The notes beneath the pieces are model-generated. The model made no database searches, was not told the origin of the DNA, and saw nothing but the letters and a program-made list of their open reading frames with translations. From contig NC_015145.1 of assembly GCF_000189535.1 (NCBI RefSeq), positions 4,186,415 through 4,250,414 of the forward strand: a DNA stretch of 64,000 bases. The letters run 5' to 3'. Below, piece by piece: positions 1 through 64,000 of the stretch; position 1 is the stretch's first letter, and every line of letters begins with the position of its first letter. The position numbers and the translations under genes are program-made. Origin of the DNA: Pseudarthrobacter phenanthrenivorans Sphe3. GTDB taxonomy: Bacteria > Actinomycetota > Actinomycetes > Actinomycetales > Micrococcaceae.

Positions 1-2403
1 GTGTCATCCCTGCTCCTCAACGGACTCCATCAGCGCTCATCATCACGGACGGTCATCGTCATCGACGACGCCGACCAGCTGGACCCGAGCAGCCAGGCCG
101 TCATCGGCTTCCTGGCCCGCCGCCTGGCAGGCACCGAGATCGCACTATTCATCAGTGTCCGCGACACTGCACCGGACCATGGTGCCTTCGCCGGCCTGCC
201 CGCCCTGCATTTGGGACCCATGGGTTACAGCGACACGGTAAGGATGCTCGAGGCCATCCCCGCACGCCAAACAACGACGGCGGCTGCCCACGCGGTTGCC
301 GCAGCAACCCAGGGGAACCCGCTTGCCGCCGTCGAACTTTACCTCCGGCTGCTGGAACGGCAGGCGGAGGGAAAGTACGCCCTCCCTGTTCCCCTGCCCT
401 GCAAGGGCAGCTTTGAGGCGGAGTTCGCCTCAGTGATCGGAGGGCTGACCCCCGCCGCCCGTACAGTCCTTGACCTGCTGTCGCTGTCCTACCGCAGCGA
501 CATTGCCACCTTGGAAAAGGTCACCAGTGACATTTGGGCCGGAGTGGACGAGCTGCTGGCGTGCGGCATGGTGAGCCGCACCGGCCCCCACCTCAGGATC
601 CGCGACCAGCTCCTCAGGGGCTACGTCTTTGCTGCCATGACTCCAGCGGTCCGCACCGCCAGCCACCGCGCCATGGCTGCAGCGGCGGAAGCGACTGACC
701 CCTATGCCCGCCGCTGGCACCTCAGCTTCACGGCGCTGGAACGGCAGACACCTTTCGGGTTGCTCCGGCATGCGGTGGACCTGATCCGTGGCGGGGAAGT
801 GGCCTTCGCTATTGAGTACATCGAGCGTGCCCTCACCATCAATCCCTGGGAAGCGGAAACGGCCGCCCGGCTTTCCAATGTTGCGAAGATGCTGTTCAAC
901 CGCGGGGAGTTTGTGTACGCCAGGCGCTACCTGGACTGGGCCCAGCGGGTGACCCGGAATCCCGCCCTGATCCTGCGGCTGACCGGCCTCTCCTTCGAGA
1001 TCCAGTTCATCCAGGGGGCCGCCGTCCGTTCAAGCATGGTCCTGCGCCTTGCCAAGGAATTCGGCGGGCACGACCCCGCTTATACGGCGAACCTGTTGGC
1101 CGTCGCCGCCCTGTACTACGCGGAACGCTGGGAGCTCAAGGACGCCGCCGCAGTGCTTCGGCATGGCGAAGAGTTCAAGGACTCCGCATCGGCCGAATGC
1201 CTTGCCATCACCGACTGCGCCCGGTTGCTGACCGAAACCATCAGCGGCAACACCGCACGGCTCAGTCGCCAGCATGTGCACGGCGGCGGCGCCAAGGTGG
1301 CAAGCCTGCTGGCGCAGGGGCGCGCCCTGAGCTACGCCGAGCACTACGACCATGCGGCCGAGGCCTTCGCCATGGTGCGGACTTTTGCGGACGACAGCCA
1401 CATCAACTGGCGGGAAACCGCGGCCTTCCTCGCAGTGGACAACGAAATCCGCGCCGGGAACGTCCGTACCGCGGTCCGGCTCATTGACGAGCTTGAGCTC
1501 CACGAACCCGAGATCAAGTACCACCGCGGGCTGCGGTACATCTTCCGTGTGTGGCGGGCCCACGCGATGGGGGATGAGGCGCTGGCCCAGGTCCACCTGG
1601 CCGAAGCCCAGCGTCACTCGAGCGCGGACAGCCATCCCGCGGTCACCGCCCGGCTCGCCGCCTGCCAGGGCCACTTTGCGCTGCTGCGGGGTGACCTCGC
1701 GGAGTCCTTGGCGCAGCTCACCCGTGCCGTGGAAATCGGGATGGAATTTGGAAACCCCGCGCTGCTGCGCTGCGAGGCGGACCTCGTGGAAGTCCTGGTC
1801 CGGCTTGGCCGGCACCGTGAGGCCACCCAGGCACTGGTGCGGCTGGAGAGCCGGGCTGTAGGCCTGCGCTCCCCCTGGCTGATGACTGCCGTTGCCCGCA
1901 GCCGGGCCATGCTTGCTGACGGAGAGCAGTCGCTGCAGCTGTTCAGCCAGGCGCTGGAAAACCGGAACGCCCACGATTCACTGCTTGAAAGGGCCCGGAC
2001 CCTGCTGTGCTACGCCGAGCGCCTCCATGCCTTTGGCCGGTTGCGGGACGCCCGTGACGCCCTGCTGCGGGCCAAAGTGATGTTCGATGAAGCGGGTGCC
2101 GACGCGTGGACCCAGCATGTGGATTCACTCCTGCTCGACGAAAGGGTGGAGCCGGCCCGGCCCCAAGGGAACCCTGCCATGCTCATGCTGGCGGACCATG
2201 AACGCGCACTGGCAAAAATGGTGGCCCGGGGCATGCGCAACAAGGAAATTGCCGCCACCCTTTACGTGTCAGTACGGACCGTCGAAGTACGCCTCACCGC
2301 CATCTACCGGAAGCTTGGCGTGGAGTCCCGCGCCCAGCTCACAGCCCTGGCAGCAGGCAAGGAACCGGCGCCGGCGGAGGCCTACGTCCTGCCTGCAATC
2401 TAG
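1..2403 (+). CDS. LuxR-family transcriptional regulator with ATPase domain (LAL type), 5' truncated by window edge
   Basis: The reading frame is open from base 1, so the true start and the Walker A motif lie outside the window. The first visible residues include a Walker B-like stretch (TVIVIDDADQLD), as in STAND/LAL ATPases. The middle (about residues 250-700) is alpha-helical and TPR-like. The C-terminus (about residues 731-783) is a LuxR/GerE helix-turn-helix with the typical RNKEIAATLYVSVRTVEV core. Such proteins are ATP-dependent transcriptional regulators that respond to an unknown ligand. It lies directly upstream of the exopolysaccharide operon on the same strand, so a role in controlling that operon is plausible but is inference only. 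The final 17 residues after the HTH are an unstructured Ala/Pro-rich tail. Confidence 0.85.
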   Translation: MSSLLLNGLHQRSSSRTVIVIDDADQLDPSSQAVIGFLARRLAGTEIALFISVRDTAPDHGAFAGLPALHLGPMGYSDTVRMLEAIPARQTTTAAAHAVAAATQGNPLAAVELYLRLLERQAEGKYALPVPLPCKGSFEAEFASVIGGLTPAARTVLDLLSLSYRSDIATLEKVTSDIWAGVDELLACGMVSRTGPHLRIRDQLLRGYVFAAMTPAVRTASHRAMAAAAEATDPYARRWHLSFTALERQTPFGLLRHAVDLIRGGEVAFAIEYIERALTINPWEAETAARLSNVAKMLFNRGEFVYARRYLDWAQRVTRNPALILRLTGLSFEIQFIQGAAVRSSMVLRLAKEFGGHDPAYTANLLAVAALYYAERWELKDAAAVLRHGEEFKDSASAECLAITDCARLLTETISGNTARLSRQHVHGGGAKVASLLAQGRALSYAEHYDHAAEAFAMVRTFADDSHINWRETAAFLAVDNEIRAGNVRTAVRLIDELELHEPEIKYHRGLRYIFRVWRAHAMGDEALAQVHLAEAQRHSSADSHPAVTARLAACQGHFALLRGDLAESLAQLTRAVEIGMEFGNPALLRCEADLVEVLVRLGRHREATQALVRLESRAVGLRSPWLMTAVARSRAMLADGEQSLQLFSQALENRNAHDSLLERARTLLCYAERLHAFGRLRDARDALLRAKVMFDEAGADAWTQHVDSLLLDERVEPARPQGNPAMLMLADHERALAKMVARGMRNKEIAATLYVSVRTVEVRLTAIYRKLGVESRAQLTALAAGKEPAPAEAYVLPAI

Positions 2404-2556
2404 GCTCTGACGCCTGCAAATGCAGGTACCCGCAGTTTCCACACTGTTCCTCCACAGGACCCACAAAGCCCCGTCCGAACCCCGCCACAGGCCCTTTTCC
2501 ACAGCTAGTTTTGCTTCACGGTCAGAGCAAAAGCGGACATGCCGGAAGGGGTCACC
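2404..2556 (+). promoter_or_regulatory. Leader/promoter region of the exopolysaccharide operon
   Basis: This 153-base gap separates the LuxR-type gene from the polysaccharide operon. It contains a short inverted repeat (CCTGC-AAAT-GCAGG, 2413-2426) and several copies of a CCACAG-like word. I cannot assign -35/-10 boxes with confidence. It is the only sizeable gap before some 16 kb of tightly packed genes, so the operon promoter probably lies here. Confidence 0.4.
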
Positions 2557-4182
2557 ATGGCAGAAATACCAGTCACCCGAACTCCGCGTGCTGCCTTCAA
2601 CTGGCCCGTTGCACCCGTTGCTGCACAGCGGATGCAATCCGTGCCGTTGGCGGCGGCCGAGACCGCAGGAACCCGGCTTCTGCTGCCGCCAACTGCCGCC
2701 CCGCAAACAGGAGCTGCCGGCCCTTCCACGCCAGGTACCACAGGCAAGGCGTCCGGCCGCAAACGGGCAGCATCCTGGATTGCCGCCCACACCAATCTCC
2801 TCCGGGCCGCGGACTCACTCCTGGTGGTGGGAGCGGTCTACGGAGGCTACCTGCTCTCCAATGTTGGCTTCGCCCCCGGCGGGCCTGGCGACGCAGGAAC
2901 CATCCTCACGGCCGTGGCCGTGGCAGGCACGTGGCTGGCAGCGCTGGAGATCTACCGGACGCGCGACTCGAAGGTCATGGGGGTGGGGGCGGACGAGTAC
3001 AAACGCGTTGCGTCGGCGACGCTGCGGATCTTCGGGCTCATGGCCATCACGGCAGTGGTTTTCAACCTTCACGGAGCGGGAGCCTTCGTCACGGTCTCGC
3101 TCCCGCTGGGGCTGTTGGGCCTCACGGCGAACCGCTGGATGTTCCGCCGGCGCCTCACCGCAGAGAAGGCGAAGGGGCGGCATCTCTCCCGGGCCATTGT
3201 TGTGGGTGACGCGGAGGACGTCCGCTACGTGGTGAAGCAGGTGTCCCGGAAGTCCGGGGCCGTCTACCAAATCCTGGGAGTTTGCCTCCCGGGCGCGCGG
3301 CGGGGTGCCAGCCTGAAGGTGGATACAACCTTCGTCCCGGTGCTTTCCTCCACAGACGACATTGCCCGGACCGTCCGGCTGGCCCAGGCCGATTCGGTGA
3401 TCGTGGCGGGCCCCCTTCCCGGCGGGAACAAATTCATCCGCGAACTGGGATGGAAGCTCGAAGAGTGCTCCGCAGAGCTGATCCTTGCCGCCACCCTCAC
3501 CAATGTGGCCGGTCCCCGCATCCACTGGCGTCCGGTGGAGGGCCTGCCCCTGATGCACGTGGACATTCCCCAGTACACCGGGGCCAAGCACGCCCTTAAG
3601 AGGGTGCTCGATGTTGCGGCGGCGCTGGCCGCGCTCCTGGTTCTCTCACCGCTGCTGCTGGTCCTCGCCGTCACTGTGCGGCTGGACAGCCCCGGACCGG
3701 TCTTTTTCCGGCAGGACCGGATCGGCAAGGGCGGCAGGGTCTTCGGGATGTTCAAGTTCCGGTCCATGGTGGTGGACGCCGAAGCGCGGCTGGCCGCCCT
3801 GGGCGGGCAAAACCAGGGGGCTGGCGTGCTGTTCAAGATGCGCGACGATCCCCGGGTCACGCGGTGCGGCCGGTGGATGCGCAAATACTCCCTGGACGAA
3901 CTGCCCCAACTGTGGAACGTGGTGCTGGGCCATATGAGCATGGTGGGGCCGCGGCCCCCGCTGGACCGCGAAGTCAGCGGTTACGAACGCCACACGCGCC
4001 GCAGGCTGCTGATCAAACCGGGCATCACCGGGCTTTGGCAGATCAACGGACGCTCCGACCTTCCATGGGACGAGGCTGTGCGGCTTGACCTCTACTACGT
4101 CGAAAACTGGTCCATTGCCGGCGACCTGCTGATCCTCTGGCGGACGTTCCGGGCAGTCATCCGGCCGTCTGGCGCCTACTGA
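2557..4182 (+). CDS. Undecaprenyl-phosphate sugar phosphotransferase (initiating polyprenyl glycosylphosphotransferase)
   Basis: Transfers the first sugar phosphate from a nucleotide sugar to undecaprenyl phosphate, starting exopolysaccharide repeat-unit assembly at the inner face of the membrane. The protein has an N-terminal bundle of membrane helices (about residues 80-180), a Rossmann-like central region, and a C-terminal bacterial sugar transferase domain from about residue 346. That domain shows KRVLDV, the FFRQDRIG and FKFRSM motifs, KYSLDELPQLWNV, MSMVGPRPP and KPGITGLWQ, all diagnostic of the WbaP/WcaJ/CpsE family. An ATG at 2539 is in frame, but the GGAAGGGG element sits at a proper distance from the ATG at 2557, so I prefer 2557. 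First gene of the operon; 27 bases separate it from the next. Confidence 0.93.
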   Translation: MAEIPVTRTPRAAFNWPVAPVAAQRMQSVPLAAAETAGTRLLLPPTAAPQTGAAGPSTPGTTGKASGRKRAASWIAAHTNLLRAADSLLVVGAVYGGYLLSNVGFAPGGPGDAGTILTAVAVAGTWLAALEIYRTRDSKVMGVGADEYKRVASATLRIFGLMAITAVVFNLHGAGAFVTVSLPLGLLGLTANRWMFRRRLTAEKAKGRHLSRAIVVGDAEDVRYVVKQVSRKSGAVYQILGVCLPGARRGASLKVDTTFVPVLSSTDDIARTVRLAQADSVIVAGPLPGGNKFIRELGWKLEECSAELILAATLTNVAGPRIHWRPVEGLPLMHVDIPQYTGAKHALKRVLDVAAALAALLVLSPLLLVLAVTVRLDSPGPVFFRQDRIGKGGRVFGMFKFRSMVVDAEARLAALGGQNQGAGVLFKMRDDPRVTRCGRWMRKYSLDELPQLWNVVLGHMSMVGPRPPLDREVSGYERHTRRRLLIKPGITGLWQINGRSDLPWDEAVRLDLYYVENWSIAGDLLILWRTFRAVIRPSGAY

Positions 4183-4209
4183 CCATCGGACTTCTGGAAA
4201 GGGAGTGCT

Positions 4210-5334
4210 ATGAGATCCTTCACTAATCCGTTCACCGCCCCCGCCCCACGGCAGGCTGCGCAGAAGCTGCGCATCGCCGTCGTTGGAGCCGGCTACTGGG
4301 GGCCCAACCTGGCCAGGAACCTGCAGGCCAGCCCGGAGTGGGACCTGGTGGCCATCTGCGACCTGGACCTGGAGAAGGCCCGCAGGCTGGCGGCCACCCT
4401 TGGGGATATTCCGGTGGTGGAGTCCCTGGACGAACTGCTGGACACGTTCGACGTGGATGCGGTAGCCATCGCCACGCCGGCCCGCACGCATCACGGAACG
4501 GTGATGACGGCCCTGCGGGCAGGAAAGCACGTGCTGGTGGAAAAGCCGCTGGCGGACAGCAGGGCGCACGGGCTGGAGATGGTGGCCGAAGCCGAAGCCA
4601 ACGGCCTGATACTCATGGCGGACCACACGTATTGCTACACGCCGGCGGTGCTGAAGATGCAGGAGCTGGTGCAGGCGGGATCACTGGGCGAGATCCTGTT
4701 CGTGGACTCCACGCGCATCAACCTGGGGCTGGTGCAGCCCGACGTCGACGTGTTCTGGGACCTCGCACCCCATGACCTGGCCATCCTGGACTTCGTTCTT
4801 CCCGGCGGCCTCAACCCGGTTGAGGTTTCGGCGTTCGGTGCGGACCCGCTGGGAACCGGCAGGGACTGCGTCGGCCACCTGAACTTCCGGCTTCCCAATG
4901 ACGCCACGGCCCATGTCCACGTGAACTGGCTGAGCCCCACGAAGATCAGGCAGATGGTGATCGGCGGCTCGCAGCGGACCCTGGTGTGGGACGACCTTAA
5001 CCCGCAGCAGCGGCTCAGCGTCTACGACCGGGGGGTCAACCTTGACCGGCAGCCGCAATCGGCGGGCGAAAGGGCGGCCTCGGCTGTTTCCTACCGGCTC
5101 GGCGACACATGGTCCCCGGCGCTGCCCGAACGCGAGGCACTGAGCCAGGTGGTGGAAGAACTGGCCCTTTGCATTAGGAGCGGCCGGCAGGCACGCACGG
5201 GCGGGGAATCCGGACTCCGTGTCCTGTCCGTCCTCGAAGCGGCCACCCGGAGCCTGACCCTCGACGGCCACCCCTCCAAGGTGGCAGGCGCAGCAATGGC
5301 CGGTTCCGGCGTCGAAATGGAGGAAGTGCTGTGA
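4210..5334 (+). CDS. Gfo/Idh/MocA-family NAD(P)-dependent sugar-nucleotide oxidoreductase (WlbA/WbpB-like)
   Basis: 374 residues. The N-terminal Rossmann fold carries VVGAGYWGPNLARNL (about residues 24-38), and the family's conserved EKPLAD motif starts at residue 111, its lysine being the usual catalytic residue. Enzymes of this group next to a DegT aminotransferase and a beta-helix acetyltransferase (WlbA-WlbC-WlbB, WbpB-E-D) oxidise C3 of UDP-GlcNAc uronate, leading to 2,3-diacetamido sugars. That context is present here, but the required UDP-GlcNAc 6-dehydrogenase is not in the window, so the exact substrate is inference. A good Shine-Dalgarno (GGAAAGGGAG) precedes the ATG. The stop overlaps the start of the epimerase by 4 bases. 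Confidence 0.88.
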   Translation: MRSFTNPFTAPAPRQAAQKLRIAVVGAGYWGPNLARNLQASPEWDLVAICDLDLEKARRLAATLGDIPVVESLDELLDTFDVDAVAIATPARTHHGTVMTALRAGKHVLVEKPLADSRAHGLEMVAEAEANGLILMADHTYCYTPAVLKMQELVQAGSLGEILFVDSTRINLGLVQPDVDVFWDLAPHDLAILDFVLPGGLNPVEVSAFGADPLGTGRDCVGHLNFRLPNDATAHVHVNWLSPTKIRQMVIGGSQRTLVWDDLNPQQRLSVYDRGVNLDRQPQSAGERAASAVSYRLGDTWSPALPEREALSQVVEELALCIRSGRQARTGGESGLRVLSVLEAATRSLTLDGHPSKVAGAAMAGSGVEMEEVL

Positions 5335-6326
5335 GCGAACTTGAGGGAGCCAACGTCCTGGTGACCGGTGGGGCCGGAACCATCGGATCCACCCTGGTGG
5401 ATGCCCTGCTGGACGCCGGGGTAAACCGCATTGATGTGCTGGACAACCTGGTCCGCGGCCGCCTGGCGAACCTGGAAGGGGCCCTGGCCGGCGGCCGGGT
5501 GGAACTGGTGCCCGGAACCATCCAGGACCGGGACCTCGTGAACGACCTGACCAAAGGCAAAGACCTGGTGTTCCACCAGGCGGCCATCAGGATTACCCAG
5601 TGCGCGGAGGAACCCCGGCTGGCGCTGGAAGTCATGGTGGACGGAACCTTCAACGTCATGGAGGCCGCCGCCAGGCACAAGGTGGACAAGCTGGTTGCTG
5701 CCTCCAGCGCCTCCGTGTACGGGATGGCGGAGGAGTTCCCCACCCCGGAGAGGCACCACCACGCCAATAACGACACGTTTTACGGGGCCGCCAAATCCTT
5801 TAACGAAGGGATGGCCAGGAGTTTCCACGCCATGGCCGGGCTGGATTACGTCATGCTCCGCTACTTCAACGTCTACGGTCCCCGGATGGACGTCCACGGC
5901 CTCTATACGGAGGTGCTGGTCCGCTGGATGGAAAGGATCATGGACGGCCAGCCGCCGCTGATCTTCGGCGACGGCCTGCAGACGATGGACTTCGTCTACA
6001 CGGCGGATGTGGCACGGGCCAACGTGCTGGCCGCCGCCAGCGACGCCACCCACGGTACCTACAACATCGCCAGCGGAACGGAGACCAGCCTGCTGGAGAT
6101 GGCACGGGCGCTGCTGCGGGTCATGGGTTCCGACCTGGAAGTGGAACACGGCCCGTCGCGTCTGGTCAACGGAGTGGTCCGGCGCCTTGCGGATACGTCC
6201 GCCGCCGCCCGGGAGCTCGGATTCAAGGCAGAAGTGGAACTGGAAGAAGGCCTTCGCGAACTTGTCACCTGGTGGATGCCGCTGCGGGACGAGATCGCCG
6301 CCACAAGGAAAGTTGGTGCCCGATGA
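5331..6326 (+). CDS. NAD-dependent sugar-nucleotide epimerase/dehydratase (extended SDR)
   Basis: 331 residues, starting with a GTG inside the preceding gene's stop overlap. Residues about 12-18 form the TGGAGTIG nucleotide-binding motif. The catalytic pair is Tyr151 and Lys155 (FYGAAKS), with the SSASVY serine motif upstream. RYFNVYGPRMD and DFVYTADVARA are typical of UDP-glucose/UDP-GlcNAc 4-epimerases and related extended SDRs. Expected role: epimerising or modifying the nucleotide sugar that feeds the exopolysaccharide. The exact substrate cannot be read from sequence. Confidence 0.88.
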   Translation: MSELEGANVLVTGGAGTIGSTLVDALLDAGVNRIDVLDNLVRGRLANLEGALAGGRVELVPGTIQDRDLVNDLTKGKDLVFHQAAIRITQCAEEPRLALEVMVDGTFNVMEAAARHKVDKLVAASSASVYGMAEEFPTPERHHHANNDTFYGAAKSFNEGMARSFHAMAGLDYVMLRYFNVYGPRMDVHGLYTEVLVRWMERIMDGQPPLIFGDGLQTMDFVYTADVARANVLAAASDATHGTYNIASGTETSLLEMARALLRVMGSDLEVEHGPSRLVNGVVRRLADTSAAARELGFKAEVELEEGLRELVTWWMPLRDEIAATRKVGAR

Positions 6327-7489
6327 CCGCCGAGACAGTCGTTGCCCGGATCAACGTGATGAAGCCGTGGCTTGGTGAAGAGGAAGCCGCGGCACTGGCC
6401 GAGGTGGTTGCGTCCGGGTGGGTTGCACAAGGTCCGAAAGTGAAGGAGTTCGAGGCCCGGTTCGCCGAATCGCAGGGGGTGCGGCACGCCGTCGCAACCT
6501 CCAGCTGCACCACGGCCCTGCACCTGGCCCTGGTGGTGGCCGGCATCGGGCCGGGCGACGACGTCGTCGTGCCGTCGCTGTCCTTCATCGCCACCGCCAA
6601 CGCAGTGACGTATGTGGGGGCCCGGCCGGTGTTTTGCGACGTGGACCCGGCCACCGGCAACGTGACGGCGGAAACGATCCATGCCGCCCTCACACTGGAT
6701 ACGCGTGCCGTGATCGTGGTGGACCAGGGCGGCGTGCCCCTTGACCTGGACCCCATCCGGGACCTTTGCGACCGCCACGAGATCACCGTGATCGAGGATG
6801 CCGCCTGCGGTGTTGGCTCTACCTACAAAGGCCGGCCGGTAGGTGCGGGGGCGGACGTTGCCGTGTGGTCCTTCCACCCCCGCAAGATCCTGACCACCGG
6901 GGAAGGCGGCATGCTCACCACCAACCGGGCCGATTGGGCCGCCAGGGCCAGGACGCTCCGGGAGCATTCCATGAGCGTGTCCGCCACGGACAGGCACGGT
7001 TCGGTCCTGGCCCATCCGGAGGTCTACCTCGAGGTCGGGTTCAACTACCGGATGACGGACCTGCAGGCCGCCGTCGGAATTGTCCAGCTGGGCAAGCTCC
7101 CGGAAGTCCTGCAGCGGCGGCGGGACATCGCCGCCCGGTACGTTGCCGGGCTGTCCGGGGTAAGGGGCCTGCGGCTGGTGTGTGATCCGCCGTACGGGAC
7201 CAGCAACTTCCAGTCCTTCTGGATCGAGGTCCTGCCCACCTTCCGCACATCGCGGGAGGGGCTGATGGCGCAGTTGGCCGGGGCGGGAATTTCTGCCCGC
7301 CGGGGCATTATGGCGGCCCACCGCCAGCCCGCGTACCGGTGGCGGGACACCGGGAGCCCGCTCCTGCAGCACACGGAGCGGCTCAATGACAGGACTCTCA
7401 TCCTTCCCGTCTTCCACGAACTCGACGACGAGGGACTGGACCGGATCATCGGCACCGTGCGTGCCGCCGCCACCGGGGTGGCCGTATGA
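6323..7489 (+). CDS. DegT/DnrJ/EryC1-family PLP-dependent sugar aminotransferase (first copy)
   Basis: 388 residues from the ATG at 6323, which overlaps the epimerase stop. The frame is open further upstream, but the overlap start fits the operon pattern. The fold-type I aminotransferase features are present: Lys188 in SFHPRKILTTGEGG is the expected PLP Schiff-base lysine, IEDAACGVGS carries the PLP-ring aspartate, and the N-terminal SGWVAQGPKVKEFEARFA motif is typical of the family. It would transaminate the keto-sugar made by the dehydrogenase. A second, different family member lies 652 bases downstream, so the pathway may amino-modify two sugars or positions. Confidence 0.9.
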   Translation: MTAETVVARINVMKPWLGEEEAAALAEVVASGWVAQGPKVKEFEARFAESQGVRHAVATSSCTTALHLALVVAGIGPGDDVVVPSLSFIATANAVTYVGARPVFCDVDPATGNVTAETIHAALTLDTRAVIVVDQGGVPLDLDPIRDLCDRHEITVIEDAACGVGSTYKGRPVGAGADVAVWSFHPRKILTTGEGGMLTTNRADWAARARTLREHSMSVSATDRHGSVLAHPEVYLEVGFNYRMTDLQAAVGIVQLGKLPEVLQRRRDIAARYVAGLSGVRGLRLVCDPPYGTSNFQSFWIEVLPTFRTSREGLMAQLAGAGISARRGIMAAHRQPAYRWRDTGSPLLQHTERLNDRTLILPVFHELDDEGLDRIIGTVRAAATGVAV

Positions 7490-8145
7490 GCGAGCTGATC
7501 CTCATTGCCGCCAGCGGCCTGGCCAGGGAGGTCCTGGCCATGGTCCGCAGCAGCGGCCAGTACGACGTCGTTGGCCTGCTGGACGACGACAAGGAGATGG
7601 CAGGGGTCATTGTTGACGGCGCCCCTGTGCTGGGGCGCATTGACGACGCCGCGAAGTACACGCACGCCCTCCTGCTGGTCTGCATCGGCGCGGGGAAATC
7701 CCGCGAAGCGGTGGTGCACCGGCTCACCGCCCTGGGGCTGAACGAATCCCGCTACGCCACAGCCATAGACCCAACCGTGCAATACCCGGAAGGTTGCCGG
7801 ATCGGCCGTGGCAGCATCCTGCTCCGCAACGTCACGCTCACCGCCGCCGTCACGCTCGGCGCCCACGTGGTTGCCATGCCGTCGGTGACGTTCACGCACG
7901 ACGACGACGTGGCGGACTTTGCCACGTTCGCTTCGGGAGTGTCCCTGGGCGGCGGAGTCCGGATCGGCCGCGCGGCCTACCTCGGAATGAACGCGAGCGT
8001 CCGCGAACGGACCTCGGTGGGTGCCTACGCGACCGTGGGCATGGGCGCCGCTGTCCTGAGCAACGTGCCCGACGGCGAGACCTGGGTGGGCGTCCCCGCG
8101 CACGAGATCGACCGGGAGAGTTTCCATTTCGGGAGTGTGCGGTGA
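7486..8145 (+). CDS. Sugar O/N-acyltransferase, NeuD/PglD family (left-handed beta-helix)
   Basis: 219 residues. The N-terminal half is the nucleotide-sugar binding PglD_N-like domain (ILIAASGLAREVLAMV, then GLLDDD). The C-terminal half shows hexapeptide-repeat spacing (IGRGSILLRNV, TLGAHVVAM, IGRAAYLGM). His138 in FTHDDDVADF matches the catalytic base of PglD/NeuD enzymes. It likely N-acetylates the amino-sugar produced by a neighbouring aminotransferase. It starts within the 4-base overlap with the first aminotransferase and overlaps the second in the same way, which supports coupled function. Confidence 0.9.
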   Translation: MSELILIAASGLAREVLAMVRSSGQYDVVGLLDDDKEMAGVIVDGAPVLGRIDDAAKYTHALLLVCIGAGKSREAVVHRLTALGLNESRYATAIDPTVQYPEGCRIGRGSILLRNVTLTAAVTLGAHVVAMPSVTFTHDDDVADFATFASGVSLGGGVRIGRAAYLGMNASVRERTSVGAYATVGMGAAVLSNVPDGETWVGVPAHEIDRESFHFGSVR

Positions 8146-9308
8146 GCGCCGGGGTTGAAGTCCAGTCCGATGCTGCTGTGCCGCTGGTTGACCTTGCCGC
8201 GCAGCAGGCGGATGTCCATGAGGAGGTCATGGCGGAACTGGCTGACGTCTTTAAGGAGGCGTCGTTTATTGGCGGCGCCGCTGTCGCCCTGTTCGAAGCT
8301 GCCTACGCTTCCTTTGTCAGTGCCCGTCATTGCATAGGTGTGGCCAACGGAACGGACGCCTTGGAACTGGCCCTTCGCGCAGGCGGGGTCACCCCGGGCG
8401 GCGAGGTCATCCTTCCCGCCAACACGTTCATCGCTACAGCGGAGGCCGTGAGCCGCATCGGCGCTGTACCGGTTCCCGTTGATGTGGACCCGGCGTACTT
8501 ACTAATAAATTCTTCCGCCGTTGCCGCGGCCGTGACCTCCCGGACACAGGCTATTGTGCCGGTGCACCTCTTCGGCCAGACGGCGTTCGTTGAGCAGTTG
8601 GTTCCACTTGCCGATGCCTGCGGCGCGGTGATTATTGAAGACGCTGCACAGGCGCAGGGAGCGAGGCGTTTTGGGCGCTGTGCCGGGACTCTCGGGCTTG
8701 CCGCCAGCACCAGTTTCTATCCAGGGAAGAATCTGGGAGCTGCCGGTGACGCAGGAGCCGTCCTGACGAACGACCCTTCGATTGCCGACCAGGTGCGGAT
8801 GCTGGGCGCCCACGGCAGCATGGAGAAGTACCGGCACGATGCTGTTGGCATGAACTCCCGGCTCGATACCGTCCAAGCTGTGGTTCTCAAGGCCAAACTG
8901 GAGCGGCTGGAGTCCTGGAACTTGCTCCGGCGGGCAGCTGCTGAGCGGTACTCGGAACTCCTCGCGGATGTTCCCGGAGTTGTACTTCCTCTAGAGGCAC
9001 CCGGAAACGTTGATGTGTGGCATCTGTACGTAGTGCGGGTTCCAGAGCGTGATGCCGTACTGGCAGCTCTACATTCGGCCGGAATCCAGGCGGGGATCCA
9101 CTATCCGGTTCCGGTGCACCTGAGTGCGGCCTACGCGTCTGCCGGCTACGGTCCTGGTTCCTTCCCTGTGGCCGAAGAAGCCGCCGGACAAATCCTCTCC
9201 CTGCCGATCTTCCCCCACATCACCACCGAGCAACAGGAACGTGTTGTGGAGGCGCTGCGTGCGGCGCTTACAGGGGGCAATGGACGGTGCATAGAAAATG
9301 ACCGATGA
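8142..9308 (+). CDS. DegT/DnrJ/EryC1-family PLP-dependent sugar aminotransferase (second copy)
   Basis: 388 residues, GTG start at 8142 overlapping the acyltransferase stop. Lys196 in FYPGKNLGAAGDAG is the PLP lysine; VANGTDALELAL and IIEDAAQAQGA are the usual flanking motifs. The PLVDLAAQQ opening and PGKNLGA motif place it nearer the FdtB/WlbC-like 3-aminotransferases than the first copy. Stretches around 8500-8750 use slightly AT-richer codons than the upstream genes. The stop overlaps the flippase start by 11 bases. Substrate unknown. Confidence 0.9.
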   Translation: MSAGVEVQSDAAVPLVDLAAQQADVHEEVMAELADVFKEASFIGGAAVALFEAAYASFVSARHCIGVANGTDALELALRAGGVTPGGEVILPANTFIATAEAVSRIGAVPVPVDVDPAYLLINSSAVAAAVTSRTQAIVPVHLFGQTAFVEQLVPLADACGAVIIEDAAQAQGARRFGRCAGTLGLAASTSFYPGKNLGAAGDAGAVLTNDPSIADQVRMLGAHGSMEKYRHDAVGMNSRLDTVQAVVLKAKLERLESWNLLRRAAAERYSELLADVPGVVLPLEAPGNVDVWHLYVVRVPERDAVLAALHSAGIQAGIHYPVPVHLSAAYASAGYGPGSFPVAEEAAGQILSLPIFPHITTEQQERVVEALRAALTGGNGRCIENDR

Positions 9309-10860
9309 AATCAGCTTCCGCGTGACGACGCAGGAGTCCCTTCCCCGCCAGCACAAGAAAGGTCCTACCTCCAACGCGGACTTGGGTTCAGCCGTAAGAC
9401 GCGGGGCCGTGTGGACAGCAGGCAGCACAGTGCTACTGCGCCTGGGCAACATCGCACTCATGGCGGTCGTCGCCAGAATTGTGTCACCAAGGGAACTGGG
9501 CATCTTCACGCTGGCGGTGACCGTTCATGCGGTGATCGTCAGTGTCGCGGAACTCGGCGTGGCCTCTTCCATTGCACGATCCGATTTGGATTTCGACCGC
9601 ATTGCCCCCACAGTGGCCTCGATTTCAATAGTCAGCAGCTTTCTTATGGCTGCACCGATGTTCATTTTCGCTGACAGCATCGCTGCGGTACTTGGCACGG
9701 CAGCGGCTGGCCCGGCCTTGAAAATACTGGCCGTCGGAGTCGCACTCATCGGCCCGTTTGCCGTACCGGGAGCCCAGCTTCAGCGTGATTTTCGCCAGCA
9801 CGTGATCTTCTGGGCCTCCGCCATCGCTTTCGTCCCAGGCAGCGCTACTTTGGTTCTCCTTGCCCTCCAAGGCAGCGGACCCGAGGCCTTCGCCTGGTCG
9901 CGGATTGTCGGCCAGGTGGTGATGGGCGTGGTCATCCTGGCGGCAACAGGCAGGCCCTTGGTGCCGCGATTGAACAAGAGCATGATGAGGCCTCTTCTCG
10001 CCTTCGGGCTGCCGCTTGCGGGAGCAAACCTCCTAAGCCAGGTACTGCTGAACGCCGATTACCTTTTTATCGGCCCGATGTTGGGCGCCGCCGAACTCGG
10101 TATTTATTTCCTCGCCTTCAGTATCGCAATGTGGCCCACTGCAGTGATTGGCTCGATGCTGAACGGACTGGTCCTTCCCGCCATCTCCGCGGTACGCCGC
10201 GATGGCGGGGATATGGCGGGAGCCGTAACGTTGGGCCTAAGGACGGTCGCGCTCATCGCATTCCCTTTGGCGGCGTTCCTTAGTGTCTTCTCCCTCGAAC
10301 TGGTGAAAACCATTTACGGACCTGCCTGGCTTCCCGCGGCACCCGTGCTGTCAGTCCTCGCCATCTATGGCGCCGTGTCCGTCGTGGGACTCTTCCTGGC
10401 CAACGTCATCATCGCCAGTGGGCGGACCGGCGTGCTGCTCGGGGTCCAGCTGTGTGCCCTGGCGGTGCTTCTGCCGGGCCTTCCGGCTGCTATCCACCTG
10501 GGCGGCATCCAGGGTGCTGCGCTCATGCACGTCATCGTGGTCGTTGCGGTGACTTCTCCGGTCTATGTCGTCGCCCTGCGGCGCTCCACTGGACTCCGTA
10601 TCCCGGCGCTCCTGGCGGCACTACAACTTCCGGCCGCGACAACCGCGTTGACGGGACTGGCCGCATGGCTGGTCACCCTTGCCCTTGAGGACCCGCTGCT
10701 CAAACTCATCGTCGCGGGCAATATCGGCATGTGCGTTTACGCGTTACTCAACTGGCGGGATATCTCCGCTCTGATCCCAGCCAGATTCCTTATCCGTCTC
10801 GCACGGGTGAAAAGCCACTTCTGCGGCCATCCGAGCAGTCAAGAGAGGAGTTCACAATGA
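9298..10860 (+). CDS. Wzx-type polysaccharide flippase (MOP superfamily)
   Basis: 520 residues with about a dozen or more hydrophobic helices between roughly residues 40 and 490. The first helix region (RRGAVWTAGSTVLLRLGNIALMAVVARI) and the second-half PLLAFGLPLAGANLLSQVLLNADYLFIG pattern are typical of lipopolysaccharide/exopolysaccharide flippases. It would move undecaprenyl-linked repeat units across the membrane for polymerisation. The soluble N-terminal 30 residues and the cationic C-terminal tail have no recognisable domain. Confidence 0.9.
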   Translation: MTDEISFRVTTQESLPRQHKKGPTSNADLGSAVRRGAVWTAGSTVLLRLGNIALMAVVARIVSPRELGIFTLAVTVHAVIVSVAELGVASSIARSDLDFDRIAPTVASISIVSSFLMAAPMFIFADSIAAVLGTAAAGPALKILAVGVALIGPFAVPGAQLQRDFRQHVIFWASAIAFVPGSATLVLLALQGSGPEAFAWSRIVGQVVMGVVILAATGRPLVPRLNKSMMRPLLAFGLPLAGANLLSQVLLNADYLFIGPMLGAAELGIYFLAFSIAMWPTAVIGSMLNGLVLPAISAVRRDGGDMAGAVTLGLRTVALIAFPLAAFLSVFSLELVKTIYGPAWLPAAPVLSVLAIYGAVSVVGLFLANVIIASGRTGVLLGVQLCALAVLLPGLPAAIHLGGIQGAALMHVIVVVAVTSPVYVVALRRSTGLRIPALLAALQLPAATTALTGLAAWLVTLALEDPLLKLIVAGNIGMCVYALLNWRDISALIPARFLIRLARVKSHFCGHPSSQERSSQ

Positions 10861-12020
10861 GGGTCGGAATCATTTACCCCGTTCCGGAGCCACTTGCTGC
10901 CCTCAACTGGTCCGGTACACCGCATGGCCTCGCTTCCGGGTTCATATCCATGGGAGCCGACGTGGTGCCGCTGGGAGTCAAGGTGCCGCGGGTTCTGCAC
11001 GAAGCAGTCGCACTCCTTTCCCACGCTACCGGCCGGCGAGGTGCTGTCGCCGACCGAATGCAAATCCGGCAGTGGGCCAGGACTAACGCCCTCAGGGCGT
11101 GCATTGCAGAAGCGCTGCCCCTCGACGCCGTCGTTGCCATGGGCACCGAAATGTACGACTTGCCCCGGATCCTGCCGGCAGGTCTTCCCATCGCGACCTA
11201 CGACGACGGAACCCTACTGCAGATGTACGCGGACCCCCTGTCCGACATCAGTCAATCGCGGTTCCCCGCCCGGCATGTCAGCCGCTGGATTGACCGGCAG
11301 AAGCGGTCAAGCCGGGCCGCCCACATGTGTTGCGTCAGTACTGACTGGGCTGCAGCGTCTTTCGTGGCGGACTACAACATTCCTTCCCGGCGCGTTGCGG
11401 TTGTAGGTATGGGGCACCGGCCGCGCCGTGGTGTTGCCGGTGTCGTCCGGGACTGGACGGTACCCAGGTTTCTCTTTGTAGGTGTTGACTGGCAGCGCAA
11501 GAACGGTAATGCCGTGCTGGAGGCATTTCGGGAAGTCCGGCACCGGTACCCGGAAGCGACCCTCGACATTGTAGGTAACCATCCGGCCCTGGACGTCCCA
11601 GGCGTCACCGGGCACGGGTTCCTTTCACGTGTGGATGCAGCCGCACAGCAGCGACTTGATTGCCTTTACGCTGGCGCCACCTGCTTTGTTCTGCCGAGCC
11701 GGTTTGATCCCTCGCCGATCGCCTACCTCGAAGCCGCATCTTCCGGACTGCCCGTCATCGCGACTACCAGGGGCGGTGCTGGAAGCCTATTGAAAGAGGG
11801 AGCGCTTGTCGTTGAGCCCAACGACCGGGAGGCACTGGTAGCAGCCATGCTCACCTACTCAGATCCAACCGCAGCCGCCAGAGCCGGGGCGGCTGCCGCT
11901 GACAGTGCGGCGGCATCGTCCTGGACCCACGTCGCCCTCCGCATCGGTGACGCTCTGGGCCTCGACGAGGGCCGCGGAAGCATTACGGCGATCGGAACGG
12001 AAGGCAAGCACCATGTTTAG
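10857..12020 (+). CDS. Glycosyltransferase, GT4-like (GT-B fold)
   Basis: 387 residues from the ATG at 10857, which overlaps the flippase stop and is preceded by AGAGAGGAG. The C-terminal half has the GT-B donor-site pattern: PRFLFVGVDWQRKNGNAVLEAF, then LPSRFDPSPIAYLEAASSGLPVIATTRGG, whose spaced acidic residues match the E-x7-E-like element of GT4. The N-terminal acceptor domain opens with MRVGIIYPVPE. It would add a sugar to the lipid-linked repeat unit. Acceptor and donor are unknown. Confidence 0.85.
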   Translation: MRVGIIYPVPEPLAALNWSGTPHGLASGFISMGADVVPLGVKVPRVLHEAVALLSHATGRRGAVADRMQIRQWARTNALRACIAEALPLDAVVAMGTEMYDLPRILPAGLPIATYDDGTLLQMYADPLSDISQSRFPARHVSRWIDRQKRSSRAAHMCCVSTDWAAASFVADYNIPSRRVAVVGMGHRPRRGVAGVVRDWTVPRFLFVGVDWQRKNGNAVLEAFREVRHRYPEATLDIVGNHPALDVPGVTGHGFLSRVDAAAQQRLDCLYAGATCFVLPSRFDPSPIAYLEAASSGLPVIATTRGGAGSLLKEGALVVEPNDREALVAAMLTYSDPTAAARAGAAAADSAAASSWTHVALRIGDALGLDEGRGSITAIGTEGKHHV

Positions 12021-13086
12021 GCGTGTCCGGCAGGGACTGGGCGACCGCCAACCCGAGGTCCTGGTCATCGTCCCGTGCTACAACTACGGTCGCTACCTTG
12101 AGTCCTGCGTCGTGAGCCTGCTGTCCCAAAAAGGTGTCTCAGTCCGGGTCCACATTCTCGACGACGCTTCAACCGACGGGAGTGACGAGGCTGCTCAAGC
12201 GATGGCGGACCGGGACCCGCGCGTCCAAGTGACGCTGCACCCCAGCAACCGCGGACATATCGCAACCTATAACGAAGGGCTCGTGGCTGCCGACTCAGAC
12301 TACGTAGTGCTGCTGTCCGCTGATGACATGCTCGCACCCGGCGCTCTGGCACGCGCCACCGACCTGATGGGCGCCTTTCCTTCCGTGGGCTTGGTTTACG
12401 GCCATCCTCAAGCCTTCGAATCGGAGCCGGCTCCAGAGACCGGCCGGCTCCGGAACTGGTCGATATGGCAAGGGGACCGCTGGATCGCCGCCCAGTGCAG
12501 GCGGGGACTCAGCATCATCAGCAGCCCGGAGGCCGTGGTCCGGACATCCGTTCAGCACAGGGTGGGTTACTACAATCCGGAACTGCCGCATTCGGGTGAT
12601 CTCGAGATGTGGCTTCGGATCGCGGACGTTTCAGGGGTGGGGCGAATCAACGGGGTCGACCAGGCATACCGTCGCGTGCACCCAGCCAGCATGATGTCAA
12701 CCAATTACGGCACCCTGCAAGCAGATCTGGAACACCGGGTTAGGGCCTACGAGTCCTTCTTTGCCGGCACTGCACTCGGTACCACCAGGAGTGAACAGCT
12801 GCGGCGGGTCGTAATAAGGCGGATGGCGGCGGAAGCACTGGAATGGTCAGCGGCATCGTGCCAAGCAGGCAATGTACCCGTCGATGAAATAGACAAAGCC
12901 GTTTCCTTCGCTCTTGAGATCTATCCAGAGGCGGCGTCATCGCCAGCCTACATGGACTACCAGTACCGCTCGGGGTCCGCGGGAACACCGGACCTGGCCA
13001 TGGCGGTGGGCGCTTGGCGGGGGTCCATCCAACGCGACTTTGGCCCCCGTCTCCGGTGGCGCCAATGGAGGAGATATGGAATCTAA
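12013..13086 (+). CDS. Glycosyltransferase family 2 (GT-A fold)
   Basis: 357 residues from the ATG at 12013, inside the end of the previous gene (8-base overlap). Residues about 17-125 hold the GT2 core: VLVIVPCYNYGRYLESCVVS, ILDDASTDGSDE (nucleotide-binding aspartates), and LLSADDMLAPGAL, the DxD-like metal site. A later GDLEMWLRIA segment matches the catalytic-base region of GT2 enzymes. No membrane helices, so it should act at the cytoplasmic face on the growing repeat unit. Confidence 0.88.
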   Translation: MFRRVRQGLGDRQPEVLVIVPCYNYGRYLESCVVSLLSQKGVSVRVHILDDASTDGSDEAAQAMADRDPRVQVTLHPSNRGHIATYNEGLVAADSDYVVLLSADDMLAPGALARATDLMGAFPSVGLVYGHPQAFESEPAPETGRLRNWSIWQGDRWIAAQCRRGLSIISSPEAVVRTSVQHRVGYYNPELPHSGDLEMWLRIADVSGVGRINGVDQAYRRVHPASMMSTNYGTLQADLEHRVRAYESFFAGTALGTTRSEQLRRVVIRRMAAEALEWSAASCQAGNVPVDEIDKAVSFALEIYPEAASSPAYMDYQYRSGSAGTPDLAMAVGAWRGSIQRDFGPRLRWRQWRRYGI

Positions 13087-13975
13087 AAAGCGTGGCCTCG
13101 TTGTCGTCACCCCCAGCTATGCCCCGGACAGCGAACTCTGTCGCGATCTGAACCGATCTGTCCTGCAATGGACACCCCCGGACGTCCAGCACCACATCAT
13201 CGTGCCCCATCAGGATCTCGGGGTCTTCCGCATGCTTGCCAACAACAGAACAGTCATCCACGACGATAGAGAGTTCCTGTCGTCCACAATCAGGAGACTG
13301 CCGTTACTGAACCTATGGATGAACAAGAGGCGACCATGGCTTCCTGTCCGCGGTTGGATCACTCAGCAACTGCTTAAGCTCTCTGCCGCAGCAACTCTGG
13401 ACGCGGAAGCCATCCTGCTGGTGGATTCCGACATGGTCTTCGTCTCCAGCACCGGATTGAAATCCTTCCAGCAGAACGGGGCACCCGTGCTCTACCGGAA
13501 GCCCGGAGCTGTCCATTCGGGACTGCCCAGACACCGGCAGTGGCTGGAATCGGCGCACCACCTGCTGGGGTTGGAACAGCCCGGCCCGGAGGATCTGACG
13601 GACTACATCTGCTGGCCCTGCGCTTGGGATCCCAGAACGGTCCGGTCCATGCTCCGTCGAGTGGAAGACGTAACAGGGCTCCCATGGCAGTCAGCCATAG
13701 CATGCCAACTTCATTTCTCCGAGATGATGCTCTACGGCGCCTACGTTGACGGGGTCCTGGGTGGTGCACCGGCTACGACGTCTTCAATGAACAGTGTCAT
13801 CTACTCTGCGGAGACACCACTGAGCCCTGCTGAAATCAGCGCCCTGCTCAATAGGGCCACTGGAACCGTGCAAGCGGTAATGATCTCCGCCAAGTCCGGG
13901 ATTGCCTACGACGTCCGAGCAAAGGCGCTGCAGGAATATGCGGACTCCAGCAGCAGAGCCGGAGGCTTGCAGTGA
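13076..13975 (+). CDS. DUF6492-like protein, probable glycosyltransferase-associated
   Basis: 299 residues from an ATG preceded by GGAGG at 13067-13071; it overlaps the previous gene by 11 bases. The sequence starts KRGLVVVTPSYAPDSELCRDL and contains ILLVDSDMVFVSS, a DSD motif resembling the metal-binding DxD of GT-A enzymes. This resembles the DUF6492 group often found in polysaccharide clusters. No membrane helix or signal peptide. The activity is not established; a GT-A transferase is the likeliest reading given the DSD motif and neighbours. Confidence 0.65.
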   Translation: MESKKRGLVVVTPSYAPDSELCRDLNRSVLQWTPPDVQHHIIVPHQDLGVFRMLANNRTVIHDDREFLSSTIRRLPLLNLWMNKRRPWLPVRGWITQQLLKLSAAATLDAEAILLVDSDMVFVSSTGLKSFQQNGAPVLYRKPGAVHSGLPRHRQWLESAHHLLGLEQPGPEDLTDYICWPCAWDPRTVRSMLRRVEDVTGLPWQSAIACQLHFSEMMLYGAYVDGVLGGAPATTSSMNSVIYSAETPLSPAEISALLNRATGTVQAVMISAKSGIAYDVRAKALQEYADSSSRAGGLQ

Positions 13976-15243
13976 CTTCGATACAGCGTGTCCTCTGGGG
14001 TCTTTGGCCGCTGTACCGGGCTCAGGGGATAGCCGGTGTAACCACGACTGTGGCACGCCAAGTCGTGAACAAGATTAACGAGCACATGGATCTTGTCTCC
14101 GCTGATCTGCCCGTGCGGCCTGAAGACCTCGCAGACTCCAGTGCCCTTCCTCGGGGAATCACGGGTGAAGCACGGGAGGGAAAACTGCGAATTGGCTGGG
14201 TGTGCGCCCCGCCAGCCGGTGGTTCAGGTGGCCACACCACCCTGTTCCGAATGGTTGAAATGGCCGAGCAACGCGGCCACCAGTGCACGCTCTTCCTCTA
14301 CGACCGGAACTCGGACGACGTCCACCGCCATGAAGCGATCATCAGACGGCACTGGAAGAATCTCAAGGCAGACATCCGCAGTGCCACCACGGGAATGGAC
14401 GGTATGGATGCCGTCATCGCCAGTTCCTGGGGTTCGGCGCACGTGGTGGCTAGTCGCGCGCCGAAAACGGCCAACAAGTTCTATTTCATACAAGACTTCG
14501 AACCGTACTTCTATCCGCGGGGCGCCCTCTACACCTTTGCAGAGGACACTTACCGGTTCGGGTTCACCAACATCGTGTTGGGCGAGATGGTTGCCTCCAG
14601 GCTTCGCGCAGAAATCGGCATTGAACCCGACACGGTGGTGCCGTTCGGCTGTGATGATGGGGAGTACCGGCTACTGCGCCGGGATGGCGCCTCCACACCT
14701 CGCGCCGGAGTGGTTTACTACGCCAAACGCTCGGTGGATCGGCGCGGCTACCTGCTGGCCAAACTTGCGCTGGAGAGGTTCCACCATGATCACCCGGAAC
14801 ATGAAATTCACGTTTTCGGCGACCGGGTGTCTGGGTGGTCGGTTCCGGTGACGAATCATGGGTCTTTGACGCCAAGGGATCTGAACGTCCTCTACAACCG
14901 GACGATTGCCAGCCTCACATTTTCCTTCACCAACATCAGCCTTGTTGCGGAGGAGTTGATGGCGGCGGGAAACGTCCCTGTTCTGAACGATCACGACTTT
15001 GCCCAGGCGGACCTATTCGCCCCTTATGCGATGTGGACGAGACCGAACCCCGCGGCGATGGCCCGGGCCTTGTCCGCAGCGGTCACAGCACCGGATATCG
15101 AAGAACGGGCCCGGCTTCTCAATGCATCAGCCCGCCGCGGCTGGACCACGACAGCAGTCACGGTCTCCGAAACAATCGAGCGTGTCTGCGCTTTTCCGCA
15201 GTCCCGAACGGCTGACACCCAATTCGTGGAGCCACAACAATGA
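13972..15243 (+). CDS. Glycosyltransferase, WsaF-like (rhamnosyltransferase-type GT-B)
   Basis: 423 residues, GTG start in a 4-base overlap with the upstream gene. After about 70 poorly conserved residues comes LRIGWVCAPPAGGSGGHTTLFRMVEMAEQRGH, then FYFIQDFEPYFYPRGALYTFAEDTYRFGF, the signature of the WsaF family described in S-layer glycan and rhamnan synthesis. VVYYAKRSVDRRGYLLAKLALE and FTNISLVAEELMAAGNVPVLNDHD form the donor-site half. It probably adds rhamnose or a related deoxysugar, but no dTDP-rhamnose genes are in the window. Confidence 0.8.
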   Translation: MTSIQRVLWGLWPLYRAQGIAGVTTTVARQVVNKINEHMDLVSADLPVRPEDLADSSALPRGITGEAREGKLRIGWVCAPPAGGSGGHTTLFRMVEMAEQRGHQCTLFLYDRNSDDVHRHEAIIRRHWKNLKADIRSATTGMDGMDAVIASSWGSAHVVASRAPKTANKFYFIQDFEPYFYPRGALYTFAEDTYRFGFTNIVLGEMVASRLRAEIGIEPDTVVPFGCDDGEYRLLRRDGASTPRAGVVYYAKRSVDRRGYLLAKLALERFHHDHPEHEIHVFGDRVSGWSVPVTNHGSLTPRDLNVLYNRTIASLTFSFTNISLVAEELMAAGNVPVLNDHDFAQADLFAPYAMWTRPNPAAMARALSAAVTAPDIEERARLLNASARRGWTTTAVTVSETIERVCAFPQSRTADTQFVEPQQ

Positions 15244-16673
15244 ACAGTGTGGGGTGGGCTGGGAGGGCTTCGGGAGGAAGTTCAGCAGTGGCACTTGAGG
15301 TCCGCGGCCGCCCGCAAGTTCCTTTGATCGTGCGGGCCATGGCCTTCTGCATCTTCTTTTTCCCGTCTTCGATGGTGTTCAAGCCCATTGGGGCTGCCGG
15401 AACCGCCCCGATGATCCTGGCCCTGCTCGTTTTCGGGCTGTGGCTCTCCAGTGTCCTTTTTGGCCTGCACGACCCGCTCAGCGTCAAGCATCCAGGACGC
15501 CTGGCAGTGGGTGTCCTTTTCCTGGCCACAAGTGCTTCATATGTTGCTCTCTACGCGGGAATCACTGGCGGAAGTACCGAATTGGCCCGGGCATCTGCGG
15601 ACCGCTGGATGCTTCTGCTACTGGCCAGTGCCGGCGTTGTCATTGTCGTGGGTGAGGTGATACGGACAATGGACGATGCGATGGTGTTTCTTCGCGCGCT
15701 GCTAGCGGGTGCCAGCTTTTGCAGTCTGGTGGCGGTTGTGCAATTCACCCTCCAGTTGAACCCGATGGAATGGTTCCGCGTAGCGATGCCCGGATTTGAC
15801 TACAACGGCGGTGACACACCTTTTCAATCCCGCGGGGCGCTGCTTCGCGTTGCCGGCAGCACGTTCCACTCCATTGAATTGGCTGTCGTGTCTGCCATGC
15901 TCCTGCCACTGTCCATCTGGCGCGTGATTTACGACCAACGCGGGCACCTTATAGGCCGGGTACTTGGGCCGGCCCTGCTCATCTTCGCTATTGCATCCAC
16001 AGTGTCCCGTTCTGGAATTCTCGGGCTGCTTGCCGGGCTCGTGATCTTCATTCCATTCCTTCCCAGCATTCCCCGGTTGTGGGCACTGCTGGGAGCTCCG
16101 GTAGCACTGGCAGCCCTGTTCCTCGGAGTGCCCGGACTGGTTAGTACGCTCACAGGCACTGTCACCACATCCAGCTCGGACCCGTCGATTACGACACGGA
16201 CCAACAACTTCCCCCGGGTCGAGGCGATGGTGTCCGAACGCCCCTGGCTGGGTCTCGGCCCGGGGAACTACGTTGCGGACACCGCGATCCATATCCTAGA
16301 CAACCAGTATCTGAACGCAGCCGTCACCCAGGGAATTATAGGGCTGGTGGCCATCATCATCTATTTGACGTTGCCGGGCGTCAGCACTGTCATGGCCGCG
16401 CGTGCCACCGCCGATCCGCAGCTCAGGTCCTTAGCGGGCGCCGTCGGCGCGGGAGCCCTGGTGGCGGCCGTATGTTCTCTGACTTTCGATTCCATGTCAT
16501 TCCCGGTTTTTGCTCTCACCTATCCCGTTCTAGTCGGGCTGGGCGGGGCGGTATGGGTGATGGTCAAGCGCGAGAAGACGGCAGATTCACTGAATGAGCT
16601 TGGTTTTTTGAGACCTGTTCCTGACACGGGACCAGGTCAGCCCCTGAGAGGAGACATCCCATGGACCCGCTAG
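15240..16673 (+). CDS. O-antigen ligase/polymerase-like membrane protein (Wzy-type)
   Basis: 477 residues with about ten or more hydrophobic segments from residue 35 to 440. A long extracytoplasmic loop lies around residues 300-350, and the SERPWLGLGPGNYVADTA motif there matches the Wzy_C/RfaL superfamily (GxGxGNY). It would polymerise flipped repeat units on the outer face. It overlaps the upstream gene by 4 bases and the Wzz-like gene by 13. Next to a Wzx flippase and a Wzz-like regulator, this completes a Wzy-dependent pathway. Confidence 0.87.
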   Translation: MNSVGWAGRASGGSSAVALEVRGRPQVPLIVRAMAFCIFFFPSSMVFKPIGAAGTAPMILALLVFGLWLSSVLFGLHDPLSVKHPGRLAVGVLFLATSASYVALYAGITGGSTELARASADRWMLLLLASAGVVIVVGEVIRTMDDAMVFLRALLAGASFCSLVAVVQFTLQLNPMEWFRVAMPGFDYNGGDTPFQSRGALLRVAGSTFHSIELAVVSAMLLPLSIWRVIYDQRGHLIGRVLGPALLIFAIASTVSRSGILGLLAGLVIFIPFLPSIPRLWALLGAPVALAALFLGVPGLVSTLTGTVTTSSSDPSITTRTNNFPRVEAMVSERPWLGLGPGNYVADTAIHILDNQYLNAAVTQGIIGLVAIIIYLTLPGVSTVMAARATADPQLRSLAGAVGAGALVAAVCSLTFDSMSFPVFALTYPVLVGLGGAVWVMVKREKTADSLNELGFLRPVPDTGPGQPLRGDIPWTR

Positions 16674-17497
16674 CAGTCGTGAGGACCATTTGGCGGCATC
16701 GAATCGTTTCGATCCCAATCGTAGTGCTGACAGCACTGGCCGCCCTTTATGTCTTCCAGTTTGCCCCCCGGTCCTACGAATCGTCGTCGACGTTTGCGAT
16801 GATCAACCCAGACATACCGACCGAACTGGACATGATCAAGCACCCCGAGCTGAAGGACTTGAATAACAAGAATCCGTATTTGCGTTCCTCAGATCCTTCA
16901 TTGATCGTCCAGGTTTTGTTGACCCGGCTCAACGACGCATCCACAGCTGATCTACTCATCGAAAAGGGTTTGAGCGACCAGTACACGGTCAGCCGTGGCG
17001 TAGGTGGTTTGAACGGCTTCCTGGTGGACATCACTGGTGAGGGCGAAACACCGGAGAAGTCCATTGCTACGACGCAGGCACTGGGTCAACTGCTGCAGGA
17101 ATACCTGTATGAGGCACAGAAGGTCAACGAGGCCGACGACGTCTACCTCTTTTCCGCTCTCGTGGTCGCTACCCCTGATAAAGCCACTGAACAATTCTCC
17201 AGCCGGCTTCGCGCCCTGATCGTTGTGTTCCTCAGTGGAGTGGTGACAATGTTTGGCGCGGTCTCAGTGGCACGATCGCTGGCAGCGGCCAAGGAGCGCC
17301 GTCTGCTGTTATCCGACAAAGCAGCCAACAGAAGGAAACGCCCCAAAGGTGGTCGCGACAGCAGCGAAGCGGAAGACCCTGCAGTCACGGCCGAGTCAAT
17401 AGCGCTGGTCAATCAACTCGAAAGCGGGCTTGACCTGAATGAGCCAAAAACGCTCGACACGCGTATAGGACGACGCTTGTCCGGGGTCAAGCAATGA
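16661..17497 (+). CDS. Wzz/YveK-like polysaccharide chain-length determinant, no kinase domain
   Basis: 278 residues. One membrane helix near the N-terminus (about residues 16-36), an extracytoplasmic domain, and a second helix at about residues 185-207, followed by a basic, hydrophilic cytoplasmic tail of about 70 residues. This is the Wzz topology. The tail has no Walker motifs, and no separate BY-kinase (CpsD/Wzc) is encoded nearby, so any tyrosine-kinase control must act from elsewhere or is absent. It overlaps the polymerase gene upstream and the GT4 gene downstream. Confidence 0.8.
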   Translation: MDPLAVVRTIWRHRIVSIPIVVLTALAALYVFQFAPRSYESSSTFAMINPDIPTELDMIKHPELKDLNNKNPYLRSSDPSLIVQVLLTRLNDASTADLLIEKGLSDQYTVSRGVGGLNGFLVDITGEGETPEKSIATTQALGQLLQEYLYEAQKVNEADDVYLFSALVVATPDKATEQFSSRLRALIVVFLSGVVTMFGAVSVARSLAAAKERRLLLSDKAANRRKRPKGGRDSSEAEDPAVTAESIALVNQLESGLDLNEPKTLDTRIGRRLSGVKQ

Positions 17498-18786
17498 CAA
17501 CTGAGTCCGTACCCGACGCCTTGCGACTGGGATACCTTGTTCCTGAGTTTCCGGGCCAGACGCACGGTTTTTTCTGGCGCGAACTAGGGGTCCTGAAGCA
17601 GCTAGGTGTCTCACCAGGTGTCGTCTCAACCCGGCATCCAGGCAGGAATGCTTCCAGGAATGACTGGGGGGAACACGCTGCGTCGATCACCCCGTATCTG
17701 GCCTCGGTCTCCGTGCCGGCGTTCCTTTCCTGCGTGCGGGAACTCCGCGCCCTGACACCCGGCAGGCTGGCAGAGGTCCTCCGGCATGCCGCCCGCATGT
17801 CAAAGGTTGGAGACCGGGCACCCCGCTTTGCCCGGCCTCGCGGGTTTATCACCCAGCTCGTATGGCTGGCCCTCGGAGCGAGGTTGTCTGGCCTGGCAAG
17901 GGAACAGGACTGGCAGCATGTGCACGTGCACTCCTGCGGTAACGCAGCCTACATTGCCCTGTACGCCCGGCTCCTTTCCGGGCTGCCATACAGCCTGACC
18001 CTGCATGGGCCACTTGCCGACTATGGAGGCAATCAGGAGTATAAGTGGTCCAATGCCGCCTTTGCGCTCGTCATAACAGAACAACTAGAGGGCCAAGTCC
18101 GACAGTCACTGAGAACCGCACTGCCTACCGTCAGGGTGGCTCCCATGGGTGTGGATGTGAATGTATTCAAAAGGAGCCAACCATACGTTCCGTGGACTGC
18201 ACCCGGGACATTCCGGATCTTCTCCTGCGGCCGCCTTAATCCAAGCAAGGGCCACGACGTTCTCCTGGCCGCGGTCAGGATGCTGGTTGAAAATGGTGCC
18301 GATGTGCAACTTGTCATCGCCGGCGAGGATGAGGCCGGCGGGAGGGGATATCGCCAAGTAATCGAACGCCTGATCGACAACATGGGCCTCCAGGACCGTG
18401 TGCGGCTCCTCGGTTGCGTGCCAGACAAGGTGATCCGGCAGGAATTAAGCTTGGCGCACGTATTTACTTTGGCCAGCCATGCTGAGCCGCTTGGCGTAGC
18501 GATCATGGAAGCGATGAGCATGGGGCTTCCTGTAGTGGCCACGGCTGCTGGTGGGGTTTCCGAGCTAGTGGTGCCCGGTCGGACCGGAGTCCTAGTCAAG
18601 TCTGGCGACCCGGGATCACTGGCGGAGGGGTTGGTTCAACTGATGGGCGATCCCCTGTTGTGCGCGAACATGGGCCAAGCCGGGCGCCAGCGTGCCACCA
18701 CCCTTTTCAGCTACCGCCGAAGCGCCGAAGTGCTTGTCCAAATGGCGCGGGCCGGGGTGGTCCTGAACGCGGAACCAAACAGCTGA
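17494..18786 (+). CDS. Glycosyltransferase family 4
   Basis: 430 residues, ATG overlapping the Wzz-like stop by 4 bases. GT-B features are clear: LGYLVPEFPGQTHGFFWRELG at the N-terminus, VHVHSCGNAAYIALYAR in the acceptor domain, then FRIFSCGRLNPSKGHDVLLAAV. The GT4 catalytic E-x7-E element follows (EPLGVAIMEAMSMGLPVVAT, with GGVSELV after it). It is the last gene of the tightly overlapped part of the operon; 97 bases separate it from the next gene. Confidence 0.9.
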   Translation: MTTESVPDALRLGYLVPEFPGQTHGFFWRELGVLKQLGVSPGVVSTRHPGRNASRNDWGEHAASITPYLASVSVPAFLSCVRELRALTPGRLAEVLRHAARMSKVGDRAPRFARPRGFITQLVWLALGARLSGLAREQDWQHVHVHSCGNAAYIALYARLLSGLPYSLTLHGPLADYGGNQEYKWSNAAFALVITEQLEGQVRQSLRTALPTVRVAPMGVDVNVFKRSQPYVPWTAPGTFRIFSCGRLNPSKGHDVLLAAVRMLVENGADVQLVIAGEDEAGGRGYRQVIERLIDNMGLQDRVRLLGCVPDKVIRQELSLAHVFTLASHAEPLGVAIMEAMSMGLPVVATAAGGVSELVVPGRTGVLVKSGDPGSLAEGLVQLMGDPLLCANMGQAGRQRATTLFSYRRSAEVLVQMARAGVVLNAEPNS

Positions 18787-18883
18787 AGGAGGCGTTCAGT
18801 TCCTCACCGCTGCCCATTCTGAAACAGGTCAATTTCTCCGTTTGGTCCGTTCAGCCCACCCATAATTGCCAGCAGGAGTTCAT

Positions 18884-20191
18884 ATGCCCACAAACGCCCA
18901 CCGCGTTGCCGTCAGCAATCGGTCTGCAGTCCGTGCCTTCGCCCTGACCGCCGTCATGGGCCTGACCCTGTCCGCTGCGCTAACTTCCTGCGATGAGCTT
19001 GCCGTTGGTTCGGAGGGGCCCGCCGGCAGTTCGATATCCTCAATCCGCAACCTGCCGAAGGTCCCATGGGAAGGTGGTCCGGCCTACTGGAACAGGTTCC
19101 CCAAGGCCGCTGCAGCGGGTTGGAACGATCCCTCGTTCTTTCCGATTTCCGTGTTCATGGGTAAACCCGAGCACGCTCCCCAGTTGAAGGCACTCGGCAT
19201 CAACACCTACATGGGGGCAGAGCATGACGGCTCGCCCCTGTCCGAGGTTACTGGCAGCGGCCTGTTTGTCCTGCCCCAGGACGAATGGTCAACGGCGGAA
19301 GTCGGCCAGGACCCGCGTGCCGTGGGCTGGTTCGTGTCCGACGAATGTGACATCGGATTGGGCTGCTCGGGCCTGGACGCCGCTGCCAATCTCCTGGATC
19401 AGCAGCAAAAAGTCGACAGGATCCGCGGGCTCAAGGACGGCCGCTTTACGATGGCCAATTACTCAAACGGCGTCCTCGACACCTACTGGGCTCAGGGATC
19501 AATGGCCGAGCTTATGAAAGTCGTTGATGTCGCCAGTGTGGACAAGTATGCCTACACCAGTCCCTTCGTTGATGATCAGTTAGCCCATTCGCCGCATTGG
19601 CCAAATGGCGCAGAACCCGCCACTTCCGGCGCGTACGGCTGGCTGGTGGACCGGATGCGGTCTTACCAGGATCCCGTCGGCGCCCATCCCAACTGGATAT
19701 TCATCGAGGCGGCACGGCCTCTCCTTCTGGAGGACGGTTCCCTCACCATTTCCCTGGAGCAGATGGAAGGCGCCGCCTGGTCTGCCATCATCCACGAAGC
19801 ACGAGGCCTGGCATATTTCCAGCACAACAACGGCACCACCTGCGGCTTCTACTCCCTGGTGGAATGTGATGCTGACAGGTTGAAGGGGATCCGCGCCATC
19901 AACGCGGGTATTCAGGCCCTGGCACCGGTCCTGAATACGCAGTCCTACCAATACAGCTTCAACACCACAACGGACACGATGCTCAAGGAATTCGAGGGAT
20001 CCGCATACATCTTTGCCGGCATCGGACTCACACACTCGCCAGGCCAAAAGACTTTCACTCTCCCGGCGGGCGTCACGGCCTCTGCTGTCGAAGTGGTTGG
20101 TGAGAACCGGACGTTGGACGTCGCAGACGGGGCGTTCACCGACAACTTCGAGGCTGAATACTCGCATCATACTTACAAATTTTCGCTGTAA
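18884..20191 (+). CDS. Secreted lipoprotein, putative glycoside-hydrolase-like (TIM-barrel) protein
   Basis: 435 residues from the ATG at 18884, chosen over the in-frame ATG at 18866 because GCAGGAG precedes it. A signal peptide ends in a lipobox (LSAALTSC), so the mature protein should be anchored to the membrane outside. The body has aromatic-rich segments typical of carbohydrate-active barrels (YWNRFPKAAAAGWNDPSFF, GINTYMGAEHDG, NWIFIEAARPL, IIHEARGLAYFQHN). A small beta-rich C-terminal domain with a TLPAGVTA segment follows. I do not recognise a defined GH family. Its place at the end of an exopolysaccharide operon suggests trimming, release or modification of the polymer; this is inference. 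Confidence 0.65.
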   Translation: MPTNAHRVAVSNRSAVRAFALTAVMGLTLSAALTSCDELAVGSEGPAGSSISSIRNLPKVPWEGGPAYWNRFPKAAAAGWNDPSFFPISVFMGKPEHAPQLKALGINTYMGAEHDGSPLSEVTGSGLFVLPQDEWSTAEVGQDPRAVGWFVSDECDIGLGCSGLDAAANLLDQQQKVDRIRGLKDGRFTMANYSNGVLDTYWAQGSMAELMKVVDVASVDKYAYTSPFVDDQLAHSPHWPNGAEPATSGAYGWLVDRMRSYQDPVGAHPNWIFIEAARPLLLEDGSLTISLEQMEGAAWSAIIHEARGLAYFQHNNGTTCGFYSLVECDADRLKGIRAINAGIQALAPVLNTQSYQYSFNTTTDTMLKEFEGSAYIFAGIGLTHSPGQKTFTLPAGVTASAVEVVGENRTLDVADGAFTDNFEAEYSHHTYKFSL

Positions 20192-20213
20192 GTCCCGATC
20201 CCCCGGGCTGCCT

Positions 20214-22952
20214 TCAGTGAAGGTCAGGACGGCTTGAGTCGTCCCGCTCCCATGCGGTACCACCGGGCCGGGCCTGACGTCCAAGGAGGGCGAAGGCAGC
20301 GTAGACGGCCGCATCAAACACCGATCCTGGCGTCTTGGCGGACCCAAGCAGTTGGCGGACGGTCCTCCCTGTAGCGGCGCCCGGCATTGCGCGTAATTCG
20401 CTGTTGCCTCTGTAGACCCGTCGCAGGACAGCAATAAGAGCCCGCGTGGACCGGGGTGTGCGGATGATGACTGGTGGACACGGAAGGACGGTCTTTTCAG
20501 AACTGTCAAAGAGGCGGTCGATGTAGCAGTCGTCGGCGATGACTGGGGGAAATTCGCCAAATCTCTCGTGACCCCTGCGATTCAGTCCGTAGACTCCTGC
20601 TCCCCACATTGATTCCGAAGCCTTCGGCAGGCGGTTTCGGGCACGGTAGTAGGCCCGCACCGGCCAGCTCGCACCATCTGTGTTGTACGTGAACTGAGGA
20701 CGCGCGCATTGAATGGTTCCGTCCCCGGCCAGCTGTTCGAACGTGGCACTGAGTGCTTCGGCGGGCAACTCGATGTCCGCGTCAAGGTATACCCGTGGCC
20801 ACAGTGTTGCCGCACGGTCTCCCGCGTTCAGTGCCGCGACCTTTGATGCCTCAGTGATGCGGACGACTTGGACGCCAGCAAACGATTTCGCTATTGCTTC
20901 CGTCCCGTCCGTGCACGCGTTGCACGCGACAATCACTTCCACAGCGCCGCTTGCCAGCGGGATGGCCAATGCCTTCAGCGTCCGCCGCAGGACGGCCTCT
21001 TCGTTGTGTGCCGGTATGATGACTGCCCCAGTCGGAAACCCTCCTCGGCTCGTTGCGGTCGCCGGATAGCGCGTGGCATGTGGCAGCTGCTCCCATAGCC
21101 GTTCCCGGGTTGCAACAGAAAGGATTTCCTTGCCTCCCGGCAACGGTGAACGCAGCAGGGCTGCGAGCATGACGGCGGCCTGAAATCCGCAAGCGTAACC
21201 CGCCGAATGGAACTTCCGCACATATCTGATGCGGTTAACGGTCATCAGGGCGTCAAGCGCGAACGAACTGCCCGAACCTCCCCGGCTGTGCTCCATCCGT
21301 GCCAGCGGTTCGAACCAGACAGTGGCTCCCGCCTCTCGGACCCGCCTTAAATAGTCCGTTTCTTCGGAGTACAGGAAATATTCTTCCTCCCAGTTCCCCA
21401 CCAGCCCGGCCACCTCATGCCGGATCAGAAGAGCTGCTCCAGTTGCCCAGTCGATCTTATGGGCATGAAGGTAGCTTTCTGGATCAGAATCCATCTCGGA
21501 TAACCAGGCTGGACGCCCCGGGAGCTTGCTTCCCAGCAGTGCATCTCCGATAGCCCGGGAAACACTCGGCTCCCGACGCAGCGAAGGGTAGACCGTGCCG
21601 TCATCATCGAACAACAACGGGACCACAACACCGGCCCCGGACAATGCCATCCTGTCCCGAAGCGCCCGCACCGATCCGCGCACCACCCGCATGTCTGGGT
21701 TGAGTATCAGATAAGCATCGGTGGCACCTGCCTTTTCAACGGCTGCATTGATTGCAGCGGCGTAACCCAGGTTTCCCCCTGTCGGGAAGGCGAAGACATC
21801 AGTCTGATCTTTTAGAGCGGAAAGAGTGGACGGTGAGGGGGAGTTGTCCGCAACAATTACCTTGATGGATTGGTCCGCTGTCTCCGGGCGCAGACTTTCG
21901 AGGAGCGCAGCGATATCCTTTTCGCTGTTGTAGGTGACTACCAGAACGGCAACGTCGGTATGCTCATCCGTCCCCGAGAACCCCCGCACACGCCCGGGGA
22001 TCGCAACTGAAACTTGCTCCGCCCATGCCTGCATGAACTTTCCCGAGCGGGCACCGCCCGTCAAGCTTTCTTGGTGGCCCGCACGGCTGCACCGCCGGAG
22101 TTTCAGGTAGGCTTCCGGCCCGTCAACCAGGTAGCGGCGCGCGAGCCGCCTGGGCTCCAGGGCAAGTCGCCAGGCCCATTCCAAACCAGCGTCACTGACA
22201 CGGGCGGGAGCCCTGCGCACTCGCCCTGCAAGAAAGTCCACTACGGCGCCGAAGGCGAGCAGCACCTTCGCACCCGTCAGCTGGCCGAACTCTGAGATCC
22301 AGAGTTCTTGGCGGGGCTTGCCCAGGCACACAACCAGGACGTCCGTCCCCGCTTTCGAAATTTCGGCCGCTAGGGCGTGGGAGGCCGCGGCGTCCGCGAG
22401 CGAACTGCGTTCAGGAGCCCAAAGACCGGACACGGTGAGGCCGGGATGGTCCTCGGTGAACTTTTCGCGTATCAAGTCGTGGCACGCCCCAGTCCCCCCA
22501 ACGATTCCCACCCTCAGTCCAGCCGTTTCAGCGACGTCCAGCAGCGGCAGAATGAGGTCACTTCCGGAGAGCCGCGGCCACTTCCGCTCAGTGATCATCT
22601 CAGCCTGGGAGACGAGCGGGGAGCCATCCAGGAGCGTGAGCCATTCCACTGACGCCTGGTGGTCCAAGGTATCGGCCCACCGGCCGCCCTGACCAAAGTG
22701 CTTCACATGATCAAGGTTCGCGGAGGCAACAGCCAGTGGTCGACTTCCGCCGTCCCGTGCCCTGTCAATGATGATCTTCAGCGCCTGTTCGCGTTCCAGC
22801 AATTTGACGGGAACGCCCCCCAGCGTCACCTCTTCGCCGAACTTGCCCTGCGTGGCCGGTCCGGCTTCCCTGGTTGCGACTTGGTGAGGGCGTTCAGGCC
22901 GCAGGAGTGCTGCGGCCTGAACGAGGCTTCGAAGAGAGGCTAATTCGGTCAT
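20214..22952 (-). CDS. Three-domain glycosyltransferase: WecG/TagA/CpsF + GT2 + GT2
   Basis: 912 residues. Residues about 40-285 form a WecG/TagA/CpsF domain (VTLGGVPVKLL, ASANLDHVKH, LLDGSPLV, RVGIVGGTGACHDLI, VVCLGKPRQELWI, FGAVVDFLAGRVRRAP). From about residue 335 comes a GT2 domain of rhamnosyltransferase type (VAVLVVTYNSEKD, VIVADNSP, YLILNPDMRV, DYLRRVREAG). From about residue 641 a second GT2 domain follows (AVIIPAHNEEAVLRRTL, ACNACTDGTEAIA, YLDADIELP). Three catalytic modules in one chain suggest processive or coupled addition of sugars. It faces the main operon convergently, 22 bases from its end, and lies 43 bases downstream of the giant DUF4082 gene, with which it is probably co-transcribed. 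Confidence 0.88.
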   Translation of the reverse strand: MTELASLRSLVQAAALLRPERPHQVATREAGPATQGKFGEEVTLGGVPVKLLEREQALKIIIDRARDGGSRPLAVASANLDHVKHFGQGGRWADTLDHQASVEWLTLLDGSPLVSQAEMITERKWPRLSGSDLILPLLDVAETAGLRVGIVGGTGACHDLIREKFTEDHPGLTVSGLWAPERSSLADAAASHALAAEISKAGTDVLVVCLGKPRQELWISEFGQLTGAKVLLAFGAVVDFLAGRVRRAPARVSDAGLEWAWRLALEPRRLARRYLVDGPEAYLKLRRCSRAGHQESLTGGARSGKFMQAWAEQVSVAIPGRVRGFSGTDEHTDVAVLVVTYNSEKDIAALLESLRPETADQSIKVIVADNSPSPSTLSALKDQTDVFAFPTGGNLGYAAAINAAVEKAGATDAYLILNPDMRVVRGSVRALRDRMALSGAGVVVPLLFDDDGTVYPSLRREPSVSRAIGDALLGSKLPGRPAWLSEMDSDPESYLHAHKIDWATGAALLIRHEVAGLVGNWEEEYFLYSEETDYLRRVREAGATVWFEPLARMEHSRGGSGSSFALDALMTVNRIRYVRKFHSAGYACGFQAAVMLAALLRSPLPGGKEILSVATRERLWEQLPHATRYPATATSRGGFPTGAVIIPAHNEEAVLRRTLKALAIPLASGAVEVIVACNACTDGTEAIAKSFAGVQVVRITEASKVAALNAGDRAATLWPRVYLDADIELPAEALSATFEQLAGDGTIQCARPQFTYNTDGASWPVRAYYRARNRLPKASESMWGAGVYGLNRRGHERFGEFPPVIADDCYIDRLFDSSEKTVLPCPPVIIRTPRSTRALIAVLRRVYRGNSELRAMPGAATGRTVRQLLGSAKTPGSVFDAAVYAAFALLGRQARPGGTAWERDDSSRPDLH

Positions 22953-22995
22953 AAGGTCCTACCTTTCGTGAATGCTCAAGGTCCCTTGTCCATGG

Positions 22996-25900
22996 CTACG
23001 AACGGGTGAAAACGACGTCGACCCAGTAGTTAGTGTTTTTGAAGCTTTCCGTTGGGAAGGCCGAACTGCCGTAGCGATAGACGCCGTTTGCTCCGTCGAC
23101 CCCACTGGCCAGCCCGTGCAACGGTGGGTTGTCCGCCGATGCACCGCTGAAGTAGTCCTTAGTCGAGGAATAAAAGCCCAGAGGTGCGTGGTAGGAAACC
23201 ACGTAGGTGGTGTTTGCAGTGATCGCAACAGGTGTAGCAAACAGCGCCTGCTGCCAGCCGGAGCCGGTCTCGCCGGTGAAGGTAACGGACGCGAGCAAGG
23301 CTCCAGTTGAGGACCATAAATGTCCGGTATGCGTACCCGTGTTGGAACTTCCCTTGAAGAACCGGACTCCCGTTACGGTCCCGGCAACATCGGAACGGAA
23401 CTTCATGCCCACTTCCACGGCTTTCCTGTCATTCGAGTTGGGCACGGCTGGAACGGCGGCGGGACTAAAAACGCTGCAGGGACAGGCTGCAGGCGCAGCC
23501 TTGGTCTTGAACGCCCAGGAGTAAGGCGCAGTCATTGCCGTACCGGCGGAATTCGTCGCACCGCTGACGGTGGCCGTGAAAACGGTGCCGAAGGCCAGCG
23601 CCGCTGCCGGCGAGAATGTGGCTGTGTTCGTAGCCGAATCGTAGGCGGTTGACCCGGGTACGGCAGTTCCGGCGGCATCGGTCAGACTGAAGACCACCGA
23701 AGACCCCGTCACCGGTTGTTCGAAGGTTGCCGTCGGCCGCACGCGCTCAGATACGTCCATTGCGTTGTTTGCTGGTGAAACGGCAGCCACCGCCGGCGCT
23801 GCTCCTGATGCGCTGGCGTTGAAGACGACATCCACCCAGTAGTTCGTGCTGTTGAAGCTGTCTGTGGGAAACGCCGTCGCATCATAACGGTAGACGCCAT
23901 TTGGTCCGTCGGTTCCATTCGAGAGGCCATGCAGGGGTGCCCGGTCAACGGAGGAAGCGAAGTATCCACTGCTCGATGAATAGAATCCGTTGGGTGCGAA
24001 GTATGAAACCACGTAGGTGGTGTTGGCAGCAATCGGAACGGGTGATGAGAAGAGCGCCTGCTGCCATCCGCTTGCCGTTTCTCCTGCGAACGTCACCGAT
24101 GCCAGGAGTGTTCCTGTCGATGACCAGAGGTGTCCGGTATGCGTCCCCGTGTTCTGTTCACCTTTGTAGAACCGTACGCCGGCAACGGTGCCGGCAGTAT
24201 CAGAGCGGAACTTCATCCCGAGTTCCACGGCATTGTTATCCGCGGTTGAGATCGTGGCCGGTACGGCATCCGGACTGAACACTGTGCATGGACAGGAGGC
24301 GGGCGCTGACGCCGTCGAAAAAGTCCAGGAGTAGGGTGCGCTCATGCTTTGCCCGCTGGAATTCGTCGCCCCACTGACTGTCGCGGTGTAGGTGGTGCTG
24401 TAGCTGAGTGCGGCGCCTGGCGTGAACGTGGCGGTGGCTGTTGCCGCGTCGTAAGCCACGGTCCCGGAAATTGCCGCGCCGGCAGCGTCCTTCAACGTGA
24501 AGACAATGGAGGACGCGCTCACGCCCTGGTTGAACGTCGCAGCCGGTGCCACCGCAACAGCCACATTCGTAGCGTTGTTTGCCGGGTTGGCAGAAGATAC
24601 GGCCGGCAGTATGGCGGCCGCGGTAGTGGTGAAGGACCAGGCGTAGGGCGCACCCATGGTTTGACCGGTGGCGTTGGTGGCACCACTGACTGTTGCCGTG
24701 TACGCAGTGCTGTAGGAGAGCGAGGTGGAAGGCGTCAAGGTCATCGTGTTTGTGGCGGCGTCGTAGGACGTGGATCCGGTTATGCTCGCGCCGGCTGGGT
24801 CCTTCAGGGTGAACACGACCGAGGATGCCGTCACCGGTTGGTCGAAGGTGGCCGTCGGATTCACCTGCACTGCAACACCCGTGGCACCGCTGGCAGGTGT
24901 AACTTTCGTTACAGATGGGGCCGTCCCACTTGCCGTCGTGCTGAACACCACGTCGACCCAATAGTTCGTATTGTTGTAACTGTCCGTAGGAAATGCCGAG
25001 TTTCCATAACGGTAGACGCCGTTGGACCCGTCGACGCCGCTTGCCAAGCCATGTAGCGGCGCGCGGTCTGCGGAAGTGCCGAAAAATCCGGTGTTCGCCG
25101 CGTAGTGGCCGTTCGGTGCGTGATAGGAAACCACGTACGTTGTATTTGCGGTGATATTTACCGGGGCCGAGAAGTTGGCTTGCTGCCAGCCTGTCGCCGT
25201 CTCGCCCGTGAACGTGACAGACGCCAGGAGCGTTCCGGTAACGGACCAAAGATGGCCGGTATGTGTGCCCGTGTTGCCGCTGCCCTTGTAGAACCGAACC
25301 CCGGTGACAGCCCCCGCCACGTCTGAACGGAACTTCATTCCTAGCTCAACGGCATTGGCATCACCGTCGGCTGGCACAGCAGGGACCGAAGTCGGACTGA
25401 ACACGGTACACGGGCAGCTCGCGGGCGCGGCAGCAGTAGCGAACGTCCAGGAATACGGCGCCGCCATCGCCAATCCGGAGGCGTTCGTGGCACCGCTGAC
25501 TGTCGCGGTGTATCCCGTGCTGTAGGCAAGGGCGACGGAGGGACTAAACACGGCGGTGTTTGAGCCCGCGTCATAAGTTACGGAGCCTACGACGGTTGTA
25601 CCGGCCGCGTCCTTCAGCCCGAAAACCACTGAGGAACCGGAGACCGCCTGATCAAAGGTCGCTGTCGGTTTGGTGCTGACGGCCGCGTCCGATGTACTGC
25701 TCATGGGCGACACGGATGACACTGTCGGAGCGGTTGGAGTCGCGGCAGTCGTGAACGTCCACGAGTACGGGGCAGTCATCGTCTGTCCGGAAGCATTGGT
25801 GACTCCACTGACGGTGGCAGTGTACGTAACCGCGTACTTCAAGGCATTAGCCGGGGTAAATGTACTGGTATTAGTTGCCGCGTTGTATGCCTGCGTACCG

Positions 25901-28512
25901 CTTACGACAACCCCGGCAGAATCCTTCAGCGTGAAAACCACCGATGAATCGGTCACCGGCTGGTTGAACGTCGCCGTCGGCTTGACATCGAGAGCGACTC
26001 CGGAGGTGTTATTGGGAGGTGACACTGATGAAACCGCCGGGGCCACCGCCTGTGACGGCGTGAATGAAACATCAAGCCAGTAGTACTCTGCGTCAAAAAT
26101 CTGGTCGGGGAAACTGGATGTGGAGTTGTAGCGGTAGAAGCCGTTCGGCGATCCTGGAGTACTCCTGGTGAAGTGCAATGGAGAACTGTCCGTGCTGTTC
26201 GATCCACCGGACGGAGATGGGTTGTTGTAAAAGTAGCCAGGATCTTGGGCATAATGTCCGGCCGGGGCGAAATAGGAAACCACATAGTTGGTTTTCGCAG
26301 TAATGGTCAAGGGCGGCGATAAGGTGGCAGTTTGCCAGCCGGAGGCGGTCTCACCGGTGAATGTGGCGGTCGCCAACCTTTGCCCCGACTCGCTCCATAC
26401 GTTGCCGATGTGGGTGCCGGTGTTCTTGGCGGACTTGTAGAACCGCACTGCACTGACGGTTCCTGGGACGTCGGAGTAAAACTTCGCGCCAAGCTCAATC
26501 GACCCCGGATCCCCAGCGTCCGCGCTTACTGGGGTGACATTTGCTCCCACGAGCGAGCAGGGGCAGGAAACACTCACAGCATTCCCTGAGGAAACCGGTC
26601 CTATGTTGCCGCTGTCATCCACGGCCCGGGATCGCAGCACTGAAGTGGGGCTACCGTGCGCATTCCACGTATAGGTCCAGTTTGTAGTCCCATTAGCGCG
26701 GCGCCAAGTTGTTCCTCCGTCCGTGGAGACTTCCACTCCAGCCACAGCGCCGCCGACGTCAGCGGCGGTCCCTGAAACCGTGACGATGGTGCCGTCGGCA
26801 ACTGTCGACCCTGCGGCCGGTGAAACCACTTGGGACGTCGGGGCCGTGACGTCGTTTGACGCCAGTGCTGCAGAGAGGCCTGAAACCAGAGTTGCAGGCT
26901 GAGTCCGCATGTCAGCGAACAGATTTACGGTGGCCTGTTGCATGTTGCGGTCCACAGGCTTACCAGTGGTGTACCCGTCGAGGCCCCAGGACCATTGGAC
27001 CGTTCCTGATCCGAAGACCAGGGCACCGCTGCCCGCCTTGTACAACGTCATATTGTGAGTCGCGGGCTGACCGGGCAGAACGGTAGAGCCGTAGTCGGTA
27101 AAAATTTCAGCGGAAGTACTATTCGTATGAGACAGCCGGAAGGCACCCGGTGGACGGAAGCCGTTGTCCGCGTCAATGTCCCACTCGTAGCCCAGCGTCC
27201 CCAATCCGTCTCCGAGGGTCACCACGGAACCGTCAGCCATACCTGGGATGGAGGTACCCCGCCAGAACCGAAGTTGTTTGAATGCTGAGGGGACATCGAT
27301 GTCCGCCGTCCCGGAATTGACCAAAAAGTACTGCCCGGTCAGGGAGTTCTCTGGTTTCCCTCCGCCGGTGGCCGTGCCATACCGAGGATCGCGCCAAGTG
27401 CCCGTCCAGGAAACCGGATCAGTAGGGCCGTTGAAGTGGGTGTCCTTGTAGGAGACCAGGGTCCGTCCGGCGGTGCTGGTCCCGTCGGCACTCGGTTCCC
27501 AGCGGGTTTTCCAGAACATCTCATTGCCGCTAAAGAACGCAAGATGCACGCCGGCATCGCGCGCCGCCTCCACGTTGGACCGCTGCTCAGCGGACCAATA
27601 CTCGTCGTGGCCCACTGACAAAAATGCCTTGTGGTTCAGCAGTAGCGGCGCCTTGGTGGCCACATCCAAACCGCTCATATAGCTCACGTCGTAGCCGTTG
27701 GCCTCCAGGAAACGGATCATGGGATATTCGGCGTACATCAGCCAACTGCGGCCCTGGTCATCCAACGCCGAGTTGAACGGCCTGTTGTAGGACACCTTGT
27801 ATGCGGCTTTGTAGGCAAGCGGGTTACCGGCCGGGCAAGCAACCGTGCACTGGTAGAGGCTGTTGCCGCCATAAGTGTTATAGGCCTGCCATGTAGTGTC
27901 GGACGTCTGGAACAGCATGTCGGATTTGGCAGCGTCATCACGCACCACGAACGGAATTACGCTTGCTCCGCTGTTGTCCGTCCGGACCAGGCGGGCAAGG
28001 TACACGCCGGAAACCGCGGCAGCCGGAACCGGCCAGGACGCGGACACACCCCAGTTGCCGCAGTCGATCAGGCCGGTGGCGGAAAAAGTGGCGCAGTTGG
28101 GCTGGTTTTGCGGCAACGGAACGGAGGGAAGGATGTTTGCGGCAACCTTGCGCGCCCCGAGCCCCTGGTAGTAGCCCAAGCGGTAAATATCGATCCGGTA
28201 GGCAGAGGCAGTGGTCTTGACCTTGAAGGTGACAGTTTGGCCCACGTTCACGCTCATTGACGTGGCATATCCCTGGATGGTGCTGTCTCCCGCACCGGTC
28301 ACGCGCCATTCGCTGGCCGGGCTCCCCGGCTGGGTATTCTCGCAGGCCACCTTGCTGACCACGGGCGCATCACAGGGCCCGGCGGCCCGGGCCGGCGGCA
28401 GCCACGAGGGGTCCACTGCCATCGAAAACATGGAGGCCAGAAGGGCGAGAACCAGTGCAGGTACCCAGCGTCGGACGATCCAGCGGGGGAGGATTCCAGG
28501 TGCAGACGTCAT
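22996..28512 (-). CDS. Giant secreted modular protein: dimethylformamidase-like domain, Ig-like domain, DUF4082 x4 and Big_5-like x5
   Basis: 1838 residues from the ATG at 28512; the frame is open to 28566, but the residues before this ATG do not look like a signal peptide. A cleavable signal (WVPALVLALLASMF, ending near PARAA) marks export. Residues about 45-550 resemble the C-terminal domain of the N,N-dimethylformamidase large subunit (GHDEYWS near residue 301, then FFSGNEMFWKTRW). An Ig-like segment spans about 555-645. Then follow DUF4082 (649-810), Big_5, Big_5 (to about 1028), DUF4082 (1032-1188), Big_5, Big_5 (to about 1401), DUF4082 (1406-1565), Big_5 (to about 1668) and DUF4082 (1675-1838). 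Each DUF4082 begins CPCxxxxP. No sortase signal or C-terminal helix is seen. Probably a cell-surface or matrix protein linked to the polysaccharide. Enzyme activity is unproven. Confidence 0.82.
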   Translation of the reverse strand: MTSAPGILPRWIVRRWVPALVLALLASMFSMAVDPSWLPPARAAGPCDAPVVSKVACENTQPGSPASEWRVTGAGDSTIQGYATSMSVNVGQTVTFKVKTTASAYRIDIYRLGYYQGLGARKVAANILPSVPLPQNQPNCATFSATGLIDCGNWGVSASWPVPAAAVSGVYLARLVRTDNSGASVIPFVVRDDAAKSDMLFQTSDTTWQAYNTYGGNSLYQCTVACPAGNPLAYKAAYKVSYNRPFNSALDDQGRSWLMYAEYPMIRFLEANGYDVSYMSGLDVATKAPLLLNHKAFLSVGHDEYWSAEQRSNVEAARDAGVHLAFFSGNEMFWKTRWEPSADGTSTAGRTLVSYKDTHFNGPTDPVSWTGTWRDPRYGTATGGGKPENSLTGQYFLVNSGTADIDVPSAFKQLRFWRGTSIPGMADGSVVTLGDGLGTLGYEWDIDADNGFRPPGAFRLSHTNSTSAEIFTDYGSTVLPGQPATHNMTLYKAGSGALVFGSGTVQWSWGLDGYTTGKPVDRNMQQATVNLFADMRTQPATLVSGLSAALASNDVTAPTSQVVSPAAGSTVADGTIVTVSGTAADVGGAVAGVEVSTDGGTTWRRANGTTNWTYTWNAHGSPTSVLRSRAVDDSGNIGPVSSGNAVSVSCPCSLVGANVTPVSADAGDPGSIELGAKFYSDVPGTVSAVRFYKSAKNTGTHIGNVWSESGQRLATATFTGETASGWQTATLSPPLTITAKTNYVVSYFAPAGHYAQDPGYFYNNPSPSGGSNSTDSSPLHFTRSTPGSPNGFYRYNSTSSFPDQIFDAEYYWLDVSFTPSQAVAPAVSSVSPPNNTSGVALDVKPTATFNQPVTDSSVVFTLKDSAGVVVSGTQAYNAATNTSTFTPANALKYAVTYTATVSGVTNASGQTMTAPYSWTFTTAATPTAPTVSSVSPMSSTSDAAVSTKPTATFDQAVSGSSVVFGLKDAAGTTVVGSVTYDAGSNTAVFSPSVALAYSTGYTATVSGATNASGLAMAAPYSWTFATAAAPASCPCTVFSPTSVPAVPADGDANAVELGMKFRSDVAGAVTGVRFYKGSGNTGTHTGHLWSVTGTLLASVTFTGETATGWQQANFSAPVNITANTTYVVSYHAPNGHYAANTGFFGTSADRAPLHGLASGVDGSNGVYRYGNSAFPTDSYNNTNYWVDVVFSTTASGTAPSVTKVTPASGATGVAVQVNPTATFDQPVTASSVVFTLKDPAGASITGSTSYDAATNTMTLTPSTSLSYSTAYTATVSGATNATGQTMGAPYAWSFTTTAAAILPAVSSANPANNATNVAVAVAPAATFNQGVSASSIVFTLKDAAGAAISGTVAYDAATATATFTPGAALSYSTTYTATVSGATNSSGQSMSAPYSWTFSTASAPASCPCTVFSPDAVPATISTADNNAVELGMKFRSDTAGTVAGVRFYKGEQNTGTHTGHLWSSTGTLLASVTFAGETASGWQQALFSSPVPIAANTTYVVSYFAPNGFYSSSSGYFASSVDRAPLHGLSNGTDGPNGVYRYDATAFPTDSFNSTNYWVDVVFNASASGAAPAVAAVSPANNAMDVSERVRPTATFEQPVTGSSVVFSLTDAAGTAVPGSTAYDSATNTATFSPAAALAFGTVFTATVSGATNSAGTAMTAPYSWAFKTKAAPAACPCSVFSPAAVPAVPNSNDRKAVEVGMKFRSDVAGTVTGVRFFKGSSNTGTHTGHLWSSTGALLASVTFTGETGSGWQQALFATPVAITANTTYVVSYHAPLGFYSSTKDYFSGASADNPPLHGLASGVDGANGVYRYGSSAFPTESFKNTNYWVDVVFTRS

Positions 28513-28812
28513 CTTTTGGCTCCATGGTCGCGGCGCAACCAGGCAGCAGCCGGGTGGGGTCTGCACTCCCCGCTCGGCCGGAGACCGGGATAGCCCGGCA
28601 CCTCGCCTGTTGCGTCAGTCAGTAGTCACGGACATCCTGCCGGTGGCGAGGCCATTGAGCCTCCCCTGGATCGCGGCCCGGAACCATGGGCCGTAAACCC
28701 CCACAGGGCTTCCGTGTCTTCAACCGTAAGTCCGGCCAAACAACACGGCTAGGCGAAGGGGAGCTACTCTGCGGGTATCCGCACCAACAATGTGGTGCTC
28801 CCCAGCAGGGAA
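28513..28812. other. Intergenic region upstream of the giant secreted protein
   Basis: About 300 bases between the start of the DUF4082 gene and the stop of the M18 peptidase gene, both on the minus strand. It should hold the promoter of the DUF4082-glycosyltransferase pair. A short perfect inverted repeat (CGGCCC...GGGCCG) lies near 28674-28693. I recognise no riboswitch, tRNA or gene. Confidence 0.4.
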
Positions 28813-30114
28813 CTACACAGCGGTCCGGAAGAACAGTTCCGTCACGGCAGCCAACCGCCATGGGTCCTCCACACCGCACATTTCCCTCGCGGAGTGCATG
28901 GAAAGCAGCGGCACGCCCACGTCCACCGTCCGGATACCCAAACGCGTGGCGGTCAATGGCCCGATCGTGGAGCCGCACGGGATCGCGTTGTTGGACACAA
29001 ACTCCTGGTACGGCACCCCGGCCGCACCACAGAGGCGGCCCCAGAAAGCAGCGCCGGGCGCGTCCGTGGCATAGCGCTGGTTCGCATTGATCTTCAGGAG
29101 CGGGCCGCCGTTGAGGACAGGGTGGTTCGCGGGGTCGTGCCGCTCGGCGTAGTTGGGGTGTACGGCGTGGCCGGCGTCGGCGGAGACACAGAACGACGCC
29201 GAGAGGGCCTGCCGCCGCTGGCTCACCGTCGCGCCAAGGCCGTCGGATATACGCACCAGCACGTCTTCGAGAATGGGTCCGCAGGCGCCGGACCGGGAGT
29301 TCGAGCCGATCTCCTCGTGGTCGAAGGCCGCCAGCACTGCGATCGGTCCCGCGGGAGCGGGGCCGGAGCCGTGCGCTATCAGCGCCGCGAGTCCTGCATG
29401 GGTGGACGACAGGTTGTCCAGCCGCCCGGACGCGAAGAACTCCCCGTTCCCCCGGAAAACCGCAGGTGCCTGCGTGTCCGCAATGACGACGTCGTACCCG
29501 CCGATCCGCGAAGGGTCCACTGAGGCGCCGGAAACATGGGAAGCCAGCACCGCGAGCAGGTCGAAGTCGGAAGGATTCCCCAGCCCCCAGACGGGGTTCA
29601 TGTGGCGCTGCTTGTCCAGCACCAGCCCGTCATTCACCGCACGGTCCAGGTGGATGGCCAGCTGCGGGAACCGGAGCATCGGACCGGTCGCGGTCAGGTG
29701 TTCTGTCCCGTCCAGCATCACCAGGCGCCCGGCAAGCTGCAGTTCGCGGTCCAGCCACGAGTTCAGCAGCGGCCCGCCATAAACCTCCACCCCCGCCTGC
29801 AGCCAGCCGTGCCCTCCGGTCGTCGGCTTGGGCTTGAGCTTGAACGTGGGCGAGTCAGTATGCGCCCCCAGGATGTTGAAACCCGTCGCCGGGCCCGCCC
29901 CTTCGGGTACCACCCAGGCAATCAGCGCGCCGTCCCGGATCATGAAGAACGCGCCCGCCCCACCCTCCCACGGCTCCACCTCGTCCAGCCGGACGAATCC
30001 TGCTTCGGCAAGCCTTCGCCCCGCCTCCTGCACTGCATGGAAGCTCGACGGCGAGGCGCTGACGAAGTGGCCAAGGTCCTGGATGTGGTCGGCGGCAGAG
30101 GTAAGGGTAGGCAT
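28813..30114 (-). CDS. apeB: M18-family zinc aminopeptidase
   Basis: 433 residues, a typical length for the family. Removes N-terminal residues from peptides, usually acidic or broad-specificity, in the cytoplasm. Metal-ligand motifs of M18 enzymes are present: ILGAHTDSPTFKLKP (His/Asp), AFDHEEIGSNSRSGA (catalytic Glu pair), SADAGHAVHPNYAERHDP and KINANQRYATDA. It follows the response-regulator gene by 33 bases on the same strand and may be read from the same transcript. The symbol follows common annotation of actinobacterial M18 proteins. Confidence 0.92.
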   Translation of the reverse strand: MPTLTSAADHIQDLGHFVSASPSSFHAVQEAGRRLAEAGFVRLDEVEPWEGGAGAFFMIRDGALIAWVVPEGAGPATGFNILGAHTDSPTFKLKPKPTTGGHGWLQAGVEVYGGPLLNSWLDRELQLAGRLVMLDGTEHLTATGPMLRFPQLAIHLDRAVNDGLVLDKQRHMNPVWGLGNPSDFDLLAVLASHVSGASVDPSRIGGYDVVIADTQAPAVFRGNGEFFASGRLDNLSSTHAGLAALIAHGSGPAPAGPIAVLAAFDHEEIGSNSRSGACGPILEDVLVRISDGLGATVSQRRQALSASFCVSADAGHAVHPNYAERHDPANHPVLNGGPLLKINANQRYATDAPGAAFWGRLCGAAGVPYQEFVSNNAIPCGSTIGPLTATRLGIRTVDVGVPLLSMHSAREMCGVEDPWRLAAVTELFFRTAV

Positions 30115-30147
30115 GGTTTCGAGTCTAGACGGACCCGCGCCCCGCCC

Positions 30148-30840
30148 TCAGTAGTCCGGGTTGCTCGGCACCACCAGGCCGGTCTCATAGGCGTAAACCA
30201 CGGCCTGAACCCGATCACGCAGGTGCAGCTTGGTGAGGATGCGCCGCACATGCGTTTTCACGGTCGCTTCGGACAGGAAGTACCGGTGCGCAATCTCAGC
30301 ATTGGACAGCCCTTCAGCCATGGCCTCGAGCATCTCCGTTTCCCGGGGCGTCAGGTCCGCCAGCAGCGGGTCGGGGGCCGGCGCCGGGCGAACGGGGAGT
30401 TCGGCTCCCCGCACATACGTTTCCAGCAGCCGCTGGGTGACCCTGGGCGCCACCACTGCGTCCCCGCTGGCCACCACGCGGACGGCCTGGATCAACTCCG
30501 ACGGCGCCACGTCCTTGAGGAGGAATGCCGAGGCACCGGCCTGGAGGCCGGCAAAAGCATACTCATCCACATCGAAAGTGGTGAGGATGATGATCCGGGC
30601 ACTGGAACCGGCAGCGGCAATCGCGCGCGTCGCCTCTATGCCGTCCAGGACGGGCATCCGGACGTCCATCAGCACCACGTCCGGGTTCAGTTCCCTGGCC
30701 AGCCGCACGGCCTCGGCGCCGTCCGAAGCTTCTCCCGCGATGCTCAGGTCTTCTTCACCCTCAAGGATCAGGCGGAAGCCCATTCGCAGCAGGGGCTGGT
30801 CATCCACCAGCAGGACGTTAATGGCGGGATTTTCAATCAT
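30148..30840 (-). CDS. NarL/LuxR-family response regulator
   Basis: 230 residues from the ATG at 30840; the frame is open much further upstream, but this ATG begins the receiver domain (INVLLVDDQPLLRMGF). Asp59 in VVLMDVRMP is the phosphoacceptor, with the switch residues in ILTTFD and the LLKD lysine. The C-terminal GerE HTH (LTPRETEMLEAMAEGLSNAEIA) binds DNA. Its start overlaps the histidine-kinase stop by 8 bases, so the two form a coupled pair, probably controlling the upstream ABC transporter genes. Confidence 0.94.
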   Translation of the reverse strand: MIENPAINVLLVDDQPLLRMGFRLILEGEEDLSIAGEASDGAEAVRLARELNPDVVLMDVRMPVLDGIEATRAIAAAGSSARIIILTTFDVDEYAFAGLQAGASAFLLKDVAPSELIQAVRVVASGDAVVAPRVTQRLLETYVRGAELPVRPAPAPDPLLADLTPRETEMLEAMAEGLSNAEIAHRYFLSEATVKTHVRRILTKLHLRDRVQAVVYAYETGLVVPSNPDY

Positions 30841-32203
30841 GGTTGGCCTTGCAGCTTGTTCGGACGGAAGGACGTGGGGGACGGGGCTCAGTGCCCGGCC
30901 AGGAGAGCACGGCATAAACGCGCCAGCCCCGGCCGCTGCGGCCTGCTTCCACCGTGCCGGCGTAAATCCTGGCCCGCTCGGCCATACCTGCAAGTCCCTG
31001 TCCGGAACCGTAGGAACCGCCGGAACCCGGGTGGAGGGTATCGCGGAGGGCAGTACTTCCGTCCCGGGCGGGATGGGCAGCAACGCCGGCACCGTCGTCG
31101 AGCACTTCAATGGTGACGGTGGAACCGGTGCGGACAACGTTGACCTCCACCCTGCCAAGGGCGCGGCCGTAGCGGAGCACATTGGTGAGGGATTCCTGTA
31201 CGATCCGGTACACCGTGAGCTGGAACGCCGGATCGTCGGGCAGAGCGGGCCCAGTGTGGGAGTAGTGCAGCGGCAGGCCGGCGGCACGGAAGCCGTCCAG
31301 CAGCGGAGGCAGGCTGGACCCGGCGGTGATCGGCCGCCTGGGTGCGGCGGCATCGTCACGCAGCACACCCAGGACCCGCCGCATATCGGCCAGGGCAGTC
31401 CGTCCCGTTCTGGACAGTTCGCCAAGCACTTCAGCTGCCCGCTCAGGGCTCTTCCGGACCACGACGGCGGCACCATCCGACAGGCTGACCATCACCGTCA
31501 GCGAGTGGGCAACGACGTCGTGCATCTCCCGCGCGATCCGGTTGCGTTCATTGACGGAGGCGAGGCTCGCCGTCCGGGCGGCCCAGGCCGCAACTTCCTG
31601 TTCATGCTCACGGCGTTGCCGTACCCCGATGCCAATGCCGGTGGCCAGGAGGTTGGACAAGGCAATGGTGGCTCCCGTGGCAATGCTGGTCAACAGGTGG
31701 AAGTCGCCCGGGTTCACGCCGGGGTCATGGACGAAGGAATTTTCCATGGGTCCCACGGCCGCCAGAAGGTACAGGAGGGCCACCGGTGCGGTGGCAGCGG
31801 CCATGGTGATCAGCGCGAAGCGGCGGGTATGCGCCGCTGCCACGGCGTAAAGCGAGAACCACAATCCGGCTGACACGTTGGAGCCCCAGGGGTGCAGCAG
31901 CGTAACCGCCACTTCCACCACGGCAATAAAGGCCACCAGCCCCACGGGGTGGAAGCGCCGCAGGAACATGGATCCGGCCACCAGGGCAAGCAGGGCTGCC
32001 GCAATCCAGTTGCCCGAGGCGGTGGCATCCACCACTGTTGGCGCCACCAGCAGACTGTAGCCCGCAGCCACCACGGCGTCCATGAGGAAGGGGTGCTGGT
32101 GCAGGTACCTCCTCAGCCATCCCCTGCGCCGTGCCGTGAGCTCGGCAAAGGACGCGTCGGCCTCACCGGCAGGCGCGTCCTTGGTAAATGCCGCTTGGTT
32201 CAT
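30833..32203 (-). CDS. Sensor histidine kinase (HisKA_3, LiaS/DesK-like)
   Basis: 456 residues from the ATG at 32203. Five or so membrane helices (about residues 40-200) form the sensor. His228 in NRIAREMHDVVAHSL is the phosphoacceptor of the HisKA_3 class. The ATPase domain follows with VQESLTNVLRYG (N box), VLDDGAGV and GSGQGLAGMAER (G boxes). No extracytoplasmic sensory domain is visible, so the signal is probably sensed within the membrane or through the adjacent ABC transporter, as in intramembrane-sensing kinases. It begins 23 bases after the permease gene. Confidence 0.93.
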   Translation of the reverse strand: MNQAAFTKDAPAGEADASFAELTARRRGWLRRYLHQHPFLMDAVVAAGYSLLVAPTVVDATASGNWIAAALLALVAGSMFLRRFHPVGLVAFIAVVEVAVTLLHPWGSNVSAGLWFSLYAVAAAHTRRFALITMAAATAPVALLYLLAAVGPMENSFVHDPGVNPGDFHLLTSIATGATIALSNLLATGIGIGVRQRREHEQEVAAWAARTASLASVNERNRIAREMHDVVAHSLTVMVSLSDGAAVVVRKSPERAAEVLGELSRTGRTALADMRRVLGVLRDDAAAPRRPITAGSSLPPLLDGFRAAGLPLHYSHTGPALPDDPAFQLTVYRIVQESLTNVLRYGRALGRVEVNVVRTGSTVTIEVLDDGAGVAAHPARDGSTALRDTLHPGSGGSYGSGQGLAGMAERARIYAGTVEAGRSGRGWRVYAVLSWPGTEPRPPRPSVRTSCKANHD

Positions 32204-32226
32204 ACTTTGCAGTTCAGGGGTCCGTC

Positions 32227-33078
32227 CTAGACGTCGCGCTTCTTCAGGACCACCATGGCCGCCACCAGCGGAACCACCACCCAGGCACCAAGCCAGGTGG
32301 CCGCCTGCCAGACTTCCAGCGCCCCTTCTGCCGGCGAAGCTGTAACGATGCGTTCGAACAGATTGTCCGGAAGGTACTTCCGCGCCTCTTCGAAGAATTC
32401 CCCCGGAATCAGCTGGAAAGCGATGGGAACCACGAAGAACAGGCCCACCAAAGACATGATTCCGCCAGCGGAGTTCCGCAGCAGGGTCCCGAGGGACATT
32501 CCGATCGCGGCCACCGCGGCCACGTACACGCCGCTGACAAGGAGCAGGCGCTGTGAGTGTTCGGACCCGAGGTCGATATCGAACCCGTAGTTGTCCAGGA
32601 TGGGGGTGGCCGCCAGGTAGGCGAGGAGCGATGACACCACGGTCACCACAAAGGCGCACACGGTGACCACCAGCAGTTTGGCGATGAAGGCTGGAATCCG
32701 CTTGGGGACCGCCGTGAAAGTGGACCGGGCCATGCCCGTGGTGAATTCGGAGCTCATCAAAAGGACTGCCAGGGATCCAATGATGAGCTGGGCAAAGGCG
32801 ATGCCCGACGTCGGAACTCCCGCCGTCAGGTCTGCGCCCTGGGCGGCAAAGGCGGCAGCCGCCTGGGGGTCGCTTTTGGAAGCCTCGGAGAACTGTCCCA
32901 CACCCCAAGCGTTCAGGGCTGCGAAGCCCACCATCACCACCACGGTCGACGCCACCAGGATCAGGGTGGAGAGCAGGGTCCGGAACTTGATGAACTCGGA
33001 ATTAAGTACCCGCAGGAAGCTCGGACCCGGTCCAACCTCGCTGTGGGTACGGCGGGAGTCGCGGGTTGCCGTGCTCAT
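32227..33078 (-). CDS. ABC-2-type transporter permease
   Basis: 283 residues with six predicted membrane helices and a large extracytoplasmic loop after the first, a common pattern for single-subunit ABC-2 permeases. VLLMSSEFTTGMARSTFTAVPKR matches the conserved cytoplasmic segment of this group (LiaFSR- or bacitracin-type exporters and Na+/drug exporters). It overlaps the ATPase gene by 4 bases. Cargo unknown; coupling to a two-component system suggests antibiotic or envelope-stress export. Confidence 0.88.
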   Translation of the reverse strand: MSTATRDSRRTHSEVGPGPSFLRVLNSEFIKFRTLLSTLILVASTVVVMVGFAALNAWGVGQFSEASKSDPQAAAAFAAQGADLTAGVPTSGIAFAQLIIGSLAVLLMSSEFTTGMARSTFTAVPKRIPAFIAKLLVVTVCAFVVTVVSSLLAYLAATPILDNYGFDIDLGSEHSQRLLLVSGVYVAAVAAIGMSLGTLLRNSAGGIMSLVGLFFVVPIAFQLIPGEFFEEARKYLPDNLFERIVTASPAEGALEVWQAATWLGAWVVVPLVAAMVVLKKRDV

Positions 33079-34022
33079 TGCTGTCCTCCGGTCTGGCCGG
33101 GAGCCGTGGCCCCCGTGGTGATGAGGGAGTGGTACTCCACCTCGTCCTTGGTGAGTTCCATGTAGGCCTCCTCCAGGCTGGCCTGGAGGGGCGTGAGTTC
33201 ATAAACCATGATCCGGTTGTCCAGGGCTGTCCGTGCAATCTCCTTCGGGGGCACACCCGTGACCTCCAGGAGTTCCTGGTCCTGGACTTCCACCGAAACG
33301 CCGTCGCTGGCCAGCAGGCGCATGAGCTGCTGTGGCTGGTCCGTGCGGACGCGTGCCCGTGACTGGCCCTTTCCGGTGATGATTTCGCCAATAGGGGCAT
33401 CCGCGATGATCCTGCCGCGGCCAATCACGATCAGGTGGTCGGCAGTTACGGCCATTTCGCTCATCAGGTGGCTGGACAGGAAAACGGTACGCCCTTCCGA
33501 GGCGAGGTACTTCACCAGGTTCCGCACCCAGACCACGCCTTCGGGATCGAGGCCGTTGACCGGCTCATCCAGAATGATGGTCTGCGGATCACCCAGCAGG
33601 GCCGCCGCAATGCCAAGCCGTTGGCCCATGCCCAGCGAGAAGCCTTTGACCTTCTTCTTTGCCACCTCACCGAGGCCGGTCATCTCAATCACCTCCCGCA
33701 CCCGCCTCCGGGGGATGCTGTGGGTGGCGGCCATGGCCAGGAGGTGGTTGTAGGCGGTCCGGCCGGTGTGCACGGCCTTGGCGTCCAGCAGGGAGCCGAT
33801 CTCGCGGAGCGGTGCAGCGTGCTGGGCAAAGGGAACCCCATTTACGGTAACGGAGCCTGCCGATGGCCGGTCAAGCCCCATGATCATCCTCATGGTGGTC
33901 GACTTGCCTGCGCCGTTGGGCCCCAGGAAGCCGGTCACGTGCCCCGCCTGGACGGTAAAGCTGACGCCGTCCACAGCGGTTTTATCGCCGTAGACCTTGG
34001 TCAGCCCTCTTGCCTCAATCAT
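33075..34022 (-). CDS. ABC transporter ATP-binding protein
   Basis: 315 residues from the ATG at 34022, preceded by AAGGAAA at the right distance; in-frame codons further upstream look non-coding. Walker A (GPNGAGKST), Q-loop, signature (FSLGMGQRLGIA, a variant of LSGGQ common in this subfamily), Walker B (TIILDEPVNGLDPEG) and switch His (LSSHLMSEM) are all visible. A C-terminal accessory region of about 90 residues follows. Forms an exporter with the downstream permease; the pair heads an operon with the kinase and regulator. Confidence 0.93.
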   Translation of the reverse strand: MIEARGLTKVYGDKTAVDGVSFTVQAGHVTGFLGPNGAGKSTTMRMIMGLDRPSAGSVTVNGVPFAQHAAPLREIGSLLDAKAVHTGRTAYNHLLAMAATHSIPRRRVREVIEMTGLGEVAKKKVKGFSLGMGQRLGIAAALLGDPQTIILDEPVNGLDPEGVVWVRNLVKYLASEGRTVFLSSHLMSEMAVTADHLIVIGRGRIIADAPIGEIITGKGQSRARVRTDQPQQLMRLLASDGVSVEVQDQELLEVTGVPPKEIARTALDNRIMVYELTPLQASLEEAYMELTKDEVEYHSLITTGATAPGQTGGQQ

Positions 34023-34179
34023 GGAAATTTCCTTCGAATGGCAGCTGCGGACTGCAGGATGCATGCCCGGAAGATGTGTAAGCACCACGCTACCCACAGC
34101 AGGCGCCGGATGCGCCGGTCTCAGGGATGATTCAGGGGCAGGTCAGGGTAGTCCCCTTGGATGACCGCCGGACGGGTAG

Positions 34180-35676
34180 CTAGGGATGGGGCGAGTAGTA
34201 GGCAAGGGCCTGGGGCCGGATGCTGTACTCCACGCTTTGCACGCCAGCCAGCGCTTCACCGTCAACAGCGAGGGCCATGGGCGAACCCCCGGCGTCGATG
34301 CGCACCCGTGTTGCCTCGGACAGGTGGGTGATCCGAGAGGTGGCGACTGTCCCCGTCAGTACCGACCAGAGCAGCCGCAACCTTGCAAAGGACTCGTCGG
34401 CCGTGATCATGCGGACGTCCAGCACGCCGTCATCCATGACCGGACGAAGCAGGGGTGCGTGGTCCCGCGGGTAGTAGCGGCCGCGTCCCACATACGCGAT
34501 CCAGACCTTGTGCGTCCTGCCGTCGACCGTGAGCGTGGTGGGAGTGCCGGCAGCAAAGGTCCGGAACATCGCCACGACGCCGGCCAACGGTTTTCCAAGG
34601 GCCGGCTGCAGTTGTTCCCGGCGACGCACGAAATTCGGGTACAGGCCGACGCTCGATGTGTTCAGCATGATCAACTGGGCAGACTCGGGATTACCGGCAA
34701 GTCCCCGCTCAACGGTGACGGTCCCCACGTCGGCCAGCGCAGCTTCCCCTCTCGAGGCCGCCGCCACTGCATCCTTCAGGCTTCCCGTTCCGGCGTCGCG
34801 GGCAAAGTGGTTCAGTGTGCCGCCGGGCAGGACCAGCAGCGGGAGTGACCTTTCGACGGCGGCCGCTGCTGCCGCTCCCACTGTTCCGTCCCCGCCCCAC
34901 ACGCCCACTGCAACGGTGCCCGGATGATCGGCCGTTTTGCGGATCTCCTGCAACAGGTCCTCGTCCGGGCGGACGGTATTGATATGCGCTTCCGGGAATA
35001 CTTCTTGGAGCGCGGCCGCGGTCTCCTCCGTGAAGGAGCCGCCAAGCGTGTTGACAACGATGCTGAGCCCCTTGCCGCCGGAAAGCTCGGGTGCAGGAGT
35101 CCAGGTTCTGGCCACTTGCGGAAAAGGAGGGCGCACGGGCCACCAGTGCCGGGTGACCAGCGCAGCCCCGGCACCGAGCGCGGAACCGAAGACCACGTCG
35201 GACGGCCAGTGGGCCCCGGTATGGACACGGGAATAGGCAACTCCAACGGCGGCCGGTGCCAGCGCTGCACCAAGCATGGGGTGGACCAGGCCCACGCCGG
35301 TAGCGAAAGCGATGGCCGATGCAGAATGCCCCGAAGGCATCGAGGAACTTGTGGGCTGGGGGTGGACGAACCGGAAAACCGGCAGATGTTCGGGCAGCGG
35401 CCGGGCTCGGGGCAGGAGCGTCTTGAAGACGCCATTCGTCACGGCCGACGCAACCGCCTGGGCTATCAGTCCATGCAGCGCGGCACGGCGGGGCCGGCCG
35501 CGAAATGCGGACATGACGGCTGCCGCGCCAATCCACAGCTTTCCATGGTTCGCAGATGCCGAGAGCCGGCGAAAAAAATCATCATGGTTTCCACCTGGCA
35601 GGTCTGAGACATGCCGGACCAGGTATCTGTCCAGGCGGCTTATCCAACGATGGCTGCGGCGCCATGTGCTGTGCAT
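34180..35676 (-). CDS. PAP2 phosphatase-diacylglycerol kinase fusion protein
   Basis: 498 residues. The N-terminal half carries all three PAP2 motifs: KTLLPRARP, SMPSGHSAS and SRVHTGAHWPSD, in a domain with several hydrophobic helices. The C-terminal half is a lipid/diacylglycerol kinase catalytic domain with the nucleotide-binding GGDGTVG element and VLPGGTLNHFARD. Such fusions are widespread in Actinobacteria and may dephosphorylate and phosphorylate lipids in the same chain, but the substrate is not known. It stands alone between the ABC operon and the MFS gene. Confidence 0.9.
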   Translation of the reverse strand: MHSTWRRSHRWISRLDRYLVRHVSDLPGGNHDDFFRRLSASANHGKLWIGAAAVMSAFRGRPRRAALHGLIAQAVASAVTNGVFKTLLPRARPLPEHLPVFRFVHPQPTSSSMPSGHSASAIAFATGVGLVHPMLGAALAPAAVGVAYSRVHTGAHWPSDVVFGSALGAGAALVTRHWWPVRPPFPQVARTWTPAPELSGGKGLSIVVNTLGGSFTEETAAALQEVFPEAHINTVRPDEDLLQEIRKTADHPGTVAVGVWGGDGTVGAAAAAAVERSLPLLVLPGGTLNHFARDAGTGSLKDAVAAASRGEAALADVGTVTVERGLAGNPESAQLIMLNTSSVGLYPNFVRRREQLQPALGKPLAGVVAMFRTFAAGTPTTLTVDGRTHKVWIAYVGRGRYYPRDHAPLLRPVMDDGVLDVRMITADESFARLRLLWSVLTGTVATSRITHLSEATRVRIDAGGSPMALAVDGEALAGVQSVEYSIRPQALAYYSPHP

Positions 35677-35707
35677 TCCCCCACCCTACCGCCACACTAA
35701 GGGCGGA

Positions 35708-36919
35708 CTACTTGACTTCCGCCCCCTGTTTCAGCCTTAGCGGCTTGGCTGCTCCGGCCAGCAGGAGGGCCAGGAGAATCGGGGCCAGGATGGCAAGCAA
35801 TGCCAGGTGGATACCGGTCAGGTCCCCGAGGTACCCGAGCAGGGGAGGGCCGGCAAGGAACGAGATATAACCGAGAGTGGATACAACGGATACCCTTGCC
35901 GCCGCATGCTTGGGATCGTCGGCCGCTGCGGACATCCCCATCGGAAATGCCAGCGCTGCCCCTACGCCCCACAGGGCAGCACCAACGGCTGCCAGCCATA
36001 CGTTTCCGGCCAGGACGAAGAGGCAGAGACCGGCGGCCGCCGCCGCCATGCTTGCGCGCAACACCGCTACCCGCCCGTATTTGTCAATGACCTGGCCTCC
36101 GAAGAACCGCATGGCGGTCATGGCCAGGACGAAGAGCGCAAACATCAGGGCCCCCGTGGACTCGGAGGTTCCGAGTCCGTCGACCGAGGCCTTGGCAATC
36201 CAGTCGTTGCCGGCGCCCTCCGTCAGGGTGGCTCCGAGCACCACAACGCCGATGAGCAGCGTGCGGCTGTCCCGCCACGCGGAGGGTCCCTTGGCCGGCT
36301 TCGCTTCGCCAGCGGGAGTGGCGGTTGAAATATGGGGCAGGAAGTAGCGGGGCGCGATCATGGTGACCACAACGACGATGCCAACGATGACCAGGAGGTG
36401 TACCGGCAGGTCCACGCCCAGGTTTGAAAGACCCGCACCGATGAGCGCACCCACGAAGGCGCCGCCACTGAATGCTGCGTGGAACTGCGGCATGATGGTA
36501 CGCCGCATCTTGTGTTCAACATCGGCCCCTTCAATGTTCTGGGACACGTCCCACAGGCCAATGGCAATGCCGAAGAAGAAGAGGGAGATTGCCGTACCGG
36601 GAATCGAAGCGATGGACAGCGACAGGGCGATGCCCACGCCCGCCGCGGCAGCCAGCAGCCCGCCTAGGCGGACGGTATTGGCGGTCCCCAGACGGCCAAC
36701 CACCAGGCCGGCCGTGGGCAGGGCGAGCAGCGAACCCACGGCAGTGCACAGCAGGAGCGTCCCCATCTGGCCTGAGGTGATCTGAAGTGTTTCGGTCACC
36801 GCGGGAATTCGTGCAGCCCAGCTGGCGAAGACCAGGCCGTTGATACCAAAGACCACGAACGTGGCCACCGCTGCCGCCTTCAATCCCGCTTCGGATGGCG
36901 TACCGGTATTCAGGCTCAT
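35708..36919 (-). CDS. MFS transporter (YbjJ/fucose-permease-like)
   Basis: 403 residues with about 12 membrane helices. GLVFASWAARIPAVTETLQI at the N-terminus and FGGQVIDKYGRVAVLRASM, the MFS inter-helix motif, fit the YbjJ-like branch. It overlaps the upstream DeoR-type regulator by 4 bases, so the pair is an operon; the regulator probably senses a sugar phosphate or related metabolite linked to the transported compound. Substrate unknown. Confidence 0.88.
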   Translation of the reverse strand: MSLNTGTPSEAGLKAAAVATFVVFGINGLVFASWAARIPAVTETLQITSGQMGTLLLCTAVGSLLALPTAGLVVGRLGTANTVRLGGLLAAAAGVGIALSLSIASIPGTAISLFFFGIAIGLWDVSQNIEGADVEHKMRRTIMPQFHAAFSGGAFVGALIGAGLSNLGVDLPVHLLVIVGIVVVVTMIAPRYFLPHISTATPAGEAKPAKGPSAWRDSRTLLIGVVVLGATLTEGAGNDWIAKASVDGLGTSESTGALMFALFVLAMTAMRFFGGQVIDKYGRVAVLRASMAAAAAGLCLFVLAGNVWLAAVGAALWGVGAALAFPMGMSAAADDPKHAAARVSVVSTLGYISFLAGPPLLGYLGDLTGIHLALLAILAPILLALLLAGAAKPLRLKQGAEVK

Positions 36920-37689
36920 ACATTCACTACTTCCACTGAGTATTTATCGAGTTGTGCGCGTTCTTCTGCGCTGAATTCTTTGTCCGTCACCATCACATCC
37001 ACCCGCTCCAGGCCTGCCACAAGTACCCTTGCCTGTGCGTGCCACTTTGCCGCGGCTGCTGCCAGCACCACCCGTGCACCTGCTTCGAGGCCTGCGCGCT
37101 TTACCGCAGCATCCTCCAGGTCATGGGCCAACAGCCCGTCTTTGAAGTCCACAGCGCACGGCGTAACAACAGCAGTGTCAAAACGCAGGGACCTGATGTT
37201 GGACTCTGCCAGCGGGCCGCGGAAGCACAGTTCCCCGGGGACCAGGCTTCCGCCGGGCAAAAGGAGCGACGGCCGCACCCCCGCACCGCCCTCCTCCGCG
37301 GCTGCAGCGTTGAGTGCCCGCAACGACATGGGCATCACCGTCAGCTCCCTGCCAGCCACCGCACGGGCCACCTCCGTTGCCGTAGTGCCGCTGTCCAGCC
37401 AGACGTGTTCGCCGTCCCGGAAAAGTCTTGCAACTGCCGCCGCGATCCGTTTCTTGACGTCCTGGTCCTCCAGCTCGCGCTGGCCGTAACCCGGATTCGC
37501 GCCCTGCTTGATCAGGCTCCTGGCTCCGCCGTGGATGCGCCGAAGGACCCCATTGGCGGCCAGGACTTCAAGGTCGCGCCGGATCGTAGCCCCGGACGCA
37601 TCGCAGACGAGGATGAGCTCGTCGACGCTGACCTCGGAGCGTTTCCGCAGCATCTCCGCAATGGTGCGGTGCCGCTCATCCGTCTTCAT
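36916..37689 (-). CDS. DeoR-family transcriptional regulator
   Basis: 257 residues if started at the ATG at 37689 (MKTDERHRTI); an upstream in-frame ATG at 37716 would add nine residues. The N-terminal DeoR HTH (ILVCDASGATIRRDLEVLAANGVLRRIHGGA) is followed by the sugar-phosphate sensor domain with WLDSGTTATEVARAV, the usual effector loop. Neither start has a Shine-Dalgarno site, which suggests a leaderless transcript. The start region lies inside a palindrome (37689-37723), pointing to autoregulation. Co-transcribed with the MFS gene. Confidence 0.9.
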   Translation of the reverse strand: MKTDERHRTIAEMLRKRSEVSVDELILVCDASGATIRRDLEVLAANGVLRRIHGGARSLIKQGANPGYGQRELEDQDVKKRIAAAVARLFRDGEHVWLDSGTTATEVARAVAGRELTVMPMSLRALNAAAAEEGGAGVRPSLLLPGGSLVPGELCFRGPLAESNIRSLRFDTAVVTPCAVDFKDGLLAHDLEDAAVKRAGLEAGARVVLAAAAAKWHAQARVLVAGLERVDVMVTDKEFSAEERAQLDKYSVEVVNV

Positions 37690-37723
37690 GATCAAATGAT
37701 AGCAGCGCTTGATCATTTGATCA
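37689..37723. promoter_or_regulatory. Palindromic operator of the DeoR-MFS operon
   Basis: A perfect 12-base inverted repeat: TGATCAAATGAT at 37689-37700 and ATCATTTGATCA at 37712-37723, separated by 11 bases, so the half-site centres are 23 bp apart (about two helical turns). The repeat spans both candidate start codons of the regulator. The most likely ligand is the DeoR-type protein itself; binding would block initiation of its own operon. Confidence 0.75.
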
Positions 37724-37731
37724 GAAAAACG

Positions 37732-39414
37732 TCAGCGGGCGCGCTCCACCCGCTTCTCGTCCCAGACAGGCTCGGCGGATTCGTAGACTTTGCCATCGGC
37801 TCCGAACACCAGAAAGCGGTCGAAGGTGCGCGCGAACCAGCGGTCGTGCGTCACCGCCAGGACGGTGCCCTCGAAGTGGTCGATGGCGCGTTCCAGCGCC
37901 TCGGCGGAGTGGAGGTCCAGGTTGTCCGTGGGCTCATCCAGCAGCAGCAGGGTGGCACCGGACAGCTGCAGCAGCAGGATCTGGAACCGGGCCTGCTGGC
38001 CGCCGGAGAGGGATTCATACTTCTGCTCCGACTGCCCGGCCAGCCCGTAACCGTCCAGTGCCCCGGCGGCGGCTTCGCGGCCAAGCCCGGAACGGTGCTC
38101 ATCCCCGCGGTGCAGGATCTCCAGCAGAGTCTTGCCCAGCAGGTCCGGCCGGACATGGGTCTGGGCAAAAAAGCCGGGCCGGATACGGGCGCCAAGCTTC
38201 ACCGTGCCTTCGTGCGGCACCTCGGCAATCTCCACATCGGACACGGGCAGGTGCTCCCGCTCGGGATCAGTGCCGCCGGTGGCCAGCAGCCGAAGGAAGT
38301 GTGACTTGCCTGAGCCGTTGGATCCCAGGACACCTACGCGGTCGCCGAACCACACCTCCGTGGAGAACGGCTTCATCAGCCCCGTCAGTTCCAGCTGCTC
38401 CGCAACGATGGCACGCTTGGCGGTCCGCCCGCCCTTGAGCCGCATCTGCACGTTCTGTTCGATGGGCAGCGCCTCGGGCGGGCCGATCTCCAGGAACTTC
38501 GCCAGCCTGGTCTGGGCGGCGTGGTACCGGTTTGCCATGTCGGAGCGGAACGCCGCCTTGTTTTTGTACATGTTGACGAGTTCCTTGAGCTTGACATGCT
38601 CCTCGTCCCAGCGTTTGCGGAGTTCTTCGAACCGGGCGTTCCGGTCCGCCCGCGCCTCCACGTAGGAACCAAAGCCGCCGCCGTGGACCCACGCCCCGGC
38701 CCCGTTGATGCCGGGCTCCAGTGTGACAATGCGCCCCGCGGCGTTGTTCAGCAGTTCCCGGTCGTGGCTGATGAAAAAGACCGTCTTTTTGGACTCATTC
38801 AGCTTGTCCTCCAGCCAGCGCTTGCCGGGCACGTCCAGATAGTTGTCCGGCTCATCCAGCAGCAGCAGCTCGTCCGGTCCGGCAAAGAGCGCTTCAAGCA
38901 CCAGGCGTTTCTGCTCGCCACCGGAAAGGCTCGACGCCGGGCGGTGCTGCGCGCGGTCGAAGGGGAGTCCCAGCGCGGCCATGCACACCTCGTCCCAGAC
39001 GGTCTCGACGTCGTAACCGCCCGCGTCTCCCCAGTCCACGATGGCCTGGGCGTAGCGCATCTGGCTTGGCTCGTCGTCGTACTCCACCATGGCAAGCTCG
39101 GCGTCGTCCACCTCCCGCGCGGCCGCGGCAAGGGCAGGAGGGGCCGCAGAGACCAGGAGGTCCCGGACCGTGGACCCGTCACGCACCTGGCCCACGAACT
39201 GCCGCATGATGCCCATGTTTCCGGAACGCCCAATGACGCCCTCATCCGGCACCAGGTCCCCCGCGATGATCCGGAAAAGCGTGGTCTTGCCTGTGCCGTT
39301 CGGGCCGATCAGTGCCGTCTTGGTACCGTCCGGAACCTTGAAGGTCACCCCGTTGAGCAGCTGCGTGCCGTCGGAAAGGAAGTAATCGATACCGGAAACG
39401 TCAATATGGGCCAC
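37732..39414 (-). CDS. ABC-F family ATP-binding protein (ribosome-associated type)
   Basis: 560 residues from a GTG at 39414; an in-frame ATG at 39423 exists, but GGAAG is better spaced for the GTG, giving the usual VAHIDVSGIDYFLSDG opening. Two ABC domains in tandem, each with Walker A (GPNGTGKTT; GSNGSGKSH) and signature (LSGGEQKR; LSGGQQAR), and no membrane helices. The linker is charged and helical. ABC-F proteins act on the ribosome in translation or antibiotic protection; this one resembles the common actinobacterial housekeeping form and no specific resistance role can be read from sequence. Confidence 0.92.
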   Translation of the reverse strand: MAHIDVSGIDYFLSDGTQLLNGVTFKVPDGTKTALIGPNGTGKTTLFRIIAGDLVPDEGVIGRSGNMGIMRQFVGQVRDGSTVRDLLVSAAPPALAAAAREVDDAELAMVEYDDEPSQMRYAQAIVDWGDAGGYDVETVWDEVCMAALGLPFDRAQHRPASSLSGGEQKRLVLEALFAGPDELLLLDEPDNYLDVPGKRWLEDKLNESKKTVFFISHDRELLNNAAGRIVTLEPGINGAGAWVHGGGFGSYVEARADRNARFEELRKRWDEEHVKLKELVNMYKNKAAFRSDMANRYHAAQTRLAKFLEIGPPEALPIEQNVQMRLKGGRTAKRAIVAEQLELTGLMKPFSTEVWFGDRVGVLGSNGSGKSHFLRLLATGGTDPEREHLPVSDVEIAEVPHEGTVKLGARIRPGFFAQTHVRPDLLGKTLLEILHRGDEHRSGLGREAAAGALDGYGLAGQSEQKYESLSGGQQARFQILLLQLSGATLLLLDEPTDNLDLHSAEALERAIDHFEGTVLAVTHDRWFARTFDRFLVFGADGKVYESAEPVWDEKRVERAR

Positions 39415-39449
39415 GCATTCCATCTTCCCACGGCACGCCCATCCGAGTT

Positions 39450-41438
39450 TTAGCCGGCAGCGGTGAGGAACTCCTTCAGCAGCGGCCCCGAGGTGGTGGC
39501 ACCCAGGCCGCCGTCCTCCACAAAGACGGCGACAGCGAGATCACCGTGCACGGCCACGATCCACGCATGGGTCTTGGGCGGGTTCTCATCGCCGAACTCG
39601 GCCGTGCCCGTTTTCGCCCCTACCGGAGCCCCGGGAACGCTGGAAAGGAAGCCCGCGTGGCCTGAGGTCACCACTGCCCTCATCATGTCCGCCAGTGAGG
39701 CGGCCTCTGCGGCGGTGATGGGTTCACCGGAAGCAGCGGCGGGTGCCTCCGCCGTCGCCGTGGCGGAAGGCTGTGCGGAGGGCGCAGCGGAACCGCTCGT
39801 GGTCCCGGCAGCGGCAGCGCCGCCGTCGGGATTAAGGACCAGCTGGGGTGACACTGGCGCTCCCTTCGCCACGGAACCGGCCATCATGGCGGCGGCCAAA
39901 GGCGAGAGCAGCACCTTCCCCTGCCCGATCATGGAGGCAGCGTGCTCCGTTCCCGTTGCCTCACCGGGAACCGAACCCAGGAATGCTTCGGCACCAAGCG
40001 ACGGTGCTTCCACAGCGATGCCCATGGCAAGGGCCGCGGCCTCGAGCTGCCCCTGTGACACGGTGTCCCGGGCCGCGATGAACGCAGTGTTGCAGGAGTG
40101 CGCAAAGGCGTCGCGCAGGCTGACGGAGCCGAGCGAGCCCTCAGGGTAGCCCTCGGCGTTCTTGAAGGTCCGTCCGTCAACCGTGAGCGTGGGCGGGCAT
40201 TCAACCTTCGAGTCAGGCGTGAGGCCATTGCGGAACATGGCCAGCGAGTCCACCATTTTGAAGATCGAGCCAGGCGCGTACTGGCCCAGCATCGCCGTGT
40301 TGTAGCCGTTGCTTCCCGGGCCGGACGCCACAGCAAGGACGGCGCCGCTGGACGGCCGAAGTGCCACAATGGCGGAGGCCGGACCCACGTCCGCCAGGGT
40401 AGTCTCCGCCAGGGACTGCAGGTTGGGATCGATGGTTGTCTTCAGCGGCGTCCCGGGCGTGGGCGCCACTTCAAAGAGCACCCGACGCGGGTCGGTTGCC
40501 GCGGACTGGATCTGTTCGCGGGTCAGGTCGGCCCGCTGGGCACGGATGACGACGGCGTCCGTCCCCCTGAGCTGCTCGTCATACTGCTGCTGCAGGCCGC
40601 CGATGCCGGTCACGTCGCCAGCAGTCAGGGCACCTTCGGAGGCTTCTATCTGCTCGGCTGTCGCCTCGCCGACAGTACCCAGGACAGCGCGGGCAAAGGT
40701 TCTGCTCGGCGCGAGGGGAACGGAAGCCGGAATGGCGCGCGCGCCCGGAATTGCCGCGATCTGCTCGTTGGTGATGGTACGCCCTTCTTCCCGCAGCGTG
40801 ATGGCGGAAACAAAAGCTTCCGCACCGGAGGCCTTGACCTGCTGGGCGTAGCCGGCCGGGTCAACCCCTACGAGGGTGGCGAGTTTGGTGGCGGCGTCCG
40901 CAGGATCGGCGTCGCCCAACTGCGGTTTGTCGATTCCCACATTCACCACCGGACGGTACGTGACCAGCGGGACATCCCCGGCACCGAGAATGTCCGCCCG
41001 CGGGGGAGACTGGGAGCCCTTGGTGAGGATTTCACTGTCCGCGAGTCCCGGAACCAGTGTGGCCGGATCCCACACTGTCAGCCACTTGTCACCGGACTTC
41101 CGGAACTTTGCCTGGACCGTGTACTTCCATTCCGCCTCGCCGAACTTCCAGGTGTAGTCGAGCGGTGCGGATGCGTTGTCCCCCTCCAGCGTCACCTCTC
41201 CGGCGTCCACGGCCGGCTTTTGTGGTTCCAGTGCCGCGAAGACGTTCTTGAGCTGGTCATTGGCAACTGCGGCATCCTTGCCGTCGAACGCCACAGGCCC
41301 CACGTCCAGGGCAGAAACTGCGGTGGCGAACTGTTGTGCCGCGGCTTCAGCGCCGCTCCTGCCGTCATCGCACGCCACCAGGGAGGTCCCCAGGATGAGC
41401 GCAGCTATGGCAACAGAAAGTTGTGATATTTTCCCCAT
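39450..41438 (-). CDS. MecA-like penicillin-binding lipoprotein (class B PBP, D,D-transpeptidase)
   Basis: 662 residues from the ATG at 41438; the open frame upstream does not encode a signal. The start gives a signal peptide with lipobox LGTSLVAC, so it should be a membrane-anchored lipoprotein. Then come an NTF2-like MecA_N domain (about residues 30-145), a PBP dimerisation domain, and a transpeptidase domain. Catalytic Ser391 lies in PGSIFK (SxxK), with HSCN (SxN) and AKTGTAEF (KTG). An Ala/Ser-rich insertion (SAAPSAQPSATATAEAPAAA) interrupts the domain before KTG. Crosslinks peptidoglycan outside the membrane. Low beta-lactam affinity, known for MecA, cannot be judged here. Confidence 0.92.
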   Translation of the reverse strand: MGKISQLSVAIAALILGTSLVACDDGRSGAEAAAQQFATAVSALDVGPVAFDGKDAAVANDQLKNVFAALEPQKPAVDAGEVTLEGDNASAPLDYTWKFGEAEWKYTVQAKFRKSGDKWLTVWDPATLVPGLADSEILTKGSQSPPRADILGAGDVPLVTYRPVVNVGIDKPQLGDADPADAATKLATLVGVDPAGYAQQVKASGAEAFVSAITLREEGRTITNEQIAAIPGARAIPASVPLAPSRTFARAVLGTVGEATAEQIEASEGALTAGDVTGIGGLQQQYDEQLRGTDAVVIRAQRADLTREQIQSAATDPRRVLFEVAPTPGTPLKTTIDPNLQSLAETTLADVGPASAIVALRPSSGAVLAVASGPGSNGYNTAMLGQYAPGSIFKMVDSLAMFRNGLTPDSKVECPPTLTVDGRTFKNAEGYPEGSLGSVSLRDAFAHSCNTAFIAARDTVSQGQLEAAALAMGIAVEAPSLGAEAFLGSVPGEATGTEHAASMIGQGKVLLSPLAAAMMAGSVAKGAPVSPQLVLNPDGGAAAAGTTSGSAAPSAQPSATATAEAPAAASGEPITAAEAASLADMMRAVVTSGHAGFLSSVPGAPVGAKTGTAEFGDENPPKTHAWIVAVHGDLAVAVFVEDGGLGATTSGPLLKEFLTAAG

Positions 41439-41505
41439 TCGGCCATTATCCCCCGCCCACTTGGTGTTGCCGCGCCATTTACGGCGCCGGCCAGCAAAGG
41501 TCAGG

Positions 41506-42954
41506 TCAGGACGCGGTGACGCCAAGCGGGGGAAGGGCCTGCCCGAATATGTCTTTTAGTGCATATGTTGCCGCATGGTATCCGGGCATGCCGGTCACTC
41601 CGGGGCCGGGAGGGGTAGCGGAGGAACAGAGGTAGACGCCCGGCAGGGGAGTCCGCCATGGATGGCGGGACACCACTGGGCGCTGGACGAGGCCGCGCAT
41701 ATCCATCACGCCGACGCTGAAGTCGCCCCCTATGTAGTTCCGGTTGTAATCCTCGAGTTGGGCGGCCGTGACCACATTCGTGTCCAGCACGAGGTCGCGG
41801 AATCCGGGGGCAAACCGCTCCAGCTGCGCCGTGATCGCTTCCGTCATGTCCTTGGTTGAACCGGCTGGAACATGGCAGTACGTCCAGAGCGTGTGGCGTC
41901 CGGCGGGGGCGCGGCCTGAGTCGAACCGGGATGGCTGGGCCACCAGCACGTAGGGCTGTTCGGGGTGCCGACCGGCGCTGACTTCATTTTCGGAGTGTGC
42001 CAGTTCGGCCCGGGTCCCGCCCACATGGACCGTCCCGGCATCCGTCAGTTCTGCGGCAGCCCACGGCACAGGGCCGGAGAGGATGAAGTCCACCTTGCAT
42101 GAGCCGTTCCCGTAGCGGAAGGACTCCAGGGACTTCCGGTACCGGTCCGGCAGGGAATCTCCGGCCATGTTCAGCAGTCCCCGCGGAGCAACGTCGAGCA
42201 GGGTGGCACGCGCGGGCGGGAGATCGGACAAGCGGTTTATCGGAGTGTTGGTGTGGATGACCCCGCCATGCGCCTCGATATCCTTTGCCAGGGCGGCGGC
42301 GATTGCGGCGGAACCGCCCAGGGGTATGGGCCACCCTTGGGCGTGCCCCAGTGCACCCAGCATCAGCCCTGCCCCGGACGCTGCCAGGGACGGCAGGTGG
42401 GAAATGGCGTGTGCGGCCACCCCACTGAGCAGGGCAGGTGCGAGCTGGTCCTTGAACCGCAGGTTCCACAGACCAGAGCCCTGTTCCACGGTGCGTGCCC
42501 CGAAAATTCCGGCTGCCAGGGGATTCCGGGGGATACGGAAGAGCTGGTTCTGCGTGAAGTCCATGACGTCGTCGATGTTCCTCACCAGTGGCTGCATCAG
42601 GCGCCGGTACGCTGCACCGTCCCGTCCCAGCCCGGCGGCAGTCCGGTCGAGTGACTTGTAGGCAAGGGCGGAACGTCCGCCGTCCAGCGGCGAACCGTAG
42701 GAGAGATCGGGCGAAACGAGGTCCACGCGGCGTGAGAGCTCGAACGCCCTGAAGAACGGTGATGCCAGGGCCATGGGGTGCACTGCAGAGCAGACGTCGT
42801 GGAAATGTTCCGGCTGCATCAGTTCCACCGTGCGGGTACCCCCGCCAATGGTCGCCGCAGCCTCGAAGACTTCGACGGAAAGCCCTGCCCGTGCCATCAC
42901 CACTGCAGCCGCCAGCCCGTTGGGGCCCGCACCCACCACTGTTGCGTCAGGCAT
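41506..42954 (-). CDS. Phytoene-desaturase-like NAD(P)/FAD-dependent oxidoreductase
   Basis: 482 residues from the ATG at 42954 (GGGAAAGG upstream). The N-terminal dinucleotide-binding motif DATVVGAGPNGLAAAVVMARAG, followed by VEVFEAAATIGGGTRT, is typical of the carotenoid-desaturase/amine-oxidase flavoproteins. The C-terminal FAD motif (GVYLCSSATPPGPGVTGMPGYHAA) is conserved. No other carotenoid genes are nearby, so the substrate is unknown. Its start overlaps the stop of the upstream membrane glycosyltransferase gene by 8 bases. Confidence 0.88.
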   Translation of the reverse strand: MPDATVVGAGPNGLAAAVVMARAGLSVEVFEAAATIGGGTRTVELMQPEHFHDVCSAVHPMALASPFFRAFELSRRVDLVSPDLSYGSPLDGGRSALAYKSLDRTAAGLGRDGAAYRRLMQPLVRNIDDVMDFTQNQLFRIPRNPLAAGIFGARTVEQGSGLWNLRFKDQLAPALLSGVAAHAISHLPSLAASGAGLMLGALGHAQGWPIPLGGSAAIAAALAKDIEAHGGVIHTNTPINRLSDLPPARATLLDVAPRGLLNMAGDSLPDRYRKSLESFRYGNGSCKVDFILSGPVPWAAAELTDAGTVHVGGTRAELAHSENEVSAGRHPEQPYVLVAQPSRFDSGRAPAGRHTLWTYCHVPAGSTKDMTEAITAQLERFAPGFRDLVLDTNVVTAAQLEDYNRNYIGGDFSVGVMDMRGLVQRPVVSRHPWRTPLPGVYLCSSATPPGPGVTGMPGYHAATYALKDIFGQALPPLGVTAS

Positions 42955-44407
42955 TGGATGAGACCTTTCCCGGGACGGTGGAGCCGGCACTGCGCCGCGG
43001 ATGCAGGCGAAACCTGTCGGGGGCGCCGTTGAAGGGTCCGCCGTGGGGATCGTCCAGGTGGTGCCTCCGGATGGGATCGTAGGTGGGGTCGTAAATATCC
43101 CACGTCACCCGCGCCATCAGGTAGGCGACCGCGGCCATGTGGGCCGCCACGGCCAGGACGTAATACGGCATATCCAGGTTGTGCTGGGAGGAGCCTGCGC
43201 TGGTCACTTGTCCAAGGTACATCCAGACGGCGGCCCAGTGCAGGCCTTCGACTCCCTGCCAGACCAGGAAGTCCCGCCACCGCGGCCGCGCAAGTGCCAG
43301 GAGCGGCACCAGCCAGACAACAAACTGTGGTGAATAGACCTTGTTGGTCAGGATGAAGGCCGCCACGATCAGGAAAGCCAGCTGCGCGAGGCGCGGGCGG
43401 CGAGGGGCAGTGAGGGCAACCAGTGCAATGAGGGCACAGGAGACGGCAAAGAAACCCAGGGAGAGCACGTCCACGGCACCGGCGCTGAGCTCCTGTCCGC
43501 GCAACCTGTCCAGCAGCAGGTTGTAGGCGAACCAGGGAGAGCCGTAGCCGGCATCCCGGTCTGCTGAAAACTGGAAGAAGTGGAGCCAGCCTGCAGGATT
43601 GGCGACGGCGAACGGCAGGTTGGCTGCCAACCATGCGGCAGCGGCCGCTGCCGTCGTCTTCAGCAGCGGCCGGAAGCGGCCGGTCCGCAGGGCAAGCAGG
43701 AACATGGCCGCCAGGATCAGCAACGGATACAAGTTTGCTGATACTGCAAGGCCGATGAAGATGCCGGCCGGAACCAGCCGTTCCCGGGCGAAGAAGTACA
43801 TGCCCACGGCCAGCAGGGCCACGGCCCAGAGATCCCAGTTGATGGTACCGGCCAGGACGATGCCCGGAGCCAGGGCTACCATGGCGGCATCCCACGGGCG
43901 CCTGGTGCTCATTCGGGCGGTGGCAAGGACGGCAACCACGGTGACAGCGGCCAGGAGCGCAGCATTGATGTCGAAATAAGCCAGGACCCGGTCATCGGAC
44001 AGGCCGGTTCCGGGAACCAGCCAGGCCGTCACTCCTGCGATCAGGGCGATCAGTACCGGATATTCAAACTGCCCGCCCAGGATGGGGAAGGTGCCCTCCG
44101 CCAGGCCGCGGCTGCGGAAGACTTCCGGGAAGTCCGAATAGCAGGTGGCGTAGAACTGCGTAGGGGAGTCCCAGCCGTTGGCGCGGCAGTAGCCCTTGAG
44201 GAGGATTCCGAGCAGGGCAGCCGTAACGGTGAGGATGACAAGGACCCGTTCCACCGTGAAAACGCCGGGGGAGACGACGCCGGGCGCGGCCTTCGCTCCG
44301 AGGGGCCCGCCAACGAGTTCCGTGAAGTTCCGCAGCAGGACATCACTGCGGCTCGGCACTACCAGGCGTGACCGGCCGTGGTGCTCCGGCGGCTGGGTCT
44401 CCTGCAT
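42947..44407 (-). CDS. Polyprenol-phosphate-dependent glycosyltransferase, GT87/DUF2029-like membrane protein
   Basis: 486 residues from the ATG at 44407 (a TTG at 44434 is in frame). About ten to twelve membrane helices; the first extracytoplasmic loop holds CYSDFPEVFRSRGLAEGTFPILGGQFEYPVL, a pattern of the GT87 mannosyl/arabinosyl-transferase family in Actinobacteria. These enzymes use polyprenyl-phosphate sugars on the outer face of the membrane to build lipoglycans. A long soluble N-terminal segment (about 50 residues) precedes the first helix. Confidence 0.85.
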   Translation of the reverse strand: MQETQPPEHHGRSRLVVPSRSDVLLRNFTELVGGPLGAKAAPGVVSPGVFTVERVLVILTVTAALLGILLKGYCRANGWDSPTQFYATCYSDFPEVFRSRGLAEGTFPILGGQFEYPVLIALIAGVTAWLVPGTGLSDDRVLAYFDINAALLAAVTVVAVLATARMSTRRPWDAAMVALAPGIVLAGTINWDLWAVALLAVGMYFFARERLVPAGIFIGLAVSANLYPLLILAAMFLLALRTGRFRPLLKTTAAAAAAWLAANLPFAVANPAGWLHFFQFSADRDAGYGSPWFAYNLLLDRLRGQELSAGAVDVLSLGFFAVSCALIALVALTAPRRPRLAQLAFLIVAAFILTNKVYSPQFVVWLVPLLALARPRWRDFLVWQGVEGLHWAAVWMYLGQVTSAGSSQHNLDMPYYVLAVAAHMAAVAYLMARVTWDIYDPTYDPIRRHHLDDPHGGPFNGAPDRFRLHPRRSAGSTVPGKVSSNA

Positions 44408-44448
44408 GGAATCGAGCTTACCGCCGCCGGACAACCAGGAAAGGTGGT

Positions 44449-44486
44449 GCCAGGGAGCCCGCGAGTCTATGCGCGGGCTCCCTGGC
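44449..44486 (-). terminator. Perfect 15-bp hairpin, probable terminator of the small gene upstream
   Basis: GCCAGGGAGCCCGCG at 44449-44463 pairs perfectly with CGCGGGCTCCCTGGC at 44472-44486 around an 8-base loop. It sits 42 bases after the stop of the 46-residue gene and before the GT87 gene. There is no long T run, so this is an I-shaped GC-rich terminator typical of Actinobacteria. Confidence 0.75.
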
Positions 44487-44528
44487 CTGAATCGGGTGCT
44501 TCATCGGATCTCCTGTGAACGCCTGCGG

Positions 44529-44669
44529 TCAGCGCATGCCGCCCATCTGCTGGTGCATCAGTGCGAACACGTCCTCGCGCTGCTTCTCCAGCAGGGGGCG
44601 GTTGAAGTGGCGCCGGCTGCTGCCTCCCGCGGTTACACGGAAGAGAAATCGCTGGAGCTTCTTTATCAT
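44529..44669 (-). CDS. Small basic protein, 46 residues, unknown function
   Basis: Unrecognised. The ATG at 44669 is preceded by AAGGAGGTGA, a ten-base match to the 16S rRNA anti-Shine-Dalgarno, at ideal spacing. The peptide starts MIKKLQRFLFRV, has the polar TAGGSSRR segment, and ends in VFALMHQQMGGMR; it is strongly basic, with an amphipathic N-terminus and no clear membrane helix or signal peptide. A strong hairpin follows the stop. The exceptional ribosome-binding site and dedicated terminator argue that it is a real, highly translated gene. A membrane-active peptide, a regulator or a leader are all possible. Confidence 0.6.
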   Translation of the reverse strand: MIKKLQRFLFRVTAGGSSRRHFNRPLLEKQREDVFALMHQQMGGMR

Positions 44670-45022
44670 GTGGGTCACCTCCTTCGGGGACTGGCTGGCC
44701 CGCAAACTGGGCGCGGCAATTAAGCCCCTCCACACATCGTGGATTAAGGGCAGATTCAGGCAGGGCAATACCGCATAAAGGGCATAAAGGATTTACGCCC
44801 GCTTTAGGCGCACAAATACAGGCAATGAAACCCGGGCAAACCAGCAACAGCCAATTCCGGGAGCAATGCCCTGATTAGGAGGAATTTGCGCAAAGATGCC
44901 GGCCGAAAAAGAACCAGCCAGGCGATGGCCTGATTCCGGGGCCGTACCGTCGCTGGCGGCCAGGAGCGAACTCAAGCAGCCATAGCCAAACTACCGGCTA
45001 ACACCGGCAGGAAGGGCGAAGG
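44670..45022. other. Intergenic region between the two small genes
   Basis: 353 bases, visibly richer in A/T than the flanks in places. Near 44770-44800 two TTTATG-like words (minus strand) could form a promoter for the 46-residue gene. A short palindrome (CCGG-N6-CCGG) lies just after the stop of the 31-residue gene. A 29-codon plus-strand frame at 44896-44985 has an AGGAGG 13 bases upstream, but I do not accept it. No other feature is seen. Confidence 0.35.
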
Positions 45023-45118
45023 CTAGGAGTTTGCGAGCTCCGCAAAGGGGAGCGCAAAAGCATCAGAGGCCGGGCCGGCGGTGACAATCGTCTTCCGTCC
45101 GCTAGTCAAAGTAATCAT
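45023..45118 (-). CDS. Small peptide, 31 residues, unknown function
   Basis: Unrecognised. The ATG at 45118 follows AAAAGGAGGTT at near-ideal spacing. The peptide begins MITLTSGRKTIVTAG and ends FALPFAELANS: a basic N-terminal part and a hydrophobic, mildly acidic C-terminal part, without cysteine. An unusually AT-rich stretch at about 45219-45300 and a GACCCC/GGGGTC inverted repeat (45184-45209) lie upstream and could hold its promoter and leader structure. It shares its architecture (tiny gene, strong ribosome site, start MI-x) with the 46-residue gene downstream. A peptide precursor, leader or regulatory peptide are alternatives. Confidence 0.5.
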   Translation of the reverse strand: MITLTSGRKTIVTAGPASDAFALPFAELANS

Positions 45119-45287
45119 TTTCCCAACCTCCTTTTCCGCTCTGCCGCTGCCATCCGGTAAACCGGACCGGCAACGTGCGCCACGACCCCGGCAGGAACGC
45201 TCTGGGGTCAGGAATAAAAATACACCATAAATGAAGTTCGTGGCTACCTTTTCGTTAAAAGTATCTTGCAGAAAGAACAAATACCTT

Positions 45288-45872
45288 TTAAAGGCCCCAG
45301 CGGAGAATAGCGGGAGTCCTCTTGTCCCAACCGAGGGTGCACACTTTTGCGGTGCCCAAAATGAAGTGCCGCCCCTCGGTGGGAGGCAGTTCCAGCCAGC
45401 GGGCGGTGAGGATCCTGGAGAAATGTCCGTGGGCCACGATCAGGACATTGTCCATGCCCGACTCCAGGACACGGCCAATGATCTTGTCCGCCCTGGCCGC
45501 CACTTCGTCCAGCGTTTCCCCGTTGGGCACGCCATGGGTCCAGATCAGGTAATCCGGGTTGTCCTTCCGGATCAGGTCCGAACTGATGCCTTCATAGTCC
45601 CCGTAATTCCACTCCACGGCGAGCGGCTCATGCAGGGCGTCGGGGAAGCCCGCCAGTTCGGCAGTCCGCCGTGCCCTGCGCAGGGGGGAGGTCAGCACCA
45701 GGTCGAAGTCCACAGGGTCCAGGACCTTCCGGGCCTCCACCGCCTGCTGCTCGCCTTCCACGGTAAGGGGCAGGTCAGTGAGTCCGGTGTACTGCCCGCT
45801 CTTGGACCATTCCGTCTCACCGTGGCGGAGGATCCAGAGCTGGGGCCGGGGGGCAAAGGCAGGGTTGGTCAC
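45288..45872 (-). CDS. Histidine phosphatase family protein (phosphoglycerate-mutase-like)
   Basis: 194 residues. The catalytic RHG motif is LRHGETEW with His17 as the phosphoacceptor; LTSPLRRARRTAEL holds the second arginine, and VLIVAHGHFSRIL the second histidine. This is a phosphatase of the cofactor-dependent PGM/SixA superfamily, likely acting on a small phosphorylated metabolite; the WILRHGETEWS opening is typical of SixA/CobC-like phosphatases rather than of glycolytic GpmA. It overlaps the cca stop/start junction by 4 bases. Confidence 0.9.
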   Translation of the reverse strand: MTNPAFAPRPQLWILRHGETEWSKSGQYTGLTDLPLTVEGEQQAVEARKVLDPVDFDLVLTSPLRRARRTAELAGFPDALHEPLAVEWNYGDYEGISSDLIRKDNPDYLIWTHGVPNGETLDEVAARADKIIGRVLESGMDNVLIVAHGHFSRILTARWLELPPTEGRHFILGTAKVCTLGWDKRTPAILRWGL

Positions 45873-47374
45873 TTGGACTCCTCGGAAGAAAGGTCGACGC
45901 CGGCAGCAGCGGTTCCAGCCCCGGCTTCGGCAGGTGCAGATTCAGGCTGTTCCGCCCACCAGCGGAGCAGCCTCGCCTCCGCTTCCTCAGCGGGCAAAGG
46001 ACCGTTCTCCATCCGCTCGTTCAGCAGGAACTTGTAGGCGCGGCCCACTACGGGCCCGGGTTTGAGGTCCAGCAGGGCCATGATCCGGGCGCCGTCAAGA
46101 TCGGGACGTACAGCGTCCAGGGATTCCTGTTCACGCAGCGCGGCGATCCGGGCTTCAAGGTCGTCATAGGCGAAGGCCAGGCGTTCAGCCTTCCGCTGGT
46201 TCCGGGTGGTGACGTCCGAGCGGGTGAGCCGGTGCAGCCGTTCCAGCAGCGGGCCGGCGTCGGTCACGTAGCGGCGGACGGCCGAATCGCTCCAGCCGGC
46301 CTCCCCGTAGCCGTAGAAGCGCATATGCAGCTCCACCAACCGGGCCACTGCCTTGGTGGTGTCGTTATCGAAGCGCAGCGCCTTCATCCGCTTGGAGGTG
46401 AGCTTGGCCCCCACCATGTCGTGATGGCGGAAGCTCACCGCGCCGCCCGGTTCGAAGCGGCGCGTAGCCGGCTTGCCGACGTCGTGCATTAATGCTGCGA
46501 AACGCAGCACGAAATCCGGCCCGGGCACCGGACCCTCCGCATCCGTTTCCAACTGCGCCGCCTGTTCCAGCACCTGCAGCGAATGCTGGTACACATCCTT
46601 GTGCCGGTGGTGTTCATCCGATTCCAGGCGCAGCGCCGAGACTTCCGGCAGCACGAATTCGGCGAGGCCGGTGTCCACCAGCAGATCCACGCCTGCCCGC
46701 GGCTGGGCGCCGCAGATGAGCTTGACCAGTTCGTCCCGCACCCGTTCCGCGGAAATGATGGTGATGCGTTCGGCCATGTCCGTCATCGCTTTATGGACGT
46801 CCGGGTGGACGGAGACTCCCAGCTGCGCCGCGAACCGTGCGGCGCGCATCATCCTCAGCGGGTCGTCGGAGAAGGAGAGCTCGGGGGCCCCGGGGGTGGC
46901 CAGCACGGAGGCGTGGAGGTCCCGCACGCCGCCGAACGGATCCACCAGTTCCAGGGACGGCAGCTTCAGGGCCATGGCGTTGATGGTGAAGTCCCGCCGG
47001 AGCAGGTCATCTGTCAACGACGAACCGAACGCCACCACGGGCTTGCGGGAATCGGGATCGTAGGCCTCTGCGCGGTAGGTGGTGACTTCAATCTGGAAAC
47101 CTGCCTTGCGCATGCCGATGGTCCCGAACGCGCGGCCGATCTCCCAGTAGTTGTCCGCCCACTTCTTGATCAACGCCACCGTTTGGTCCGGCGTCGCGTC
47201 GGTGGTGAAGTCGAGGTCAGGGGAGGTCCTGCCCAGGAACAGGTCCCGCACCGGCCCACCCACCAGCGAGAGTTCGTGGCCGGCGTCCACGAAGCGCTGG
47301 CCGAGCTCCAGGACCACCGGGTCCACCTGGAAGTCGACGGTTGGGGAATCTGTCTTGTGATGTGCGTGCGCCAT
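45869..47374 (-). CDS. cca: CCA-adding tRNA nucleotidyltransferase
   Basis: 501 residues. Adds or repairs the 3'-CCA of tRNAs. The class II nucleotidyltransferase head is clear: LVGGPVRDLFLGRTSPDLDFTTDA with the catalytic DxD, then LLRRDFTINAMALK and the RNA-binding RMMRAARFAAQLG. An HD domain follows (FAALMHDVGKPATRR). Ends with an acidic Ala-rich tail. It is the expected first gene of the conserved origin-proximal block (pcnA/cca in mycobacteria), divergent from the NUDIX gene. Confidence 0.93.
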   Translation of the reverse strand: MAHAHHKTDSPTVDFQVDPVVLELGQRFVDAGHELSLVGGPVRDLFLGRTSPDLDFTTDATPDQTVALIKKWADNYWEIGRAFGTIGMRKAGFQIEVTTYRAEAYDPDSRKPVVAFGSSLTDDLLRRDFTINAMALKLPSLELVDPFGGVRDLHASVLATPGAPELSFSDDPLRMMRAARFAAQLGVSVHPDVHKAMTDMAERITIISAERVRDELVKLICGAQPRAGVDLLVDTGLAEFVLPEVSALRLESDEHHRHKDVYQHSLQVLEQAAQLETDAEGPVPGPDFVLRFAALMHDVGKPATRRFEPGGAVSFRHHDMVGAKLTSKRMKALRFDNDTTKAVARLVELHMRFYGYGEAGWSDSAVRRYVTDAGPLLERLHRLTRSDVTTRNQRKAERLAFAYDDLEARIAALREQESLDAVRPDLDGARIMALLDLKPGPVVGRAYKFLLNERMENGPLPAEEAEARLLRWWAEQPESAPAEAGAGTAAAGVDLSSEESK

Positions 47375-47520
47375 AGTTACTTAAGCTTGTCAGAAACCAG
47401 CGCGTCGGCAGGCCAAAATACGGTCAAGATCCGGGGGAAACCCTCCACCCGCGGGAAAGTGCGTCATATGCCGTCCATGTTGGTGTCATGTTCCGGTCAT
47501 CACGAACGGGCAACAGTCGT

Positions 47521-47526
47521 TAGAGT
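47521..47526 (+). promoter_or_regulatory. Possible -10 element of a leaderless NUDIX transcript
   Basis: TAGAGT at 47521-47526 lies 7 bases before the ATG at 47534, so transcription would begin at or next to the start codon. No Shine-Dalgarno is seen upstream of the ATG, and leaderless genes are common in Actinobacteria. I see no convincing -35. Confidence 0.3.
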
Positions 47527-47533
47527 GGACTCC

Positions 47534-48082
47534 ATGGCCCATCCAGTACCGAGCGCTCCAGGCAGGAGGACAAACGCACCGTTGCCGTCGGCAATCGGTG
47601 CGCACGTTGCGCCTGCCCAGCATGCGGCGCCGGCCTCGCTGCCTACGGTGGAGGAAGTCTCCGCCGGCGGCGTGGTGGTGGACACGTCCGACGCCGAGTT
47701 GAGGGTTGCGATCATCGCCCGCCTAAACCGCGGGGGACGTTTGGAGTGGTGCCTTCCCAAGGGCCATCCCGAGGGCAAGGAAAACAACGAGCAGGCAGCG
47801 GTCCGGGAAATCGCCGAGGAAACCGGTATCGAAGGGGACATCCTGGCGCCGCTGGGCAGCATCGACTACTGGTTCACCGTGAGCGGCCATCGGGTCCACA
47901 AAACCGTCCATCATTACCTCCTCCGGGCTACGGGCGGCGAGCTGACCATCGAGAACGATCCCGACCAGGAAGCCGTGGACGTTGCCTGGGTTCCCATCCA
48001 GGAGCTGGCACGTAAGCTTTCCTTCCCCAATGAGCGCCGGATCGCCGATCTGGCCCGCGAGGTCCTGCCAGGGCACCTTTAG
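47534..48082 (+). CDS. NUDIX hydrolase (MutT4-like position)
   Basis: 182 residues from the ATG at 47534. The Nudix box spans residues 77-99 (GHPEGKENNEQAAVREIAEE, followed by TGI), with all consensus glutamates. It hydrolyses a nucleoside-diphosphate-linked substrate; the specific one is unknown. In M. tuberculosis the equivalent position between pcnA and mviN is held by mutT4, and the context here matches. An Ala/Pro-rich N-terminal extension of about 40 residues precedes the domain. Confidence 0.9.
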   Translation: MAHPVPSAPGRRTNAPLPSAIGAHVAPAQHAAPASLPTVEEVSAGGVVVDTSDAELRVAIIARLNRGGRLEWCLPKGHPEGKENNEQAAVREIAEETGIEGDILAPLGSIDYWFTVSGHRVHKTVHHYLLRATGGELTIENDPDQEAVDVAWVPIQELARKLSFPNERRIADLAREVLPGHL

Positions 48083-48134
48083 GGCTGCACTCCCGGCGCT
48101 CCCGTTGCGGCAATAACCGCCCACGGGTGAGACG

Positions 48135-50348
48135 ATGAACTCGATGTCAGCTACCAACTTCCCTTCCGATAAAGCCGGACGCCCAGGTGATGCGGGCGAC
48201 GCCGTGCCGGACGGCGTTCCCCCCGAACCGGCCGTCACAGAGGGCACCCCCGGCGCAGTCGCTGCCAGCGAAACCCGTTCCAGCGCCATCATGGCTGCCG
48301 GGACGCTCGTCTCCCGGTTCCTCGGGTTCGGCAAGACCTGGATGCTCGGCACAGCCCTCGGCCTCGGCTCCACGGTCAATGACACCTTCATCAACGCCAA
48401 CAACCTGCCCAACCTGATCTTCCTGCTGGTGGCAGGCGGTGTGTTCAATGCCGTCCTGGTTCCGCAAATCATCAAGGCAAGCAAGGCTCCGGACAGGGGA
48501 GCGGACTACATCAGCCGGCTGCTGACGCTGGCAGTGCTGCTCCTGCTGGGCCTGACGGCGCTGGTGACGTTGGCCGCACCCTGGGTCATTGAGCTGACCA
48601 CGCAGGGATACACACCCACCCAGAAGGCGCTGGCCGTCACCTTCGCGTTCTGGTGCCTGCCGCAGATCTTCTTCTATGGCCTGTATGCCCTGCTCACACA
48701 GGTCCTGAATGCCAATGGTGCCTTCGGTCCTGCCATGTGGGCTCCCATCCTGAACAACATAGTGGCCATCGCCGGCCTTGGCATGTTCATCTGGATCTTC
48801 GGTGCGAATGAAGTAAATCCGCATACTTTGGACAACTGGGGAGACACCCAAACGCTGCTGGTTGCCGGATTCTCCACCATCGGAGTGGTGTCCCAGACCG
48901 CCATCCTGATGATCCCGGTCATCCGGCTCAGGCTGGGCCTGCGGCCACGGTTTGGCTGGCGGGGAGTGGGACTGGGCCAGGCCGCCAGGCTGAGCGTATG
49001 GACGCTGCTGACTGCCGCCGTCGGGCAACTCGCCTTCCTGTACGTCATGCGCATCGCCACCATCCCCGGTGCGGAACGCATCCGGCTGCAGCAGGCCGGC
49101 GACCCTGCCGCGAACATGCTGCCCGGCAACGCGGTGCTGGAGGTGGCCAGCCAGCTGTACCTCCTGCCGCACTCCATCATTGCCCTGTCCCTGGCCACCG
49201 TCCTGTTTAACCGGATGACGCGGGCCTCGCAGGACGGCAACCGGGATGAGCTGCGCGATGCTCTCTCGCACGGCCTCCGGACCATGGCGGTCGCCACGGT
49301 GTTCGGGGCGCTGGCCCTCTTTGCCCTTGCCGGCCCCCTTGGCATGTTCTTCTCCGGCGGCCTGCGGCAGGACGGCGTCATGCTGGCCCAAACGCTGACC
49401 ATCCTGGCCCTCAGTACACCGTTCATGAGCGCCAACTTCATGATGTCCCGCGTGTTCTACGCGAATGAGGATGCCCGGACGCCCTTCTACATCCAGCTGC
49501 TCCTGGCGTTTGTCTACGTGGCCGGAGCGTTCGCCATCCAGTTCCTGCCCGTCACCCAGATCATCTACGCCATCGCGGTCCTGTACATGGTGGGCAATAT
49601 CCTCTCCGTGGTCATCAGCGCCTACTTCCTGAGGCGTCTCCTGGGGCACCTGGACGGGGCCCGGATCGTCAACTCCTACATCCGCATGGGATACGCCGCG
49701 CTCGGTTCAGCCATCGCCGCCGCGGGCGCCCTCTGGCTCATGGGCAGCTACAACCCCAACGGTTTTGCCTGGCAGAACCGGATCACAGCGCTGGTCACCG
49801 TCATCGTGGTGGGCCCGGTCATGCTGGCCGTCTACTTCCTGCTGCTCAAACTGTTCCGCGTCGCTGAGCTGCGCGACCTCCTGCGGCCACTGCTGGGACG
49901 CCTCGGCCGCGGCGGGCCGCCTGAGCCTTCTGCAGAAGGCGGGACCCCGCCGTCGGACTCCCCGGACGGTGCCCCGTCCGAGGGGACGCCGGGAGCTGCC
50001 TCCGGGACTGCTTCCGGGGAGCGCCGGAGGGCTGCGCCGGAACGTGCCACCACTTCGGTGGATACGGGGCTCATTCCCCGGATTTCCGGCGAGTTTGACG
50101 CAGTCTCCTTCAGGGCCGGCCCGGCTCCCGAGCGGGATGTTCCCGAGCACGCCACCCGCCGGCGGCAACTGCGCGACGGCGGCGCACCGGATTCCACCGA
50201 CGGCGGCTACCTTCCCGGCGAGGACCAGCCGAGCACCGCACGGGGCGGCTTCCTCCGCGATCAGATCCCGCTGCCCGGACGCCGGACCTTCCAGGGGAAG
50301 GCCGGCGAGAACCCTTATTTCAAGCGCCGGAGACCCCGTAAAAAGTGA
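48135..50348 (+). CDS. murJ: Lipid II flippase MurJ (MviN) with disordered C-terminal tail
   Basis: 737 residues. About 14 membrane helices between residues about 50 and 570, with GFGKTWMLGTALGLGSTVNDTFINANNLPNLI and GGVFNAVLVPQI near the N-terminus, the MurJ signature. Flips lipid II to the outer face for peptidoglycan synthesis. The last 165 residues are Gly/Pro/Glu-rich and look disordered, ending in a basic KRRRPRKK. In mycobacteria the cytoplasmic tail of MviN carries a pseudokinase and an extracellular domain; here these functions appear in the next gene. An alternative ATG exists at 48144. The gene is 52 bases after the NUDIX stop. Confidence 0.93.
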   Translation: MNSMSATNFPSDKAGRPGDAGDAVPDGVPPEPAVTEGTPGAVAASETRSSAIMAAGTLVSRFLGFGKTWMLGTALGLGSTVNDTFINANNLPNLIFLLVAGGVFNAVLVPQIIKASKAPDRGADYISRLLTLAVLLLLGLTALVTLAAPWVIELTTQGYTPTQKALAVTFAFWCLPQIFFYGLYALLTQVLNANGAFGPAMWAPILNNIVAIAGLGMFIWIFGANEVNPHTLDNWGDTQTLLVAGFSTIGVVSQTAILMIPVIRLRLGLRPRFGWRGVGLGQAARLSVWTLLTAAVGQLAFLYVMRIATIPGAERIRLQQAGDPAANMLPGNAVLEVASQLYLLPHSIIALSLATVLFNRMTRASQDGNRDELRDALSHGLRTMAVATVFGALALFALAGPLGMFFSGGLRQDGVMLAQTLTILALSTPFMSANFMMSRVFYANEDARTPFYIQLLLAFVYVAGAFAIQFLPVTQIIYAIAVLYMVGNILSVVISAYFLRRLLGHLDGARIVNSYIRMGYAALGSAIAAAGALWLMGSYNPNGFAWQNRITALVTVIVVGPVMLAVYFLLLKLFRVAELRDLLRPLLGRLGRGGPPEPSAEGGTPPSDSPDGAPSEGTPGAASGTASGERRRAAPERATTSVDTGLIPRISGEFDAVSFRAGPAPERDVPEHATRRRQLRDGGAPDSTDGGYLPGEDQPSTARGGFLRDQIPLPGRRTFQGKAGENPYFKRRRPRKK

Positions 50349-50514
50349 TCCCGGAAGCGTTTCAGGCTGTCTTGTTCCAAGGCGGAGGGGACGCAATCGG
50401 CTAGGATCGAAAAGGTACAGGGGTAGTTGCATTCAGGGGTCAGCCGCCCGGCGGGCTCCTGGACGGCGGTTGCATCATCCAAGCCGGCAATCCCGGACAG
50501 TCTAGGAGGAACAC

Positions 50515-52134
50515 GTGTCCAACCCGATCGATGTCGGATCAGTACTGGGCGGCCGTTACAAGGTCACAGCCACTGTATTGGCCTCGCATGACCACGATCT
50601 GGTGCTGGACGGTGTGGACCAGGTCCTGAACCGTCCCGTCAGTATCCTGGTGGCTGGACCCGGAAACACGGAACAGGTTGCGCAAAGCGCCCGGGAAGTT
50701 GCCACGGGTGAACGTCCGGGCACCGTTCAGGTGCTGGACCTTGGCATGACCGAGGCTGCCACCTACCTCATCACCAACCACACATCTGCTGCGGATCTGC
50801 TGGACCTGGTGGTCGCGTCCAATCCTCCCTACGTGGAACCGTTCTTCACGGACACCTTGGGAAGCGAGATCTTCGGCCAGCCCAGGTCACGTGAGCCGGA
50901 ACCCTACGACGATGAGGACCACGTCGAGGCCGGCTACATTAACTACTCCGATACGCACCCCAGCCAGGTTGATCCCTACCGCCCGGCACCCGCCGTGCCG
51001 CCGAAGTCCCCTGCACGGCCGGCTGCGGCTCCTTCTTCCGGACGTGGCCCGTCCGCTGGTGCGTCTGCTGCCGCAGGGGCTGCTGCGGCAGGGGCTGGCG
51101 CTGCGGGGGCCAGCGCACCGGGCGCTGCCGCCGCGAGTGCGGGGCCGGAATCCCGCCCCGCCGCCGGCAGCCGTCCTGGTGGGCAGTCCGATCACCACGG
51201 CGGGAGCGTAAGCCAGGGTGACCGCGGTGCAGTTTCCGGTTCAAGCGCAACCAGCCCTGGGGAAGGAGCTCCGGGCAGCAAGCCGAAGGTTTCCCTGTGG
51301 TCGGACGACGACTATGCCTACGCCGAAGACCAGCCTGCCGAGGCCGCGCCCGCGGAGAACGAACAGCAGGCCGGGAAGAAGAAGACATCTTCCGTTTTTG
51401 CACGCTCGGCGGCGCCCGCTGCTGCCGCGTCTTCCTTCCCTGGGCAGTCCGGCTTTGACGACGATAACGACGACGAGCCGGCCCGGGAGCCCAGGTCCAT
51501 GCGGTGGCTTGTCGGCGGACTTCTTGCTGTGGTGCTGATTGCCGGGCTTGTCTTCGCCGTGACCAATCTGGGCAGCCTCTTCTCATCACAGCCCCAGGCT
51601 GTTCCCACCGCGCCTGCAACGGACGGCAGTGCTGCGGCCCAGACTCCCGCGGCAACCCAGGCGCCCACCTCAGCGCCGCCCGCGGCTCCGCCGGCCATTG
51701 AAAGCATCAGCCGGCAGGGCAACTTCGATTTCGCTGCGACCTTCGACGGCGACCTGGTCAAGGCATACGACGGCAACGCGGCCAGCTACTGGTCGGACAT
51801 GGAGTTTGCCACCGAGAACTGGGGTGGCCTTGCACCGCAGGGAGTCCCCCTGGTGGTAAAGCTCGAGAAGCCTGCGAAGGTATCGTCAATCACGCTCTCA
51901 CAGCTGGGCGGTTCGGGCGGCAATATCACCGTTTACACCAATGACCGTCCTGCTTTGGATGGGGCAAAAGCGGTTGGGACGAACAGCTTTACGTCCACCG
52001 ACCTCACCATGCCGCTGGCGGAGCCCGTTGAGGCGGAATACGTGATTGTATCCATCAACTCGCTTCCACGCCTTGCAGCTCCGAAGACACGTTACGGCTT
52101 CGGTATCCGCCTCGCTGAGATCAGGGTTCAGTAG
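50515..52134 (+). CDS. Membrane-anchored kinase-lobe remnant (pseudokinase-like) with extracellular discoidin-like domain; split MviN partner
   Basis: 539 residues, GTG start with GGAGGA at an ideal distance. Residues about 7-110 resemble the N-lobe of a Ser/Thr kinase (GGRYKVTATVLASHDHDLVLD, then LNRPVSILVAG), but the Gly-rich loop is not intact, the VAVK lysine is replaced, and no C-lobe or catalytic loop follows. A Pro/Ala/Ser-rich linker (about 155-320) leads to one membrane helix (about 329-351). The outer part (about 400-539) is a discoidin/F5-8-type beta-sandwich (IESISRQGNFDF, YDGNAASYWSD, ITLSQLGG, YGFGIRLAEIRV). In M. tuberculosis the MviN protein itself carries a pseudokinase and a carbohydrate-binding-like outer domain. 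This gene, next to murJ, looks like the same module detached. Confidence 0.75.
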   Translation: MSNPIDVGSVLGGRYKVTATVLASHDHDLVLDGVDQVLNRPVSILVAGPGNTEQVAQSAREVATGERPGTVQVLDLGMTEAATYLITNHTSAADLLDLVVASNPPYVEPFFTDTLGSEIFGQPRSREPEPYDDEDHVEAGYINYSDTHPSQVDPYRPAPAVPPKSPARPAAAPSSGRGPSAGASAAAGAAAAGAGAAGASAPGAAAASAGPESRPAAGSRPGGQSDHHGGSVSQGDRGAVSGSSATSPGEGAPGSKPKVSLWSDDDYAYAEDQPAEAAPAENEQQAGKKKTSSVFARSAAPAAAASSFPGQSGFDDDNDDEPAREPRSMRWLVGGLLAVVLIAGLVFAVTNLGSLFSSQPQAVPTAPATDGSAAAQTPAATQAPTSAPPAAPPAIESISRQGNFDFAATFDGDLVKAYDGNAASYWSDMEFATENWGGLAPQGVPLVVKLEKPAKVSSITLSQLGGSGGNITVYTNDRPALDGAKAVGTNSFTSTDLTMPLAEPVEAEYVIVSINSLPRLAAPKTRYGFGIRLAEIRVQ

Positions 52135-52418
52135 GACAAAGTTCCACTTGGACTTGCTCCGATGCGGCGGGCCGGCAACTTAGCCTTGTTCCGGCAGGGG
52201 AGTCGACACCACCGCACCGCTGCTTGCACAAGGCAAAGGGAGATGCTGCCTTCGCCGGACTGTAACCTTGGAAGGGCGCCTGGGGCAGCCGCTTTCCGCC
52301 GGCCGCCTGTGGGCTACGCATCAGGGCGCCCCGGAATATTCAGCATCAGGTAACAGTTGTGCCATGTGGCCGGCCTCCGAGGGGAGGCACGTCAAATAAG
52401 GAAGAGGTTCACCGTTCA
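52135..52418. other. Intergenic region upstream of trxB
   Basis: 284 bases. A short imperfect inverted repeat lies near 52170-52195 (GCCGGCAAC / GTTCCGGC). The only well-defined element is the SigR/SigH-type promoter at 52333-52358. In mycobacteria sigM and another gene lie at this position; no such gene is present here. Confidence 0.6.
52333..52358 (+). promoter_or_regulatory. SigR/SigH-type (oxidative/thiol stress) promoter of trxB-trxA
   Basis: GGAAT at 52333-52337 and GTT at 52356-52358 are separated by exactly 18 bases, matching the GGAAT-N18-GTT consensus of Streptomyces SigR and mycobacterial SigH. The start codon of trxB lies about 60 bases downstream. trxBA operons are classical members of this regulon. 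Confidence 0.85.
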
Positions 52419-53375
52419 GTGACCATCGCAGAAAACACCGCATCCGAAGTACGTGATGTCATCATTGTCGGCTCGGGCCCTGCAGGATACACGGCAGCTG
52501 TCTACACCGCCCGTGCCAACCTCAAGCCCCTGCTGCTGGCCGGTTCGGTTACTGCCGGCGGTGAGTTGATGAACACCACTGAGGTGGAGAACTACCCGGG
52601 GTTCCCAGAGGGAATCATGGGTCCGGACTTGATGGAGAACTTCGAAAAGCAGGCCGCACGCTTTGGCACTGAGATCCAGTTCGAGGATGTCACAGCTCTT
52701 GACCTTGCGGGTCCCGTTAAGACGGTGACGATCGCCACCGGCGAGAGCTTCCAGGCAAAATCCGTGATCCTTTCTACCGGTTCTGCCTACCGTGAGCTCG
52801 GTCTTCCCAACGAGAAGCGGCTCTCCGGCCACGGGGTCAGCTGGTGTGCAACCTGTGACGGTTTCTTTTTCAAGGACCAGGACATCGCGGTCATTGGTGG
52901 CGGTGATTCTGCCATGGAGGAGGCGCTCTTCCTTACCAAGTTCGCGAAATCGGTTACGGTTGTCCATCGCCGCGACTCGCTGAAAGCCTCAAAAATCATG
53001 GCCGACCGGGCCCTCGCGCACGAGAAGATCAATTTTATCTGGAACAGCACCGTTGAGGACGTTCTGGGTGGAGAGAAAGTAACAGGGCTGACGTTGAGGA
53101 ACCTCATCGACGGCACCGTTTCGAACTTGGCTGTCACCGGTGTCTTTGTTGCGATCGGAAACGATCCACGAACTGACCTGGTCAAGGATGTCCTCGACCT
53201 TACGCCCGAGGGAACTATTGCCGTCCAGGGGCGCAGCTCCAAGACCAGCATTCCCGGCGTCTTCGCCGCCGGCGATGTAGTGGATCCAACGTACCGCCAG
53301 GCCATTACAGCCTCCGGCTCCGGCTGCGTAGCCGCCATCGATGTGGAACACTACCTGGCCGACCTTCCCGCTTAA
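52419..53375 (+). CDS. trxB: Thioredoxin reductase
   Basis: 318 residues from a GTG at 52419 (GGAAGAGG upstream); the frame is open to 52359 but would add a non-conserved extension. Reduces thioredoxin with NADPH. FAD motif [20 protein letters not shown], the redox-active Cys143-Ala-Thr-Cys146 in SWCATCDG, the NADPH motif [12 protein letters not shown] and the C-terminal GVFAAGDV are all present. Followed 32 bases later by trxA, from the same SigR-type promoter. Confidence 0.96.
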
Positions 53376-53407
53376 TCCCCCAGATACCCGAAGAGAGAGA
53401 CAAGGTT

Positions 53408-53734
53408 ATGAGCAACGCTAAAGATGTAACGGATGCAAGTTTCAGCACGGACGTTTTGTCCTCTGACAAGCCGGTTATTGTCGACTTCTGGGCTGAGTGG
53501 TGCGGTCCCTGCCGCAAACTGGGTCCCATCCTCGACGAGATCTCGGTTGAGTACAGCGAGAAGGTGGATGTCGTGAAGGTGAATGTCGACGACAACCCTG
53601 CTATCGCGGCAGAGTACGGCATTACGTCTATTCCGGCTGTTTACCTGTTCCAGGGTGGCGAGGTAAAGAGCACCGTCATTGGCGCTAAGCCCAAGCAGTT
53701 TTTCGAGAAGGAGTTCTCTGACGTTCTCTCGTAA
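53408..53734 (+). CDS. trxA: Thioredoxin
   Basis: 108 residues. The active site is WCGPC, with Cys32 and Cys35. [47 protein letters not shown] and the cis-proline before AVYLF are typical. General cytoplasmic disulfide reductant, reduced by TrxB. An AGAGAGA motif upstream is a plausible ribosome site. A strong terminator follows. Confidence 0.96.
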
Positions 53735-53770
53735 GCGTTCGACGTGACCCATTGGGCACGAGAACCGGAA

Positions 53771-53809
53771 GAAGTGGTCACGGCCTGAGGGCGGTGGCCA
53801 CTTCTTTTT
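53771..53809 (+). terminator. Rho-independent terminator of trxBA
   Basis: GAAGTGGTCAC at 53771-53781 pairs with GTGGCCACTTC at 53794-53804 (one G-U pair), with a 12-base loop, followed by TTTTT at 53805-53809. Confidence 0.9.
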
Positions 53810-53862
53810 CTCTCTAAGTGCTGGACGCAGTATGAGGTTGAGTTCTGGCGGTTGTCACCGGA

Positions 53863-53884
53863 AACTGAACAACTGACGAACTGA
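53863..53884 (+). repeat. Three-copy 8-bp iteration
   Basis: AACTGA begins at 53863, 53871 and 53879, exactly 8 bases apart. It lies just before the first parS site. Function unknown; short enough to be chance. Confidence 0.4.
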
Positions 53885-53948
53885 CATCAGCAATAGAAGT
53901 CCTAGGCTGGTGGAGCGATTATGAGATAAGTAGACAGGGGATGGGGCT

Positions 53949-53962
53949 GTTTCACGTGAAAC
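53949..53962. promoter_or_regulatory. parS: parS site 1
   Basis: GTTTCACGTGAAAC, perfect match to the palindromic ParB-binding consensus; the flanks extend the palindrome by one base on each side (T...A). Confidence 0.95.
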
Positions 53963-54266
53963 ACAACGCGAGCCGCTGCTGCCGGCCACGCGCCTCTCTG
54001 ATGGAACCTGGCCTAGGAGTCTACAGAAGTAGTCATGGCCAGTTGTTATGCGGCTGGATAGAGCAATTCCGGTGTCAGGGTCGATCCTCATGTACTTGTA
54101 CGGTGCGTGCAATTCCTTTCGGACCTGTCAAGCGCTAGTCCGAGGAGCGGAGGCTATACGCCCCACTTGGGGACACTCCGGCTAATAGAAGGTGCAAGAC
54201 CCGTCGACCAGAAATCCAACGTTCTTCTTAAACGCTCGCGTGCAACGGTTGGCGTCTCCGTCGGAT

Positions 54267-54300
54267 TTCACGAAGAAGACTCGTTTTGGTTCTTCGTGAA
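54267..54300. repeat. 11-bp inverted repeat near parS site 2
   Basis: TTCACGAAGAA at 54267-54277 and its perfect complement TTCTTCGTGAA at 54290-54300, with a 12-base spacer. It ends 35 bases before parS site 2. No T run follows, so a terminator is unlikely; a protein site or cruciform is possible. Confidence 0.6.
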
Positions 54301-54334
54301 GACGTAGTTCGTCCTTTCTAGCGACCAGCGGCTC

Positions 54335-54348
54335 GTTTCACGTGAAAC
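54335..54348. promoter_or_regulatory. parS: parS site 2
   Basis: Perfect GTTTCACGTGAAAC palindrome. Confidence 0.95.
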
Positions 54349-55079
54349 AAAAGCGAAAGGCGGCGGGAACGCCTACTGCTCTACGCATAGTAGTTAGAGT
54401 GCGTGCGAAACCCGATGAGCGGTACACACTCACAGCCGACTTGCTACGCCCAGTCGCTGCTCCTTCGAAATCACCTCTCCTTACACATGATCTCGTACCC
54501 TCCAAGCAGCTCCGGGGACGTGGATGGTATGGGGAGTAGGGAATTTGGCCAGCCACGAGTGCGGCATAGGATGCCATCTGTGTCTCCCACACTTTAGCTG
54601 CATCCGTGGGGCCTAGGCCTCGGCGGCCCAAGACTCTACCGCGGCGACTAGGGCAGCGCAACAAATGAAACGATAGAGGGCAGCTAGACCGGCGAACATG
54701 CGGCCCCCCTGCCCGTGCCATGGCGATCCTAGTATCGGGGATCGAGTGGCCACTCCCGCAGCACCGATGGAGTGCAGGCGGCCTGCTGACCTCAGCGCGC
54801 GAATCGTGCCGTAAGGGCAGGATGTGGAACTGGGGTCAGCTCCACCCCAGGGGCGAACACGAGTGAACACACAGTCCATCGCGAGGCGGGCAGGCTCGAT
54901 CCATAGAGTACGCAAAATGCACTGTGGGCTGGAGAATGGTCAGGACATGCACCGCGAGCTGGAGTCGCGACATCAATCTTGTGCAGACACTTGGGTTTCC
55001 AAATTGCGCCAGGGTGTAGCTCCCCGATGCGCTATCGCCGCGCTAGTTCGGACTCTTGGTATGACCGGGGCAGTGCGTC

Positions 55080-55093
55080 GTTTCACGTGAAAC
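55080..55093. promoter_or_regulatory. parS: parS site 3
   Basis: Perfect GTTTCACGTGAAAC palindrome. Confidence 0.95.
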
Positions 55094-55646
55094 ACGAATG
55101 GCCGAAAGCGATATCAATCATTAGGGGAACCCCGAGGGCGACTTCCTCGATCAGGAGTGCGGTGGCCTGCAGCGGTACACAAGTGCCAGCCGTCGACCGA
55201 TCAGAAACACGACGAGCTGCATAAGGCGGCCTTCCCCCTTCCACACCGGAGCGCATCAGGCTTTGGGCTGGCTACTTCCACTGGTCCTGTATATGCAGAG
55301 GACCTGGGACACCTCCGCGTGTCCGGTGATTTCAGGTCGTCGACTGCATGACAGGGTGGAATGGGGGACTTACCGCCCGACTCCGCTTAGTAGACCTTGC
55401 GAGTCATGATGGCCTGCAACCGTGTACTTGCCCCTCGAAGCCATTACCGGGATTTACGGGCACTGCATGAATAGTGCCGCTCGTGGAAGCCGGTGCCGGT
55501 TAGTAAGCACGGTGCGACACGTTTTACGCCAGGGCCTCCACGGGGGCGAACTGCTAGCTGATCCCTGCAAACTCTACAGGCTTCCTCGTCATCTTCCGAG
55601 GCCGGCCCTGCTGTGACCGTACGCGACCAGAAGAAATTGAGCCGCT

Positions 55647-55701
55647 TTATCCACATGTTATCCACAGGTACATGCCACTGATATTCACACCGTTATCCAC
55701 A
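55647..55701 (+). promoter_or_regulatory. DnaA-box cluster A
   Basis: TTATCCACA, the classical DnaA box, occurs at 55647, 55658 and 55693, with a near match (ATATTCACA) at 55681. All are in the same orientation, and the starts are 11, 23 and 12 bases apart, so the sites fall on one 11-12-bp lattice. Confidence 0.75.
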
Positions 55702-55904
55702 GCACGTGGCGCGAATCACCTGCAGCCAGCCCCTGTCGCCGGGGGCCCCTCCGCTATGGTGCCCGTCAACCCGGGCTCTTTCTCCGCGCGAAAGACTGCA
55801 GTAGCCTAGCAATGTTTCCCCCTAGGACGGGCTGGAGCACAGTTTTCCTACTTGTTAGGGTTTAGCGTCCTTTGTGCCCGCAGCATTCGCCGCCCCTCGC
55901 CGCC

Positions 55905-55918
55905 GTTTCACGTGAAAC
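55905..55918. promoter_or_regulatory. parS: parS site 4
   Basis: Perfect GTTTCACGTGAAAC palindrome, located between the two DnaA-box clusters. Confidence 0.95.
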
Positions 55919-56014
55919 CAGGCGCTGGTACCGCCCAGTGCCGTTTACGCATCTGGCCCATCCCATCACTCACAGTGCTCACCGCCCGTCGCGACGACCG
56001 CCTCCAGCCGGCTC

Positions 56015-56059
56015 TTATCCACAAGGATATCCACAACAATGTCCACAGGCTTATCCACC
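56015..56059 (+). promoter_or_regulatory. DnaA-box cluster B
   Basis: TTATCCACA at 56015, then ATATCCACA at 56027, ATGTCCACA at 56039 and TTATCCACC at 56051. The four sites are spaced exactly 12 bases apart and share one orientation with cluster A. Only the first is a perfect box; the regular phasing makes chance unlikely. Confidence 0.7.
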
Positions 56060-56881
56060 GGCGGTTCACAGCTCCTAGGGACCGTCTTATCATTGCCACG
56101 CGCCGAAACAATTGCCTCTTGGCAGTCATCGCGTCGGGGAATCATGCGCGCCGATGGCGACGACCACCAGAACCAGAGCCAGCGCAGCGGTCGCTGGCAC
56201 TATGCCACCGATCCGAAAACACATTCCTGCCCGCCATCTCAAGTACACCGATGCCAGCGGACACGGTCGCGCGCGTGCAATTCCTACGCCAACGGGATAT
56301 CGCCTCGGCTTGCAGCACCTATCAAGGAAGGTACAAACCGACAGGCGATGAATGGAAAGTCGACTAAGCCACTTGATCAGGTTAGGTGGCGAGCAGGCAG
56401 GCAAGTACGGAGAAGTGGCCGCGAGCATGGCTGCACTCAAGGCAACAGAGGGACGCTACCGCGTCCCACGCTGCCACAGTCGTGTCGTGCATGCTGCCTT
56501 CATCATCCACGCAAGGCCAGTCGGAGCGAATCTAGGTTCCACGCTAGGCCGATCCGATCCGACTCATCCGGACCAGGCAGGCCCAATCCTCATGTCGCAA
56601 GCTCAGGGTCACACGGTTCTGACGCCGACCGGACAGCGTTGCACCGTGACTAGGTGTCGCCGTCAGTGCTATTGCTAGTTGTTTCCCTGGGGGAGTTGCT
56701 GCATGCGCTGCTGCTCGTAACCCATCACAACTGTCCTGCAAGCATGCACACCCCGTCTTGGCGACGGCCCATGCCAGTGCTACACACACTGAACCTCCGG
56801 GTCTCGTCACTTAGGCGGCACCCCGATGCGCCCCAATACGGAAAACCATCGGAGGGGGTTACGGCAGGAGACGCGACGACC

Positions 56882-56895
56882 GTTTCACGTGAAAC
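56882..56895. promoter_or_regulatory. parS: parS site 5
   Basis: Perfect GTTTCACGTGAAAC palindrome. Confidence 0.95.
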
Positions 56896-57111
56896 ACGGC
56901 TGAGTTTAGTGAATGGTCACAGCTACAGCAGCCGTTACGTGTCACAGTGACAAGAAAACGCTTCGGCGCTGGCGGTGCTCGCATTTTCCAATCTTCCCTT
57001 GGGCACTGACGGGGGCGTAAGCACATGCTCTAGGTACGGCACAATCCACCAACCAACTCCAAACGGCCTTCGGCCTCGCCCAAAGAGTACAGCGTAGACA
57101 TGCCGCTCGAT

Positions 57112-57150
57112 CATCATCAATGGTGCTGCTGGTCAGGACCGTTGATGATG
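57112..57150. repeat. 9-bp inverted repeat
   Basis: CATCATCAA at 57112-57120 and TTGATGATG at 57142-57150, with a 21-base spacer. No function assigned. Confidence 0.4.
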
Positions 57151-57324
57151 GTCCAGGAGCATCAGACCTCCGGGGTATGAGCCCTGCACGGGTGGCCTCT
57201 TTCTCCTTAGAAGTAGCGGCACCGAGCCGCGGAAGGAACGTCTAGCAGCCGGACGGAGGCTACGCCATGCTGCCGCCGTACGTTGACATGGCCATTTCCG
57301 CGGGGCCGCACCTAGCTGTTTTCT

Positions 57325-57338
57325 GTTTCACGTGAAAC
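57325..57338. promoter_or_regulatory. parS: parS site 6
   Basis: Perfect GTTTCACGTGAAAC palindrome, with the flanking T...A extension plus a further symmetric base pair. Confidence 0.95.
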
Positions 57339-57849
57339 AGAATGGAGGCGTACACGGGCCCATCTACATCAGGACACCTGACGATCCGAATGCATGGTGT
57401 TCACTGCCACCAACATGACGGGATCGCATCGCAACTGTCGGTGCATCCAGGTTTTGGAAGGAGTTGTGACTATGAACGCCCCAGCTGCCAGCGTCCGAGT
57501 CCAACGAAAGAATCACCAGGAGAGCGAGGATAGCTGACCTCAGGAGGTGAGAGGTGACCGCTTGGGCCTGGAATTTGGCGCCAGGGACCACTGATCGACT
57601 AACCTACTGCGTTTCGCGCAATTGCTAAACCGCCATCCGAGGCAATTCGCATAACGCATCCCAACCGAGCTGTGGCAAGCAGTTGAGCACGGGATCGCGA
57701 TTTCACAGCCCTACCATCTGGTTGGAGCTTGCCCTACCTGTAGATAGCAGCGGATTTCCGAGCAGTAGTGCGGTGCCTGACGCACCTCGTCACATCAGAG
57801 GGTTCGCAGGACAGGATGTCCGATGGTTTAGCAGTTTTAGCCTGGGGGT

Positions 57850-57863
57850 GTTCCACGTGAAAC
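57850..57863. promoter_or_regulatory. parS: parS-like site 7 (one mismatch)
   Basis: GTTCCACGTGAAAC, one base from the consensus; the CACGTG core is intact. Confidence 0.8.
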
Positions 57864-58153
57864 ATGACGAGTATTTGGCCTTGCACCGCAAGGGTGTCTA
57901 TATTTCTGGGCCACAGTTGAGAACTCAGCCGTAGGACGCAGCCTCTCCTAGATAGCCCTCACTGCCGCGTCAGGTCGATATCCCGGGGGAGCCCGCGGTA
58001 AAGCGGTGCTCGCAATGCTTGAGATTTTGCGTCAGTCAGTAATCAGGACCGCGCTGAAGAAAGGCATATGCAGACCCAACACTCAGCCCGAGCCAGCTCC
58101 TATGTAAACCAACGGAACTGGCACTGATGCCCTAGCTGGACACGAAAAAATAG

Positions 58154-58187
58154 AAAAGGCCTGATCCGCAAAGGGATCAGGCCTTTT
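58154..58187 (-). terminator. Terminator of the rpmH-parB gene block (may act in both directions)
   Basis: Perfect 14-bp stem: AAAAGGCCTGATCC at 58154-58167 and its complement at 58174-58187, with a 6-base loop. On the minus strand a run of T (opposite 58144-58150) follows the stem, 16 bases after the parB stop. The A/T ends of the stem could also stop plus-strand transcripts. Confidence 0.9.
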
Positions 58188-58202
58188 CATCGTCTTCGTC
58201 GG

Positions 58203-59495
58203 CTAGTTATTTGAGCCGGGCGCCAATACATCCATGATGCGGTTCAGGTCTTCCACGCTCGCGAACTCAATGCTCACCTTTCCCTTGCGCACACCAAGGG
58301 AAATCTTCACGTTCGTATCCAGCCGATCAGAAAGCGAAGAAGCCAAGTAGTCAAGGCGCTCATGGCGGGCGCCGGGCCGCGGAATATTGTTCTTGGCAGG
58401 TTTGGCCGGGTCCTGGTACAAGGTCACGGCTTCCTCGGTGGCCCGTACAGACATGCCCTCGGCGACGATTCTCTGCGCAAGCCGCTCCATTGCGGCAGCG
58501 TCAGGAAGGGCCAGCAAAGCCCGGGCGTGACCGGCAGAGAGTACACCGGCAGCCACCCGTCGCTGTACCAGCGGCGGGAGCTTGAGAAGCCGCAGGGTGT
58601 TGGAAACCTGCGGACGGGAACGGCCAATCCGGTCAGCCAGCTGTTCGTGGGTTGTGCCGAAGTCCTCGAGGAGCTGCTGGTACGCCGCGGCCTCTTCCAG
58701 GGGATTCAGCTGGCTGCGGTGCAGGTTCTCCAGCAGTGCATCGCGCAGGAGGTCGTCGTCAGTAGTGTCGCGGACAATCGCGGGGATAGTTTCGAGGCCC
58801 GCGGCCTGGACTGCCCTCCACCGGCGCTCACCCATGACCAACTCATACGGTTCGCTACCGTCTTCAGTTGACTTTCGCACGACAATTGGCTGGAGCACAC
58901 CGATCTCGCGCACGGAGTGAACCAGCTCCGCCATGTCGTCCTCATCAAAGACAGAGCGGGGCTGTTTGCGGTTCGGGTGGATATCCGCCACGGGAATCTC
59001 GGCGAAGTGGGCGCCGGGTACATCCACCAGTTCAACACCAGAGTCAGGGCGGGCCGGTTCTTCAATCCGTTCGGCGGGGACTTCGGCAGTTGAGGGTGCG
59101 CCCCCGCCGGGTGTCTGTACCTTGTCCTGCTCAGGCCCATCATTCGGCTCAGCATTCGTGGCGGCTTCCGATCCGGAGCGCGCTGCCGCATCATCCGGGT
59201 CCTTGCCGGCGGTACGGGACTTGGGCACTGCGGACTTTCCAGTTGTTCCCTTACCCGCCAGCGCCTTCGATGCGGAGGGCTTGGTGGAGGCAGCTGCAGG
59301 ACGTGCACCGGCAGCCTTGGCCGCGGCTCCGTTCTCGGCGGTCTCCTCGGAAGGTTCAGTCTTCTTTCGCCCCTCAGGAAAAAACAGATCCACCGGACGC
59401 GACACGGTTGGTGCGTTTCCCGACCCGTTGGCAGCGGCGGAACTTGGAATCAGCGCGCCAAGACCGCGGCCTAGGCCCCGTCGCTTCTCGCTCAT
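58203..59495 (-). CDS. parB: Chromosome-partitioning protein ParB
   Basis: 430 residues, longer than typical ParB because of a low-complexity Ala/Lys/Glu-rich N-terminal region (about 1-165). The ParB/Srx nuclease-like CTP-binding fold follows ([15 protein letters not shown], then GERRWRA from residue 222), then an HTH ([20 protein letters not shown]) that binds parS, and a C-terminal dimerisation domain. It loads at parS sites and, with ParA, segregates the origin. The many parS sites lie immediately downstream of this gene. ParA is 63 bases upstream in the same transcript. Confidence 0.96.
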
Positions 59496-59558
59496 TGGTA
59501 ATCCCTCCAGTGGTAGAGCTTGGCCTGGCCGTGCTCCGGTCGTTGCAGTGTGAAGATT

Positions 59559-60626
59559 TTAGCGCTCTGCTATTTCGGCAGCGGCTTCCAGGTAAGACAG
59601 GGCTCCGCTGGAGGAAGGGTCGTACGTCATGACGGTCTGCTGGTAGCTCGGCGCTTCCGAGATGCGCACCGAACGGGGAACAACAGCTGACAGGACCTGA
59701 TCGGGGAAGTGCTGGCGGACCTCGGCGGCAACCTGGGCGGCGAGGTTTGTGCGGCCGTCGTACATCGTCAAGAGAATGGTGGAAACCACCAGATCAGCAT
59801 TCAGGTGCTTCTGGATCATCTCAATGTTCTTGAGGAGCTGGCTGAGTCCCTCCAGCGCATAGTATTCGCACTGAATCGGGATGAGAACCTCGTTGGCAGC
59901 GCAGAAGGCGTTAACAGTAAGAAGGCCAAGACTGGGCGGGCAGTCGATAAAGATGTAGTCGAGCCGCTGCTCGCCGTTCTTCTCCCGCACCTTGGCATAG
60001 ACGTCGATGGCGCGGCGGAGCCGCTGCTCACGTGCCACCAGCGAAACCAGTTCTATCTCAGCGCCGGCAAGATGAATGGTGGCCGGTGCACAAATGAGGT
60101 TATCGATATCCGGGCATGGGGCCACCACGTCGGCAAGGGGGACATCGTTTATCAGCACGTCATAGATGCTGTCCACATCTGCATGATGTTCTATCCCCAG
60201 TGCCGTAGAAGCATTTCCCTGTGGGTCAATATCAATGACCAGCACGTTCAGGCCCGCCGCGGCGAGGGCTGCTGCAATGTTCACGGTGGTGGTGGTTTTA
60301 CCCACACCACCTTTCTGGTTGGAAACAGTAAAGACGCGCGTGTTCTCAGGGCGGGGAAGCTGACGGCCCACAAGCCGCTCGCGGCGTTTGGTCTCATGCG
60401 CCAGTTCACGCGCGATAGGACTGGAATCGTCAATAGCGTCGATGATGTTTGATCTACCCAGAGAAGTTGTTTCACGTGAAACGGCAACGGCCTTGGATGC
60501 ATCCGCCAGCCTGTCGGGATGAATACCCCCTCTTATCGGAGTTCCCAAAGGACCAGCGACGGAACGTGCTGACCCCAAAGACACAAACGGTGGTATCCGT
60601 TGTGTGGAGGCTTCGCTACTGGTCAC
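59559..60626 (-). CDS. parA: Chromosome-partitioning ATPase ParA
   Basis: 355 residues, GTG start. An N-terminal extension of about 95 residues precedes the deviant Walker A (KGGVGKTTTT, residues 105-114). DIDPQGNAST and DCPPSLGLLTVNA are the Walker A' and B motifs. It drives ParB-parS segregation. Residues 49-53 (VSRET) are encoded by a parS site inside the gene. Because the start has only a weak ribosome site, a shorter start is possible; any start downstream of 60469 would put this parS outside the coding region. Confidence 0.95.
   Translation of the reverse strand: MTSSEASTQRIPPFVSLGSARSVAGPLGTPIRGGIHPDRLADASKAVAVSRETTSLGRSNIIDAIDDSSPIARELAHETKRRERLVGRQLPRPENTRVFTVSNQKGGVGKTTTTVNIAAALAAAGLNVLVIDIDPQGNASTALGIEHHADVDSIYDVLINDVPLADVVAPCPDIDNLICAPATIHLAGAEIELVSLVAREQRLRRAIDVYAKVREKNGEQRLDYIFIDCPPSLGLLTVNAFCAANEVLIPIQCEYYALEGLSQLLKNIEMIQKHLNADLVVSTILLTMYDGRTNLAAQVAAEVRQHFPDQVLSAVVPRSVRISEAPSYQQTVMTYDPSSSGALSYLEAAAEIAER
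60469..60482. promoter_or_regulatory. parS: parS site 8, inside the parA coding region
   Basis: Perfect GTTTCACGTGAAAC palindrome; read in the ParA frame it encodes Val-Ser-Arg-Glu-Thr. Confidence 0.95.
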
Positions 60627-60715
60627 TGGGGCACACTCACTCTCGTTCGGCCAAATTTGCTGCCGTTGTCTAGCCTAACTGGTGGACCCGGCAGAGTTTG
60701 GTTACCGGGCCCGAA

Positions 60716-61366
60716 CTAGGCCTTCTTTTGGGACTTGTTTACAACGATGCGCACCACAGTGGTGGGTTCCTCCAACAGGCCCTCGCCCACGGTCAGAACG
60801 GACGTCTGAACGCCCCCCAGTTTCCGGATAACTTTCGCAGCCTTCTCAATTTCCTCGCCGGCGCTCCGGCCCTTGATGGCAACCACTTCACCGTGGCCGC
60901 CAAGAAGGGGAATGGTCAGGCCAGCCAGATTACTCAAGGCCGACACAGCCCGGGCAGTAACCACATCGGCTTCCACCTGTCCCACAGCCAGTTCCGCCCT
61001 GGTTCGCATCACGGTGACGTTGTCCAGTCCCAGATCGTCCACTACTTCCTGGAGCCAGATAACGCGCCGCTCCAGCGGTTCGATCAGGGTCAGTTCGAGG
61101 TCCGGACGTGCAATGGCAAGGCACAGCCCGGGCAAGCCGGCACCGCTGCCGACGTCGGCCACGTGGCTTCCCTCGGCGATTTCACTTTCGATGACAGCGC
61201 AGTTCAGGACGTGACGGCTCCACAGGCGTGGTATCTCCCGCGGCCCGATGAGGCCGCGCTCCGTACCGGACGTGGCCAGGTGTTCCACGTAGCGCTTGGC
61301 CAGGTCCAGCCGGTCGCCGAAGATCTTCTCAGCTGCCACCAGTTCAGCTGCCGTGATGTCAACCAT
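60716..61366 (-). CDS. rsmG: 16S rRNA (guanine-N7)-methyltransferase RsmG (GidB)
   Basis: 216 residues. Methylates G527 of 16S rRNA (E. coli numbering). The SAM-binding motif VADVGSGAGLPGLCLAIARPDLELTLIEPLERR is clear, with RAVSALSNLAGLTIPLL in the C-terminal half. It follows jag by 21 bases and precedes parA by 89, in the conserved order. Confidence 0.95.
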   Translation of the reverse strand: MVDITAAELVAAEKIFGDRLDLAKRYVEHLATSGTERGLIGPREIPRLWSRHVLNCAVIESEIAEGSHVADVGSGAGLPGLCLAIARPDLELTLIEPLERRVIWLQEVVDDLGLDNVTVMRTRAELAVGQVEADVVTARAVSALSNLAGLTIPLLGGHGEVVAIKGRSAGEEIEKAAKVIRKLGGVQTSVLTVGEGLLEEPTTVVRIVVNKSQKKA

Positions 61367-61387
61367 GATTAACGGTTCAGCAATTCT

Positions 61388-61954
61388 CTAGTGGGCGGAA
61401 ACAACAATATGGCGGCCGGCGCCTTCACCCTCGGACTCACTTACCAGGCCAAGATCAGCAACGGCATCGTGAACGATTTTGCGCTCGTACGCGCTCATGG
61501 GCTTCAGTGCAACCGGCTTGCCGCTTTCCTTGACGGACGCTGCGGCGTCTTCTGCAATCTTCTGCAGGTGGCCCGTCCGCTCCTGCCGGTAACCATTGAT
61601 ATCCAGTACCAGCCGGGACCGGTTGTCCGTTGCAGACAACACGGAAAGCCGGGTGAGTTCCTGAAGGGCTTCGAGGACTTCTCCGTCCTCACCCACCAGG
61701 CTGTCCAGGGCATCGGATTCTTCCTCGGTCACGATCGAGATGTACGTGCGCCCGTTGCGGACTTCAATGTCGATGTCCCCATCGATGTCAGCGATGTCCA
61801 GCAACTCCTCAAGGTAGTCTGCTGCGACGTCCCCCTCCTCCTCCAGGCGGCTGGCTGAGGAAGCCTTGGGGGAGGAAGACTCCCCGTTCGCGGACGCGTC
61901 CTGATCGTCAATGATCTCTTCGGAAAGGGCGTGTTCGGTGCTCTCGGCTGACAT
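61388..61954 (-). CDS. jag: Jag family RNA-binding protein (KH and R3H domains)
   Basis: 188 residues from the ATG at 61954, which shares a base with the yidC stop (TAATG). An acidic N-terminal region (about 1-40) precedes a KH domain (SLVGEDGEVLEALQELTRL) and a C-terminal R3H domain (KPMSAYERKIVHDAVADL, then GAGRHIVV). Cytoplasmic RNA-binding protein linked to cell envelope growth in Firmicutes; its job in Actinobacteria is less clear. Translationally coupled to yidC. Confidence 0.93.
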   Translation of the reverse strand: MSAESTEHALSEEIIDDQDASANGESSSPKASSASRLEEEGDVAADYLEELLDIADIDGDIDIEVRNGRTYISIVTEEESDALDSLVGEDGEVLEALQELTRLSVLSATDNRSRLVLDINGYRQERTGHLQKIAEDAAASVKESGKPVALKPMSAYERKIVHDAVADLGLVSESEGEGAGRHIVVSAH

Positions 61955-62934
61955 TACTTCTTCTTCCTGTTCTTGCGTTGTGGCTGGATGCGCTGGCCCT
62001 TGGCCTGGGCGACGGCCGCAGCCGCGGCAGCGTCGGCGGCCGCGTCGTCTTTTTTGCCCCCCAAAATGGGGAGGGCCGGGAGGCCCTTGGCGGCACGACG
62101 TTCGGCGAGGGCCTTGGCGGCGGGGGATCCCGGCGTCGGCATGCGGCGGATTACGAAGAACTGCTGGCCCATGGTCCACAGGTTGGTGGTGGTCCAGTAG
62201 ATGAGGACTCCGATGGGGAAGTTGATGCCGCCCACGCCGAACACGATGGGCAGGATGTAGAGCATCATCTTCTGCTGCCGCATGAACGGGCTGGCCATGG
62301 CTTCTTCAGACATGTTCTTGGCCATGATCTGCTTCTGCGTGATGAACTGCGAGGCGGTCATGGCAAGGATCATCAGGATGGAAAGGATCCAGACGGCGAC
62401 GACGTTGCCGCCGGGAGGAGTGCCGTGGAGCAGGGTTGCGGAAAGCGGGGCACCGAAAATGGTGGACTGGTCGAACTGAACCACTTGCTCGTGGTTCATG
62501 GCACCAATGCCTTCGCCCCCGCGGCTCGCCGTCGAAATGCCGGACAGCACGGTGAACAGCGCGAAGAAGAAGGGCATCTGGATCAGCATGGGAAGGCATG
62601 CGGAGAAGGGATTGGTGCCGTGCTTCTTGTACATGGCCATCTGTTCCTGCGCCATTGCCTGGCGGGACAGCTGGTCGGTCTTGCCCTTGTACTTGTCCTG
62701 GAGCTTCTTCAGGTCAGGCTGCAACAGCTGCATGCCGCGCTGCGCCTTAATCTGCTTGACGAAAACGGGGATCAGGGCGGCGCGGATCACCAGCACCAGG
62801 CCGATGATGGACAGCGTCCATGTCCAGCCGGAAGCCTCCGGCAGCCCGATGGCAGTCAGTCCCTCATGGAATCCCACCATGATGATGGACACAAGCCATT
62901 TGAACGGAAACATGATTGTTTCAAAGAAGTCCAT
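61954..62934 (-). CDS. yidC: Membrane protein insertase YidC/Oxa1
   Basis: 326 residues with five or so membrane helices. KAQRGMQLLQPDLKKLQDKYKGKTDQLSRQAMAQEQMAMYKKHG, the positively charged cytoplasmic hairpin, then PFSACLPMLIQMPFFFALFTVLSG are typical. There is no signal-peptidase II lipobox at the N-terminus. The C-terminus is strongly basic (PQRKNRKKK), as in other ribosome-binding YidC tails. Inserts membrane proteins with or without SecYEG. Confidence 0.95.
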   Translation of the reverse strand: MDFFETIMFPFKWLVSIIMVGFHEGLTAIGLPEASGWTWTLSIIGLVLVIRAALIPVFVKQIKAQRGMQLLQPDLKKLQDKYKGKTDQLSRQAMAQEQMAMYKKHGTNPFSACLPMLIQMPFFFALFTVLSGISTASRGGEGIGAMNHEQVVQFDQSTIFGAPLSATLLHGTPPGGNVVAVWILSILMILAMTASQFITQKQIMAKNMSEEAMASPFMRQQKMMLYILPIVFGVGGINFPIGVLIYWTTTNLWTMGQQFFVIRRMPTPGSPAAKALAERRAAKGLPALPILGGKKDDAAADAAAAAAVAQAKGQRIQPQRKNRKKK

Positions 62935-62949
62935 ACTTATCCCTATTCG

Positions 62950-63345
62950 TCAGGCCGCACTGCGGCCTTCTCCATCAGTCCGAGCAGCCAGGTACTTGTC
63001 CGGGTTGTTCAGCACAACAATTGTGGGGGTCTGGTGCTCGGGCCATTCCCGGTGGCCAGCGGGGACGTGGTCCACACCGCCGGCATTCCATGGGTGGCAG
63101 CGGCCCAGGCGGCGGAGCGCCAGCCAGCTTCCCTTGACTGCACCATGGACGGTGACCGCTTCCAAAGCATAGGCGGAACAGGAAGGAAAGAACCGGCAGA
63201 CCTGGCCGTACAAGGGTGAAATCACCTTGCGGTAAGCCTTCAACAAAAGAATGAGGATATTGCGGGGAAGGTTCCAGAAGAACATTGCCACCGCGGCAAC
63301 AACAGGATGGAGATGGGTGACGACGACGGCGGTGGCGTTACGCAC
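62950..63345 (-). CDS. yidD: Membrane protein insertion efficiency factor YidD
   Basis: 131 residues, GTG start overlapping the rnpA stop by 8 bases. The core is LLKAYRKVISPLYGQVCRFFPSCSAYALEAV and GRCHPWNAGGVDHVP, with the conserved cysteines of the YidD family. The C-terminal 30 or so residues are a divergent extension. Acts with YidC at the inner membrane. Confidence 0.95.
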   Translation of the reverse strand: MRNATAVVVTHLHPVVAAVAMFFWNLPRNILILLLKAYRKVISPLYGQVCRFFPSCSAYALEAVTVHGAVKGSWLALRRLGRCHPWNAGGVDHVPAGHREWPEHQTPTIVVLNNPDKYLAARTDGEGRSAA

Positions 63346-63748
63346 GCGGTGTCCCCTCCTGTGTTGTACCGGCCGAACCGATGGCTGCCGCCCGTCGTGG
63401 GCGGCTGGCCAGCCGGTTCAGCGTCGATTCCAATGCGGCATTGTAATCCGACAGCAGCTGGTCCCAGCTGGCAGTTGCGGACGCGGGAAGCGCCCGGACC
63501 ACTATGGCAAAACCGGTACCATGCTCGCGCAGCGAGGCAGCACCTGCTTCTCTCAATCTCCTCTTAACGAGGTTCCTGACCACAGCGTTCCCTACACTCT
63601 TGGAAACGATGAACCCGATCCGGCTGGGTTCGTCGACAGCAATGGCTGCCGTATATAACACTACGTTCCGGCGTCCATTGCGGACACCGGAACGTACGGT
63701 TGTTGAAAAATCGGTTGCAGTCCTCAAACGGTTACGGGTGGCCAGCAC
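63338..63748 (-). CDS. rnpA: Ribonuclease P protein component
   Basis: 136 residues, GTG start. Binds RNase P RNA to mature the 5' ends of tRNAs. The conserved RNR-like region is NAVVRNLVKRRLREAG, with RIGFIVSKSVG before it. It follows rpmH in the classical rpmH-rnpA order, 41 bases after the rpmH stop. Confidence 0.95.
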   Translation of the reverse strand: MLATRNRLRTATDFSTTVRSGVRNGRRNVVLYTAAIAVDEPSRIGFIVSKSVGNAVVRNLVKRRLREAGAASLREHGTGFAIVVRALPASATASWDQLLSDYNAALESTLNRLASRPRRAAAIGSAGTTQEGTPRA

Positions 63749-63789
63749 CTTTAAACTCGCAAAGAAATGTGTACCGAAGAGTCAGTTAT

Positions 63790-63927
63790 TTAGGCCGACA
63801 GCTCGGTGCGGCCCTTGCCACGGCGGGCTGCCAGGATGGCGCGGCCGGCACGGGTACGCATACGAAGGCGGAAGCCGTGCTTCTTGGCTCGACGGCGGTT
63901 ATTCGGCTGAAAAGTCCGCTTGCTCAC
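63790..63927 (-). CDS. rpmH: 50S ribosomal protein L34
   Basis: 45 residues, GTG start at 63927 preceded by a GGAG element. The sequence begins [19 protein letters not shown] and ends in [12 protein letters not shown], the typical L34 with high Arg/Lys content. The remaining 73 bases (63928-64000) would hold the rpmH promoter and, beyond the edge, the divergent dnaA. Confidence 0.97.
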
Positions 63928-64000
63928 GTTAGTTACTCCAGTGGATCAAAGGTGCGCCCACCCGATCAGTAATGGGGAAGAACTGGCCGACGCTAAGTTT

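Follow-up and report, generated by a model that had tools for sequence, protein, structure and literature searches.

Clusters of DnaA boxes in the proximity of the replication origin (oriC) occur in Streptomyces and are of the same kind as those of Bacillus subtilis. The datA and DARS sites of Escherichia coli also contain DnaA boxes, and parS is not known to be part of them. According to the accessible part of a review, the removal of six DnaA-box clusters from B. subtilis leads to early initiation, and the DnaA sites located outside oriC in this organism seem to lower the amount of free DnaA (PMC5295017); DnaA titration is likewise described as having support in E. coli (PMC12371093, in part). 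The origin itself may be divided, and the excerpted account of the bipartite oriC of B. subtilis and of the two-cluster oriC of Streptomyces presents two groups of DnaA boxes that are able to meet by looping (PMC5448010). A connection with the centromere has been reported in Caulobacter crescentus, in which DnaA binds the parS region (partial text of the review PMC6399470, on Mera 2014), and in Vibrio cholerae, in which ParB2 bound at parS2-B, inside rctA, relieves the block of replication imposed by rctA (PMC3141006, in part). On the other hand, the control of initiation by ParA in B. subtilis is independent of parS location in the portion available of PMC7614844, which counts against a general rule. 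The coupling of replication initiation to centromere segregation is understood in few organisms beyond the model systems, and a literature search, which covered few subscription journals, returned no report joining Arthrobacter, DnaA box and parS.

The window analysed here comprises the last 64,000 bases of the closed chromosome (C1, 4,250,414 bp) of Pseudarthrobacter phenanthrenivorans Sphe3, the genome of which is contained in three contigs. Near its right end, trxB (52359-53375, + strand; Pfam Pyr_redox_2) and the thioredoxin open reading frame trxA (53408..53734, + strand; Pfam Thioredoxin PF00085, 1.4e-29) are followed by a gap of 4.5 kb (53735..58202, as delimited by trxA and parB), and then by parB (58203..59495, - strand; Pfam ParB_N, HTH_ParB and ParB_C) and parA (59559..60626, - strand; Pfam AAA_31, 1.7e-56). 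Since trxA and parB are convergent, the gap, which appears to be non-coding and to constitute the centromere region, sits between two 3' ends. The genome contains seven exact parS cores, all at C1:4240363-4246896, six of them in the trxA-parB gap and one in the parA frame. By pattern matching, the gap contains parS sites at 53948..53963 and 57324..57339 (16 bp, zero mismatches to the pattern), 54334..54349, 55079..55094 and 56881..56896, in addition to the core described below; the site within the parA reading frame is at 60468..60483, and an eighth site at 57849..57864 is a variant with one change in its core (GTTCCACGTGAAAC). Clustered parS sites close to oriC and to parA and parB, both recognized by Pfam, are what characterizes a ParABS centromere.

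Inside this centromere region, eight co-oriented DnaA-box-like sites, all on the + strand, are distributed over two arrays; four are perfect, two carry one mismatch and two carry two. Array A consists of three perfect copies of TTATCCACA at 55647..55655, 55658..55666 and 55693..55701 and of a third box, in order of position, at 55681..55689 (ATATTCACA, two mismatches), a lattice position that is filled in a number of relatives. Array B starts with a perfect TTATCCACA at 56015..56023 and continues at 56027..56035 (ATATCCACA, one mismatch), 56039..56047 (ATGTCCACA, two mismatches) and 56051..56059 (TTATCCACC, one mismatch). The steps are of 11, 23 and 12 bp in array A, where 23 bp corresponds to one skipped lattice position, and of 12, 12 and 12 bp in array B. 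A 14-bp parS core (GTTTCACGTGAAAC, 55905-55918), which differs from the 16-bp form in its two outer bases, is situated in the spacer of the two arrays and precedes array B by 110 bp. An earlier sequence-only reading had described these eight starts on one strand, the four perfect boxes, a lattice of 11-12 bp that is exactly 12 bp in the second cluster and a perfect parS at 55905 between the clusters, all of which was reproduced, the parS as its 14-bp core. In the whole genome (4.54 Mb) there are 41 exact TTATCCACA words on both strands, compared with four for a reversed-pattern control, and four of the 41 fall in this 413-bp element. In having several DnaA-box-like sites in apparently non-coding DNA outside oriC, the element resembles the DnaA-box clusters found near oriC.

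The organization of the element is shared throughout the genus sample. ParB served to find the corresponding region in another 60 genomes sampled from the genus, of which 57 yielded stretches reaching trx, giving 58 whole gaps with that of Sphe3 included. The array pair was scored with a rule (two arrays of the same orientation, with boxes spaced at about 12 bp) written after the sequences had been seen. A pair adjoining trxA was found in 61/61 genomes, 58 with the whole gap and three through further stretches, a count made over related and hence non-independent genomes. The last three genomes (L199-L201) could not be scored at first, two having a longer gap and one ending at a contig edge, and the parB of G014 is carried on a different contig; they pass the rule with A-B distances of 365, 360 and 364 bp, and each has a parS core in the spacer and trxA located 1.3 to 3 kb or less leftward in the orientation of the window. 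In two of them (L199 and L200) the distance from parB to the arrays has grown to more than 11 kb, and the array pair and its parS are still found together near trxA.

Over the 58 whole gaps, the element contains 5-10 boxes (mean 7.8), and the last box of A and the first box of B are 284-367 bp apart (median 322 bp). Its occurrence is far above chance, as the pair is present on the + strand in 58/58 gaps, on the - strand in 0/58 and in 0/580 gaps simulated with a Markov-1 model. Boxes with at most one mismatch number 316 on the + strand and 13 on the - strand. When co-oriented boxes are paired up to a distance of 60 bp, independently of the lattice rule, 298 pairs are obtained; in 137 of them the distance is 11-13 bp (precisely 12 bp in 121), and nearly all of the others are close to multiples of this distance, with none at 1-10, 15-20, 27-33, 38-45 or 50-58 bp. 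A genome-wide search for the triplet pattern gave matches in 43 of the 61 genomes, the DnaA-like hits being those at the array locus and the others, as judged by eye, apparent chance matches or coding repeats. The centre of the element lies at 0.52 of the gap (sd 0.05, range 0.36-0.61), and in 58/58 the element has parS to its left as well as to its right. Distances from the element to the next outside parS range over 120-1770 bp on one side and 55-2660 bp on the other; because these neighbouring intervals vary by more than 1 kb, the held A-B distance has an internal control. The spacer between the arrays, in turn, has a mean identity to that of Sphe3 of 0.628 (n=57, highest 0.689, parS included), compared with a mean of 0.612 and a highest value of 0.673 for shuffled sequences. 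What makes the case strong is that the positions hold while, by these comparisons, the spacer is nearly randomized, parS and a mild AT-rich patch excepted; the maintenance of motif positions across the 61 genomes around such a spacer points to selection on geometry.

The gap that harbours the element measures 3.9-9.4 kb in the 58 genomes, which is long for a bacterium, and parS and the arrays are the only conserved features found in it. When the Sphe3 gap was compared with those of its relatives by blastn, the best 25 of 104 hits corresponded to the arrays and parS. A coding or known-RNA reading of the gap found no support, as Rfam gave zero matches at the gathering score in its 4.5 kb, and a tblastn comparison of 49 stop-to-stop frames of at least 50 aa with the gaps of 57 relatives revealed no conserved reading frame, bar one with three weak hits. 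These results, together with the location between convergent 3' ends, make it extremely unlikely that the arrays serve DnaA-controlled transcription of a neighbouring gene or of an unannotated RNA, even though DnaA is presented as a transcription factor elsewhere in the excerpts consulted.

The sequence-only reading had also raised the possibility that this is the real origin or part of a bipartite one. The gene dnaA starts at C1:392, beyond the chromosome join, so that the arrays lie approximately 8.3 kb from dnaA, in line with the 8 kb anticipated by that reading, and approximately 10 kb from the dnaA-dnaN gap. The comparison with the latter, which it had proposed, reveals a canonical AT-rich origin: boxes are present on either strand and are arranged alike in each of 30 gaps compared out of 65, and the first 300 bases have a mean identity of 0.861 to those of Sphe3 (n=25, lowest 0.724) against 0.606 for shuffled sequences. 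The AT maximum in 40 bp is 0.575 in the array spacer of Sphe3 and 0.725 in its dnaA-dnaN gap, with means of 0.58 and 0.70, respectively, in the relatives, which agrees with the remark that no strongly AT-rich element accompanies the arrays, although a mild patch is a recurring feature of the relatives' spacers. Hence, of the features expected of oriC, the arrays possess a cluster of DnaA boxes and lack both a strong AT-rich unwinding element and a conserved sequence next to dnaA and dnaN. The GC-skew analysis suggested by the same reading was run over 240 kb around dnaA and gave a cumulative minimum 11 kb to the right of dnaA, a signal too weak to place the origin. As a canonical, AT-rich and conserved origin is present in the dnaA-dnaN gap about 10 kb away, the array element is very unlikely to be oriC. 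A second or bipartite origin, with the arrays flanking a spacer that unwinds, would account for ordered arrays with an AT-rich patch between them; it is very unlikely as well, given the canonical origin, the modest AT content and hardly conserved sequence of the spacer and the lack of a skew minimum at the arrays in a weak signal.

The most frequent box word is the same, TTATCCACA, in the arrays and in the dnaA-dnaN gaps. Recognition of the boxes by another protein that reads a similar 9-mer would be compatible with a link to DnaA that is drawn from sequence similarity; the shared word and a tandem spacing that is that of DnaA leave this reading with a near-negligible probability.

Two further groups of sites were observed around dnaA. 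Five DnaA-box-like sites upstream of this gene (L009:174-321) are likely to be part of the origin or of the control of dnaA. Approximately 17 kb to the right of dnaA, a second cluster (C1:17347-18434) of mixed orientation spreads 13 boxes, none with more than one mismatch, over 1.3 kb. Its first boxes are found between a rhomboid gene and a CMD-family gene, beyond which it continues, and a similar dense cluster (7-15 boxes) is found at contig position 16.8-19.5 kb in 11/11 closed relatives examined.

The position of parS relative to the arrays is regular without being invariant. The arrays enclose one exact parS core in 47/58 whole gaps, and in 50/61 genomes when the three further ones are included. 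It is located 107-112 bp before the first box of array B in 28/58, against a mean of 0.53 and a maximum of 4/58 in 2000 draws of random placement; allowing for one lattice step, the register extends to 42/58, a count that has no control of its own. In the 11/58 gaps devoid of an exact internal core, seven have their nearest parS 55-78 bp beyond the point where the last B box starts and four have none near, three of which show a degenerate parS at about the usual place, with none seen in L117. A strict layout with parS between the arrays was consequently rejected. The suggestion of a regulatory site, which the sequence-only reading favoured, or of a link between initiation and segregation is upheld in part: the pair stands beside the parS cluster in 61/61 genomes and parS is often at a nearly fixed distance from array B.

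The internal parS is the sole parS within 500 bp of the element in 41/58. Together with its frequent enclosure by the arrays (50/61), this would suit a corral in which DnaA filaments block the way on either side and so retain the ParB clamps that load at the middle parS, and the available portion of PMC9242446 reports that firmly bound dCas9 halts ParB diffusion on stretched DNA. The same source describes ParB as able to bypass roadblocks on relaxed DNA; moreover, parS lies just outside array B in 7/58 and a further parS is present 120-154 bp before array A in 6/58, which renders such a corral improbable.

Array B tends to a weak-strong-weak pattern, with TTATCCACA at the anchor in 30/45 and ATATCCACC at the next position in 15/45, the anchor being the best box near parS+121, a choice that itself favours a strong box there. 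The mild AT-rich patch of the spacer (55825..55875 in Sphe3) has a recurring position in relatives, as AT content is 0.50 at -80..-40 from parS and 0.385 at -200..-100 (n=47, Wilcoxon p 4.8e-9). The distances from A to parS and from A to B bunch at a period near 11.6, with R of 0.58 (25 distinct values) and 0.55 (32), respectively; controls gave 0.14 and 0.17 at 11.5 and at best 0.26 and 0.32. Register is claimed here and helical phase is not, because the period was scanned, the values are non-independent and a closely similar pattern arises when end boxes are gained or lost on a 12-bp lattice.

Beyond the sampled genus set, the element was sought in named loci, the best 80 of 577 ParB matches. 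The pair rule was passed by 25 of these 80, all labelled Arthrobacter, Pseudarthrobacter, Paenarthrobacter or Sinomonas; the 55 failing it, some of which are cut short of trx, include one labelled Paenarthrobacter and 12 labelled Arthrobacter, beside a split case. In the latter, Arthrobacter sp. MA-N2 (L020), an apparent insertion sequence, as judged by eye, places the arrays 1.8 kb apart in a living strain, and transposase-like frames between array A and parS, at approximately 2300-4100 in the reverse orientation of the gap, split the element by about 1.5 kb. When the non-passing named loci with a gap of at least 300 bp were re-read for both box spellings, a lattice pair emerged in one of them, L042, where it occupies the opposite strand. 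Most of 40 loci from other genera of the family were without arrays by the pair rule and by a lattice test that allowed one mismatch to TTATCCACA or TTGTCCACA, while four carry both arrays or the greater part of them; seven of the 40 stop short of trx and ten have gaps below 400 bp, too small for the element. The lattice test was positive in three (L152, L154 and L159) and the pair rule in two (L152 and L155), and the arrays of L154 and L159, which miss the pair rule, are approximately 420-445 bp apart when boxes with at most one mismatch are considered.

At the level of the order, 34 of 297 sampled genomes gave a triplet match, 30 of them outside the genus. Twelve of the 30, picked by eye, were examined: the match lies in the trxB-parB gap in three, all of family f11, inside parB in one, in the dnaA-dnaN gap in one, just upstream of gyrB in one and near none of the marker genes in six. 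Four triplet-matched f11 genomes (L216, L217, L220 and L234) display co-oriented, phased DnaA-like boxes in the trxB-parB gap, running in the same direction, with zero parS matches between them by four spellings; as these genomes were picked by triplet match, they do not measure frequency. Two f11 genomes without a triplet match (L235 and L236) showed none and one two-box chain, respectively, and arrays were not found in 17 other loci outside f1 and f11, one of which (L241) is without trx. Three DnaA boxes on an exact 12-bp lattice were also noticed inside a parB match in family f3 (L213:8331-8363).

The f11 arrays, devoid of a parS match, and the second DnaA-box cluster 17-19 kb from the contig start, outside the parS region in Sphe3 and in all 11 closed relatives, speak for a plain titration cluster close to oriC, comparable to those of B. 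subtilis or to datA and the chromosomal titration sites of E. coli, occupying a large non-coding space in which parS is a bystander. Titration by DnaA boxes near oriC also has support in the parts available of PMC5295017 and PMC12371093. Such a cluster has no obvious need for co-orientation, a strict lattice, a held A-B distance or a parS about 109 bp from array B, and this explanation is considered possible but rather unlikely.

With moderate confidence, the array pair is instead read as a conserved, non-origin, DnaA-binding regulatory element in the core of the parS centromere, which probably titrates or senses DnaA and couples it to ParB-parS. Of its two parts, the one that makes the element a DnaA sink or sensor is the safer and the one that couples it to ParB-parS the bolder; binding of DnaA, looping and function at the arrays are predicted from the motifs and their arrangement. 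Counting against this reading are the 11/58 gaps without an exact internal core, the f11 arrays with no parS match between them, the split arrays of L020, the control by ParA in B. subtilis irrespective of parS location, the 55 named loci that fail the pair rule and the many loci of other genera that lack arrays. In the proposed mechanism, DnaA would bind each array cooperatively as a short one-directional filament, as suggested by the 2-3 bp between tandem boxes (11-12 bp from start to start), which is the preference of E. coli DnaA: the accessible text of PMC11317965 reports binding to box pairs 2 or 3 bp apart and a large decrease upon insertion of one base pair. The 13-bp steps of some A arrays may represent a weaker binding geometry. 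The two filaments could meet through a loop of approximately 330 bp, with the AT-rich patch helping; domain I of actinomycete DnaA forms a dimer and self-interaction of this domain has been proposed to join distant boxes (PMC13270200, in part), so that the two arrays could pair. Replication reaches the element shortly after initiation at oriC, so that the extra copy would draw active DnaA out of the pool, and the neighbouring parS may let the state of DnaA and the ParB clamps influence each other. By this proposal, the position beside parS would coordinate initiation with centromere segregation.

A stronger version, which is put forward tentatively and falls short of being probable, regards the centromere core as a dedicated replication-segregation switch, in which two co-directional DnaA filaments would pair across a parS-bearing loop, the centromere would keep count of active DnaA, and the loading of ParB and the assembly of DnaA would regulate each other. 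A defined piece of DNA of approximately 410 bp could be deleted, re-spaced or moved in these harmless soil bacteria, and would allow the link between replication and segregation to be tested directly.

Several described systems share part of these features. The DnaA-box clusters of B. subtilis are, like the arrays, groups of boxes outside oriC and near it that likely lower free DnaA, but here the boxes form two co-oriented arrays on a 12-bp lattice, separated by a held distance and placed inside a parS cluster. The datA and DARS sites of E. coli are, similarly, non-coding DnaA-box sites that control the DnaA pool; they are characterized by IHF dependence and nucleotide switching, whereas the arrays, with their intervening AT-rich patch, are known by sequence. 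The two-group oriC of B. subtilis and Streptomyces is the origin itself, in contrast to the array element, which is not at dnaA-dnaN. The DnaA boxes in the parS region of C. crescentus would resemble the arrays in that DnaA acts at the centromere; they belong to a different phylum and, in the available part of PMC6399470, are not described as two phased arrays. The rctA/parS2-B region of V. cholerae chromosome II is, as predicted for the arrays, initiator-binding regulatory DNA with an internal parS, beside parAB, but it is bound by RctB instead of DnaA and adjoins oriCII, and a common sequence is not claimed. An rctA-type arrangement, with parS inside a putative initiator-binding site, may exist here, where parS is located between the arrays in 50/61 genomes. 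Were the centromere core to work as a switch, it would differ from rctA in using the main initiator, DnaA, and from the C. crescentus region in its fixed, bipartite and phased architecture.
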